Shown here one piece after another: positions 1 through 41,512 of a stretch of DNA of 41,512 nucleotides. The notes beneath the pieces are model-generated. The model worked only from the letters and a program-made list of their open reading frames with translations, made no database searches and had not been told where the DNA came from. A program made the translations under genes and the position numbers. How positions within the stretch are numbered: the first letter of the stretch is position 1; each line of letters begins with the position of its first letter. Source of the DNA: Acidobacteriota bacterium (GTDB lineage: Bacteria > Acidobacteriota > Holophagae > Thermotomaculales > Thermotomaculaceae); the NCBI GenBank assembly GCA_013152385.1, contig JAADGL010000019.1:1-41512 (forward strand), in the 5' to 3' direction.

Positions 1-1095
1 GCACTGATTGTGGAAGTGGACCCCCACCGGATTCAGCGGCGCCTGGAAACCAAATACCTTGATGAAATGGAAACCGATCTGGACCGGGCACTGGAAAAAG
101 TGCTGAAAGCCAAAGAAGAAAAACGCCCGCTGTCTGTGGGGCTCCTCGGAAACGCCGCCGACGTCTATCCCGAACTCTTGCGCAGGGGCATTATCCCCGA
201 CGTCGTCACCGACCAGACATCTTCCCACGACGAACTCAACGGCTACGTTCCGGCGGGAATTTCATATGAAGAAGCACTGAAACTCCGGAAAAGCGATCCG
301 GAAACCTACAAAAAAATGTCCTTTGAATCCATGGTCAAACACTGCGACGCCATGGTGAAATTTCAGGAAAAAGGCGCCATCGTCTTTGACTACGGCAACA
401 ACCTCCGGGGCCAGGCACTGGCTGCCGGGCTGGAAAACGCCTTCGCCTTTCCGGGATTCGTCCCCGCCTACATCCGGCCGCTGTTCTGCGAAGGGAAAGG
501 CCCGTTCCGCTGGGTGGCCCTCTCCGGCGACCCGGAAGACATCTACACCACCGACCGGGAACTGGCCAAACTGTTCCCCGAAAACAAAGCCCTGCTCCGC
601 TGGCTGGACATGGCACAGAAAAAAGTCAAATTTCAGGGGCTGCCCTCCCGTATCTGCTGGCTGGGCTACGGAGAACGGGACAAAGCGGGGCTTTTATTCA
701 ATGAACTGGTAAGAAGCGGCAAAGTTAAAGCCCCCATCGTCATCGGGCGTGATCACCTCGATGCAGGGTCTGTGGCATCTCCCAACCGGGAAACCGAAGC
801 GATGAAAGACGGCTCCGACGCCATTGCCGACTGGCCTATTCTCAACGCCCTCCTCAACGCCGTTTCCGGCGCCACCTGGGTCAGCTACCACCACGGCGGC
901 GGAGTCGGCATCGGCTACTCGCTCCACGCGGGCCAGGTCATCGTCTGCGACGGCACCGAAGCCGCCGACAAACGGCTGAAACGGGTTCTGACCAATGACC
1001 CCCTCACCGGTGTATTCCGCCATGTGGATGCCGGATATGAAAAAGCCGTTGAGGTAGCCAAAGCCAAGGGCTGCAAAATCCCGATGATGGAGTAA
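1..1095 (+). CDS. hutU: Urocanate hydratase (urocanase), 3' part
   Basis: Urocanase converts urocanate to imidazolonepropionate in histidine degradation, using tightly bound NAD+ as electrophile; it is cytoplasmic. The open frame runs in from the window edge (the first in-frame codons read A-L-I-V-E-V-D), so the N-terminal part lies outside; a GTG at position 10 is not the real start. Visible family signatures are [20 protein letters not shown] with the reactive cysteine codon at 487-489, [16 protein letters not shown], and the C-terminal [11 protein letters not shown]...[11 protein letters not shown]...NDPLTG block. The C-terminus ends at the normal family position, so the visible part looks intact. 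No other hut gene is visible; a terminator lies about 170 bases downstream. Identification is firm; only the missing 5' end limits it. Confidence 0.95.
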
Positions 1096-1096
1096 A

Positions 1097-1210
1097 GTGG
1101 GGCAGCTGCGGCTGTTGGGCCCGGGCTGCGTTGAAGCCGGACTCGGAATGCTCACGTACGTTCCCCGTGTACGCTCCGCGTCCTCGTTCGTCTTCGCCTT
1201 GCCCGAACAC
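1097..1210. repeat. Possible dispersed intergenic repeat behind hutU
   Basis: A GC-rich tract begins directly after the hutU stop and differs from the surrounding AT-richer spacer. It contains a small inverted repeat, CGTAC (1155-1159) and GTACG (1169-1173), within a string that reads TGCTCACGTACG...GTACGCTCCGCG. From memory this pattern resembles intergenic elements that recur many times in some bacterial genomes and are often mis-called as short ORFs in both directions. Only one copy occurs in this window, so the repeat nature is inferred. Confidence 0.35.
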
Positions 1211-1263
1211 CAACATCCACACCCTATACCCTTGTTGTTTCACAACATTTTTTATATAAAGAC

Positions 1264-1291
1264 AGGGCCGCAATCGCGGCCCTTGTTTTTT
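1264..1291 (+). terminator. Intrinsic terminator after hutU
   Basis: A perfect 8-bp stem (AGGGCCGC 1264-1271 with GCGGCCCT 1276-1283) closes a 4-base AATC loop and is followed by TGTTTTTTT. It sits downstream of hutU in the right orientation to end the hut transcript. The lipoprotein gene on the other side is transcribed toward it from the minus strand. Confidence 0.85.
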
Positions 1292-1330
1292 GCTGAGAAA
1301 TTTAATAATAAATAAGGTTAATAAAATAAC

Positions 1331-1378
1331 AGCCAGGACACTTCCCGTTCGCATTGAGCATAGACATCAAAACCTTTA
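1331..1378 (-). pseudogene. Degraded copy of the lipoprotein gene's 3' end
   Basis: This stretch aligns with the last codons of the neighbouring lipoprotein gene (1394-1443). Shared blocks include CCGTTCGCAT and ATAGACATCAAAACC. Read on the minus strand it encodes FDVY, then after a 2-base deletion relative to the intact copy it gives NANGKCPGC, matching the intact DANGKCPGC tail. It looks like the remnant of a tandem paralogue of which only the end survives. It has no start codon and no ribosome binding site. Confidence 0.6.
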
Positions 1379-1385
1379 ATAATGT

Positions 1386-2720
1386 TTAATTGCAACCGGG
1401 GCACTTTCCGTTCGCATCAAGCTTATAGACATCAAAACCCTTTACACAGCTTTCGTTTGTTAAATCATTCGCTTCTGAAGTTGAAGCGGCCACGATCATT
1501 CCCCCATCCGACGTAGAGACAATGGCAAACAACTGCCGAAGGGGCCCTGTTTCGTAGTATTGCATCCACATCATGTTCCCGTTTCTATCAAGCTTTCTAA
1601 TGTCCAGATTATTCACCAGCAGCTCTGACCCATTCCCATTATCCTCATAGTCACTTCCGGTCGCTATGGCAATCAGTACGGAGCCGTCAGCAAGCAGAGC
1701 CATGTTGCGCGCCGGTTCGAAGAATACCCCGTATTGTTCGTCGGACCAGATGGTATCACCATTTCTGTCAATATTCAGCACAAATGAGTCCCAAACATCA
1801 ATATCATTAATGAAGGAATACGAACCATAACTAACAAGAAAAGTACCATCCTTGTGAATCAAAAGTTGAAGTGGATACCAATTCACATTATCGGAGTTGG
1901 CATACCAGGCTTTTGACCAGTTCAGAGTGCCTTCATCCGCATTAATCAAGGCAATCGCAAAACCGCTGATCGGGTTTCCAGTTCCCTGTTTTTCCAGCTG
2001 AACGAGTATCGCAATACCATTCCCCGGGTCTTCAACAACATCTGCAATCCGTACCAATTTCACTGTTTCTGATTTCCTGCTTTTAGAATCAAACACACGG
2101 CCATCAGAAAACTCTGTCCGCCACAGTTCACTACCTCCATTGACTCCCAAAAGAACCCACAAACGTCCGGCATTAATATCCTTATATCCGGCAAAAACAG
2201 CCTTATCATTCAAGAGACATACCCGAACCAATTCATCAATATTCGGCCAGTGATAAGAATCAGATACCGTCCCCTGCTTATCTGTCTGAACAGAAACCCC
2301 CTCCGTCACAGTATTTGAAATGGTTTGCCCCACCATCAGAAGCTTCCTGTTGTCCTCATAAACCATATCAACCAACAGAGAATCTGCAATTGCAATCCGA
2401 AATGGTTTTACAAGTCCGCCAAGCTTTCCAAGCCGAAACAAACTGGAATGAACAGAATCCTGTGTTGAAGACGGGCCATGGAATGCCATTGAAATGAGAT
2501 AGCAATCCGCCGTTTCAATAATATTAGGGACAGGTATCATTTCCGTATCGTCCCCTGCCAGATCCCAGACACTCTGGTACCAGGTTTGGACAACCACCGG
2601 CTGGGGACCTGGATTAGAAGGTTGAGACGAAGGGGCTGAAGAACTACTGCAGGAAAGGGATAGCATCAGGCTCAGAATTACTCCCGAAAAAATCAGATAT
2701 ACAAATTTTGTCTTTTTCAT
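1386..2720 (-). CDS. Lipoprotein of unknown function, beta-propeller-like
   Basis: The 444-residue product begins with a lysine-rich n-region and a hydrophobic stretch ending in LSLSC, a lipobox, followed by a Ser/Pro-rich linker; it should be lipid-anchored and face the periplasm or the outside. The body holds repeated blocks of the type 'hydrophobic-DG(T/S)...W' (for example IHKDGTF, LLADGSVLIA, STSDGGMIVAAS and LDRNG), which suggests a PQQ/WD-like beta-propeller, but I do not recognise a named family. The C-terminus is DANGKCPGCN with two cysteines. The ATG at 2720 is preceded by GGAGAAG. A decayed second copy of the 3' end lies just downstream, so it probably belongs to a duplicated family. 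Base composition is more AT-rich than in the housekeeping genes. Confidence 0.8.
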   Translation of the reverse strand: MKKTKFVYLIFSGVILSLMLSLSCSSSSAPSSQPSNPGPQPVVVQTWYQSVWDLAGDDTEMIPVPNIIETADCYLISMAFHGPSSTQDSVHSSLFRLGKLGGLVKPFRIAIADSLLVDMVYEDNRKLLMVGQTISNTVTEGVSVQTDKQGTVSDSYHWPNIDELVRVCLLNDKAVFAGYKDINAGRLWVLLGVNGGSELWRTEFSDGRVFDSKSRKSETVKLVRIADVVEDPGNGIAILVQLEKQGTGNPISGFAIALINADEGTLNWSKAWYANSDNVNWYPLQLLIHKDGTFLVSYGSYSFINDIDVWDSFVLNIDRNGDTIWSDEQYGVFFEPARNMALLADGSVLIAIATGSDYEDNGNGSELLVNNLDIRKLDRNGNMMWMQYYETGPLRQLFAIVSTSDGGMIVAASTSEANDLTNESCVKGFDVYKLDANGKCPGCN

Positions 2721-3259
2721 TTTACTTCTCCATTAATATCAAATAGATAAATTACTGACTTTTCCCCTTAAAAAACTCAAGAATACATCAGCAAATTTTT
2801 TACCTCGCTTGAGCAGAACGGAAAGACCGTATTTGGATCTATTTATTTACCTCTCTGTCATACTGATAAAAATAATTATACCATACCAGATACCATACCA
2901 AGAGACAGAAGACATCCTTTTTTCTCCCCTCTGCCAGTTTGTCATTTATTCGATACACGATGGAGAGTGAACGGAGTGAACGCGCGCAGACAGCCCGAGA
3001 CTTGAGCCTCCACGGGAAGGAGGGTGGCTCAATATTAGGTATAACAACGCAATACGTCAGAACGCCCCCTTTGCTGCCGGAAAGTGGCACAACGTGCCAC
3101 AACTCGAAGCGGCATCCCGCGGAGCGGAACGCCGGATGATAGACGTTGGGTGTCAGGCAGGTGGCAAATGACAAAAAGACAATCAGGGAATTGGAATTCC
3201 ATGCCTTTTCCTGATCCATCCACGATGCACCATCCACGAAAACAGTTCCGGGCGTCAGG
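2721..3259. other. Non-coding stretch between lipoprotein and broken gene
   Basis: About 540 bases hold no credible gene. The frames that stay open here give low-complexity or atypical proteins. Visible structure is limited to a short direct repeat of ATACCATACC near 2880-2900, GAGTGAACGGAGTGAACG near 2966, and the inverted repeat at 3084-3100. It may be decayed sequence downstream of the broken dehydrogenase. Confidence 0.5.
3084..3100. repeat. Short perfect inverted repeat
   Basis: GTGGCA (3084-3089) and TGCCAC (3095-3100) flank a 5-base loop. There is no T-run on either side, so it does not look like an intrinsic terminator. Function unknown. Confidence 0.5.
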
Positions 3260-4407
3260 TCATTTGGGTCTGTGGGGGTATTCCTGCTCCCGGTTCTGGA
3301 AAGACAAAATGCCGGGGTTCTGGACAACGCCGTTACGTATTTCGATTGCCTTTGAAATCGTCTCGTTCGCCTTCCATGCTTCAGGGCCCCCGAGTACAAT
3401 GGGCAGAAAGGGAATCAATGCTTCGGAAATTTCCCAGGATGCGGAATCCCAATAGTAACTCGGGCTGTGATCCACCGCATAGTAATTAATTCCACACGTT
3501 TCAAACATGGGATCGTCAAAAGAGGTTGGTTTTGCACACCAGAATCCCATGCCTTCATCACAGCTTATGTCAATGATGAGCGTACCTTTCATCAGTTTGT
3601 GCGCATCATTTTCCGGGACAATCATGATGGGGGCATCAATTTCCTGAAACATACCATTCACAATGATCTGCACATCGGACAATGCGTCGGAGAATGGCTG
3701 CGTACTGCCATCGGATTCAATCGCCAGCAGGTTACCCGCCTCATCAACCATCATCTGTTTAAACGCGATTGCAGGCAATTGCTCGCTGACGTTGGTGGAT
3801 ATGCGATTGGTGTACACGGTAATGTCCTGAAATCCCTGCCCCTGCAAGGCGTAGACCGCACCCCTGCTCACCGAACCGAAGCTGAGTACGACGGCTTTCC
3901 GTGGTTTACCGTAGTTCCCGGCAACGCCAATCAAACTCAGTGCATGGTTTACACCCGCATATCCCGCTATTTCATTGTTTTTGTAAAAAATATGCATTGC
4001 ATATCCTGATCACCGGAAGGACTCCATGTAAACATGGCTTCCCAGGCAATGAGGGTCAATTTCCTGTCAATTGCCACCTGTGTATTTTCTCTCTGTTGCG
4101 CGCAATGGGGCCAACCCCATACTGTTGCGCCTTCCCTCACCCGGGACAGGTCCTCTGCAAGGGGCTTGGGCAACAGCACACAATCAAAACCACTCAGTAT
4201 CTCCTCTCTGGACGCAACACGTCCGGACGAAAGCTCCGCCAATGTGTCGTCGGCCATGCCAAACGGCAATCCATATCCAGTTTCAAATGTTATCCGCTTT
4301 CTCAGTTCCCCGGATATTCGTTCAATGTGATCCGGATGAATTGGCACCCGTTTTTCGTTTTCTTTCCGTGATGTCCCAACCACACCAATATTTATATTTG
4401 TTGCCAT
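3260..4407 (-). pseudogene. AlaDH/PNT-family dehydrogenase, frameshifted
   Basis: Two adjacent minus-strand frames together give one dehydrogenase of about 380 residues related to alanine dehydrogenase and N5-(carboxyethyl)ornithine synthase, NAD(P)-dependent enzymes that form or cleave amino acids at an imine carbon. The first part (ATG at 4407, preceded by AAGGAAGG) has the family N-terminus VVGTSRKENEKRVPIHPDHI; the second has KAVVLSFGSVSRGAV, a Rossmann-like nucleotide loop. The frames switch at 3993-4002, where TGCAT is tandemly duplicated; deleting one copy restores ...GDQDMHIFYKNNEIAGYAG without loss. The C-terminus looks natural. As written, translation stops shortly after the duplication. 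A sequencing or assembly error would leave the gene intact instead. The exact substrate is not assignable. Confidence 0.75.
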
Positions 4408-4915
4408 TCTGGCCTTCCTTCTTCTTTCAATTCTTAATTTAACATCGCAAGAATTGTTTGCCGTTTCTATTTTCTTTTCGCGCATAACATCCAGATTACC
4501 GCCGAAGTTCTGACAAAGCCAGTTGGCTGAAGCCCTGCCCCTACCAAGGGAGTGACAACGTGATTTGTCGGCTGTATGTGCATGTTGTTTAGAAACCGGC
4601 AGGCAACACTCATAAAACCAAGATAGGTATAATTATTATAACACACTATCGGAAGAACCGGATTCCGGCATCCACCGGGCTTGTTGAAACAACAAGATAC
4701 ATTCCAATTGACAGAATAATTTCGAAGATCAAATACGGTTTGTGAGGTTCAACCATCTCAAAAGAGTCTTCTTTTTCCGGTCTACATCAGAAAGATGACA
4801 AACAATTGGAGAATTTCAACTTTAATTTGCCGTTTATTTTAGTTTCAGAAGAAAATATTGAAAGCAGCCTCGCACCTCTTTGTTATATACCGGGGTCAAA
4901 AATTGCGTTCAAAAG
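4408..4915. other. Non-coding stretch upstream of the broken dehydrogenase
   Basis: No convincing gene is seen in these 508 bases. An AT-rich island near 4625-4642 contains TATAAT on the plus strand (4628-4633) and on the minus strand (4640-4635). The minus-strand copy lies about 230 bases upstream of the broken dehydrogenase and could be its -10 box, but I see no good -35 element. The short plus-strand frame beginning near 4806 lies largely opposite the methyltransferase gene and does not look like a protein. Confidence 0.45.
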
Positions 4916-5446
4916 TTATTCGGGAGCCCTGCCGGTAAAAAGCCATTTCAGGCAACGGAATGACAGGGAGACAGCGGGAACACGTTTTTTGTATTCAAGG
5001 TACGCGGAACCGAATTTTCGCCTGCATTCCGCTTCTTCAAAGGTAAATACCATCACAACAATGGAAATCATTTCAAGGGGAGCGAGATAAATAATAAAGT
5101 GGGGACTGCCGAGAAGCAGCGCCCAGCCCGGAGGCAGCAATGCCAGCCCGAACAGCATCGGGTGGCGCATACAGCTGTAAATTCCGGTTGTTACCATGCG
5201 GTCGGTCTCAAGGCGCGGTGTGTTTTCGCTTCTGCCTTTTTTCAGTTCCCTTCCCCCTGTCGCGGCAGCATTGAATGCCAGTTTCGTAATCCCGAACCCC
5301 AGGGGAAAGGTAAACAGATGAAAAAAGGGTGAGAAAAATAGATTGTGCGCGCGAATATCCAGATAAATGCAGAATACCGCTCCTCCGAAGATCATCAAAA
5401 ACCACCACAGCAGCCGAATTATAACGGAAAGGGTAAATTTCGTCAT
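4916..5446 (-). CDS. ICMT/PEMT-type integral membrane methyltransferase
   Basis: This membrane protein of about 176 residues has three to four hydrophobic segments and the C-terminal signature of the isoprenylcysteine carboxyl methyltransferase / phospholipid methyltransferase superfamily: TGIYSCMRHPMLFG, then a paired hydrophobic region, then EEAECRRKFGSAYLEYKKRVP. Such proteins transfer a methyl group from S-adenosylmethionine to a membrane-embedded or lipid-like acceptor; the acceptor cannot be read from sequence. The ATG at 5446 has GGAGG four bases upstream; another in-frame ATG at 5464 has no clear ribosome site. It stands alone, divergent from the thioredoxin-domain gene. Confidence 0.8.
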   Translation of the reverse strand: MTKFTLSVIIRLLWWFLMIFGGAVFCIYLDIRAHNLFFSPFFHLFTFPLGFGITKLAFNAAATGGRELKKGRSENTPRLETDRMVTTGIYSCMRHPMLFGLALLPPGWALLLGSPHFIIYLAPLEMISIVVMVFTFEEAECRRKFGSAYLEYKKRVPAVSLSFRCLKWLFTGRAPE

Positions 5447-5573
5447 CCTGCCTCCGGCACTCATTTTTGCTTCTATTTTACATCATTCGGAAGTGAACGC
5501 GACACAATCTGCCTTGCGCAAAACAGGGAAATTCTGATAGAGTGAAACGTGAAAAGACTCAGGAGGGGAAAAT

Positions 5574-6170
5574 ATGAATTGTCCGAACTGTGACCGTTAT
5601 ACACCGGATGACAGCCCGGTCTGTATCCATTGCGGGGCGCAATTGCCGGAAGTGGGGACATCTCCGTCTTCTGCCCGGTATCCGCAAAACACAGGCACAG
5701 CCCGAATCGGAACCCGAAGCACCGGCCGCGGTGTTTTCAGCGGATGGAATATTGTAATTGCGGGAGTGGTTGTTCTGGCCGGAGTATTGCTGTTTTTTCT
5801 GCTGCGGTCCGCCCCGTCTCACGGATATGTGACAGAATTTCCGGACGGGCCGGTTGATCTCAGTACGATGATTGTATCGGGAAAAACAAACATTGTGGAT
5901 ATGTACAGCGAATACTGCCCCCCCTGCCGGATGATTGCGCCCTATCTTGACAAATTGGCAAAAAAGCGCCCGGATATTCACATTATTCGAATTGATATCA
6001 ACCGGAAAGGGCACCGGGGAATTGACTGGGGCTCCCCTATTGCCGCGCAGTTTCAACTCCGTTCCATTCCCCACTTTATCATTATTGACGGAAAAGGAAA
6101 GGTTCTGGAAGAAGGCAAACCGGCATATAAAAAAGTGGTCAAAATAATTCGCGCCGCAGGTATCAGATAA
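5574..6170 (+). CDS. Zinc-ribbon, TM and thioredoxin-domain protein
   Basis: The 198-residue protein has three parts. Residues 3-21 form a zinc ribbon (CPNC...CIHC), followed by a low-complexity Ser/Thr/Gly/Arg linker. One membrane helix follows at about residues 60-80. A thioredoxin-like domain then carries the redox motif CPPC (in YSEYCPPCRMIAP) and the cis-proline segment RSIPHFIIIDGKG. The positive-inside rule predicts the zinc ribbon in the cytoplasm and the thioredoxin domain in the periplasm, where it could reduce or oxidise disulfides. AGGAGG precedes the ATG at good spacing. It ends 27 bases before the convergent phosphatase gene; a CCGGAT-TTT-ATCCGG hairpin lies between and overlaps the latter's stop. 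Confidence 0.85.
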   Translation: MNCPNCDRYTPDDSPVCIHCGAQLPEVGTSPSSARYPQNTGTARIGTRSTGRGVFSGWNIVIAGVVVLAGVLLFFLLRSAPSHGYVTEFPDGPVDLSTMIVSGKTNIVDMYSEYCPPCRMIAPYLDKLAKKRPDIHIIRIDINRKGHRGIDWGSPIAAQFQLRSIPHFIIIDGKGKVLEEGKPAYKKVVKIIRAAGIR

Positions 6171-6197
6171 GAAAATCGGCTTTCTTTCCGCCGGATT

Positions 6198-8096
6198 TTA
6201 TCCGGTGTAGCGGATGTTGAGCATGGTAATGTCATCGGACTGCTCCGCGTCCCGCACAAACACCTTAATATCCTGAAATACGGTTTGAATGATTTCTTCC
6301 GACTTTTTCCCGGCCAGGCGGTTGAGGATTTTTCCCAGCCGTTCCATCGAATACTGTTTCCCGTCTGGGTCAAAGGCTTCGTTTACTCCGTCTGTATAGA
6401 GAAACAATGACTCCCCGTGTGCCAGTTTCAGTGTTCCGACACTGTACGTGACATCCGGAAAAACACCGAGAGCGGGGCTGGGAGAATTGGATACAAACAA
6501 AACATGCTGCCGGCCGATATGCGCCGGCGGGTTGTGCCCTGCGCTTGTGAAACGGATTTCTCCCGTCCGGATGTCCAGAATGCCGATAAATACCGTAACA
6601 AACATGCAGTTGCTGTTATTTGCGGACAATTCATTGTTTACGATTCTGAGGGTTTCGGCAGAGGACTTTCCGGTACTGGCAATGGCTTTAATCAGTGTTT
6701 TTGCCACCGCCATGAAAAGAGAAGCCGGCACCCCTTTACCGGACACGTCCCCGATGAGAAAGCAGAAATGTTCCGGATCCACAAAAAAGAAGTCGTAAAG
6801 GTCACCGCCCACTTCCCTTGCGGGTTCGATCATTGCATATACATCAATGTCTTTTTCCTCCGGAAAAGGGGGGAAAATTTTCGGGAGAATTCCCATTTGA
6901 ATTTCCCTTGCAATATTTAATTCGCTTTCGATCCTCTGCTTTTTCGCCGTGGCGGTTTTCAGGTCGTCAATGTATTGTTTAAGGGATTTCTGCATGTAAT
7001 CCAGAGTCGCGGCAAGGGTGCCCAGTTCATCTCCTGATGTGTCTGTCGGAATTTCCGTATTCAGGTTTCCCGTTGAGATGGTTTCGGCAATTTCAGAAAG
7101 TTTCATAATCCGGGCCGTGGATTTCCGGGAAATAATACTGACAATAAGAACAATAAACAGAATACCGAGAAAGGCGGTCATCATACTGGTTCTTGTCAAA
7201 TGACGAAGAGGCGAAAAAAGCTCATTTTCCGGAAAAACCAGGCCGATAATCCAGCCGGTGGACGGAATGGGCCGAAAGAAAACCCGGTAGGCTTTCCCGT
7301 CTTTCAAATACCGGAGAAATCCCGCTTTTTCCGCGAGCAGTTTTCGGCCGGTGATCTGCATGGTTTTGCTGCCTGTCTTCCCGGCATAGTCCAGAACAGT
7401 GCTTTTCCCAAGCAGGGTTTTATCCGGAGAACTGAGAAAAACACCTTTCGCAGACACAAGAAAGGCATAGCCATTTTGAAGAACATGAATATTCCGCACA
7501 ATATTGTCCAGATTTTTCAACGAAAAATCGGCAGTTAATATCCCGATAAATTTGCCGTTTCGATGAACCGGAATGGAATAAGTGGACATCAGGATGTTCC
7601 CGCCGCCCTTGTCAAAATACGGTTCGCTCCATACCGGATGGTCCAGCTTTTTGGGAACAGTGTACCAGGCACTGTGCAGATAATCGTATGCCGGAGTGTC
7701 CAGGCGGGTAAGCTGAATTTTTCCGTCTTTCTTGTAAACATAAGGGCAATAAGTGTTTAATTTCGGGTTAAATGCGTGGGGCTCGAATGCGGCTGCCATG
7801 CCGAATATGTTGCTATTGGTGTTGATGGCGATTTTCAGGAGCTTCACCATGGCATCCGGTGTACCGGGAAGATTTTCCGCAACACTTGCGGGTACTTTTT
7901 CAATGGGGCCGGTAATCAGATTCATTTTTTCAATGGTGGATTTTACAATAAGCTTTGCCTGCTCACGGGTTTGTGACAGCAGAATGTCATCGGATATTCG
8001 ATAGCTGATATAGGTAATTGCGACAACAACCGGAATAACCGCAAGCAATGTCATCAGAATAAATTTTACTGTAATACTCTTTTTGACTTTCTTCAT
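6198..8096 (-). CDS. Cache-HAMP-SpoIIE-type PP2C phosphatase
   Basis: The 632-residue protein is a transmembrane sensor phosphatase of the SpoIIE/RsbU type, which normally dephosphorylates a STAS anti-anti-sigma factor. It has TM1 (about 10-32), an extracytoplasmic double Cache sensor domain (about 35-300, with WYTVPKK...W-SEPYFDKGGG), TM2 (about 305-327), HAMP, a short coiled coil beginning the AREIQMGILP linker, and the PP2C domain with VGGDLYDFF, GDVSGKGVPASLFM, SAGHNPP, YTDGVNEA and SDDITML. These metal-binding acidic residues are present. A longer frame opens at 8246, but its first 50 residues are unlike protein; ATG 8096 overlaps the kinase stop by ATGA. It is the last gene of the operon. 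No STAS or sigma gene is visible nearby. Confidence 0.92.
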   Translation of the reverse strand: MKKVKKSITVKFILMTLLAVIPVVVAITYISYRISDDILLSQTREQAKLIVKSTIEKMNLITGPIEKVPASVAENLPGTPDAMVKLLKIAINTNSNIFGMAAAFEPHAFNPKLNTYCPYVYKKDGKIQLTRLDTPAYDYLHSAWYTVPKKLDHPVWSEPYFDKGGGNILMSTYSIPVHRNGKFIGILTADFSLKNLDNIVRNIHVLQNGYAFLVSAKGVFLSSPDKTLLGKSTVLDYAGKTGSKTMQITGRKLLAEKAGFLRYLKDGKAYRVFFRPIPSTGWIIGLVFPENELFSPLRHLTRTSMMTAFLGILFIVLIVSIISRKSTARIMKLSEIAETISTGNLNTEIPTDTSGDELGTLAATLDYMQKSLKQYIDDLKTATAKKQRIESELNIAREIQMGILPKIFPPFPEEKDIDVYAMIEPAREVGGDLYDFFFVDPEHFCFLIGDVSGKGVPASLFMAVAKTLIKAIASTGKSSAETLRIVNNELSANNSNCMFVTVFIGILDIRTGEIRFTSAGHNPPAHIGRQHVLFVSNSPSPALGVFPDVTYSVGTLKLAHGESLFLYTDGVNEAFDPDGKQYSMERLGKILNRLAGKKSEEIIQTVFQDIKVFVRDAEQSDDITMLNIRYTG

Positions 8097-8530
8097 TTTT
8101 CTGTTCCTTCCCGGACAACGGTAAATATTAAAATATTTTTTCCGTTTTCTTCCCTGTATGTAAGGCTGTGAGCCAGAGTAGTGGCAAGAAAAATTCCCAA
8201 CCCCCCCGGGGTTCTTTCGTCTATGGGTTGATTCAGGTCCGGACACGGCGCTTCAATGGGATTAAACAGAACGCCTCCGCTGATAACGGTGACACGGATG
8301 CCGGTATTTTGAAACAGCATCATTTCAATCCGTATACTGCCGTTTTCTTCTCCGGCATACCCGTAATTTATGATATTGACAATAATTTCCTCGCTGATAA
8401 GGCGCAAACGGTCCAATTCCTTCGTACTTAATCCGGCGGTCCGGCCAAAATCAAGAATATCATCCAGAATCGCGGTGAGATGCTCCCGTTTTGCAGGATA
8501 CTCCCGGATAACGGCCCGGTTCATAGCCAT
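8093..8530 (-). CDS. RsbW/SpoIIAB-type serine kinase, anti-sigma
   Basis: This HATPase-fold protein of about 145 residues belongs to the anti-sigma kinase family that phosphorylates STAS antagonists and may hold a sigma factor. The N-box SEEIIVNIINYGY and the glycine-rich lid TPGGLGIFLATTL are clear, followed by the family ending YREENGKNILIFTV. The ATG at 8530 has GAGG five bases upstream; in-frame ATGs at 8545 and 8524 are alternatives. It lies 20 bases or less after the peptidase gene and overlaps the phosphatase by ATGA, so the two are probably translated together as a kinase/phosphatase pair acting on the same phosphoprotein. The missing STAS partner must be elsewhere. Confidence 0.87.
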   Translation of the reverse strand: MAMNRAVIREYPAKREHLTAILDDILDFGRTAGLSTKELDRLRLISEEIIVNIINYGYAGEENGSIRIEMMLFQNTGIRVTVISGGVLFNPIEAPCPDLNQPIDERTPGGLGIFLATTLAHSLTYREENGKNILIFTVVREGTEK

Positions 8531-8550
8531 CTCTTCCTCTGTCATCTACA

Positions 8551-9639
8551 TTAAACTCCGCTTCCTTCTCCCGTGATACGCAGAATCTCCACTATCATTG
8601 TGAGCGCCTTTTCCATATCCGCCACATAAATATGTTCGGAAGTGGCATGCTCTTCTCTGGCACCGATACCCACAACAGCCATTTCAATACCATGATTGTT
8701 ATAAATGGACGCATCGGTAAAACCGGTGATAAAGGTCGTTACAGCATCAATTCCCGCTTTCTTCAGCGCTGTTTTTGCCACCCGGACGGTTTCGGAATCT
8801 TCCGGAATATCAACAGCCTTACACAGATTATCCACTGTGATTTCCACTTTAGCGCCGAAAGCCGTTATCTCTTTTTGAATGACAGTTACCATTTCATCTG
8901 CCAGTTTCTGCCCTTTATCGTGGTTCAGTGACCGGCACTCCGCAAGAAAAGCACAGCTGTCCGGAACACCATTTCGAATAATTCCGCCGTTGATAACACC
9001 GACATTGGCTGTTGTTTCATCATCAATCCGGCCCAGTTTCAGCTTCGAAATCGCCTTTGCGGCAGCCTGAATGGCATTGATTCCTTTTTCCGGTTCCATC
9101 CCCGCATGGGCAGATTTGCCTGTCACCGTAACATCAATGGCAAAATAGCTGGGGCCGCCAATAACAATGGTATCCAGGGTATCATTGTCCAGCAGAAAAC
9201 CTTTTTTCGCGGAAATCAGTGAATAATCCATATTTTTGACCCCGAAAAGCCCCACTTCTTCCTGGCGGCTGATTGCCACCTCCACCGGAGGCAGGACTTC
9301 AGCAATCCGCAGCGCTTCCAGCATTTCCGCGATACCGGCCTTATCGTCGGCGCCAAGAATCGTTTCCCCTTTCGAACGGATCACGCCGTTTTCCAGTACC
9401 GGTTCGATTCCAATTCCCGGCTGAACCGTGTCGGCATGGCAGGAAAGGAGAATTGCTTCCGTACCGCTGCTGTTTTTCGCCGGGAATTTCGCCACAAGAT
9501 TACCGTAAGCATCAATGACAGCGGTACCGCCCAGTTTCTCAAATTCCCCTTTCAAATACTCAATAAACCGGGCTTCGTTCCCCGACTCACTGTCGATTTG
9601 AACCATTTCCATAAACTGTTTTATCATTCTTTCCGACAT
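8551..9639 (-). CDS. M20-family metallopeptidase, PepT-like
   Basis: The 362-residue cytoplasmic enzyme is a two-zinc peptidase/deacylase of the M20 family, nearest in pattern to tripeptidase-T-like proteins. Zinc ligands are visible in order: SCHADTV, LGADDKAG, the catalytic glutamates in RQEEVG, FLLDND, and EEHATSEH near the C-terminus. The internal dimerisation segment begins around GKSAHAGMEPEKGINA. The ATG at 9639 follows GGAGGG. It lies 18 bases after the aldehyde dehydrogenase and 20 or fewer before the kinase gene, as the second gene of a minus-strand operon. Substrate preference is not readable. Confidence 0.88.
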   Translation of the reverse strand: MSERMIKQFMEMVQIDSESGNEARFIEYLKGEFEKLGGTAVIDAYGNLVAKFPAKNSSGTEAILLSCHADTVQPGIGIEPVLENGVIRSKGETILGADDKAGIAEMLEALRIAEVLPPVEVAISRQEEVGLFGVKNMDYSLISAKKGFLLDNDTLDTIVIGGPSYFAIDVTVTGKSAHAGMEPEKGINAIQAAAKAISKLKLGRIDDETTANVGVINGGIIRNGVPDSCAFLAECRSLNHDKGQKLADEMVTVIQKEITAFGAKVEITVDNLCKAVDIPEDSETVRVAKTALKKAGIDAVTTFITGFTDASIYNNHGIEMAVVGIGAREEHATSEHIYVADMEKALTMIVEILRITGEGSGV

Positions 9640-9657
9640 AAGCCCTCCGTTTTCAGC

Positions 9658-11091
9658 TTACTCGCGATTTCTGTTAAATACTACCATTCTTAAAGTCGTC
9701 ATATCTTCAATGGCAAATCTTGCCCCTTCCCGCCCCAGCCCACTGCCTTTGTTTCCGCCGTAGGGCATATGATCCACCCGAAACGCCGGAATGTCGTTGA
9801 TGATAACACCCCCTACATTTACACAGCGGACGGCAGAAAGCGCGCGGTCCACATTGTCTGTAAAAATCCCTGCCTGAAGTCCGTAGTCGGAATCATCCAG
9901 CAGGCGGATGCCTTCTTCAAAGGATGAAACGGAATGAATCACCACGGCAGGGGCAAACAGTTCTTCTTTCATGATTCGCATATCTGTTGTCGCATTGACA
10001 ATCACAGCAGGGGAAATCACATTCCCGTTACGTTCTCCTCCGGTGAGAATTTCCGCCCCCTGCGCCTTTGCTTCCGCCAGCCATTGTTCAATCCGGGCAA
10101 TTTCCGGTTCTGAAATAATCGGCCCCACATCCGTATTCTCATTCAGCGGATTACCGATAATCAGATTCTTTGTGGCGGCGATAAATTTATCCGTAAACTC
10201 AGCTATATTTTTTTCATGGACAAATATTCTCTGAACAGAAATGCAGACCTGCCCCTGATTATAAAACGCGCCGAGAACACAGCGTTTCACCGCATAATCC
10301 AGACGGGAACAGTCTCTGTCCACAACAACACCGCTGTTGGACCCGAGTTCCATCGTAATTTTTTTAAGCCCGGCAACCTGCGTAATATGCGTCCCCACCG
10401 CCCGGCTGCCGGTAAACGTGACTTTGGCAACCCTGGAATCGGTAACCAGCTGCTCTCCGACAACTGACCCCGGGCCCGGAACAACACTGACCGCCCCTTC
10501 CGGTGCCCCGGCATCCGCAAAAGCGCGGATCAGTTCAATCCCCGAAACAGGCGTTACCCCTGCGGGTTTCAGAATCACCGGACATCCCGCCGCAATGGCA
10601 GGGGCGACCTTATGGGCGGCAAGGTTCAACGGGAAATTAAAAGGGGAAATCGCGCCCACCACGCCAATGGGATACCGTTCATAAAACCCCATGCGGTTTT
10701 CTCCGGCGCTACTGGCATCCAGCGGCAGCGTTTCTCCGTGAATACGCTTGGCCTCTTCCGCGGCGAAAGTGAGATTTTCCAGACAGCGTGCCACTTCACC
10801 CTTCGCATACTTCAGGGGTTTGCCCGCTTCTCTGGCAATGATTTCCGCCAGTTCATCCGCTTTTGACGCCAGATTCTTTGCAGCATCGGAAATAATCCTG
10901 CTCCGCTCATGGGCCGGAAGATCGGCCATTGTACCCTTTGCCGCCGCTGCCGCTTCCAGCGCGGCATCCAATTCTCCGCTTCCGGCCATCGAAACTTCGG
11001 CAAAAACCTCACCTGTAAACTTATCTGTTACGCTCTGCCTTCCGGAAGTCTCCTTCCGGTGCCCCCCGATAATCAACGGATATGTTTTCAT
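9658..11091 (-). CDS. NAD(P)-dependent aldehyde dehydrogenase
   Basis: This 477-residue ALDH-superfamily enzyme oxidises an aldehyde to an acid. It has the cofactor-binding segments PFNFPLNLAAHKVAPA and FTGSRAVG, the general-base glutamate in MELGSNSG (residue 248) and the catalytic cysteine in QGQVCISVQR (residue 283), 35 residues apart as expected. The sequence context recalls the lactaldehyde/phosphonoacetaldehyde-type branch, but the substrate is uncertain. The ATG at 11091 is preceded by GGAG at nine bases; the frame extends to an ATG at 11124 without ribosome site. It is the first gene of the operon leading into the peptidase, kinase and phosphatase, and is divergent from the diguanylate cyclase. 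Confidence 0.9.
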   Translation of the reverse strand: MKTYPLIIGGHRKETSGRQSVTDKFTGEVFAEVSMAGSGELDAALEAAAAAKGTMADLPAHERSRIISDAAKNLASKADELAEIIAREAGKPLKYAKGEVARCLENLTFAAEEAKRIHGETLPLDASSAGENRMGFYERYPIGVVGAISPFNFPLNLAAHKVAPAIAAGCPVILKPAGVTPVSGIELIRAFADAGAPEGAVSVVPGPGSVVGEQLVTDSRVAKVTFTGSRAVGTHITQVAGLKKITMELGSNSGVVVDRDCSRLDYAVKRCVLGAFYNQGQVCISVQRIFVHEKNIAEFTDKFIAATKNLIIGNPLNENTDVGPIISEPEIARIEQWLAEAKAQGAEILTGGERNGNVISPAVIVNATTDMRIMKEELFAPAVVIHSVSSFEEGIRLLDDSDYGLQAGIFTDNVDRALSAVRCVNVGGVIINDIPAFRVDHMPYGGNKGSGLGREGARFAIEDMTTLRMVVFNRNRE

Positions 11092-11180
11092 TTTTAAAAC
11101 TCCGGTATTCGGATTTCGTTTCATATTATCTTACCATGTGAAGGCGGAGAATATCGCGTGGATTTTTATTCAATGTGCGC

Positions 11181-11208
11181 TTGGATATCAGAAAGCTTAT
11201 GCTATAAT
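11181..11208 (+). promoter_or_regulatory. Sigma70-like promoter of the diguanylate cyclase
   Basis: TTGGAT (11181-11186) and TATAAT (11203-11208) are separated by 16 bases. The predicted start lies near 11215, leaving a leader of about 95 bases before the GGDEF gene. Confidence 0.7.
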
Positions 11209-11234
11209 AAACATTAACAGTTAGTGGAATCGGC

Positions 11235-11282
11235 GCAGGAGGGAAAACAGTAAAACAGGTAGATTTTCTGTTTCCCGTCTGC
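11235..11282 (+). promoter_or_regulatory. Hairpin in the diguanylate cyclase leader
   Basis: GGGAAAACAG (11241-11250) pairs with CTGTTTCCC (11268-11276) with one bulged base, and the stem can extend through GCAG (11235-11238) with CTGC (11279-11282). It ends about 20 bases before the AGGAGG ribosome site. There is no T-run. It does not match the c-di-GMP-I riboswitch core that I know, so its role is open. Confidence 0.4.
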
Positions 11283-11310
11283 TGCGGAAGTGATTTGACA
11301 GGAGGGCCAC

Positions 11311-12537
11311 ATGCCGACAAATGTAAATGCGGTGGAATTTGCCCTTTCAAAATGGTCAATAGCGGTTCAGGGCGGTGTAATTTTTATTCTTCTCGTGTTT
11401 TTTGCCCTGTCATGGATTACAACCAAACGAAAAGTGCTGTTGACATGGTCACTTGCGTGGATAATGGATTTAACCGCTCTACTGCTGGTGTACCAGGCGG
11501 CGGGAGCGGATATTGTCGCGTTAAAAACACATCTGTTTTATGTCGGATACGGGGTTTCGAAACTTTTATACGTGTTCTTTCTGGTACTGGGTTTATACCA
11601 GTATAGACGGGCCTCTTTCGCGATGGGAGAAATGGTTCCCAGATGGCTGATCTGGGGGCTGTTAAGCTGGGCGGCGCTGTTGATACTTCTCCGTGTGGAC
11701 GCGGTACAGGCTCAGCTGATGGTTTATGCCGCAGTGGTTCTCCTCCTTTCCCTGGCTGGCATTGATACTCTGTTTCGGGAAAAATCAAGGGGGGCAAGGC
11801 TCCTTGCTTTTGTATTGCTGATGGACGGAGCATGGTTCCTTCATCACTCCCTTGTTCTGCTTCCGCATCTGTGGGGGGCTGAAATCCCCGGTTACATGAG
11901 CCACATCTCTTTTGCGGATGCGATTTCCGAATTTACGGTGGGCCTGGCCTGCCTGCTGGCCGCCGGCCTCCGGGTCATGGACGAAGTATGGGAAGCCAAC
12001 AAAAAACTGGAAGCCAGCCAGGGGGCGTTGAGAAACCTTGTGGATGCGGATCCGTTAACGGGACTTTACAACCGGAGAAAATTCCGGAGTTTCATGGAAG
12101 ATGCCTCTCAGCAGTCCGGGATACTGATTTTTCTGGATGTGGACAGATTCAAATCTGTCAATGACAATTGGGGGCACGGCGCCGGAGACGCATGTCTCAG
12201 AAGGGTAGCGGACACCATGCGGAGCGTTTTCCGTTCCGAAGACGGACTCTTCCGGATGGGGGGAGATGAATTTCTCGTTGTCGCTTTCGGGCTGTCCGTA
12301 GCAGACGCCAATGAGAGAGTGACGCGGTTGCGGGAAATTCTAATTGTGCCGGATGAAAACGGCATTCCGGTATCCGTTTCGGCGGGGCTGGGAGAATTCG
12401 GCAAAGGAAAAGCCCTGGATGAAGTTCTTGCTTTTGCGGATTCGGCAATGTACGAAGACAAGGCTTTCCGACGGCGGGACTCCTCCGCATCCATCCGGAT
12501 TCGCAGCAGAAAAGCAGGCAGCCCCGGGAAACAGTAA
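11311..12537 (+). CDS. Membrane diguanylate cyclase (GGDEF)
   Basis: The 408-residue protein makes cyclic di-GMP from two GTP. About the first 220 residues hold six to seven hydrophobic helices (an unnamed membrane sensor module), followed by a short coiled coil (VWEANKKLEASQGALRN) and a complete GGDEF domain starting DADPLTGLYNRRKF. The active-site GGDEF is at residues 317-321, and RSED lies exactly five residues before it, matching the RxxD inhibitory site, so product inhibition is likely. AGGAGG precedes the ATG by six bases. No EAL or HD-GYP partner is visible. The macrodomain gene follows after 29 bases and may share its transcript. Confidence 0.93.
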   Translation: MPTNVNAVEFALSKWSIAVQGGVIFILLVFFALSWITTKRKVLLTWSLAWIMDLTALLLVYQAAGADIVALKTHLFYVGYGVSKLLYVFFLVLGLYQYRRASFAMGEMVPRWLIWGLLSWAALLILLRVDAVQAQLMVYAAVVLLLSLAGIDTLFREKSRGARLLAFVLLMDGAWFLHHSLVLLPHLWGAEIPGYMSHISFADAISEFTVGLACLLAAGLRVMDEVWEANKKLEASQGALRNLVDADPLTGLYNRRKFRSFMEDASQQSGILIFLDVDRFKSVNDNWGHGAGDACLRRVADTMRSVFRSEDGLFRMGGDEFLVVAFGLSVADANERVTRLREILIVPDENGIPVSVSAGLGEFGKGKALDEVLAFADSAMYEDKAFRRRDSSASIRIRSRKAGSPGKQ

Positions 12538-12566
12538 ATGCCCGCAAAAACACATAGAAGGTGACA

Positions 12567-13112
12567 ATGGAAAAATTCGAAATCAACGGATGTGAGCTTA
12601 TCATTAAAAAAGGGGATATTACGCTGGAGGGGGCAATTGCCATTGTCAATGCGGCCAATCCGGCATTAAGCCCCGGTGGCGGCGTCTGCGGAGCCATCCA
12701 CCGGGCCGCCGGGCCGGAACTGGCAGAAGAATGCGCAAAGCTTGGCGGCTGCGAAACCGGAATGGCAAAAATCACCGGCGGATACCGCCTTCCCGCAAAA
12801 TATATCATTCACACCGTGGGCCCGGTCTATCATTCCCGAAAACCGAAAGAATCCGCGCTTCTTCTCGCATCCTGCTACCGGGAATCGCTTCTTCTTGCAC
12901 AAAAACACAAAATTGAAAGCATCGCGTTTCCCTCCATCAGCACCGGAATCTACGGCTATCCGATAAAAGAAGCGGCAAAAGTTGCCCTTGCCGCCATCAT
13001 CAACTTCCTGAAAATTCACGAAAAACCGCAAACAGTAACCCTGGCCCTCTTTTCCGATGCCGACTTAGACACCTACCTGAAAACCTGCCGCCAGATCCTC
13101 TCCATGTTTTGA
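12567..13112 (+). CDS. Macrodomain protein (ADP-ribose hydrolase type)
   Basis: This 181-residue single-domain protein matches the macrodomain family that binds ADP-ribose and often hydrolyses O-acetyl-ADP-ribose or ADP-ribosyl esters. Signatures are GDITLEGAIAIVNAANPAL, PGGGVCGAIHRAAG (the catalytic loop), YIIHTVGPVY and AFPSISTGIYGYP. GAAGG lies five bases before ATG 12567; a GTG two codons upstream (12561) is less well placed. It follows the diguanylate cyclase with a 29-base gap, which hints at co-transcription of two nucleotide-signalling proteins. Confidence 0.92.
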   Translation: MEKFEINGCELIIKKGDITLEGAIAIVNAANPALSPGGGVCGAIHRAAGPELAEECAKLGGCETGMAKITGGYRLPAKYIIHTVGPVYHSRKPKESALLLASCYRESLLLAQKHKIESIAFPSISTGIYGYPIKEAAKVALAAIINFLKIHEKPQTVTLALFSDADLDTYLKTCRQILSMF

Positions 13113-13191
13113 ATTCATAAAGGTGCATTCCTTTTATCACGTGCTATAATTTAAGAATAAAAAAATTAAAAGGTCATCAATAATTAACAAC

Positions 13192-14298
13192 ATGCAGGAA
13201 AATCAGATTCGAAATAGATACCAAAGCACAAACGGCCGAATTGACCGGGTTGTCCGGTTTATAATCAGGTTACTGATAAGCCTGACAGTCCTTTATTCCG
13301 GAACATTCTTCTTCTTTTATGTCGTATGTGAACAAATATTACATCTCAATATGGATTCCGGCCATCAACTCGAAAGTTTCATTACAATTTCTATTCTTCT
13401 ACTTTTTCTCTGGGTTGTAATTGAATTTCTATTCAATCAATGCTCTCATTTCCTCTGGTTGCCTGTGTTTTTTCTCATTGGAATCACCCTGTACACATTT
13501 TCATGGATACCGGTCAGTTATAATGCCCATCTTCTGAATTTCTCATACCCCCGCTGGAGCGACCCTTTTGTATTTTTAAGGAAAGGAATCGGATCGGGAA
13601 TTCCCCCATGTCTCCTGCTGGCAGCTATGCTGATTCGGATACGAAAAACCTATCCTTTTCGAAAGCGAAAATTGCTCTTTCGTTCTATTCTGTCCATCGT
13701 TATTATTGCCGCCTTCTTCCCCATGCTCTCCCGCCTGGGAATCGTCTATTTCTACCGCGTAACATTAAAACCCAAAACCCGCACCATGGTTCAATTGATC
13801 AACGACCTGAAAGATCCGGAATTCGGATTCGGAACCGGCAACACTGTCCTTCTCTATCCATATAGTTATTCCGACAAGCTGGGAAAATTACTGATACCAT
13901 ATGAATTTTCTTATATTAAAAAGATGGGGAAAAAAACCGGTTTTGAACTAACAACCATGGAATGCCTTTATCTCTACGCACAAACAAGCCCTTTACCTGT
14001 ATCATGGGATAAAATTAAACTTCGCAATATAGAATTTATTGAGTCCCGGTTTACGGATCAAGACGAAGACAAATTCGGAGGATTACGGAATTACTGGGCA
14101 GCAAGATGGGAACGTTACGGCCACCGCGACTTTGTCTACATCAGCAAACCCCTGTTTTCACGAAACTGCAAATGGGCAATTATGACTATTTCCCGAAATT
14201 GTGGCAGCCTCTGCGAATATACTTATTGCCTGTTTCTGCATCTGGATGCCGATGGCATCTGGCGGGTCAGGATAAAAAAACTTACTTCCATGAGTTGA
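13192..14298 (+). CDS. Unknown polytopic membrane protein
   Basis: I do not recognise this 368-residue protein. Its first half has four or five hydrophobic helices (about residues 22-45, 63-82, 88-108, 135-152 and 163-185); the second half (about 190-368) appears soluble, with a cysteine-containing segment SRNCGSLCEYTYCLF and an ending WRVRIKKL. No ribosome site precedes the ATG at 13192. TATAAT occurs at 13145-13150, but the -35 region is poor. The gene is clearly more AT-rich than its neighbours, as is the convergent gene downstream. The two may have arrived together. Confidence 0.65.
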   Translation: MQENQIRNRYQSTNGRIDRVVRFIIRLLISLTVLYSGTFFFFYVVCEQILHLNMDSGHQLESFITISILLLFLWVVIEFLFNQCSHFLWLPVFFLIGITLYTFSWIPVSYNAHLLNFSYPRWSDPFVFLRKGIGSGIPPCLLLAAMLIRIRKTYPFRKRKLLFRSILSIVIIAAFFPMLSRLGIVYFYRVTLKPKTRTMVQLINDLKDPEFGFGTGNTVLLYPYSYSDKLGKLLIPYEFSYIKKMGKKTGFELTTMECLYLYAQTSPLPVSWDKIKLRNIEFIESRFTDQDEDKFGGLRNYWAARWERYGHRDFVYISKPLFSRNCKWAIMTISRNCGSLCEYTYCLFLHLDADGIWRVRIKKLTSMS

Positions 14299-14453
14299 AC
14301 CAGATCAGCATACACCGAAATCCACATTGATATGATAACTACACTACACACGATAAAGACAGGAACAGAGTGAAAAGAAAGTGCATCCAAATCTTCAACA
14401 GAAAGCGAAATAACCGATGCAACGCACAAAGCACCTGTTCCGGATTTTGAAAC

Positions 14454-15128
14454 TCAATTATCTGTCCTTTTTTTAACAAAATATTGTCCGCTGTAATCGG
14501 CCTGGTAAACAACAAGATGAAAGTGCCGGGACAAATATCCAATGACCATCAGGTCATACCTGATAGAATCATTTGCATGTCCCATCAATGCCTCTTTCAT
14601 TTGCCAATAGCGTCCTTTATCCACAAAGTACCTGCCAAGAAACTCTCTTAAAAGCAATTTATTATTCCCCTTCGCGAAAGTCTCATAGTCAGACCATGCA
14701 ATTAATTCACTGGAAAATCGATCTAACTTCTCTTCAGGCAGAACAACACTAAGCCCGTCTTCAGCAGACTCATCCATCTTCATGGCCCAGTAAAGGACAG
14801 TAATATTCCAATTACCATGTTTACCTGGACAGTCCGCCATCGAAATAAATGAAGCTACCCCCGTAACCAATAAAAAGTTTGTACCGTCTACTGTTTTTAC
14901 TTTGAGAACATATTGAGGAGATGTCATACTCGCTGAATTTTCAACCAATTCATTCAGCCAGGACGTTTGAAACTGTGGCTTCTTGGCACAACGTTGAAGC
15001 TCTGCCCGCTGTTTTCTTAATTTCTCTGTTTGCTTCTTCAAATCAGCACAATGCCTGACAAAAACAACAGTTATAATTAAAAAAATAAGTGGTACTGTGA
15101 AATTAAAAAAATTTTTCATCGGTTCCAT
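14454..15128 (-). CDS. Unknown single-pass membrane protein
   Basis: The product of about 224 residues has one N-terminal hydrophobic segment (FFNFTVPLIFLIITVVFV), then a charged coiled-coil stretch (DLKKQTEKLRKQRAELQR), then a domain of unknown type that contains FLLVTGVASFISM and ends YQADYSGQYFVKKR. The frame opens upstream at 15185, but the membrane segment fits a start at 15128 or 15119; neither has a strong ribosome site. It is convergent with the preceding unknown membrane protein and AT-richer than the flanking operons. A role in the cell envelope is possible but not shown. Confidence 0.6.
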   Translation of the reverse strand: MEPMKNFFNFTVPLIFLIITVVFVRHCADLKKQTEKLRKQRAELQRCAKKPQFQTSWLNELVENSASMTSPQYVLKVKTVDGTNFLLVTGVASFISMADCPGKHGNWNITVLYWAMKMDESAEDGLSVVLPEEKLDRFSSELIAWSDYETFAKGNNKLLLREFLGRYFVDKGRYWQMKEALMGHANDSIRYDLMVIGYLSRHFHLVVYQADYSGQYFVKKRTDN

Positions 15129-15222
15129 CTCTTGAAAATTTTTTCTTACGATCCCGAAAATATCATACCAAACGTTGCACAGCATTTTCCAACACCAGCA
15201 CTTCCACCCGCGCTATGCAGGG

Positions 15223-15250
15223 TTGACATTGGCGGGGACTGTGATATGCT
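15223..15250 (+). promoter_or_regulatory. Promoter of the Phe/Tyr operon
   Basis: A consensus TTGACA (15223-15228) and TATGCT (15245-15250) are separated by 16 bases. The predicted transcription start, about seven bases after the -10 box, falls at 15256-15258, practically on the ATG of the leader peptide. Confidence 0.8.
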
Positions 15251-15257
15251 TTCGACT

Positions 15258-15323
15258 ATGAAGAGGGTGAACAGTACATTCGGCGGACAGTTTTACTTTT
15301 ATTTTTTCTATTTTAACAGCTAG
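15258..15323 (+). CDS. Phe/Tyr attenuator leader peptide
   Basis: A 21-codon frame (M-K-R-V-N-S-T-F-G-G-Q...) ends in TAG and carries FYFYFFYF at residues 12-19, six Phe and three Tyr in total. Such a run between a promoter and terminators in front of a Phe/Tyr biosynthetic operon is the signature of ribosome-mediated attenuation, as with E. coli pheL. Ribosomes starved of Phe- or Tyr-tRNA would stall over 15291-15314. The flanking strings CGGCGGACAG (15281-15290) and CTGTCGCCG (15325-15333) pair over nine positions with one bulge, giving the expected 1:2 hairpin around the control codons. There is no Shine-Dalgarno and no room for one after the predicted start, so translation may be leaderless. 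The frame is open further upstream, but that part lies before the promoter. Confidence 0.85.
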   Translation: MKRVNSTFGGQFYFYFFYFNS

Positions 15324-15369
15324 GCTGTCGCCGTAACGATAAGGTTTTCGGACCGTGCGGTGATCAGCC
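15323..15369 (+). promoter_or_regulatory. Candidate antiterminator pairing
   Basis: GGCTG (15323-15327) can pair with CAGCC (15365-15369), and CCG (15331-15333) with CGG (15358-15360). This structure uses the region-2 bases that otherwise pair with region 1, and it takes parts of both arms of the first terminator, so the two states exclude each other. The helix is short and interrupted; it is an inference that needs a folding calculation. Confidence 0.4.
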
Positions 15370-15384
15370 GCACGGTCCTTTTTT
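15350..15384 (+). terminator. Attenuator terminator 1
   Basis: A perfect 11-bp stem (GGACCGTGCGG 15350-15360 with CCGCACGGTCC 15368-15378) with a 7-base loop is followed by six T residues. It begins 27 bases after the leader peptide stop and precedes aroF, so it acts inside the leader rather than at the end of a gene. Confidence 0.9.
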
Positions 15385-15390
15385 ATGTTG

Positions 15391-15420
15391 GGGCCGTGAA
15401 TTTTATTCACGGCCCTTTTT
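15391..15420 (+). terminator. Attenuator terminator 2
   Basis: A second perfect stem of 10 bp (GGGCCGTGAA 15391-15400 with TTCACGGCCC 15406-15415), with loop TTTTA and a TTTTT tail, follows directly. It ends about 22 bases before the aroF start, just ahead of the ribosome site AAGGAGG. Its 5' arm can also pair with the 3' arm of terminator 1. Confidence 0.85.
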
Positions 15421-15441
15421 GTATGAAGGAGGTTTGATAAA

Positions 15442-16332
15442 ATGAATCATCTGAAGCTGGCAGGCCGAAAAGAGGGAAAACGAACGGTAATTCCGGTGGG
15501 AAATACCCGCATCGGAAAACAGCTGACAGTGATTGCCGGGCCATGCAGTGTCGAAAGCGAGAAGCAGACACTGACAATCGCGCGGGCGGTAAAGCAGGCC
15601 GGCGCCGGGCTTCTGAGAGGCGGCGCGTTCAAACCCAGAACCTCCCCTTACTCTTTTCAGGGCCTGGGGCTGAAAGGGCTGAAAATTCTGGCAAAGGCAA
15701 GGGCGGAAACCGGTTTGCCGGTGATTACCGAAGTGCTGGATACCCGGGATGTGGGCTGGGTCAGTGAGTATGCCGACGTACTGCAGGTGGGGGCTCGGAA
15801 TATGCAGAATTTTTCACTTCTGAAAGAAATCGGAAAGGCGGGGAAACCGGTGATGCTGAAACGGGGAATGTTCGCGACATATGCCGAATGGCTCAACTGC
15901 GCCGAATATATTCTGGACGCGGGAAACCCGGATGTCATTCTCTGCGAACGGGGAATCCGGACTTTTGAACCCTGGACCCGGAACACGCTGGATTTGAGCG
16001 CGGTACCTGCAATGAAAGAGTTGTCGCACCTCCCGGTTTTTGTGGATCCGACCCACGGAACCGGACGGGTGGAGTTGATTCAACCTATGGCAATGGCAGC
16101 GGTTGCAGCCGGAGCGGATGGATTGATGGTAGAGGTTCACCATGACCCGGAACACGCTATGAGTGACGGCCCGCAGGCATTGCTTCCTGAACAGTTTGAA
16201 TCTTTGATGGAGAAAATCAAATGCCTGCAAGCGGCATTGGAGAAATCTTTTCTCAAAAGCGGGATTCCTGCCGAAAGGGATGTTCCGACGCCTGCCGGAG
16301 AAAACGGAAAAGTGAGGGAATATGCCTGGTAA
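15442..16332 (+). CDS. aroF: DAHP synthase, type I-beta
   Basis: The 296-residue enzyme condenses phosphoenolpyruvate and erythrose 4-phosphate to DAHP, the first step of the shikimate pathway. Motifs: [25 protein letters not shown] (PEP and metal binding), [32 protein letters not shown] and [11 protein letters not shown]. It lacks an N-terminal ACT or chorismate mutase extension, so allosteric feedback of the usual fused type is not apparent; control would come from the attenuator. AAGGAGG stands eight bases before the ATG. It is the first structural gene and overlaps aroA by 11 bases. Confidence 0.95.
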
Positions 16333-17575
16333 CGTTTTCCCCGGGCCGGTTTCAGGCACAGTTTCCGCCCCTGCATCCAAATCCTTCATGCAGCGGGCCG
16401 TAGCCTGCGCGCTGCTTTCCGATTGTGAAACAGAGATTCAGAACCCGGCACTTTCCGCCGACGGAAAAACAGCGCTGAGGCTGGCCGGGGAACTGGGGGC
16501 GGCGGTGGGGTTTAAAGGGAAACATGTTGTAATCCGGCCCGGTGCCCGGCCTGCCGACTGTCAACTCAACGCAGGGGAATCCGGACTCTCCCTGCGGATG
16601 TTCACACCCATCGCGGCAAAATTCCCGTTCCCGATAAATATTTCAGCAGCAGGGAGCCTCCGGCGCCGCCCGGTGGAGATGATGGAAGCCCCCCTTCTCC
16701 GCCTCGGAGTCCGGTTTGTTTCAGCCGGCGGATACCCGCCGGTTCAAGTCCGCGGGCCGCTGCAAAGCGGCCGGGTGGAACTGGATGCTTCACTGACATC
16801 CCAGTTTCTGAGCGGATTGCTTGTTGCGCTTCCTGGCTGTAACGGCGACAGTGAAATCCTGGTTTCCGGGCTGACAAGCCGGCCTTATGTGGAAATGACA
16901 CTTTCGGTACTGGCTTCTTTCGGTGTTCACTGGGAGAAAGACGAAGGAAACCAGATTGTATTCCGGTGCAGCGGAGGCCAGCGGTTTCACTGCCCTGAAT
17001 TCACCGTTCCCGGCGACTGGTCCGGAGCGGCCGGGATACTGACGGCAGGCGCAGTTGCCGGTTCCGTCACCGTAACCGGGCTGCCGCAGGACAAATTACA
17101 GGCTGACCGGACAATTCTGGAAATACTGGAACAGGCCGGAGCCAGGGTCTCTGTTTCCGGGGAATCCGTGACTGTTTCAAAAAACCGGCTGAATGCTTTT
17201 CGGACAGATGTAACCCACTGCCCTGACCTTGTACCGGTGCTGACGGCACTGGCGATTCAATGCCGGGGGGAAAGCACTGTCACCGGCACGAAGCGGCTGA
17301 AATTCAAGGAGAGCGACCGGGCCGTGGTGCTGCACCGGGAATTAAAACGCCTTGGCGCGGAAATAACACTTGAAGAAGACTGTATGAGAATAAGGGGCGG
17401 ACAGCTCCGCAGCGGGCGGGTTTCCGCTTCCGGCGACCATCGAATCGCGATGGCGCTGGCTGTCTCGGCACTGAACGCGGACGGGCCGGTCGAAATCGGT
17501 AATACAGAATGTGTGGATAAGTCTTATCCCGCATTTTTTAAAGATTTAACTCAAATCGGCGTTAAAATTCAGTAA
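16322..17575 (+). CDS. aroA: EPSP synthase
   Basis: The 417-residue enzyme transfers the enolpyruvyl group of PEP to shikimate 3-phosphate. Core residues are visible: ASKSFMQRA (Lys-Ser and Arg for substrate), [28 protein letters not shown] and DKSYPAFF. The loop that is LGNAGTAMRPL in E. coli here reads [13 protein letters not shown], a variant that I associate with Bacteroidota-type enzymes. This loop lines the PEP/glyphosate site, so inhibitor sensitivity may differ. The ATG at 16322 overlaps the aroF end and is preceded by GAGGG. Length is normal. Confidence 0.93.
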
Positions 17576-17601
17576 ACCGCCGAAAATCAGGGGGAAATGG
17601 G

Positions 17602-18663
17602 ATGGATTTGGAAGAGGTAAGAAGACAGATTGACCGGATTGATTTCGAGGTATTGTCACAATTGAACCGGCGGATGGAACTGGCATTGACATCAAGGAAA
17701 TTCAAAAATAAAGTGCTGGACAAAGAAAGGGAACATGATGTTCTACAAAAGGCAACCGCATATGCGCACGGACAGGTCAGCCCTGAATTCAGCCGGAAAC
17801 TGCTTTCACTCATCATGGAGGAAAGCCGGAGGCTTCAGGAGACAAACCGGCCTCTCCTTGGATTTCAGGGAGAACACGGGGCAAACAGCGAAACAGCGGC
17901 TCTCCGTTTTACTGAAAATGCGGCTATTATTCCCATGGAATCTTTTGCGGATATCTTTGACGGCGTGGAAGCCGGTTATCTTGATTTCGGGATTGTTCCG
18001 GTGGAAAACTCACTGGGGGGAATGGTCAGCCGGGTCAATGAACTGATGGCAACCCGGAACGTTTATGTTGTGGGGGAAGAACTGCTTCCGGTACACCATT
18101 TTCTGCTGGCGCTGCCGGAAACAGACTATCGGGATATCCGGGTAGTGGTCTCCCACCCTCAGGCACTGGCACAGTGCAGGGAATTCCTGACCCGCCACAA
18201 ACTGGAGGGACGGCCATATTACGACACGGCCGGAGCGGCGGAAATGCTGTTTCGGGACCGCCCCGGCGGAACCGCTGTTATTGCCGGAGAATCCTGCGCG
18301 AAACTCTATCATTTGTCTGTAATCAAAGAGCATATCGAAGACCATTCGGACAACATCACCCGTTTTCTGGTAATTTCAGGAAAAGCGTCAAAGGCAGCGG
18401 GAAACAAATGTTCCGTGGTCTTTTCCACCCCCCACAAAGCCGGCGCGCTGTTTGAAATTCTGGAAACCTTTGCCCGGGAAGGCCTTAATCTCACCCGAAT
18501 CGAGTCCGTGCACATGGGAGGACATCCCGGAAACTATGTTTTTTTCCTTGATTTCCTCGGAAGCGACCGGGATGAATCGGTTCGGCAGGTTCTGGAGAAA
18601 GTGAAAGCCAAAACCGGAAATTTCCGCTTCCTCGGCTGTTACAAACGGGGACAGCGTCCATGA
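17602..18663 (+). CDS. pheA: Chorismate mutase-prephenate dehydratase
   Basis: The 353-residue bifunctional enzyme makes phenylpyruvate from chorismate. Residues about 1-85 form an all-helical AroQ mutase (LEEVRRQIDRIDFEVLSQLNRRMEL), about 90-265 the dehydratase (FQGEHGANSETAA, VPVENSLGGMV, ending DHSDNITRFLVI), and about 272-350 an ACT domain. In the ACT domain the GALV element reads GALF and the phenylalanine-binding ESRP reads ESVH, so feedback inhibition may be weakened or altered. A start at ATG 17602 follows a G-rich AGGGGG site. It sits 26 bases after aroA and overlaps tyrA by ATGA. Confidence 0.94.
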   Translation: MDLEEVRRQIDRIDFEVLSQLNRRMELALTSRKFKNKVLDKEREHDVLQKATAYAHGQVSPEFSRKLLSLIMEESRRLQETNRPLLGFQGEHGANSETAALRFTENAAIIPMESFADIFDGVEAGYLDFGIVPVENSLGGMVSRVNELMATRNVYVVGEELLPVHHFLLALPETDYRDIRVVVSHPQALAQCREFLTRHKLEGRPYYDTAGAAEMLFRDRPGGTAVIAGESCAKLYHLSVIKEHIEDHSDNITRFLVISGKASKAAGNKCSVVFSTPHKAGALFEILETFAREGLNLTRIESVHMGGHPGNYVFFLDFLGSDRDESVRQVLEKVKAKTGNFRFLGCYKRGQRP

Positions 18664-19454
18664 AAATCGCGATTCTGGGCTGCGGCCACATGGGAAGCTG
18701 GCTGGCAGAAGAACTGTCGCTTTCTCATTTTGTGGCGGCGATGGACCCCCTTCCCGCCCGGGTGAATGCCGTGGACAAAGTGAACCGTCTGAAAACATTG
18801 GATGAACTGGCTGATTTTAAACCGGAATTGCTGATAAACGCAGTGCCGCTGAAAGAAACCATCCCTGTTTTCAAATCCGTAACCGGGAAATTGCCCAAAA
18901 ACTGTATTTTGTGCGACGTGGCATCCGTAAAAGGAAAATTGCCGCAGTATTACGCCGAATGCGGCCGTCCCTTTGCTTCCGTCCATCCCATGTTCGGCCC
19001 GACGTTTGCCAACATCCGCAGGCTGGAAGAAGAATCCGCCGTCATTATCCGGGAATCCGATTGTGGAACCGCTGATTTTTTCCGGACATTTTTTACCGGA
19101 AAAGGGCTTAAAATTTTTGATTATTCTTTTGACGAACACGATGGAATGATGGCATATTCATTGGCCATGCCTTTTATTTCCACTATGGTTTTCACCGCCT
19201 GCATGGACAAAAACACCGTCCCCGGAACCACCTTCAAAAAACACCGCGAAATCGCAAAGGGGCTTTTGTCGGAAAATGACTATCTTCTGGCGGAAATCCT
19301 TTTCAACCCTCATTCCGCGGTGCAGCTGGAAAAAGTAATCAGCCGGATGGAATTTATGCGCCACATTATCCGGGGCCGGGATTATGAAGAAGCCATAAGA
19401 TTTTTCAACGGACTCCGGGAAAACCTCATGAATTCCGAAACCGGCCCGATGTAA
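18660..19454 (+). CDS. tyrA: Prephenate dehydrogenase
   Basis: The 264-residue enzyme oxidises prephenate to 4-hydroxyphenylpyruvate, the tyrosine branch. Visible are the Rossmann motif GCGHMG at the N-terminus, DVASVKG, SVHPMFGPT and the catalytic-region DEHDGMMAYSLAMPF. There is no C-terminal ACT domain. It overlaps pheA by ATGA and closes the operon, so one transcript supplies both Phe and Tyr branches, which fits a leader peptide with both kinds of codon. No clear terminator follows. Confidence 0.92.
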   Translation: MKIAILGCGHMGSWLAEELSLSHFVAAMDPLPARVNAVDKVNRLKTLDELADFKPELLINAVPLKETIPVFKSVTGKLPKNCILCDVASVKGKLPQYYAECGRPFASVHPMFGPTFANIRRLEEESAVIIRESDCGTADFFRTFFTGKGLKIFDYSFDEHDGMMAYSLAMPFISTMVFTACMDKNTVPGTTFKKHREIAKGLLSENDYLLAEILFNPHSAVQLEKVISRMEFMRHIIRGRDYEEAIRFFNGLRENLMNSETGPM

Positions 19455-19494
19455 TTCAGTCTGTTTCTGACAGTTATCCCCCGGCGGTTTTTAC

Positions 19495-19523
19495 TTGCAG
19501 AGAACCTGTTTTTGGGGTATGGT
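19495..19523 (+). promoter_or_regulatory. Sigma70-like promoter of the exonuclease gene
   Basis: TTGCAG (19495-19500) and TATGGT (19518-19523) are spaced by 17 bases. Inverted repeats surround it: CCTGTTT (19505-19511) with AAACAGG (19527-19533) straddles the -10 box and could be an operator, and GCCGCA (19533-19538) with TGCGGC (19546-19551) follows in the leader. Confidence 0.6.
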
Positions 19524-19578
19524 AACAAACAGGCCGCACCGGTTATGCGGCACATTAGTAATGCGATGAAAGGAACAG

Positions 19579-20211
19579 ATGAATCCCATCTCAACACCCC
19601 GCCTGGAAAAAGAATTTATCAACACATTGCCGCCGCTGACATTCAAAGGCCGGATTGTCGAAGTTACGGACCGCACCACCGCCGACCGGATTGCCCTGGA
19701 ATTGATGAACCACAAAGTCCTCGGATTTGATACCGAATCCCGGCCCTCTTTCAGAAAAGGCGTCACCTATCCCGTAGCCCTGATTCAGCTTGCCAGTGAA
19801 GATACGGCGTGGCTTTTCCGGCTGCGTTTCTGCGGTTTTTCCGAAAACCTTCTGAAATTGCTGTCCAGTAAGCACGTGAAAAAACTGGGTATCGGACTCC
19901 GGGATGACATTTCCCGTTTGAAAGATATCCGGGACTTTCAACCTGCCGGATTTATTGAGCTTTGTGAAATTGCCGCGGAGAAAGGCATTATTCAGGTGGG
20001 TGCCCGGCCCCTGACCGCCCGTTACCTGCATCACCGCCTCATCAAATCCAGCCAGCGCTCCAACTGGGCGGCACCGCAGTTAACGGAAAAACAGAAAGCC
20101 TATGCCGCCACAGACGCCTGGGTCTGCCTGAAATTGTATCCTAAACTGCTGGCGGATTCCCGGAACTATGCCCCGGACCCGAAAGAAAAAGAACAATCCG
20201 GCAATCACTGA
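19579..20211 (+). CDS. DEDDy 3'-5' exonuclease, RNase D-like
   Basis: The 210-residue protein is a single DEDDy exonuclease domain, the fold of RNase D and the WRN exonuclease, which removes nucleotides from 3' ends with two metal ions. The metal ligands are visible: DTES (D51, E53), LRDDIS (D109/110), and YAATDAW (Y175, D179). It lacks the HRDC domains of RNase D, so RNA or DNA as substrate is unclear. AAGGA precedes the ATG. The gene has its own promoter after the aromatic operon. Confidence 0.88.
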   Translation: MNPISTPRLEKEFINTLPPLTFKGRIVEVTDRTTADRIALELMNHKVLGFDTESRPSFRKGVTYPVALIQLASEDTAWLFRLRFCGFSENLLKLLSSKHVKKLGIGLRDDISRLKDIRDFQPAGFIELCEIAAEKGIIQVGARPLTARYLHHRLIKSSQRSNWAAPQLTEKQKAYAATDAWVCLKLYPKLLADSRNYAPDPKEKEQSGNH

Positions 20212-20230
20212 CCCATCCGCTTTTTTAATC

Positions 20231-20259
20231 TGGAAATCCCTTCCCGGTTCCGCTATTCT
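20231..20259 (+). promoter_or_regulatory. Weak promoter, possible leaderless start
   Basis: TGGAAA (20231-20236) and TATTCT (20254-20259) are spaced by 17 bases. The predicted start at about 20266 coincides with the ATG of the pseudouridine synthase, which has no Shine-Dalgarno. Confidence 0.4.
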
Positions 20260-20265
20260 GAATTT

Positions 20266-21156
20266 ATGAAAAACAACGGGTACGTGTATCAAAACCAAAT
20301 TACATCCGCAGAGGCGGGAATCAGTGTGCTGGATTTTTACGCCCGGAATTATCCGAGGTTCAGCCGGGAACAGTGGGCATTGAAAATTCATTCCGGACAA
20401 ATTTTCAGAAACGGAAAAGCAGCGGCAGAGGATGAAAGCCTCGAATCCGGTGATGTTCTGGAATACCGTCGCCCCCCGTGGGTAGAACCGGCGGTACCGA
20501 AGAAATTTGACATCCTTTTTGAGGACACCCACCTGCTCATTGTCAATAAACCGGCCGGACTTCCGGTACTGCCGGGAGACATGTACCTTGAAAACACACT
20601 CCTGACTCTTGTCCGGCAGAAAATTTCTCCCGGTTTATCCCCGGTACACCGCCTGGACCGGCCGACTTCCGGCGCGGTTATTTTTGCCAAAACACCGGAA
20701 TCCGCAAAACAAACAAGCCTGACGATGAAACAGGGGAAAATCCGAAAAACCTATCTTGCGCTGGTAGAAGGGGAAAATATCCCGGACAGCTTTTCCGTCA
20801 CCATTCCGATCGGGCAGCACCCCCACCCGGTTCTGAAAACCGTTGCAGCCGCGTCAGCAGACGGGCGTTTATCCGAAACCTGTTTCAGAACAGTGAAACG
20901 CTGCACCGGCCGCACCCTGCTCATGGCATTTCTTAAAACCGGGCGCCCCCATCAAATCCGCATCCATCTCGCCTGTGCCGGCTGTCCCCTTGCCGGAGAA
21001 GAATTCTACGGTACCGGCGGCATCCCGCAGCCAAACGCCACGCATCCCGGAGCGGGAAATTTTCTCCTCCACGCCTGGCGCCTCCGCCTTCCCCATCCCG
21101 AAACCGGAATTCCCTTGAAAATAACGGCACCTCTTCCCCGGGAAATCCTGCTGTAA
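20266..21156 (+). CDS. RluA-family pseudouridine synthase
   Basis: The 296-residue enzyme isomerises uridine to pseudouridine in rRNA or tRNA. An N-terminal S4-like region (about 1-70, GDVLEYRRP) precedes the catalytic domain with LIVNKPAGLPVLP, the hallmark HRLDRPTSG (catalytic Asp131), KTYLALVEG, and KTGRPHQIRIHLA. Which RluA/C/D target it modifies is not clear. The ATG lies seven bases after a -10-like TATTCT, with no ribosome site, suggesting a leaderless mRNA or coupling to the exonuclease 54 bases upstream. Confidence 0.92.
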   Translation: MKNNGYVYQNQITSAEAGISVLDFYARNYPRFSREQWALKIHSGQIFRNGKAAAEDESLESGDVLEYRRPPWVEPAVPKKFDILFEDTHLLIVNKPAGLPVLPGDMYLENTLLTLVRQKISPGLSPVHRLDRPTSGAVIFAKTPESAKQTSLTMKQGKIRKTYLALVEGENIPDSFSVTIPIGQHPHPVLKTVAAASADGRLSETCFRTVKRCTGRTLLMAFLKTGRPHQIRIHLACAGCPLAGEEFYGTGGIPQPNATHPGAGNFLLHAWRLRLPHPETGIPLKITAPLPREILL

Positions 21157-21275
21157 CAGCCGGAAACCCTGTAAAACCGACCGCACCGGACAGTAAAATC
21201 CACGGAATCCCCCATCGGCAGCAGGCAATGGCGAAATCATCACGCGGCAAGCATTTTGTCCGTCAACTCTTCTTT

Positions 21276-21304
21276 TTGCCTTTCAACGCCCGGTCTGTTA
21301 AAGT
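21276..21304 (+). promoter_or_regulatory. Promoter with near-leaderless start
   Basis: TTGCCT (21276-21281) and TAAAGT (21299-21304) are spaced by 17 bases. Transcription would begin near 21311, two or three bases before the ATG at 21314, and no Shine-Dalgarno is present. Confidence 0.5.
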
Positions 21305-21313
21305 ATCGCTATC

Positions 21314-22048
21314 ATGAAACTGAATATCAAAGTTCTGTTTGACAACCCGAATCCTGAAAGAAAAGACCGGGGATGGGGTATTTCTTTCCTCCTCAACGGC
21401 ACCATCCTGTTCGATACCACCGAATCATTTGAAAAATTGCAGTCCGGCCTGGAATTTTTCAACGTGCAATTACAAAAAATCCGGGACGTGGTCATTTCCC
21501 ACGACCACTGGGACCATACCGGCGGATTGGCGGATTTCATTGCCGCACACCCGGACGCTTCCCGGCTGAACGTGTACCTTCTGCCTTCTTTTTCACCGGA
21601 ACTGAAACAACAGGTGATGATGAGCGGCGCTTCCGTCCATGTGAACAGTTTTCCGGCGGAAATCCGGGACGGGTTCATACTGACAGGGAAAATTGACGGG
21701 GTTTACAAAGGGGAACAAAAAAACGAGCAGGGATTGGTGGCAGCGGGAGAACACGCGTTCGCCCTCATCACCGGCTGTGCCCACCCGGGGGTTGCGCAGA
21801 TGCTCAAAGCATCTATTGAAATCGCAGGAACCCGGCGGATACCGCGGCTGGTTGCCGGCGGATTCCACCTGATGGACAAAAGCGAAGATCAAATCGAACA
21901 GGTTTTCTCAGAACTCCAAAAGCTGGGGGTTGAGAAAATGGGCCCCTGCCACTGCAGCGGAATTTCCGCGAAAAATATCTGTAAACGTTTGCTGCCGGAG
22001 GCTTATGTGGATATTCAAAAGAAAGGTGAATTTGATTTCGATTTATAA
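21314..22048 (+). CDS. Metallo-beta-lactamase-fold hydrolase
   Basis: The 244-residue protein belongs to the MBL-fold group that includes the archaeal dihydropterin/RFAP-synthase-annotated proteins (COG1237 type). The metal motif is SHDHWDHTGGL (about residues 62-72), followed by ITGCAHPGVAQM, VAGGFHLM and GPCHCSG, which complete the set typical of this group. The actual substrate is unknown, and the pterin-related name should not be taken as function here. It stands alone between the pseudouridine synthase and the GYF protein gene. Confidence 0.85.
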   Translation: MKLNIKVLFDNPNPERKDRGWGISFLLNGTILFDTTESFEKLQSGLEFFNVQLQKIRDVVISHDHWDHTGGLADFIAAHPDASRLNVYLLPSFSPELKQQVMMSGASVHVNSFPAEIRDGFILTGKIDGVYKGEQKNEQGLVAAGEHAFALITGCAHPGVAQMLKASIEIAGTRRIPRLVAGGFHLMDKSEDQIEQVFSELQKLGVEKMGPCHCSGISAKNICKRLLPEAYVDIQKKGEFDFDL

Positions 22049-22195
22049 AAAGCTGTGGCAATAAATCATTGGTTCATGTTAAACTGCCTTCATTAACCGG
22101 AAGGCGCACAAAAAAGTGAAAGTCTCTTTTCACCGGAGAAATATTCATTTTCTCCCGCCGCCATCCAACTATACGAACAAAATACCGGGGGACAC

Positions 22196-22663
22196 GTGAA
22201 TCGGGACTTCTATATCAGAAATGGGACAGAACAATCCGGGCCGTACACGGAAACGGAAATTCAAGCTTATGTTCACTCCGGGCACGTAACACCTCAATCT
22301 CTCTGCTGGCGGGAAGGAATGACAGCCTGGCTGCCGGTGTGGCAGATGTTTCCGGGATTTTTCCCTTCCCCGCAAACAGGTGCCCCAACACCGGTTTCCC
22401 CGTCACCGGATTCTCCAGACCCCCTTCAGCCGGCAACAACAGTTTCGCCGCCTCCACCCCGGAAACGCTCCTGTTGCTGCAGCGGCTGTCTGATTATGAT
22501 TGTACTCATTATCCTTCTCATCGGTGGAATTGCAGGTGTGGCATGGTATAAATACCGGCAGCCGCCTTCTCCCGTTGATAAAGAATATAAAACAATCCCG
22601 GATTATTTCCCCCCGGCCTCGAAAATCAATTCCTGGTTCATCTCAGACGGAGGGATAATATGA
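22196..22663 (+). CDS. GYF-domain single-pass membrane protein
   Basis: The 155-residue protein starts with a GYF_2-type domain (FYIRNGTEQSGPYTETEIQAYV...SLCWREGMTAWLPV, about residues 5-50), a fold that usually binds proline-rich peptides. A Pro/Ser/Thr-rich linker, a cysteine cluster (CCCSGC) and one membrane helix (about 98-118) follow, then a short extracytoplasmic tail. The GTG at 22196 is preceded by GGGGG. It overlaps the next gene by ATGA, so the two are likely made together and may act together: GYF and FHA domains would both be in the cytoplasm. Confidence 0.8.
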   Translation: MNRDFYIRNGTEQSGPYTETEIQAYVHSGHVTPQSLCWREGMTAWLPVWQMFPGFFPSPQTGAPTPVSPSPDSPDPLQPATTVSPPPPRKRSCCCSGCLIMIVLIILLIGGIAGVAWYKYRQPPSPVDKEYKTIPDYFPPASKINSWFISDGGII

Positions 22664-25600
22664 AACAAATTTCGGTTTTTGTGCTGTTTTTTCTAATGAG
22701 CTGGACATCCGCAGTTTACGGACAGCAGCCGGGGGGAAACCTGCGGCTTTTCCTTGAACCCGGCATACAGGAACTGCCCGGTGACGGGGACACAACAACA
22801 ACGATTACCATTACACTTCGCAACAATGAAGGCGAACTTGTGAATAAAAGCGGAACCGTTCAATTAAAATTGAACGCGGGGCGTCTGGTTCCGGCAAGGG
22901 TAAAACTGAAAAATGGAATCGGACAGGCAACATTCACCGCTCCGATTCTGGATAACGAAAATAAGGTTTTTCAACGTTCAATCCGGTTAACAATGGCAAT
23001 CATACAACAGCTTAAAGGAAAATCTGTTTCCGAACTGACCGGGAAACACGCCTATGAAATGAACATGAAAACCGCCCGTAATGTCGCAACGGGAATGGCC
23101 AGCGCGTCAGGGATGACAAGCATTCAGGGGAAAACACCGACGGTTCATATCATTGGAGAAATAAACGGACTACGGGGAAAATGCGCAATCCGGATTCTGA
23201 AAGTGAACGGGCCTGTCAGTGCAGGCCTGCGTCCGGGAATTTATGCCGGCCGGGATGTGACCGGTTCGTCCCGGTGGAAACTGACTGTCAGACGGGGCGG
23301 CCCCGGCTATATCGGCACAATCCGGACCGGCGGCGGAGAAATGTCTTTCCGGTCAAAGGGAGAAAAAAAAGGCGGATTTCTGATTGTGTACCTCTTTGAC
23401 CAACGGGATATGCGGGCAACAAAAAACAGCAGCTTTCTGGGATGGCCCACATTAATGAAAGTATTACCCGGAAATGCCCTCTACATAGCGGCACCGCCGG
23501 TATATCTCACAAGAAAAGGAGACATCCCCGAAGAAGGATATGGAACGGAAGAAAGGCCGGAAGAAACGGAAAAGGTTTCACTGATTGTAAAACAAAACAT
23601 CCTCCCCGGTGACGGTAAAAGTGAGACACAAATAACATTTATTTACCGGAATAAAAAAGGACGGCCGAAACCGGGTATTCCGGTTCGCCTCCAAATCGGC
23701 CAAAACCAGATGGGAGGCAGCTTAATTCAGCCAAACGGCCGGACAGATTCCAGAGGAATTTTCCGCTGCCGGTATCGGGCCCCTTTATTCAAAACCAACA
23801 ATTTTCAGAAGCTGGGCACCTGCAAACAGGATATTGTATGGGCGTACTACCGGGACGGCAGAAAAGAAAAATATGTAACTTCCAAAGTGGGGATTCTCTG
23901 TTGTACCGACGCATTCCTGAAAGTTTCCAAAATCGGCTTTGATGAGAAACAGAAACTTCCGGTGGTGGTGGCCAGTCCGAGAGGCGAATTCTCCGGTAAA
24001 CTGGAAGCCCGGATCCATAATTGGATATCTCCGGCTTATCTGGAGCCGGTTGCTTTTGCCGGGGTCAAACTGGATGGCGGAGCGTTATCGGGACACAGCA
24101 GCCTTTTCCGCACGGAGACCGCAAAAGACGGCTCATTCAAAATTCACATGAACTATAAAAATTGGCCGTATTTCTGGAATTACAGGAAAAAGAAACCATA
24201 TCGTGTGAGATTTTCCGGCTCTCACGTCAAACGGCGGGATTCTCTGGGCAAAAGCCTGATGGCATTTACAGATCTCCGGTTCCGCTTCCGGGCATCCGGC
24301 GCATTGAACAGAATGGAAAGCCGTATCTGCCGGGCTCCGGTTCCCGAGGCCAGACAGATTGAGTGGAAATTCCAGCTTCTTGGAGATCTGATGGCAGTTT
24401 ACAATATGTCTGAAAAACTCGTAGCAGACACAACCGGGGAAATCATTTCCCATGGCTGGGGGCTTTTGGGAATGCTTTGGGATTTTGCCAACAAAAAATT
24501 TAAATTCACAAAAATACTTGACCGCAGGCTGAAACAGGCAAACGATAAGCTTGAAGGGAAATTAAAGCTTCGGAATGAAGCGGGGAAAAGCAGCATGCCC
24601 CGGTTTATTTTCGAAAAACTGAAAAGCATTCTCATGCGGAATCAGCCGAAGGGGATGGGAAAACATGTCGTCATTCTGATGCAGCATACAAACGCCAAAA
24701 TATTTGATCAGCTGAAAGGGCTGCTGGCCAGTGTTGCGGACAGCCTGGCAAAGGTAAAAAAATGGGAACTGAATCCGGTTCCGGGGCTTATTACCGACTC
24801 TGTGAAAATTAATTTCAGGAAGCAAAGTCAAATGCAGCTGGAAGTTTTTCTGCGGACTCCCCTGCATTTATCCGAAGATGAATTTAACCGACTCCAGCAT
24901 TTCCTGGTAAATAAAAGCGGTAGGCTCCGGCTTTACTATGAAGGCATTGCAACGGGACGCAGAATCAGCGAAGAAACAAAGGCATGGAAAGACCTCGCAG
25001 TTGACTTAAGCCAGGCGTTGGCTGTCGGTCTTGCCGCAGGAACCGGACAGATCTGGGCATTGAGAGCATGGGAAAAATTAAAAAAAATGTCTGATATTCT
25101 GGATAAAATGTACGAAGGTAGCGGTTTTGTACTGGAAATCTGGAATGTGGCAACACTGGAAGCCGATTGTATTGAAATGTTCCGTATCACCAACAGCCGG
25201 CTGGGCGCCCGGCCGGCTTCAGCTGCATTTTCCAATGCAAAAAGTCTGTTCCGGCCTGTCTATGCCGATGAGGCAAGGGGCAAGCGGGTTTCCCCGCCAC
25301 CGGCCTTATCTGTTACTGATGCCGCTTCCCTTGAACTGAACAGCGGCGCCATCCCTGTGGAATCCCTGGCAATCTTCATTGAAAAATGGGAAAACCGGCA
25401 GGCATGGGCCAATAAAAACGAAAATATCCTGTGGCTGGGAGGAGCGGAAGGAAACAGTGCTGTAAAAATGCTGCGCGCCCGGGATGAAATCTCTTCCGCA
25501 TTGACGGAACTGAAAATTCTGACGGCTTTTTCCAATGGTTTTCTCGGTGACCCGAAAAGCAGAGGCTGTTGGGAAAACGCAGTTTCAAAAATTGACGATA

Positions 25601-26130
25601 ATTTAAACCGACTTGACAGCACAACTCTTGAAACCTTTCAAAAAGGCCTCCGGATTCAGAAACAGTTGACGGATGAGACTGGAAAAAAGATTTCTCTGCC
25701 GGGACGCCGCCGCTCCACCGGTTGGCATTGGCTGATTTTAACCGGTATCGTCTTTACCGGGGCGGGAGGACTGCTGTTACTCATTGCGGTGAGAAAAAAG
25801 AACAGGGCTTCAAGGGGATTTGACACCGGTTCTCCGGCAGGGGGAAACAGAATAAATCCCCGGCTGTTAATCCCCGGCGGGGAGGAAGTTGCCCTTGAGA
25901 AGAAAATGACTGTCGGGTCTGCTCCGGATAATGCCATTGTCCTGCCTTATGCCGGTGTTCTGCCCCGCCATGCCGTTTTGTACCGGGCGGATAACGGAAA
26001 CTGGTGGGTTGAATCCGCAGCTGCCGGAAACAGCATAGACGTAAACGGCCGGACGGGACATTCATTCTGGCTTTCACACGGGAGCCGAATCCGGCTGGGT
26101 TCGGCCGAACTCATTTTTATGCTTTCATAA
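22660..26130 (+). CDS. Exported Ig-like protein with TM helix and FHA
   Basis: The 1156-residue protein has an N-terminal signal peptide (KQISVFVLFFLMSWTSAVYGQQ region), then two bacterial Ig-like segments of the type 'PGDGDTTTTITITLRN' (about 25-115) and 'PGDGKSETQITFIYRN' (about 305-400). A long alpha/beta region without recognised family follows. A single TM helix lies at about 1021-1042, and a C-terminal FHA domain at about 1068-1156 has GSAPDNAIVLP, LPRHAVLY and DVNGRTG. FHA domains bind phosphothreonine; here the FHA would be cytoplasmic while the bulk is outside, which suggests signalling across the membrane or anchoring to a phosphorylated partner. The FHA core GR is GS and SRH is PRH, so phosphopeptide binding is not certain. 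No Ser/Thr kinase is visible in the window. Confidence 0.82.
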   Translation: MKQISVFVLFFLMSWTSAVYGQQPGGNLRLFLEPGIQELPGDGDTTTTITITLRNNEGELVNKSGTVQLKLNAGRLVPARVKLKNGIGQATFTAPILDNENKVFQRSIRLTMAIIQQLKGKSVSELTGKHAYEMNMKTARNVATGMASASGMTSIQGKTPTVHIIGEINGLRGKCAIRILKVNGPVSAGLRPGIYAGRDVTGSSRWKLTVRRGGPGYIGTIRTGGGEMSFRSKGEKKGGFLIVYLFDQRDMRATKNSSFLGWPTLMKVLPGNALYIAAPPVYLTRKGDIPEEGYGTEERPEETEKVSLIVKQNILPGDGKSETQITFIYRNKKGRPKPGIPVRLQIGQNQMGGSLIQPNGRTDSRGIFRCRYRAPLFKTNNFQKLGTCKQDIVWAYYRDGRKEKYVTSKVGILCCTDAFLKVSKIGFDEKQKLPVVVASPRGEFSGKLEARIHNWISPAYLEPVAFAGVKLDGGALSGHSSLFRTETAKDGSFKIHMNYKNWPYFWNYRKKKPYRVRFSGSHVKRRDSLGKSLMAFTDLRFRFRASGALNRMESRICRAPVPEARQIEWKFQLLGDLMAVYNMSEKLVADTTGEIISHGWGLLGMLWDFANKKFKFTKILDRRLKQANDKLEGKLKLRNEAGKSSMPRFIFEKLKSILMRNQPKGMGKHVVILMQHTNAKIFDQLKGLLASVADSLAKVKKWELNPVPGLITDSVKINFRKQSQMQLEVFLRTPLHLSEDEFNRLQHFLVNKSGRLRLYYEGIATGRRISEETKAWKDLAVDLSQALAVGLAAGTGQIWALRAWEKLKKMSDILDKMYEGSGFVLEIWNVATLEADCIEMFRITNSRLGARPASAAFSNAKSLFRPVYADEARGKRVSPPPALSVTDAASLELNSGAIPVESLAIFIEKWENRQAWANKNENILWLGGAEGNSAVKMLRARDEISSALTELKILTAFSNGFLGDPKSRGCWENAVSKIDDNLNRLDSTTLETFQKGLRIQKQLTDETGKKISLPGRRRSTGWHWLILTGIVFTGAGGLLLLIAVRKKNRASRGFDTGSPAGGNRINPRLLIPGGEEVALEKKMTVGSAPDNAIVLPYAGVLPRHAVLYRADNGNWWVESAAAGNSIDVNGRTGHSFWLSHGSRIRLGSAELIFMLS

Positions 26131-26170
26131 TTTCTCTGCCGAAAACGCTTCGCCGGTGATTGAAAAATTC

Positions 26171-26199
26171 TTGAGAAATCAGCCGGGGTACGGTATTCT
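26171..26199 (+). promoter_or_regulatory. Promoter of the ceramide operon
   Basis: TTGAGA (26171-26176) and TATTCT (26194-26199) are spaced by 17 bases. The predicted start near 26206 gives a leader of about 40 bases before the ATG at 26246. Confidence 0.65.
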
Positions 26200-26245
26200 T
26201 ACATCATTGGGAAGTTTCTTTTACAATCCAAACAGTGGGGGAATC

Positions 26246-27436
26246 ATGACAAGTCCGATTTTGAAGCGGGTTCGGGGATTTCAGGAGGCAAAACAGTTGA
26301 TGAATCTTGGGCTTTATCCCTATTTCCGGCCCATTTCCTCCGAACAGGACACCGAAGTAATTATTGACGGGAAAAAGATGCTGATGCTGGGCTCCAACTC
26401 TTATCTCGGGTTGACCAACGACCCCCGGGTGAAAAAGGCCGCGGCAGACGCAGTGCTGAAATACGGGACAGGGTGTGCCGGCTCCCGTTTTCTGAACGGA
26501 ACATTGTCAATCCATGAAGAACTGGAAGAACGGCTTGCCGCGCTGGTGGGAAAAGAAGCCGCTTTACTGTTTTCCACCGGTTTCATGGTAAACCAGGGGG
26601 TTATCAGCGCGCTGGTGGGCCCTCATGATTACATAATCATGGACAAACTGGACCATGCCTCCATTGTGGACGGCGCAAGGCTGGCATTCGGCCGGCGCAT
26701 CAAATATGACCACAATGACATGGCGGATCTGGAAAAGAAAACCCAGGCGCTCCCTGAAAATTCCGGAAAACTGATTGCCGTGGACGGAGTTTTTTCCATG
26801 GACGGAGATATCGCGGACATTCCCCGCATGGTGGAAATCGCCGAAGCCAGCGGCTCGCTGCTGATGGTGGATGAAGCCCATTCCATCGGTGTCCTCGGCA
26901 AACACGGAGAAGGGGCCACTGCCCATTTCGGCCTGTCTGACCGGGTAGACCTGATCATGGGGACATTCAGCAAATCCCTTGCCGCAATCGGTGGATTTGT
27001 GGCATCCGACAAAGATATGATCCATTACCTCCGGCACAATGCCAGAGCATTAATGTTCAGCGCCAGCCCGCCCCCTGCAATGGTGGCTGCGGTGATGGCA
27101 TCCCTGGAAATCATGGAAAAAGAACCGGAACGGCTGGAACGGCTCTGGCACAATACAAAACGAATGGAAACCGGATTGAAAGCAATGGGGTTTCAGACCG
27201 GTGCCAGCGAAACTCCGATCCTCCCGGTGGAAATCGGGGATTACATGAAAACCTTTGAATACTGCAGAGCGTTGAACGATGCCGGCGTCTTTGTCAATCC
27301 TGTTGTGCCCCCTGCGGTACGGCCGGATCAATCGTTAATCCGGGTCAGCCTGATGGCTACCCACACCGACGGGCAAATTGACCGGGCTCTGGATATTTTC
27401 GAACGCATCGGCAAAAAAATGGGGCTGCTGTCATGA
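26246..27436 (+). CDS. spt: Serine palmitoyltransferase-like PLP enzyme
   Basis: The 396-residue alpha-oxoamine synthase joins an acyl thioester to an amino acid with loss of CO2; in serine palmitoyltransferase the product is 3-ketosphinganine. Motifs: GSNSYLGLTNDPRV, YGTGCAGSRFLNGT, DKLDHASIVDG, VDEAHSIG, and TFSKSLAAIGG with the PLP lysine near residue 242. The GTGCAGSRFLNGT block and the FRPI/SEQDTEV start are those of Bacteroides/Sphingobacterium-type SPT rather than BioF or Kbl, as I recall them. The ATG at 26246 follows GGGGG; the frame extends 30 codons upstream through the promoter. It overlaps the next gene by ATGA. The following three genes support the SPT role. Confidence 0.85.
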   Translation: MTSPILKRVRGFQEAKQLMNLGLYPYFRPISSEQDTEVIIDGKKMLMLGSNSYLGLTNDPRVKKAAADAVLKYGTGCAGSRFLNGTLSIHEELEERLAALVGKEAALLFSTGFMVNQGVISALVGPHDYIIMDKLDHASIVDGARLAFGRRIKYDHNDMADLEKKTQALPENSGKLIAVDGVFSMDGDIADIPRMVEIAEASGSLLMVDEAHSIGVLGKHGEGATAHFGLSDRVDLIMGTFSKSLAAIGGFVASDKDMIHYLRHNARALMFSASPPPAMVAAVMASLEIMEKEPERLERLWHNTKRMETGLKAMGFQTGASETPILPVEIGDYMKTFEYCRALNDAGVFVNPVVPPAVRPDQSLIRVSLMATHTDGQIDRALDIFERIGKKMGLLS

Positions 27437-28542
27437 ATGTCCGGCCGGTTGAATCCAAAGCCGATATGGAACGGTTTATCCGATTCCCAATGAAGCTTCA
27501 CCGTGACAATCCCAATTTTGTGCCCCATCTTCTGATGGAGCGCCGTGACTTTTTCAACCCGAAAAAAAATCCCTTTTTCGACCACGCGAAAGTGGTTTAC
27601 TTTCTCTGTGAAGATGGCCGGAAAATTGTGGGAAGAATCGCCGCCATTGTCAATAACGCCCACAATGAATTTCACGGAGACAAAGTCGGTTTTTTCGGAT
27701 TCTTTGACTGCGAAAACAACCGGGAAACCGCCCATGCCCTGTTATCAAAAGCTGCCGCGTGGCTGAAAGAACAGGGAATGGACACCATGCGCGGGCCGGC
27801 GAACTTCTCCACCAACGATGAATGCGGCCTGCTGGTGGAGGGAACGGATCAGCCCCCGGTTTTTATGATGACCTGGAATCCCGCATACTATGAAGAACTG
27901 GTCGAATCTTTCGGATTGAAAAAAGTAATGGATTTGTACGCCTACTACGCCGATATGACAGACCTTCCCATGGAGAAACTGACAAGGCAGGCAAACATGA
28001 TACTGGAAAAAACCGGCGTAACGGTACGAAAAGCATCATTGAAGCATCTGGAACGGGAAATTGCAGACGCATTTCAGATTTACAACAAAGCATGGGAAAA
28101 AAACTGGGGTTTCATTCCGATGACTGAAGCGGAATTTACCCACGCGGCAAAAGATCTGAAAATGATTCTGGATGAAGATTATCTGTTTTTTGCTGAAAAA
28201 GACGGAAAATCAGTGGGCTTTTCCCTGACACTTCCGGATTTGAACCGGGTGCTGATAAAAATGAACGGACGGCTGTTTCCCACGGGGATTTTTCACCTTC
28301 TCTTCGGGAAAAAGCACATTGACACGGTTCGGGTCATCACCATGGGGCTGCTGCCGGAATACCGCCGTCAGGGCATTGACCTTCTCCTCTATTTCAGAAC
28401 CATCGAAGAAGCTTTCCGAAAAGGCGTGAAAGGCGGAGAAATGTCCTGGATTCTGGAAAACAACCTCGTGATGAACCATATCGCGGAAAAAGTGGGGGGA
28501 CGCCGCTACAAAACGTACCGGTTTTACGAGAAACCGCTATGA
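27433..28542 (+). CDS. GNAT-type acyltransferase, probable ceramide synthase
   Basis: The 369-residue protein has a GNAT-like C-terminal half with the acyl-CoA loop MGLLPEYRRQGIDLLL (about 304-319) and a conserved N-terminal half with GPANFSTNDECGLLVEG. Proteins of this type are found next to spt in several bacteria, and in Caulobacter the N-acyltransferase that forms the amide of ceramide (bCerS) is a GNAT-superfamily protein unrelated to eukaryotic Lass/CerS. Position directly after spt, with an ATGA overlap at both ends, supports N-acylation of the sphingoid base. Assignment is by context and fold, not by a diagnostic residue. Confidence 0.72.
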   Translation: MNVRPVESKADMERFIRFPMKLHRDNPNFVPHLLMERRDFFNPKKNPFFDHAKVVYFLCEDGRKIVGRIAAIVNNAHNEFHGDKVGFFGFFDCENNRETAHALLSKAAAWLKEQGMDTMRGPANFSTNDECGLLVEGTDQPPVFMMTWNPAYYEELVESFGLKKVMDLYAYYADMTDLPMEKLTRQANMILEKTGVTVRKASLKHLEREIADAFQIYNKAWEKNWGFIPMTEAEFTHAAKDLKMILDEDYLFFAEKDGKSVGFSLTLPDLNRVLIKMNGRLFPTGIFHLLFGKKHIDTVRVITMGLLPEYRRQGIDLLLYFRTIEEAFRKGVKGGEMSWILENNLVMNHIAEKVGGRRYKTYRFYEKPL

Positions 28543-29501
28543 AACATGCGTTCCTGACGGGAGCCACCGGCTTTATCGGCCATCATCTCGCAAAACTGCT
28601 GCTGAAACGGGGTGTCCGTGTCACCGCGCTGGCAAGAGACCCCTCCCGCCTGAACAATCTTCCGGTGGATACACTGAAAGGCGACATCACCCTGCCCGGC
28701 ACCCTGAACATTCCTCCGGATGTGGATACGGTTTTCCACCTTGCCGGACTGACCAAAGCAAGAAAACGGCAGGATTATTTTGATGTGAACGCAAGGGGAA
28801 CGGAAAATCTGCTCACAGCGGTAAAACGGGATACGCCCAACGCACACTTCGTGTACATGTCCTCCCTTGCCGCAATCGGCCCTTCTCCCTCGCTGGCAGA
28901 CCCGGTCACGGAAGACACCGCGCCTCACCCGGTGAGCAGTTACGGCGAAAGCAAACTGGCAGGAGAAAAACACGCATTGGCATCCGGTTTATCCCTTACC
29001 ATTATCCGGCCCCCTGCCGTATTCGGAGAAGGCGAAAAAGACATTTTCATGTTTATTCAAATGGCAAACCGGGGGGTTTCGCTCTATCCCGGCTTCGCCG
29101 AGCGCTGGTTTTCTCTGGTGTACGGGCCGGATCTCTGCCTTGCCACAGTGGAACTGACGGAAAAATTCAGAGGCGAAACCACGGCTTTTTTCGTCGCATA
29201 CCCCCAATTCTTCTCCTGGAAACAGTTTCGTGAAGCAGTGGCAGAAACACTGGGCAAAAGAGTCCGCACCATTCGCTTTCCCCTTGCGGGAATTTATCCC
29301 ATCGCACTGATTCAGGAAATGATTTCTTTTTTCAACAGGAAACCTGCGCTGTTAAACCTGGAGAAATGCCGGGAAATCGTGGCGCCGTACTGGACCTGTG
29401 ACGTATCCCGGATACAAAACAGTAAAATTCTACCTGCAACACCGTTTCCGCAGGCATTGGAGCAGACGGTTCAATGGTACCGAAACAACAACTGGCTGTA
29501 G
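28539..29501 (+). CDS. Extended SDR, probable ceramide reductase (CerR-like)
   Basis: The 320-residue NAD(P)-dependent extended short-chain dehydrogenase has the Rossmann motif TGATGFIGHHLA at the N-terminus and the catalytic YGESK (YxxxK) with upstream SSLAAIG. The family covers epimerases, 3-beta-hydroxysteroid dehydrogenase-like enzymes and the Caulobacter CerR that reduces the 3-keto group in ceramide synthesis. Here it follows spt and the acyltransferase with ATGA overlaps, so reduction of 3-ketosphinganine or 3-ketoceramide is the natural guess. It overlaps the PAP2 gene by 28 bases. Confidence 0.75.
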   Translation: MKHAFLTGATGFIGHHLAKLLLKRGVRVTALARDPSRLNNLPVDTLKGDITLPGTLNIPPDVDTVFHLAGLTKARKRQDYFDVNARGTENLLTAVKRDTPNAHFVYMSSLAAIGPSPSLADPVTEDTAPHPVSSYGESKLAGEKHALASGLSLTIIRPPAVFGEGEKDIFMFIQMANRGVSLYPGFAERWFSLVYGPDLCLATVELTEKFRGETTAFFVAYPQFFSWKQFREAVAETLGKRVRTIRFPLAGIYPIALIQEMISFFNRKPALLNLEKCREIVAPYWTCDVSRIQNSKILPATPFPQALEQTVQWYRNNNWL

Positions 29502-30319
29502 CGGACCGGCTTTTCGGGGTATTCACTCTCTTTCTTTCCCTGTACAGCCTTTTTTCCGCCCACTACACCATTGCCCTGACCACAGGGATGATCGCGGCAG
29601 CCGCCTTTGTCATCATTCGGCTGGACAACATCTTTGACAGCGAAATTCTGCGCTTTCTTCACCACTGGTACCAGCCCATCAGCTATACCTTTTTTTACGA
29701 AGCATCCTGTTCCCTCAACCATGTACTGATTTCCCGGAACCTGGACCCGTTTTTTCAGCACCTGGACAGAATGCTCTTCGGTTTACAGCCGTCGGTGGAA
29801 CTGGCCAAAGCGATTCCCGGCAAAGCAGTGGCGGAATTCTTTTACATCTCCTATTTCAGTTATTACCTGCTGATTCCGATTCTGGGCTTTTCCCTGTACT
29901 GCGGCAGACGCCGGTTGTTTCCCGCCTTCCTCCTCCGGGTTTCGGCGGTCTTCTACTTCTGTTACACCCTCTTTGTGATTCTGCCGGTAATCGGCCCGGA
30001 CACAATGGGCGTTACCCCGCCGCCGGGCTATATTTTTCACAACATTATGGCATTCATCTACGCCCACGGAGAAATCGGAGGCGGCTCCTTCCCATCCTCC
30101 CATGTTGCCGTCGCACTGGCGGTGACCCTGGCAGCGGCAAAGGCCCGTCCCCGGATGTTCCGCTACTTTTTCCTGCCGGACCTTGTGTTTCTCTCCATCG
30201 CCACCGTTTATCTCCGCTACCACTACGCAGTGGACGTTTTTGCCGGCATTGCCACAACTTTTTTCATCTTCACCCTGATTGACCGGTGGGAAAAACGACA
30301 GAAAAAAACAGGCACCTGA
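29474..30319 (+). CDS. PAP2/AUR1-like membrane phosphotransferase
   Basis: The 281-residue polytopic protein has about six hydrophobic helices and the PAP2 core: GSFPSSHVAVA (motif 2) and RYHYAVDVFAG (motif 3, with catalytic His and Asp). Its size and the HYAVDV-type third motif resemble AUR1-like inositolphosphoryl transferases (PAP2_3) more than small PAP2 phosphatases. In Bacteroides a PAP2-type enzyme makes inositol phosphorylceramide. As last gene of the ceramide operon it may add a phosphate-linked head group to ceramide, or dephosphorylate a sphingoid phosphate. The ATG at 29474 lies inside the preceding gene without a strong ribosome site. Confidence 0.75.
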   Translation: MVPKQQLAVADRLFGVFTLFLSLYSLFSAHYTIALTTGMIAAAAFVIIRLDNIFDSEILRFLHHWYQPISYTFFYEASCSLNHVLISRNLDPFFQHLDRMLFGLQPSVELAKAIPGKAVAEFFYISYFSYYLLIPILGFSLYCGRRRLFPAFLLRVSAVFYFCYTLFVILPVIGPDTMGVTPPPGYIFHNIMAFIYAHGEIGGGSFPSSHVAVALAVTLAAAKARPRMFRYFFLPDLVFLSIATVYLRYHYAVDVFAGIATTFFIFTLIDRWEKRQKKTGT

Positions 30320-30375
30320 CCGGCTTCAACTCTTCCCGGCACCGTGAGGCAGAAAAAGGGGAGAACCGGCACGGT

Positions 30376-30405
30376 TTGTCACAGGCCTGCCGAATGCGGT
30401 ATAAT
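30376..30405 (+). promoter_or_regulatory. Promoter of the def-lpxB-map gene run
   Basis: TTGTCA (30376-30381) and a consensus TATAAT (30400-30405) are spaced by 18 bases. The next gene starts at 30424 with GGGAGG in between. It gives the downstream housekeeping run a start separate from the ceramide operon. Confidence 0.75.
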
Positions 30406-30423
30406 CCGGTATCGGGAGGCGCA

Positions 30424-30741
30424 ATGAAAAGAATCATTACGTTAATTGTGTTGTTGATTTTAATCGGGGGAACCGGCTTTGTTTCATACCGATACCTGAC
30501 AATTCGAAACGGAAGCCGGCTATATTTCATGAAAAAAGACACCGGTACCTTTGACCGGGTTTATCTTGATGTCAGCGGCTGGAACATTGTGGACTACGGC
30601 ATGCATCCGAAAATTTCCACTTTTCTGGCTGCAAAAGGAATCCGGAAAAATGAAGACAACTGGAAAGAAAGCATCAAAAAAAAGATGGACGCCGCAAAAA
30701 AAGAACTGGAATCATTGAAGGAAAAGGCCGGCAAAAACTGA
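30424..30741 (+). CDS. Small single-pass membrane protein, unknown
   Basis: The 105-residue protein has one N-terminal membrane helix (IITLIVLLILIGGTGFVSY) and ends in a charged helix (KKKMDAAKKELESLKEKAGK) likely to be a coiled coil. I recognise no family. The true start is ATG 30424, preceded by GGGAGG; the same frame opens upstream at 30286 but crosses the promoter. It is the first gene of the run and lies 20 bases before def. Confidence 0.7.
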   Translation: MKRIITLIVLLILIGGTGFVSYRYLTIRNGSRLYFMKKDTGTFDRVYLDVSGWNIVDYGMHPKISTFLAAKGIRKNEDNWKESIKKKMDAAKKELESLKEKAGKN

Positions 30742-30761
30742 CCGGGACACTGGAGGCCGAA

Positions 30762-31310
30762 ATGGCATTGATGGAAATCCGGGTTTACGGAGACCCGGTA
30801 CTGGAAAAAAAGACAGAACAAATAGCGGAAGTGGACGAAAGCATCCGGAAACTGGTTTCGGACATGTATGAAACCATGAAAGCGGCTCCGGGAATCGGAC
30901 TGGCCGCCCCTCAGGTGGGAATTTCAAAACGCCTCTGCCTGGTGGACCTGTCTGCAGGAGCGGACCCGGATCAGTTGAAAGTTTTAATCAACCCTGAAAT
31001 TACCGCGGAAGAAGGATACCAGAAAGCGGAAGAAGGGTGCCTCAGTTTCCCCGGTGTTTTCGGACATGTTGAACGGCCCATGAATGTGAAAGTACGCTAC
31101 ACGGATTTAGAAGGGAAAAAAAGAGAAATAGAGGGGGATGAACTTCTGGCCCGGGCATTATGCCATGAAATTGACCACCTTGACGGAGTGGTGTTCATTA
31201 ACCGCTTGTCTCCGCTGAAACGGCGGCTTGTGATGAAAACCATCCGGAAACTGAAACGGGAAGGAAAATGGGAACACCGGCCGGGGGAAGGGTCCGAAGA
31301 ACGGGCCTGA
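30762..31310 (+). CDS. def: Peptide deformylase
   Basis: The 182-residue metalloenzyme removes the formyl group from the N-terminus of nascent proteins. All three family motifs are present: GIGLAAPQVG, EEGCLSFPG (metal-binding cysteine) and HEIDH (H135, E136, H139). GGAGG lies before the ATG. Together with fmt next door and map at the end of the run, it covers formyl-methionine addition, deformylation and methionine removal in one transcript. Confidence 0.96.
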   Translation: MALMEIRVYGDPVLEKKTEQIAEVDESIRKLVSDMYETMKAAPGIGLAAPQVGISKRLCLVDLSAGADPDQLKVLINPEITAEEGYQKAEEGCLSFPGVFGHVERPMNVKVRYTDLEGKKREIEGDELLARALCHEIDHLDGVVFINRLSPLKRRLVMKTIRKLKREGKWEHRPGEGSEERA

Positions 31311-31334
31311 CCGGAATCTTTTGAAAGGGAAAAA

Positions 31335-32285
31335 GTGAAAATAATTCGAAGTATTTTTATGGGAACGCCGGAAGTGGCGGTTCCGCTTTTAAATGCACTG
31401 CACGAAATCAGCGATATCCGGCTGGTGGTAACTCAACCCGACCGGCCGTCAGGACGGAAACGGAAACTTCAGGCGCCTCCGGTAAAAGTCCGGGGAAACA
31501 GCCTCGGCCTGCCGGTTATACAGCCGGAACGCATCAAAAGAAACCCGGAATTCCTGCAGCAGCTGAAAGACTGTAATCCGGATGTAATTGTTGTTGTCGC
31601 GTATGGGAAAATTCTGCCGGAAACGATTCTGAGCCTGCCGCCGTCCGGATGTGTAAATGTCCATTATTCCCTGCTGCCGGCCTACCGGGGAGCCGCCCCG
31701 GTGAACTGGGCACTGGTGAACGGTGAAAAAGAAACCGGCGTAACTCTGATGAAAATGGATAAAGGGCTGGACACCGGCCCCATTATTGCCGCATCCACGG
31801 TTCCAATCAGCCTTTCAGACGATGCGCCCCGGCTGTTTGAAAAACTGACGGCAACCGCTATTGATATTTTGAAAGAAAAACTTCCTCTCTATCTGAAAAA
31901 AGAAATTATTACGGTTTTACAGGATGAGGAAATGGCAAGCTACGCCCCCATTATCCGGAAAGAAGACGGAAAACTGGATTTTTCAATGCCGGCGATGGAT
32001 GTTTATAACCGGATACGGGGATTTCAGCCCTGGCCCGGGGGATTCTGCACACTGAACAAACAGACATTTAAATTTCTGAAAGCCGGAATCCCCATTGAAA
32101 AAACCAGAGATTCGATGTCCCCGGGAACCGTGACGGTGCAAAAATCAAACCTGTTTGTTGCCTGCGGAGACAGCTTCATGCTGCCGGTTCTGAGAATTCA
32201 GCCTGAAAACCGGAAAGCAATGGATGCCGCGTCCTGCCTCAACGGCGGATACCTGAAAGAAGGAGATCGCTTTGAAGCCCCGTGA
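31335..32285 (+). CDS. fmt: Methionyl-tRNA formyltransferase
   Basis: The 316-residue enzyme formylates initiator Met-tRNA using 10-formyltetrahydrofolate. It has FMGTPEVAVPLL at the N-terminus, the catalytic region NVHYSLLPAYRGAAPVNWALVNGEKETGVT, MDKGLDTGPI and the C-terminal tRNA-binding domain with GFQPWPGGF. It starts with GTG at 31335, preceded by AAAGGG. It follows def after 24 bases, the common def-fmt pair, and overlaps lpxB by 14 bases. Confidence 0.96.
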   Translation: MKIIRSIFMGTPEVAVPLLNALHEISDIRLVVTQPDRPSGRKRKLQAPPVKVRGNSLGLPVIQPERIKRNPEFLQQLKDCNPDVIVVVAYGKILPETILSLPPSGCVNVHYSLLPAYRGAAPVNWALVNGEKETGVTLMKMDKGLDTGPIIAASTVPISLSDDAPRLFEKLTATAIDILKEKLPLYLKKEIITVLQDEEMASYAPIIRKEDGKLDFSMPAMDVYNRIRGFQPWPGGFCTLNKQTFKFLKAGIPIEKTRDSMSPGTVTVQKSNLFVACGDSFMLPVLRIQPENRKAMDAASCLNGGYLKEGDRFEAP

Positions 32286-33405
32286 AGCCCGGACAAAACG
32301 CAGAGCCGTGCTTCTCAGCGGAGAACTTTCGGGAGAAATCTACGCGGCGGGCCTGGCTGAAAAGCTGATTGAAGCCGGTATGGAGGTTTATGCTGTCGGT
32401 GGCGGCCGCTGCCGGGCGGCAGGGGCAAAAATTATCCGGGACTATTCCGACCTTTCAGTTGTCGGCATTACCGAAGTTATCGAAAACCTCGGGCGCCTGA
32501 AAACCGCCATGAAACAGTTAATCAGTAGAATCAGGGAGTTAAAACCTGATGTGCTGATCTGCATTGATTTCCCTGATTTCAATATCCGAATTGCCCGCAA
32601 TGTTCGAAAAGACGTGGGAAAACTGATATACTTTGTCCCGCCTCAGGTCTGGGCATGGCGCCGGTACCGGGCACGGATGCTGAGCCAGCTGTTTGACCGG
32701 ATTTTTGTCCTCTTCCCCTTTGAAGCGCCGCTGTTTGATAACGGTGAGTTCCACGGCCACCCATTGGCGGAAACGGTCAAATCCGAATTACCGAAAAAGG
32801 ATTTTCTGGAACATTACGGGCTGCCGGAAAAGGGAAAGCGCGTACTTTTTCTTCCGGGAAGCCGGAAACGGGAATACCAGACCATCATCCCCGTACTGTC
32901 GGAAACCGCAAAGCGGCTTCAAAAACGTTGGGAAAATGTTTCCCTGATGCTGCTTCCATCTCCCGCCATGCCGGAAGATGAATTAAAGGCGGCGTGTCTG
33001 GCGATGTCTCCAATCACGGTCATTGAGCCGGAACACAAATACGCGGCAATGGACGCGGCAGACCTTGCGGCGGGGGCATCCGGTACCGTAACCCTGGAAT
33101 GCGGGCTCTCCGGCACACCGATGGCAGTCCTTTACCGGCTGAATCCGGTTACAACTGCGGTGGGTATGCTGGCAGTGGTATCCCGCTTTATTTCCATTCC
33201 CAACGTGGTGCTGGACGAGGCGGTGATGGCGGAACTGGTGAACCGGGATTGCAATCCCGATGAAATCATCCGCTATGCGGAAAAGATTTTCAGGAACGAT
33301 AACACGGCAAAGCGCATAAAGCGGCGCCTTGGAAACTTAAAACAACGGCTGTACCGGGCGGGAAGTTACCGCCGGATTGCCGAAAGGATTCTGGAGCTTA
33401 TATGA
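32272..33405 (+). CDS. lpxB: Lipid-A-disaccharide synthase
   Basis: The 377-residue glycosyltransferase couples UDP-diacylglucosamine and lipid X to form the lipid A disaccharide at the inner membrane. Motifs: LSGELSGEIYAAG (usually ...SGD; here Asp is Glu), VVGITEVIENL, CIDFPDFNIRIA, YFVPPQVWAWR, LPGSRKREY and GASGTVTLECGLSGTPMAVLYR. The start is TTG 32272 within the fmt end, with AAGGAG six bases upstream, which fixes it. It overlaps the transporter gene by ATGA. Its presence shows an LPS-type outer membrane or a recent diderm ancestry. Other lpx genes are not in the window. Confidence 0.93.
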   Translation: MKPREARTKRRAVLLSGELSGEIYAAGLAEKLIEAGMEVYAVGGGRCRAAGAKIIRDYSDLSVVGITEVIENLGRLKTAMKQLISRIRELKPDVLICIDFPDFNIRIARNVRKDVGKLIYFVPPQVWAWRRYRARMLSQLFDRIFVLFPFEAPLFDNGEFHGHPLAETVKSELPKKDFLEHYGLPEKGKRVLFLPGSRKREYQTIIPVLSETAKRLQKRWENVSLMLLPSPAMPEDELKAACLAMSPITVIEPEHKYAAMDAADLAAGASGTVTLECGLSGTPMAVLYRLNPVTTAVGMLAVVSRFISIPNVVLDEAVMAELVNRDCNPDEIIRYAEKIFRNDNTAKRIKRRLGNLKQRLYRAGSYRRIAERILELI

Positions 33406-35324
33406 AACTGACCCGGCGGATTCTGCATTATTTTCGTCCCTACCTGTTTCAACTTATCGCATCTTTCCTGATTCTCGCCACAGTGGCAATTCTCTGGCAG
33501 GCGGTTATTTTCAGTGCCAAACCGGTATTTGACGGTTTAATGAAACTGGGGCGGGAAGGACAGGCAGTGACAGCGGTACAAACCCATCCTGCCGCAGAAA
33601 CTGTCCGAAAGCCGGCGGCGGCCCCCCATTCAAAAGATAAACTGGCATTTATCACCCGTTCCAAGAACAAACTGAAAAAATGGCTGGAAAAAAAGGGCTG
33701 GATTCCCCGTCTGGATTTGAACCGCGCCATCCGGGGAGGAGAAGACATCATGGTGATTCTCATCATGATGCTGACTGTTTTTCTGTTAAAAGGGCTGTTT
33801 ACCTTTTCCGGTTTCTACATCCTCGGCAGAGTCGGGTTCAAGGTTGTCCGGGACATTCGGGATGACCTTTACAGAAAAATGACCATGCAGTCGGTCTCCT
33901 TTTTCGACCGGTATCATTCCGGCACCCTGATTTCCCGGATTACCAATGATGTATTTCTGATTCAGAATGCCGCCACCACCAAAATCGGTGACCTTGTAAA
34001 AGAGAGCCTGATTCTGATGATTCTCATTGCCGGTGTATTTTACATTTCACCGGGGCTTTCCACTTTACTCCTCGTTATTATTCCCCTGAACATCATCCCG
34101 TTCATTTTAATCAGCCGGGCAATCCGCCGGGCCACCGGCTCCGCCCAGAGCCGGATGGGCGAATTAACCAACATTCTGAAAGAAACCATCACCGGCAACC
34201 GGATTGTGAAAGCATTTTCCATGGAAGAATTCGAAATTCAAAAATTCGTTCAGAAAAATTACGAATTCTTCAAAGCCAATGTCCGCATGGTACTTGCCAC
34301 CGCGGCATCCTCGCCGATTATGGAATTCATCGGCGCCATTGTCTTTTGCGTAGTTATTTTCTATGGCAGCATTCAAATTCGAAACGGGGTAATGACGGTG
34401 GGAACCTTCGTGGTCTACATCGGAGGCGTAATTTTTATTTATTCCCCCATCCGCCGTCTGGTAAAGGCCAACAACGACATTCAGCAGGCGGTGGAGGCAT
34501 TCCGGCGGATTTTTGAACTCATGGACGAAGAAAACCGGATTCAATCTCCCCCGCATCCGGCCCCATTCCCTGAAAAGGTGGAAGAAGTCGCATTCAACAA
34601 CGTGTGTTTTCACTATGAAAAGGATGAAAGGCCGGTACTGTCGGATGTATCATTCTCTGTCAAACGGGGAACAATCTCAGCCTTTGTGGGATCCAGCGGT
34701 GCCGGAAAAACCACACTGGCCAACCTCGTCCCCCGTTTCTTTGACGTAACCGGCGGCAGCATCACCATCAACGGAATTGACATCCGGGAATTTGAGCTGA
34801 AAGACCTGCGGCGTCACATCGGCATGGTCACCCAGGAAACCATTCTTTTTGACGACACCGTATTCAACAATATCGCTTACGGCAGAGCGGATTTTCCCAT
34901 GGAACAGGTGGTAAAGGCAGCAAAAATGGCCTTTGCCCACGAATTCATCGAAGCAATGCCAAACGGCTATCAATCCGGAATCCGGGAAAGCGGCGTACTG
35001 CTTTCCGGCGGGCAGCGGCAGCGTCTGTCCATTGCCCGGGCGCTCCTGAAAAACCCGCCCATCCTGATTCTGGATGAAGCCACATCCGCCCTGGATACCG
35101 AATCCGAAATTCTGGTTCAAAAAGCACTGAACAACCTCATGCAAAACCGGACCACCTTTGTCATCGCCCACCGGCTGTCCACCATCCGGTCAGCAGATGT
35201 TATTTACGTTATGGACAGAGGGAAAATCGTGGAATCCGGCTGTCATGACGAATTAATCGAAAAAAACGGAATTTACACCCGGCTTTACAACATGCAGTTC
35301 GGAGTGCACAATGGGATTCAGTGA
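33402..35324 (+). CDS. msbA: MsbA-type lipid ABC exporter
   Basis: The 640-residue half-transporter has six TM helices fused to one ATPase domain and should flip lipid A or a related lipid across the inner membrane. ATPase motifs: GSSGAGKTT (Walker A, about residue 430), LSGGQRQRLSIARA (signature), ILILDEATSALD (Walker B) and the H-loop IAHRLSTI. Between TM1 and TM2 there is an unusual polar, lysine-rich insert of roughly 70 residues (about 45-110), longer than in E. coli MsbA. The position right after lpxB supports lipid A, while the ceramide operon 3 kb upstream makes sphingolipid export a further option. It overlaps the next gene by 14 bases. Confidence 0.88.
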   Translation: MKLTRRILHYFRPYLFQLIASFLILATVAILWQAVIFSAKPVFDGLMKLGREGQAVTAVQTHPAAETVRKPAAAPHSKDKLAFITRSKNKLKKWLEKKGWIPRLDLNRAIRGGEDIMVILIMMLTVFLLKGLFTFSGFYILGRVGFKVVRDIRDDLYRKMTMQSVSFFDRYHSGTLISRITNDVFLIQNAATTKIGDLVKESLILMILIAGVFYISPGLSTLLLVIIPLNIIPFILISRAIRRATGSAQSRMGELTNILKETITGNRIVKAFSMEEFEIQKFVQKNYEFFKANVRMVLATAASSPIMEFIGAIVFCVVIFYGSIQIRNGVMTVGTFVVYIGGVIFIYSPIRRLVKANNDIQQAVEAFRRIFELMDEENRIQSPPHPAPFPEKVEEVAFNNVCFHYEKDERPVLSDVSFSVKRGTISAFVGSSGAGKTTLANLVPRFFDVTGGSITINGIDIREFELKDLRRHIGMVTQETILFDDTVFNNIAYGRADFPMEQVVKAAKMAFAHEFIEAMPNGYQSGIRESGVLLSGGQRQRLSIARALLKNPPILILDEATSALDTESEILVQKALNNLMQNRTTFVIAHRLSTIRSADVIYVMDRGKIVESGCHDELIEKNGIYTRLYNMQFGVHNGIQ

Positions 35325-35955
35325 AGCTGTCGTCTCCTCCCTTGCGTCCGGCTGGCTGAAACTGGTATGGCGGACCGCCATTGATGCCGTACGGGTAAAC
35401 GCAGATGAAATTGACCGGCTGGCAGAAAACAGAAGCCCCTACGTTTACGCATTCTGGCACAACCGCATCCTCATGGGGCCTTTTGCCACAAAAACCCCGC
35501 ATCGAGACGTGGTTCCGGTTGTTTCCGCTTCAAAAGACGGTGAATACATCACCCGTACCGTCGCCAAACTGGGACACATTCACGCAGTACGGGGCTCCTC
35601 CAGCCGGGGAGGGAAAGAAGCGTTGAGAGAAGCGGTAAACCAGCTTCGCCGGGGCAGAGTCATGGCGGTAACACCGGACGGGCCGCTGGGCCCCGTGTAC
35701 AAAGCCAAAGACGGAGCAGTGGTAATGGCAAGGCTGGCAAATGTGCCGATTGTCCCCTTTGCCTACAACTGTTCCCGGAAAAAAACCGTGAACAGCTGGG
35801 ACAAATTCATTGTGCCGATGCCCTGTGCCCGGCACGTGTTTATTTTTGGAAACACAATCCGGGTCGAAAAAAATGATAATGTACGGGAAAAGTGTTTGGA
35901 ACTTGAAAACGAATTGAACCGCATCACGGCACAGGCGGACAACTGGGAGTTTTAA
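35311..35955 (+). CDS. DUF374 lysophospholipid/lipid A acyltransferase-like
   Basis: The 214-residue protein belongs to the DUF374 group of the LPLAT superfamily. The usual HxxxxD is replaced by the group's FWHNRIL, with KDGEYI, GSSSRGGKEALRE and VTPDGPLGP further on. Members stand next to msbA and kdtA in many diderm genomes and are thought to act on lipid A or phospholipid; the acyl acceptor is not known. It overlaps msbA by 14 bases and is followed after one base by yicC. Confidence 0.85.
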   Translation: MGFSEAVVSSLASGWLKLVWRTAIDAVRVNADEIDRLAENRSPYVYAFWHNRILMGPFATKTPHRDVVPVVSASKDGEYITRTVAKLGHIHAVRGSSSRGGKEALREAVNQLRRGRVMAVTPDGPLGPVYKAKDGAVVMARLANVPIVPFAYNCSRKKTVNSWDKFIVPMPCARHVFIFGNTIRVEKNDNVREKCLELENELNRITAQADNWEF

Positions 35956-35956
35956 T

Positions 35957-36838
35957 ATGAGAAGCATGACAGGATTTGCGGAAACGGAAATCAGCGGAAA
36001 CGGGTTTTCCGTCTCATTGAGAATAAAATCAGTCAACGGACGGTACCTCGACTGCCAATTCCGCCTGCCGGACAGTTTCGCCGGGCTGGAACCCGCACTG
36101 CTGACAGCTCTGAAACAGGCGGTATTCAGAGGCAGGGTCACAGTCTGGATGGAACTGAGGATTGACGACCCGAAAAAAGCCGGCGCCCACATCAACACCG
36201 CTGTTCTGAACGCCTACGCAAAAGAATTTGAAACCATCCGGAACCAATTCCCCATGCTGAGTTTCAGCATCCCGCTGACCGCATTATTCAATCGGGATGC
36301 CAACCTGCTGGTGCAGAAACCGGACAAAACCTTTCAGGATACGGTAAAATCAACAGTCCTGACCGCTTTTGAAAAACTTCTGTTGAAATTCAACGAAGGG
36401 CGGCAAAAAGAGGGTGATTTTCTTCAAAAAGATTTTGAAAAACGCCTTTCGGGCCTCACGGAAAGCCTCACGGACATTGAAACAAACCGGGAAGGATTTC
36501 TGGAACGCCAGCTGGAAACCTTCCGGGCACGGCTTGAAAAAATTCTGCCCCGGGAACAGCAGGACGAATCCCGCATCATGCAGGAAGCCGGCCTGCTGGC
36601 AGACAAACTGGACATCACCGAAGAACTGGTCCGCTTCCGGGCCCACCTCGCGTCTTTCCGGGATGTTTTCACCGAAACCGGCGCTGTGGGAAAGAAACTG
36701 GACTTCATTCTCCAGGAAATGAACCGGGAAGTAAACACCATCGGTTCCAAATCCCGGGACGAACAAATTTCCCGGAAAGTGGTGCTGATGAAAACAGAGC
36801 TTGAAAAAATCCGCGAGCAGGTGCAGAATATTGAGTGA
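35957..36838 (+). CDS. yicC: YicC-family endoribonuclease
   Basis: The 293-residue protein has the defining N-terminus MRSMTGFAE with IKSVNGRYLD, and the C-terminal block DKLDITEELVRFRAHL...GKKLDFILQEMNREVNTIGSKS. E. coli YicC is an endoribonuclease that helps degrade the small RNA RyhB. The order yicC, remA, gmk, rpoZ is common in Firmicutes and some other phyla. The start follows the preceding stop by one base. Confidence 0.93.
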   Translation: MRSMTGFAETEISGNGFSVSLRIKSVNGRYLDCQFRLPDSFAGLEPALLTALKQAVFRGRVTVWMELRIDDPKKAGAHINTAVLNAYAKEFETIRNQFPMLSFSIPLTALFNRDANLLVQKPDKTFQDTVKSTVLTAFEKLLLKFNEGRQKEGDFLQKDFEKRLSGLTESLTDIETNREGFLERQLETFRARLEKILPREQQDESRIMQEAGLLADKLDITEELVRFRAHLASFRDVFTETGAVGKKLDFILQEMNREVNTIGSKSRDEQISRKVVLMKTELEKIREQVQNIE

Positions 36839-36904
36839 TTCCGTGGGATTTTTCATCCCGTTGCCGGAATCGGAGATTTCAGTTGAAACCGGTGGGGAGG
36901 CCTG

Positions 36905-37156
36905 ATGTTTCTTTCAATTGGACACGATAACTTTGTAAACAGCCGTAAAATCATTTCCATACTGAGGCCGGGCTCCGCCCCGCTCCGGAAACTGAAAGAA
37001 CAGGCAAAAGAAGCGGGAAAACTGGTGGACGCAACCGCCGGAAAACCCACCCGCTCCTTCATCCTCATGGAAAACGGTATGCTGATTCAATCGGTTAACA
37101 CCCCTGCAACACTTGCGGCAAGGCTGGAAAATACCGGTATCGGAGAAACACAATGA
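36905..37156 (+). CDS. remA: RemA/DUF370 family protein
   Basis: The 83-residue protein matches the RemA family: SIGHDNFVNSRKIISILRPGSAPLRKL, then AGKLVDATAGKPTRSFILMENG. In Bacillus subtilis RemA is a DNA-binding ring that activates biofilm matrix genes. GGGGAGG lies just before ATG 36905. A 66-base gap after yicC contains a small GGGAT-TTTTC-ATCCC hairpin. It overlaps gmk by ATGA. The regulatory targets here are unknown; the operon position may only reflect ancestry. Confidence 0.87.
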   Translation: MFLSIGHDNFVNSRKIISILRPGSAPLRKLKEQAKEAGKLVDATAGKPTRSFILMENGMLIQSVNTPATLAARLENTGIGETQ

Positions 37157-37794
37157 AAATAAACCGGAAAGGCGGCCTTTTTATCATTTCCGCCCCCTCC
37201 GGCAGCGGGAAAAGCACCGTAATCCACCGGGTGATGGAACAGGTGCAGAATCTTTCATTTTCCGTTTCCTACACAACCCGTGAACCCAGGGCGGGAGAAA
37301 CTCCGGGAAAAGACTACTTCTTCGTCAGTGAAACCGAATTTGAACAAATGATTCAAGCCGGTGAATTTCTGGAACATGCCCGGGTATTCGGAAAATTCAG
37401 CTACGGAACCAGCCGAAAACAGGTGGAATCCCTGCTGAAACAGGGCCGTGATGTTATCATGGACATTGATGTACAGGGCGCATTGCAGTTGATGAAACGG
37501 CAGGATACTCCCCACACCTCAATTTTCATCATTCCCCCTGACGCGGCGGAACTGAAACGGCGCCTGGAAAACCGGAACCGGGAAGGGAAAAAAGAAATCC
37601 TGAACCGCCTGAAAACAGCGGGAAAAGAAATTCAGGCGCTGGCATCGTTTGACTATCTCGTGGTAAACGACGGCCTGAATCAGGCTGTTGACGAAGTTAA
37701 GCGGATTATTCTCGCCCAGCGCCTGAAAATCAACCGGGTAAAAAATATTGAGCAAATCACAGAACTATTCCAAATGGAGGATATAGATGACTGA
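37153..37794 (+). CDS. gmk: Guanylate kinase
   Basis: The 213-residue enzyme phosphorylates GMP to GDP. It shows the P-loop SAPSGSGKSTVI, the GMP-binding SYTTREPRAGE and KDYFFVSETEFEQMI, and DIDVQGALQL. The C-terminus ends in EDIDD, overlapping rpoZ by eight bases. Guanylate kinase beside the omega subunit is a widespread arrangement. Confidence 0.96.
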   Translation: MKINRKGGLFIISAPSGSGKSTVIHRVMEQVQNLSFSVSYTTREPRAGETPGKDYFFVSETEFEQMIQAGEFLEHARVFGKFSYGTSRKQVESLLKQGRDVIMDIDVQGALQLMKRQDTPHTSIFIIPPDAAELKRRLENRNREGKKEILNRLKTAGKEIQALASFDYLVVNDGLNQAVDEVKRIILAQRLKINRVKNIEQITELFQMEDIDD

Positions 37795-38002
37795 AAACAA
37801 AGAAGATCAGAGAATTGTGGAAAACAAATACCGCTACATTCTCATTGCCGGTGCCAGAGCCAATCAGCTGCTCCTTGGTGCGCACCCGAAAGTCAGCATT
37901 GACGCGAAAAAGAAAACCTTCGTCGCGCTGGAAGAAATCCGGCAGGGAAAAATCGTCGTCACCTTCCCGGGAGCCGAAGAAAATCCGGTTGAACTGAACT
38001 GA
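37787..38002 (+). CDS. rpoZ: RNA polymerase omega subunit
   Basis: The 71-residue protein is the omega subunit that assists assembly of beta' in RNA polymerase and, in Proteobacteria, binds ppGpp. It has NKYRYILIAGARANQLLLGA and ALEEIRQGKI, both typical. GGAGG stands before the ATG, which lies within the gmk end. Length is normal for short omega forms. Confidence 0.92.
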   Translation: MTENKEDQRIVENKYRYILIAGARANQLLLGAHPKVSIDAKKKTFVALEEIRQGKIVVTFPGAEENPVELN

Positions 38003-38023
38003 CGACGGATTGTGTAAACCGAA

Positions 38024-39238
38024 ATGAACCGCCAGACCGGCCAGCGGATTGTCATTGGCATCTCCGGGGGAATTGCCGCCTACAAAACGGTAAATGTAAT
38101 CCGGGAACTTCAAAAACGGGGCTACCGGGACATCGAAACCATTCTCACCGCCAACGGCACCCGGTTTGTCACACCGGTCACAGTGGGCGCGATTACCGGA
38201 AAACTCCCGTACACCGATACGTTTGAACCGGGGCGGGCCCTCTCCCACATCAGCCTGGTACAACCCTGCGGTATCCTTGCCGTGGTACCGGCAACTGCGG
38301 ACATCCTGGCAAAATTTGCCGGCGGCATCGCCGATGACTTTCTCTCCACCGCCTACCTTGCCTGTACCGGGCCGGTACTGGTGGCACCGTCCATGAACAG
38401 CGAAATGTACCGTCATCCGGCAACAGAGCGGAACATCGCCCGGTTGAAAAAAGACGGCGTCCACGTATTGGAACCGGATGCCGGTTACCTTGCCTGCGGA
38501 AGCGAGGGGCCGGGACGGATGCCGGACGCGGAAACCGTGGCCGACATGATTGAATTTGTGCTGCACCGCAAAACCGGAGGCCCCCTTTCCGGAATGAGAG
38601 TTATAATTGCCAGCGGCGGAACAGCGGAACCCATTGACCCGGTCCGGACCATCACCAACCGCTCTTCCGGTAAAATGGGAAAAGAACTGGCAACGGCTTT
38701 TGCCCTGGCAGGGGCGGATGTTGAAATTGTGGCAGGTACCGGTACAGCCTGTTATCCGGCTTACTGTCGGCAGACAAAGGTTCAAACCGCTTCGGAAATG
38801 AAGGATGCCGTGCTGAAAAAAGCAAGTGCCGCGGACATCATCGTAATGGCGGCGGCGGTGGCGGACTATACCCCGGAAACCGTGTTCCACGAAAAGAAAA
38901 AGAAAGATGGAAATCTCTTAAACCTGCGTCTGAAACCCACCACCGACATCCTGAAAACACTGGGAACCCGCTTCGAAGGGGAAAAAATCCTGGTGGGATT
39001 TGCGGCGGAAACATCAAACGTGGAAGAATCGGCAAAGAAAAAACTTACGGAAAAGAAAGCCGACCTCATTGTGGGCAACATTGTGGGCGTACCGGATTCC
39101 GGATTTGAAGCCGACACCATCCGGGCAGTCCTGGTGGCAAAAGACCAAAGTACCGTCCCCTATGAAAAAATCAGCAAAGAAGAACTGGCCTTTCACATTG
39201 TGGAAAAAATCTCAGCCATAGCAGGGCGGAATAAATGA
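38024..39238 (+). CDS. coaBC: Bifunctional CoaBC (phosphopantothenoylcysteine)
   Basis: The 404-residue protein carries out two coenzyme A steps: ligation of cysteine to phosphopantothenate (CoaB, C-terminal) and decarboxylation (CoaC, N-terminal flavoprotein). CoaC signatures are GISGGIAAYKTVNVIREL, LSHISLVQP, APSMNSEMYRHPA and the substrate-clamp YLACGSEGPGRMP with its cysteine. CoaB begins at about residue 190 with MRVIIASGGTAEPIDPVRTITNRSSGKMG and continues with AAVADYTPE and LVGFAAET. It lies 21 bases after rpoZ and overlaps the glycosylase by ATGA. Confidence 0.95.
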   Translation: MNRQTGQRIVIGISGGIAAYKTVNVIRELQKRGYRDIETILTANGTRFVTPVTVGAITGKLPYTDTFEPGRALSHISLVQPCGILAVVPATADILAKFAGGIADDFLSTAYLACTGPVLVAPSMNSEMYRHPATERNIARLKKDGVHVLEPDAGYLACGSEGPGRMPDAETVADMIEFVLHRKTGGPLSGMRVIIASGGTAEPIDPVRTITNRSSGKMGKELATAFALAGADVEIVAGTGTACYPAYCRQTKVQTASEMKDAVLKKASAADIIVMAAAVADYTPETVFHEKKKKDGNLLNLRLKPTTDILKTLGTRFEGEKILVGFAAETSNVEESAKKKLTEKKADLIVGNIVGVPDSGFEADTIRAVLVAKDQSTVPYEKISKEELAFHIVEKISAIAGRNK

Positions 39239-39981
39239 AAGATGAAGTAAACTATCTCCATTTCCTGAAAGAAATCGGAGTAGACACCATTCCACGGCCC
39301 CTTGCGGTTCAACTGAAAGACGCGCTGGCACCCTCGAGTTTCGTCCCCTCACCACCCACACGGGAAACCGCTGTGGACCTTGCCGCCCGGTTTAAAGAGA
39401 TGGCGGCGCAAGTGGCGGCCTGCGCAAAATGCGGGCTGGGAAAAACCCGGAACAAAGCCGTATTCGGGGCCGGAAACATCGAAACAGACCTGATGTTCAT
39501 CGGAGAAGGCCCCGGATTCGATGAAGATCAGCAGGGAATCCCCTTTGTGGGAAGAGCCGGGCAACTGCTGACCAAAATCATCAATGCAATTGAGCTGGAC
39601 AGAAAAGATGTGTACATCACCAACATTGTCAAATGCCGGCCCCCCGGAAACCGGGACCCGCTGCCGGAAGAAGCGGCAGCCTGCCACCCCTATCTTGCCG
39701 AACAGATCCGCCTGATCCAACCGAAAATCATCTGCACACTGGGACGGCACGCCAGTCAGGTCATTCTGAACACCACCGAATCCATCTCACGGCTTCGGGG
39801 CCGTTTCCACATCATAAACGGCATACGGGTAATGCCAACCTACCATCCGGCCTACCTGCTCCGTAATCCCGGCGGAAAACGGCCGGTATGGGAAGACATG
39901 CAGAAAATCCGGGACTACCTGAAAGAAAACTCCGACATGTATCAAAGGAACGGACATGGCCGGGATAACCGTTCCCGCTGA
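39235..39981 (+). CDS. Uracil-DNA glycosylase, family 4 (Fe-S)
   Basis: The 248-residue enzyme removes uracil from DNA as the first step of base excision repair. Motif 1 is GEGPGFDEDQQGIPFVGRAG and motif 2 is TYHPAYLLR. Four cysteines fit the iron-sulfur site: C63 and C66 (CAKC), C134 (KCRPPG) and C150 (ACHPYL). An N-terminal extension of about 55 residues before the cluster region is typical of bacterial family-4 members. It overlaps yigZ by 26 bases. Confidence 0.92.
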   Translation: MKDEVNYLHFLKEIGVDTIPRPLAVQLKDALAPSSFVPSPPTRETAVDLAARFKEMAAQVAACAKCGLGKTRNKAVFGAGNIETDLMFIGEGPGFDEDQQGIPFVGRAGQLLTKIINAIELDRKDVYITNIVKCRPPGNRDPLPEEAAACHPYLAEQIRLIQPKIICTLGRHASQVILNTTESISRLRGRFHIINGIRVMPTYHPAYLLRNPGGKRPVWEDMQKIRDYLKENSDMYQRNGHGRDNRSR

Positions 39982-40579
39982 AACCGCCCACGCCCAGTTT
40001 ACGGTAAAAGGGTCCAAATTTATTGCCACCATACTTCCGGTATCCGACGAAACAGAGGCAAAAAAACAACTCATTAAAATCAGAAAAAAATACCACGATG
40101 CCACCCACAACTGTTACGCGTGGCGCATACACCCGGAAAATGAAAAAGCATCGGACGACGGAGAACCTTCCGGTTCGGCGGGGAAACCCATTTTGCAAAT
40201 CCTGAAAGGAAAAGGGCTGATGAATGTTATGGCGGTGGTAACCCGTTATTTCGGCGGCACAAAGCTCGGCATCGGCGGGCTGGTTCGGGCATACGGCGAC
40301 GCCGCGGCACTGGCGCTGGAAAACATAAAAACCGTAACCCTCTATCCACTGATTGTGCTATCCTGTGCGGTGTCATTTCAGGAATCCCAATCCGTGTACC
40401 AGACGGTAAACCGATTCCCGGACGTGAAAATATCAGGCGAAAAATATGACGGAAACGGCGTCATATTCAGACTGAAAATGAAAAAAGAAAGCCTTGAGCC
40501 ATTTCGGGAACAGCTTCAGGAACAACTGAACCGGAAACCGGAACTGGCAACAGTGGAGGAAATCCTTGATCAAATTTAA
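39956..40579 (+). CDS. yigZ: YigZ/IMPACT family protein
   Basis: The 207-residue protein has the IMPACT domain: KGSKFIATILPV, HNCYAWRI, SDDGEPSGSAGKPIL and VVTRYFGGTKLGIGGLVRAYGDAA, followed by the C-terminal ferredoxin-like DUF1949 domain. Eukaryotic IMPACT/YIH1 modulates Gcn2; the bacterial role is undefined though ribosome or nucleic acid binding has been proposed. AAGGA precedes the ATG inside the glycosylase gene. It overlaps map by 14 bases. Confidence 0.92.
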   Translation: MAGITVPAETAHAQFTVKGSKFIATILPVSDETEAKKQLIKIRKKYHDATHNCYAWRIHPENEKASDDGEPSGSAGKPILQILKGKGLMNVMAVVTRYFGGTKLGIGGLVRAYGDAAALALENIKTVTLYPLIVLSCAVSFQESQSVYQTVNRFPDVKISGEKYDGNGVIFRLKMKKESLEPFREQLQEQLNRKPELATVEEILDQI

Positions 40580-41354
40580 AACAAAACAGGATATCGAACA
40601 GATGCGGGAACCGGGGTGGATTACTGCCATGGTATTTACACATCTGAAACCCTACATCCAGCCGGGAATCACCACCCGTGAACTGGACAGAATCGCGGAA
40701 AAATTTATCCGCAAACACGGTGCCACGCCCTCCTTCAAAGGATACATGGGATTCCGCCACACCCTGTGTACCTCGGTGAACAACCAGGTCGTTCACGGCA
40801 TTCCGGGCCGTCTCAGGCTGAAAGAAGGGGACATCATATCAGTGGACGTCGGCGCATTCAAAAACGGCTTCCACGGAGACGCCACCCGCACCTTTGCGGT
40901 TGGGAAAATTTCCGAAGCGGCGAAAAAACTGGTCCGGGTCACCTACAAATCCATGCTCCTCGGAATCGAACAATGCCGACAGGGCAGCCGCCTCGGCGAT
41001 GTCGGGCACGCCATCCAATCCTACGCCGAAGAAAACGGCTACTCGGTGGTACGGGAATACATCGGCCACGGTGTGGGAAGACAGCTCCACGAAGACCCCG
41101 AAGTGCTCCACTTCGGCAAACCGGGCAGAGGCATCACCCTGGAACCGGGGATGGTCATTACCATCGAACCGATTCTCAATGCCGGAAAACGCCACTGCCA
41201 TACCCTGAAAGACGGCTGGACAGTGATAACGGCAGACAAATCCCTTTCGGCTCAATTTGAAAACACCATCGCCATCACCGAAAACGGCCCGGAAGTGCTC
41301 ACCGCCACCGAAGACCGAAGCGACATCCCGGACATCGTACTGGATATCGTATAA
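40566..41354 (+). CDS. map: Methionine aminopeptidase, type I
   Basis: The 262-residue enzyme removes N-terminal methionine from new proteins. The metal and catalytic residues are in place: H77 (VVHGIPG), D94 (SVDVGA), D105 (HGDATRTF), H168 (GHGVGRQLHEDP), E201 (TIEPIL) and E232 (QFENTIAI). It starts with TTG at 40566 in the yigZ end, with GGAGG about seven bases upstream. It complements def and fmt at the start of the same run. Confidence 0.95.
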   Translation: MIKFKTKQDIEQMREPGWITAMVFTHLKPYIQPGITTRELDRIAEKFIRKHGATPSFKGYMGFRHTLCTSVNNQVVHGIPGRLRLKEGDIISVDVGAFKNGFHGDATRTFAVGKISEAAKKLVRVTYKSMLLGIEQCRQGSRLGDVGHAIQSYAEENGYSVVREYIGHGVGRQLHEDPEVLHFGKPGRGITLEPGMVITIEPILNAGKRHCHTLKDGWTVITADKSLSAQFENTIAITENGPEVLTATEDRSDIPDIVLDIV

Positions 41355-41408
41355 AAAAATAAACCGGCCTCATCAGGGACAAAGATACACATTGATAAGG
41401 CATAAAAA

Positions 41409-41512
41409 GTTTCGCTCATTACCCAGGAAGACAGGAAAGCGGCGGAAGAAAAAATCCAATCCGTCATCATCAAACTGGAAAAAATGAAACTGAAACGTGC
41501 AGCGGGCAAAGT
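41409..41512 (+). CDS. Possible partial small helical protein at window edge
   Basis: A frame open to the window end reads SLITQEDRKAAEEKIQSVI, then a lysine-rich helix, with codon use like the neighbours. It follows a TAA and has no ATG, GTG or TTG until well inside (ATG near 41484), so the start is unclear: an unusual start codon, a frame error, or a false positive are all possible. Function cannot be judged. Confidence 0.25.

Follow-up and report, generated by a model that had tools for sequence, protein, structure and literature searches.

Analysis of the window (the whole stretch of DNA under study, 41,512 nucleotides) made it nearly certain, as far as sequence can tell, that a ribosome-mediated Phe/Tyr transcription attenuator lies upstream of the DAHPS-AroA-PheA-TyrA operon. 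The leader ORF, the operon, two terminators (T1 and T2), the alternative pairings in the leader RNA and their conservation come from sequence and computation. We lean towards an attenuator whose two tandem terminators are coupled through cross-pairing of their arms, and it is likely that the cross-pair has a function. The chances appear about even that the attenuator works as a relay, in which one stall of the ribosome would shift the pairing of the numbered leader strands from 1:2/3:4/5:6 to 2:3/4:5 and the freed arm of T1 would act as the antiterminator of T2.

The leader peptide and the operon

The promoter-like site, the leader ORF and the genes are arranged as follows:

15223–15250, plus strand, sigma-70-type promoter-like site TTGACA-16-TATGCT (consensus match; putative start region)
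15258–15323, plus strand, leader peptide ORF MKRVNSTFGGQFYFYFFYFNS with its stop codon, 21 codons, including FYFYFFYF (ORF translation)
15291–15314, plus strand, Phe/Tyr codon run (TWY ×8), the proposed stall site (codon pattern)
15426–15432, plus strand, Shine-Dalgarno-like AAGGAGG for the DAHP synthase gene (found by eye)
15442–16332, plus strand, DAHP synthase (3-deoxy-7-phosphoheptulonate synthase; NF006421 and TIGR01361 over cut-off)
16322–17575, plus strand, AroA, EPSP synthase (TIGR01356 over cut-off)
17602–18663, plus strand, PheA-like protein with chorismate mutase, prephenate dehydratase and ACT domains (PF01817, PF00800 and PF01842 over cut-off)
18660–19454, plus strand, TyrA-like prephenate dehydrogenase (PF02153 over cut-off; NCBIfam scores below cut-offs)

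The downstream genes (DAHPS, AroA, PheA-like and TyrA-like) serve Phe/Tyr synthesis. The short leader ORF, with its eight consecutive Phe/Tyr codons, is separated from the start codon of the first of them (15442) by the intrinsic terminators T1 and T2. The initial annotation described the terminators with no mention of a leader peptide, and it is the presence of this peptide that makes the two terminators an attenuator candidate.

No match was found in the window genome (G000) for ilvB over the cut-off or for hisG and trpE at E ≤ 0.001; in the family, ilvB was over the cut-off in none of nine genomes and hisG matched at E ≤ 0.001 in none of nine. Since ilvB, hisG and trpE are unmatched in the window genome, the operon is probably for Phe and Tyr only, its likely end products being the same two amino acids as in the leader. 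The apparent absence of ilvB and hisG from the family also makes them unusable as further attenuators for comparison. Several amino-acid auxotrophies with Phe/Tyr synthesis kept are suggested for G000, a genome rated 99% complete. The same genome has a second DAHPS paralogue (L002, at G000:C66), and the TGA reported within this match, close to its C-terminal end, is probably its natural stop.

A promoter-like site was found close to and 5' of the leader ATG in all seven complete leaders. In the window (15223–15260) the gap to the ATG is 7 bases, and the spacing is similar in the relatives; the 5' untranslated region may therefore be close to nil, with the peptide possibly made from an almost leaderless transcript. 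The neighbouring ORFs at 14454–15185 (minus strand) and 13192–14298 (plus strand), of 243 and 368 amino acids, had no Pfam/NCBIfam match at E ≤ 0.001.

The order was sampled with nine genomes from two genera, seven of them with a complete leader. The F/Y peptide, strands 1 and 2 (listed below), T1, T2 and the start codon follow each other in the same arrangement in these 7/9 genomes. G002 has the same tandem terminators on a contig that starts inside T1, and no close DAHPS orthologue was found in G004. Leader peptides of the same length in relatives end with GRQFYFYYFYFNR, GRQYFYFYYFYFK and similar sequences. The F/Y run is present in all seven, interrupted by one Trp in G005 and by Leu near the end in G001, and the terminal run is always preceded by G-(R/G)-Q, the codons of which form strand 1. 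A Trp codon inside the run occurs in one leader, that of G005 (L009; FYFWFYFYF), and this genome also has the family's highest-scoring trpE match (378.5 bits, under the cut-off); the coincidence, as a single case, is suggestive only.

The leader was also sought outside the order. In a phylum-wide sample of 396 genomes its covariance model found five members of the order and gave no match at E ≤ 0.1 in 389. Two weak matches outside the order were rejected as relatives: in G189 tandem terminators stood behind a thioredoxin-like gene, and in G321 no terminator pair was seen. A TWY ×7 pattern matched in 22 of 93 genomes. The window's genus, with four genomes, contributed nine overlapping matches, every one of them within this leader; 13 sites chosen from the remaining matches and read were not such leaders, and on these readings F/Y leaders of this kind elsewhere in the class were rejected.

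Terminators and alternative pairings

The RNA elements considered below are:

15282–15290, plus strand, strand 1 (GGCGGACAG), partner of strand 2 in the 1:2 hairpin (fold)
15323–15333, plus strand, strand 2 (GGCTGTCGCCG), which pairs with strand 1 or, as the antiterminator, with the T1 apex (fold)
15350–15378, plus strand, T1 hairpin GGACCGTGCGGTGATCAGCCGCACGGTCC, −24.7 kcal/mol, followed by T6 at 15379–15384 (terminator search, fold)
15358–15369, plus strand, strand 3, the T1 apex (CGGTGATCAGCC), target of the antiterminator (fold)
15371–15379, plus strand, strand 4, the T1 outer 3' arm (CACGGTCC + U15379), released once 2:3 forms
15390–15416, plus strand, T2 hairpin GGGGCCGTGAATTTTATTCACGGCCCT, −20.1 kcal/mol, with the U-tract at 15416–15420 (terminator search, fold)
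15390–15398, plus strand, strand 5, the T2 outer 5' arm (GGGGCCGTG), which pairs with strand 4 (fold)

T1 and T2 were the sole plus-strand terminator-like sites within 14000–17000, and their perfect 11-nt arms were the sole inverted repeats reported in 15250–15441. The two hairpins are spaced by 9–13 nt in the leaders, with energies of −22.7 to −26.8 kcal/mol for T1 and −17.2 to −20.1 kcal/mol for T2 across the seven. In 638 kb of the window genome, with 77 terminators, no tandem pair other than that of the aro leader is spaced by less than 60 nt, and the same holds for 74 terminators in 800 kb of the second genus. We rejected T1/T2 as the 3' ends of a convergent gene, since the neighbouring minus-strand ORF 14454–15185 points away from the leader and no terminator-like site of that strand overlaps T1/T2.

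Tandem terminators with cross-complementary arms and one G-U pair had been proposed in the initial annotation, and this was confirmed: CACGGTCC (15371–15378) pairs with GGGCCGTG (15391–15398) through eight pairs, including one U-G, with U15379-G15390 as a possible ninth pair of the cross-stem in the window. The 4:5 hairpin has −15.1 kcal/mol in the window and −11.8 to −19.0 kcal/mol across the seven leaders.

The antiterminator differs from the one first supposed. In that proposal it would take up the 5' arm of T1; instead strand 2, which starts at the leader stop codon, pairs with the apex at 15358–15369 and leaves free the outer 3' arm, i.e., the part of T1 that matches T2. The start of 4:5 adjoins the end of 2:3. 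The computed energies of the antiterminator were −22.0 kcal/mol in the window and −17.7 to −25.1 kcal/mol across the seven leaders, and those of the 1:2 hairpin −15.3 and −12.9 to −18.7 kcal/mol, respectively. The 2:3 pairing was stronger than in the controls with shuffled strand 2 in all seven leaders (p from 0/2000 shuffles to 0.027). In the computed folds the antiterminator excludes T1 and has 1:2 as its competing hairpin. The barrier from 2:3+4:5 to T1+T2 was computed as 18–25 kcal/mol, a climb that would keep T1 blocked for as long as matters.

From these pairings we infer how stalling, masking by the ribosome, the co-transcriptional order of folding and the effect on read-through would combine. 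As long as Phe and Tyr tRNAs are amply charged, the ribosome would reach the leader stop codon and strand 2 would be masked or held in 1:2. T1 (3:4) would form and lock strand 4, T2 (5:6) would fold freely, and the polymerase would face two terminators in series. Under a shortage of Phe or Tyr, it would stall in the F/Y run and cover strand 1; here "it" is the ribosome. Strand 2 would then pair with the T1 apex (2:3), blocking T1 and leaving strand 4 free to pair with the T2 outer 5' arm (4:5) before the 3' arm of T2 emerges. Such a 4:5 helix would compete with the base-proximal pairs of T2, needed while the polymerase sits on the U-tract. The net effect of one stall would be a blocked T1 and a weakened or delayed T2.

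Cross-pairing and its competing explanations

The end bases of the T2 3' arm are still near or inside the polymerase as it reaches the U-tract. With the last 5 nt of T2 not yet out and strand 4 free, the mean computed probability of T2 was 0.04 in the window (0.04–0.48 in the seven leaders), versus 0.93 (0.85–0.94) with strand 4 locked in T1. The 4:5 hairpin predominates until at most three bases of the T2 3' arm are still inside the polymerase; in G005 it predominates even with full-length T2.

The earlier suggestion that a single stall might open both terminators agrees with the leader's anatomy, with the energies and with the comparison of relatives, but it did not hold in full, as the complete T2 was still the better hairpin in six of the seven leaders. 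Its advantage was 5.2 kcal/mol in the window, 7.3 kcal/mol in G001 and 0.3–3.5 kcal/mol in four others. Only in G007 was the order reversed, by 0.5 kcal/mol. When the RNA was folded to minimum energy starting at strand 2, both T1 and T2 were present in all seven leaders. The barrier of the exchange of 4:5 for T2 was only 3.1–7.0 kcal/mol, which at assumed rates corresponds to about 10 microseconds to 0.1 s; because the complete T2 is more stable and this barrier is low, 0.1 s could be enough for T2 to form after all. Given the stability of T2 in 6/7 leaders and the 3–7 kcal/mol barrier, 4:5 looks to us less like a lock than like a competitor by which T2 is lowered or delayed. On these models, the cross-pairing probably weakens or delays T2 instead of abolishing it.

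The thermodynamic advantage of the complete T2 and the fast exchange also favor the best-surviving alternative, which we consider unlikely but worth weighing: an ordinary Phe/Tyr attenuator acts at T1, T2 is a backup that cuts leakage or leaks, and nothing depends on its resemblance to T1. The composition of the terminators in these genomes speaks for it as well. When all ordered terminator pairs were compared using arms plus 5 nt, 254/5850 (4.3%) in the window genome and 590/5400 in G001 cross-paired at least as well, so that random terminators do so in 4–11% of pairs and the GC-rich terminators of these genomes evidently resemble each other. With T2 fixed, as-good partners were found among none of the 75 other terminators of the window genome and none of 72 in G001; with T1 fixed, 1/75 and 1/72 were found. 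For the arms alone, the respective counts were 3/75 and 4/72 (T2 fixed), 0/75 and 1/72 (T1 fixed), and 231/5850 and 466/5400 (all pairs).

Shuffling of the T2 stem argued against a backup. With 4000 shuffles per leader and the orientation kept, the p values were 0.0030 (G000), 0.0005 (G008), 0.0003 (G007), 0.0145 (G006), 0.0173 (G001), 0.0008 (G003) and 0.0000 (G005); a second test with 300 shuffles gave p ≤ 0.02 in all seven leaders. Among 61 other neighbouring terminator-like pairs in 2.4 Mb, most of them weaker hairpins than T1 and T2, four reached p ≤ 0.05 and two p ≤ 0.02, which is near chance; in only five of these controls do both hairpins have −12 kcal/mol or less, and none of the five reached 0.05. 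The tandem pair at L243, which is not an attenuator, also has a duplex of −14.2 kcal/mol, yet its T2-shuffle p was 0.44.

Other DAHPS loci favor the backup. A short F/Y-rich ORF, by our own criterion, was found upstream in 14 of 81 other DAHPS loci. One of them, L028, is exactly the locus of G005 and was excluded from the leader counts. Thirteen of the 14 regions were read by eye and, L028 aside, none of the remaining 12 loci showed more than one strong terminator ahead of the gene, which implies that one terminator suffices elsewhere. On the other side, a strong T2 left uncoupled would be expected to cap the induced expression, and the cross-stem is conserved in all seven leaders with paired changes.

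This conservation was scored on an alignment of seven sequences, without the partial leader of G002. The 4:5 helix was paired in 56/56 alignment cells with changes on both sides in 4/8 pairs, and slid controls were paired in 25–42%. The T1 and T2 pairs themselves were intact in 147/147 cells, with 10/21 pairs changed on both sides, so the 4:5 helix is as well supported as the terminators. The compensatory changes sought in relatives were thus present and were not confined to two separate hairpins. Most double changes fall on the single split between the two genera. The arms of the second genus differ (T1 AGCCGCAGG...CCTGCGGCT, T2 AAAGCCGCGAAACC...), and the pairing of the T1 3' arm with the T2 5' arm is preserved there as GCGGCTTT with AAAGCCGC.

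Similarity of the arms had been taken to suggest a duplication. If T2 were a copy of T1, or both followed a common terminator pattern, the complementarity would be a by-product of arm similarity; we regard this as improbable, more so than a backup. T1 and T2 do resemble each other in their outer arms, and the 5' arm of T1 mostly keeps its reverse pairing with the 3' arm of T2, as plain arm similarity would give: 52/56 cells are paired, and 4/8 pairs have double-sided changes. By a loose finder that kept 25 terminators per genome, the A-tract/U-tract part found in the second genus is common to terminators there. Against a copy, T1 and T2 are alike only in the outer arms in both genera, their inner stems and loops being different, and the free arm begins where the antiterminator ends. 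In three relatives (G006, G007 and G008), the cross-stem also continues for two or three pairs beyond the limits of both terminators, and these pairs are part of the cross-pair alone. The forward pairing was better kept than the reverse one. Since none of the four arms can change independently of the others, only this excess (56 vs. 52) speaks for function; the advantage is small, and a firm test would take more than two lineages.

Separate control of T2, e.g., by a translation-coupled polymerase or a protein, would let the leader integrate two signals, as two serial terminators would permit and a protein would be compatible with the data, but we find it very improbable given that merely 9–13 nt separate T1 and T2, that no other inverted repeat was reported in the leader and that the window had no match at gathering score to any of 4227 Rfam families (T-box, riboswitch or known leader).

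Related systems and implications

Attenuators of the E. coli trp, pheA and his type have a leader peptide with many residues of the regulatory amino acids, a pause hairpin 1:2, an antiterminator 2:3 and an intrinsic terminator before the first gene. The leader peptide, 1:2, 2:3 and a terminator are all present here; by sequence and computed folds, this leader shows those hallmarks of ribosome-mediated amino-acid attenuation that can be tested in this way. Unlike in that type, there is a second terminator whose 5' arm pairs with the arm freed by the antiterminator, and strand 3 is the T1 apex, not the whole 5' arm.

Two terminators behind one leader peptide have a precedent in ermK of Bacillus licheniformis, described in the part of the source available as an attenuator with two adjacent Rho-independent terminators (PMC4335068); the comparison concerns the number of terminators alone. 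Both systems are leader-peptide attenuators with two adjacent intrinsic terminators downstream of the leader ORF. They differ in that ermK has a macrolide-stalled peptide and a methylase gene, and the present leader a Phe/Tyr run and aro genes. No antibiotic-stalled leader before a resistance gene is present here, so the aro leader may work like ermK without being a member of that class. Tandem terminators, the upstream one with a potential antiterminator, also occur in the rimP-leader of some Gammaproteobacteria, which the accessible portion of the source does not present as a leader-peptide attenuator or as cross-pairing (PMC2965389).

Candidate Phe/Tyr leaders of Clostridia and others (L059, L060 and L071 of Oscillibacter, and L030, L078, L079 and L092) share the order of F/Y-rich short ORF, terminator and DAHPS gene, but differ in having one strong terminator, and no tandem pair, in the loci read. 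Among them, L059, L060, L071 and L079 have a second conserved type of Phe/Tyr leader, AEYRYFSFTYFFGKAYFGLA..., before DAHPS genes and with one terminator.

A literature search, with subscription papers mostly outside its scope, returned no account of cross-pairing tandem terminators in a leader-peptide attenuator. The type of switch is known, and the coupling of the two stops looks new, as far as the available part of the ermK source goes, in which the terminator count alone was compared.

With tandem terminators, relieving the first one is useless if the second still halts the polymerase. If the cross-pair works as proposed, no extra factor would be needed, as the freed arm of T1 would be reused, and attenuators could follow a design rule that combines low leakage with full induction. 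Two terminators would then give a tight shut-off while both are induced by one signal, and the Phe/Tyr operon of a little-studied bacterial order would show such a relay.

Follow-up and report, generated by a model that had tools for sequence, protein, structure and literature searches.

The locus described here raises the question of what function is served by two overlapping genes for membrane proteins, of which one encodes a large protein with Ig-like domains outside and an FHA domain inside, and the other a small protein with a GYF domain. The preliminary description had treated FHA and GYF as a pair of peptide-recognition domains at the inner face of the membrane, coupled to an adhesive or sensing outer region, and proposed that they could link phospho-signalling or proline-rich partners to a surface structure. 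The stretch that we analysed (the window, 41,512 nucleotides) represents contig C5 in a genome of 2.57 Mb, G000, which has Acidobacteriota MAGs as its closest named relatives. Our findings make an uncharacterised complex of the cell envelope the probable product of the pair, rather than a phospho-signalling adhesin.

Both reading frames and their ATGA overlap could be confirmed, and the features of the pair are collected in the table below. Homologues of the large protein were found in 11 Acidobacteriota genomes including G000: this genome and three more of its genus, G016 (a single genome from the same class but another family), and f18 (n=4), f38 and f8 from elsewhere in the phylum. At E<=1e-18 the protein was detected in 8 of the 395 phylum genomes sampled. 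Nine genomes from three families (G000-G003, G016, G075, G088, G100, G123) carry the pair with the stop/start overlap, and in all nine genomes in which the upstream sequence is readable the large gene starts just before the end of a small TM gene; for the large genes of G065 and G120 no partner is visible (contig start, scaffold gap). A profile of the partner gave strong matches (E<1e-25) in five genomes among 199 from the phylum, all five of which carry the large gene, and the next-best match was at 3e-7. Three of the weak matches (E>1e-7) were read; that of G004 is a GYF-TM protein, that of G130 has a zinc ribbon and that of G120 a zinc ribbon with FHA, and none belongs to the partner family. 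This survey covered Acidobacteriota, other phyla being covered by one contig scan alone. The architecture of the large gene is kept across distant Acidobacteriota families, and the neighbours of the pair vary by genome: judging from translations read by eye, they are aromatic amino acid and sphingolipid-type genes in G000, genes for a ClC-type channel, a CsrA-like and a FliW-like protein in G016, and NIF3-like and HemW-like genes in f18. Judged from its distribution, the overlapping two-gene pair is a real and old unit across Acidobacteriota.

Features of the gene pair, in window coordinates
Feature	Position	Strand	Basis
Small partner, 155 aa, GTG start	22196..22663	+	ORF, GYF_2 match, hydropathy
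GYF domain, residues 5-50	22208..22345	+	Pfam; among partners limited to the genus
Basic/Cys cluster RKRSCCCSGC and TM helix, residues 89-118	22460..22549	+	Hydropathy, partner comparison
Conserved extracytoplasmic tail PPSPVDKEYKTIPDYFPP, residues 123-140 (predicted)	22562..22615	+	Partner alignment
ATGA stop/start overlap	22660..22663	+	ORF list and sequence
Large membrane protein Ig-FHA, 1156 aa	22660..26130	+	ORF; homologues in 10 other genomes
Signal-peptide-like N-terminus, residues 1-21	22660..22722	+	Hydropathy of full-length homologues
Ig-like domain 1 (Invasin_D3), residues 39-96	22774..22947	+	Pfam 3.5e-8
Small beta-rich segment, no family assigned, ~residues 190-290	23227..23529	+	Conserved in alignment; low-confidence strands
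Ig-like domain 2 (Big_1), residues 306-370	23575..23769	+	Pfam 5.4e-8, just below cut-off
Recombination junction in relative G003, residues 391-414	23830..23901	+	Identity switch and max-chi test
Beta domain, ~residues 415-515	23902..24204	+	Predicted fold A3, block pLDDT mostly 73-92
Long all-helical region, ~residues 520-1010	24217..25689	+	Predicted fold
TM helix, residues 1024-1044, then RKK	25729..25791	+	Hydropathy
Cytoplasmic FHA fold, degenerate phosphothreonine pocket, residues 1066-1156	25855..26127	+	Pfam, AlphaFold2, Foldseek, alignment
Terminator-like hairpin with T run over gene end	26096..26113	+	Hairpin scan

Among the surrounding genes of the window, those at 26156-30319 look like a pathway for sphingolipids, with a serine palmitoyltransferase-like and a GNAT-like protein, an NAD-dependent epimerase and a PAP2 protein. 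An obligatory tie of the pair to this downstream cluster was considered and rejected, since G016, G065 and G120 lack the GNAT-like neighbour and in f18 it is not linked to the pair. Two long ORFs at 13192-14298 and 14454-15185 (368 and 243 aa) gave no Pfam match at 1e-5. Terminator-like matches such as the one at the end of the large gene showed no excess over shuffles in the region overall.

The domain content expected of the large protein was borne out. Its hydrophobic start is of the signal-peptide type, two Ig-like domains were recognised on the N-terminal side (Big_1 also in the homologues P0002, P0003, P0009, P0010 and P0011), and hydropathy gave one strong TM helix and no other segment above 1.2 besides the N-terminus. 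Structure prediction placed, with medium confidence, a beta domain and then a long helical region between the Ig-like domains and the membrane. The model of the helical region is of medium confidence (mean pLDDT 67.8), and its comparison with the PDB by Foldseek gave nothing below E=0.07; the weak long-helix matches were disregarded. A full-length fold computed from six sequences was poor (pLDDT 48), and the FHA part alone was used. Within the ectodomain, a linker of low conservation (25258-25269) contains an A-x-A motif, VYA↓DE, that resembles a signal-peptidase site, and the homologues have AYA↓DQ, AYA↓QE or AHA↓AG. By sequence, about 1020 N-terminal residues of the large protein lie outside the inner membrane, followed by one crossing and the FHA end in the cytoplasm; the charges of the small partner predict an inside N-terminus and a short conserved tail outside, so that the proposed topology with FHA and GYF inside holds. 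Downstream of the pair lie lpxB, an MsbA-like ABC transporter gene and a DUF374 gene, and an outer membrane with lipid A is therefore expected. In such a diderm cell the outside region of the large protein should be periplasmic, at least at its base, and we found no sign of surface exposure or adhesion.

The ectodomain carries a record of exchange between strains. In the relative G003, the large protein is 85-95% identical to that of G000 over about the first 412 residues; beyond this point identity falls to 18-64% up to about residue 1045, compared to 52-95% with G001 over the same part. The switch falls within a single contig. A max-chi test on 950 sites located the break at about residue 391, with chi 474 and p=0.0005, the lowest value attainable with 2000 permutations. 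The same triplet gave no significant result on three neighbouring genes (p 0.07-0.53); when the alternative parent pair was used, the GNAT gene reached significance (p=0.0015), as the only one of the three. Over L021:3-2516, set against 22660-25100 of the window, the G003 allele consists of a G000-type 5' part and a G001-type 3' part. Between G000 and G003, dS was 0.10 in the partner gene and 0.11 over residues 1-150, compared to about 1-2 for the neighbours, suggesting that the exchange was recent. Mosaic alleles of the large protein were also found in a second clade, the f18 genomes. We conclude from these comparisons that strains exchange the ectodomain by recombination, a pattern suggestive of contact with a variable partner.

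This polymorphism could also be read as the mark of recognition or immunity, in which the ectodomain, under diversifying selection, would be the target or the recogniser of a rival cell, a phage or a transported protein. Such a role would agree with the mosaicism in two separate clades and with the dN between allele types, at 0.4-1.0 for the C-terminal part of the ectodomain compared to 0.03-0.07 for a neighbouring gene. However, dN/dS did not exceed 1 wherever it was computable, giving no sign of positive selection, the location is periplasmic, and Pfam revealed no defence or toxin domain. We consider this explanation unlikely, though it survives better than the other rivals, and it is compatible with the scaffold that we propose below.

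A phospho-signalling receptor would sense the outside with its ectodomain, bind a kinase-made phosphothreonine protein with its FHA domain and recruit proline-rich proteins through GYF. The two folds are present, and the genome contains 12 FHA domains and 12 kinase matches. The FHA fold itself is well supported: Pfam recognises it at residues 1084-1147 (1.8e-8), AlphaFold2 with homologues predicted a beta sandwich for residues 1066-1156 (block pLDDT mostly 72-84), this sandwich matches FHA domains in Foldseek with target TM-scores of about 0.8, and a PDB search with the family profile recovers FHA chains at E-values as low as 1e-10. A missing FHA fold, named in the preliminary description as an outcome that would refute it, was thus not what the prediction gave. 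The phosphate pocket argues against the receptor. Conservation among FHA domains is highest at five residues, Gly, Arg, Ser, His and Asn (PMC4238996). The large protein departs from this motif, reading VGS...LPRHA...NSIDVNG, in which Gly and His are kept, an Asn lies near the Asn position, Ser replaces Arg and Pro replaces Ser. The phosphate-binding Arg is lost in all eight homologues read, with Ser, Phe or Ala in its place, and the pocket Ser in six of them, being kept in G100 and G065 alone. The latter two retain SRxH and NG or NS, so that part of the family, going by these residues, may bind phosphopeptides. By comparison, GR, Ser and NG are intact in all eight of the other readable FHA domains of G000, which makes phospho-signalling by the large protein unlikely. 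The other 11 FHA domains of this genome are located on contigs C38, C12, C62, C31, C11 and C3, several in multi-FHA or kinase-adjacent stretches (on C11, FHA at 68677 and a kinase at 67886). Nearby Ser/Thr kinases had been looked for as well, and none of the 12 kinase matches lies on contig C5.

A parallel is offered by YscD, PrgH and MxiG of the type III secretion (T3SS) basal body, which are likewise bitopic in the inner membrane and have, on the cytoplasmic side, an FHA fold with a degenerate phosphothreonine pocket. The pocket of PrgH is poorly conserved, and mutation of pocket residues had no effect on secretion (PMC3635987). The differences are that the FHA fold of the large protein is C-terminal and not N-terminal, that its match to the YscD family PF16697 stays below the cut-off (4.8e-7, 30.4 bits versus 33.2), and that neither ring domains nor T3SS genes were found among the genes scanned around the pair. 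Taking the pocket loss and the PrgH/YscD parallel together, the FHA fold more likely serves docking than the reading of phosphopeptides.

The small partner consists of GYF, a proline-rich linker, a basic/Cys cluster, the TM helix and the extracytoplasmic tail. Its GYF_2 match (PF14237) is clear, at E=1.3e-15 and 57.3 bits versus a gathering cut-off of 25.8. The GYF domain is nevertheless absent from five of the eight complete partners (G016, G075, G088, G100, G123) and present in those of G000, G002 and G003, the G001 partner being cut by a contig end. Partners lacking GYF have 92-102 residues where the start is settled, and share a proline-rich N-terminus, a KKKRGCC-like cluster, the TM helix and the tail. 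In the tail, with the signature EYxxIPxYFPP (P..PV..EY..IP.YF), the P, Y, I, P and Y columns are invariant (n=7 partners). A separate gene in the sister-genus genome G004 (L095:4783-5238) resembles the G000 partner in GYF, proline-rich linker, Cys cluster (GCCLGC) and TM helix. It differs in having neither the EYxxIPxYFPP tail nor an adjoining large gene, indicating that it is the tail, not GYF, that tracks the large gene. On this comparison GYF is a lineage-specific N-terminal add-on, not a conserved part of the partner, and cooperation between GYF and FHA is therefore not the conserved function. With GYF missing from most partners and the pocket eroded, we regard the phospho-signalling receptor as decidedly improbable.

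The same two cytoplasmic domains also occur on two inner-membrane proteins of the Myxococcus gliding machinery, and the pair could accordingly be part of a machine for gliding or force transduction. In GltG, which is bitopic, the FHA domain is cytosolic (PMC3169522), and GltJ has a GYF domain (NCBIfam match), its model NF033761 matching the GYF part of the small partner at 6.6e-12. However, this match covers the GYF part alone and scores 45 bits versus a curated cut-off of 450, neither protein of the pair gave a TonB match in Pfam at E<=1, and no TolQ/ExbD-type gene was found among the flanking genes scanned. Furthermore, the domain order of the FHA protein is reversed, its ectodomain consists of Ig-like and helical parts, and GYF is limited to one genus, all of which makes a gliding machine very improbable. 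Equally improbable is a surface adhesin with its Ig region displayed outside the cell, since the Big_1/Invasin_D3 domains on the N-terminal side, typical of adhesins and shared with invasin/intimin-type proteins, here belong to a protein of a diderm cell that its own TM helix anchors in the inner membrane, that ends in a cytoplasmic FHA domain, and in which Pfam found neither an outer-membrane barrel nor a LysM anchor.

The reading that we prefer, and to which we give about even chances, is that the pair forms an inner-membrane scaffold with an FHA docking domain and a variable ectodomain that meets a variable partner. The two proteins would form one inner-membrane complex, held together by their TM helices or by contact of the partner's EYxxIPxYFPP tail with the large ectodomain at its base. 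Judging from their length, the Ig-like domains and the helical stalk may reach across the periplasm in the direction of the peptidoglycan or the outer membrane. In the cytoplasm, the FHA fold lacking the phosphate-binding Arg and Ser would serve docking or assembly, as in YscD and PrgH, and the proline-rich N-terminus of the partner, capped by GYF in G000, might recruit a cytoplasmic protein. It is tempting to speculate further that the pair is a new trans-envelope complex of Acidobacteriota, in which a bitopic FHA protein with a dedicated small TM partner uses its recombination-diversified periplasmic ectodomain to recognise a variable partner; we put this forward as a tentative possibility.

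A search of the literature on GYF and gliding, and on FHA and Ig-like domains in Acidobacteria, returned no relevant paper, and no report of the domain combination of the pair was found in the literature searched. The pair provides a two-gene family signature, composed of a Cys-TM-EYxxIPxYFPP partner and an Ig-helical-TM-FHA protein. It adds a further case of an FHA fold in an envelope protein that has apparently been stripped of its phosphate-binding pocket, and its mosaic ectodomain raises the question of which counterpart could require a stalk in the periplasm to vary.
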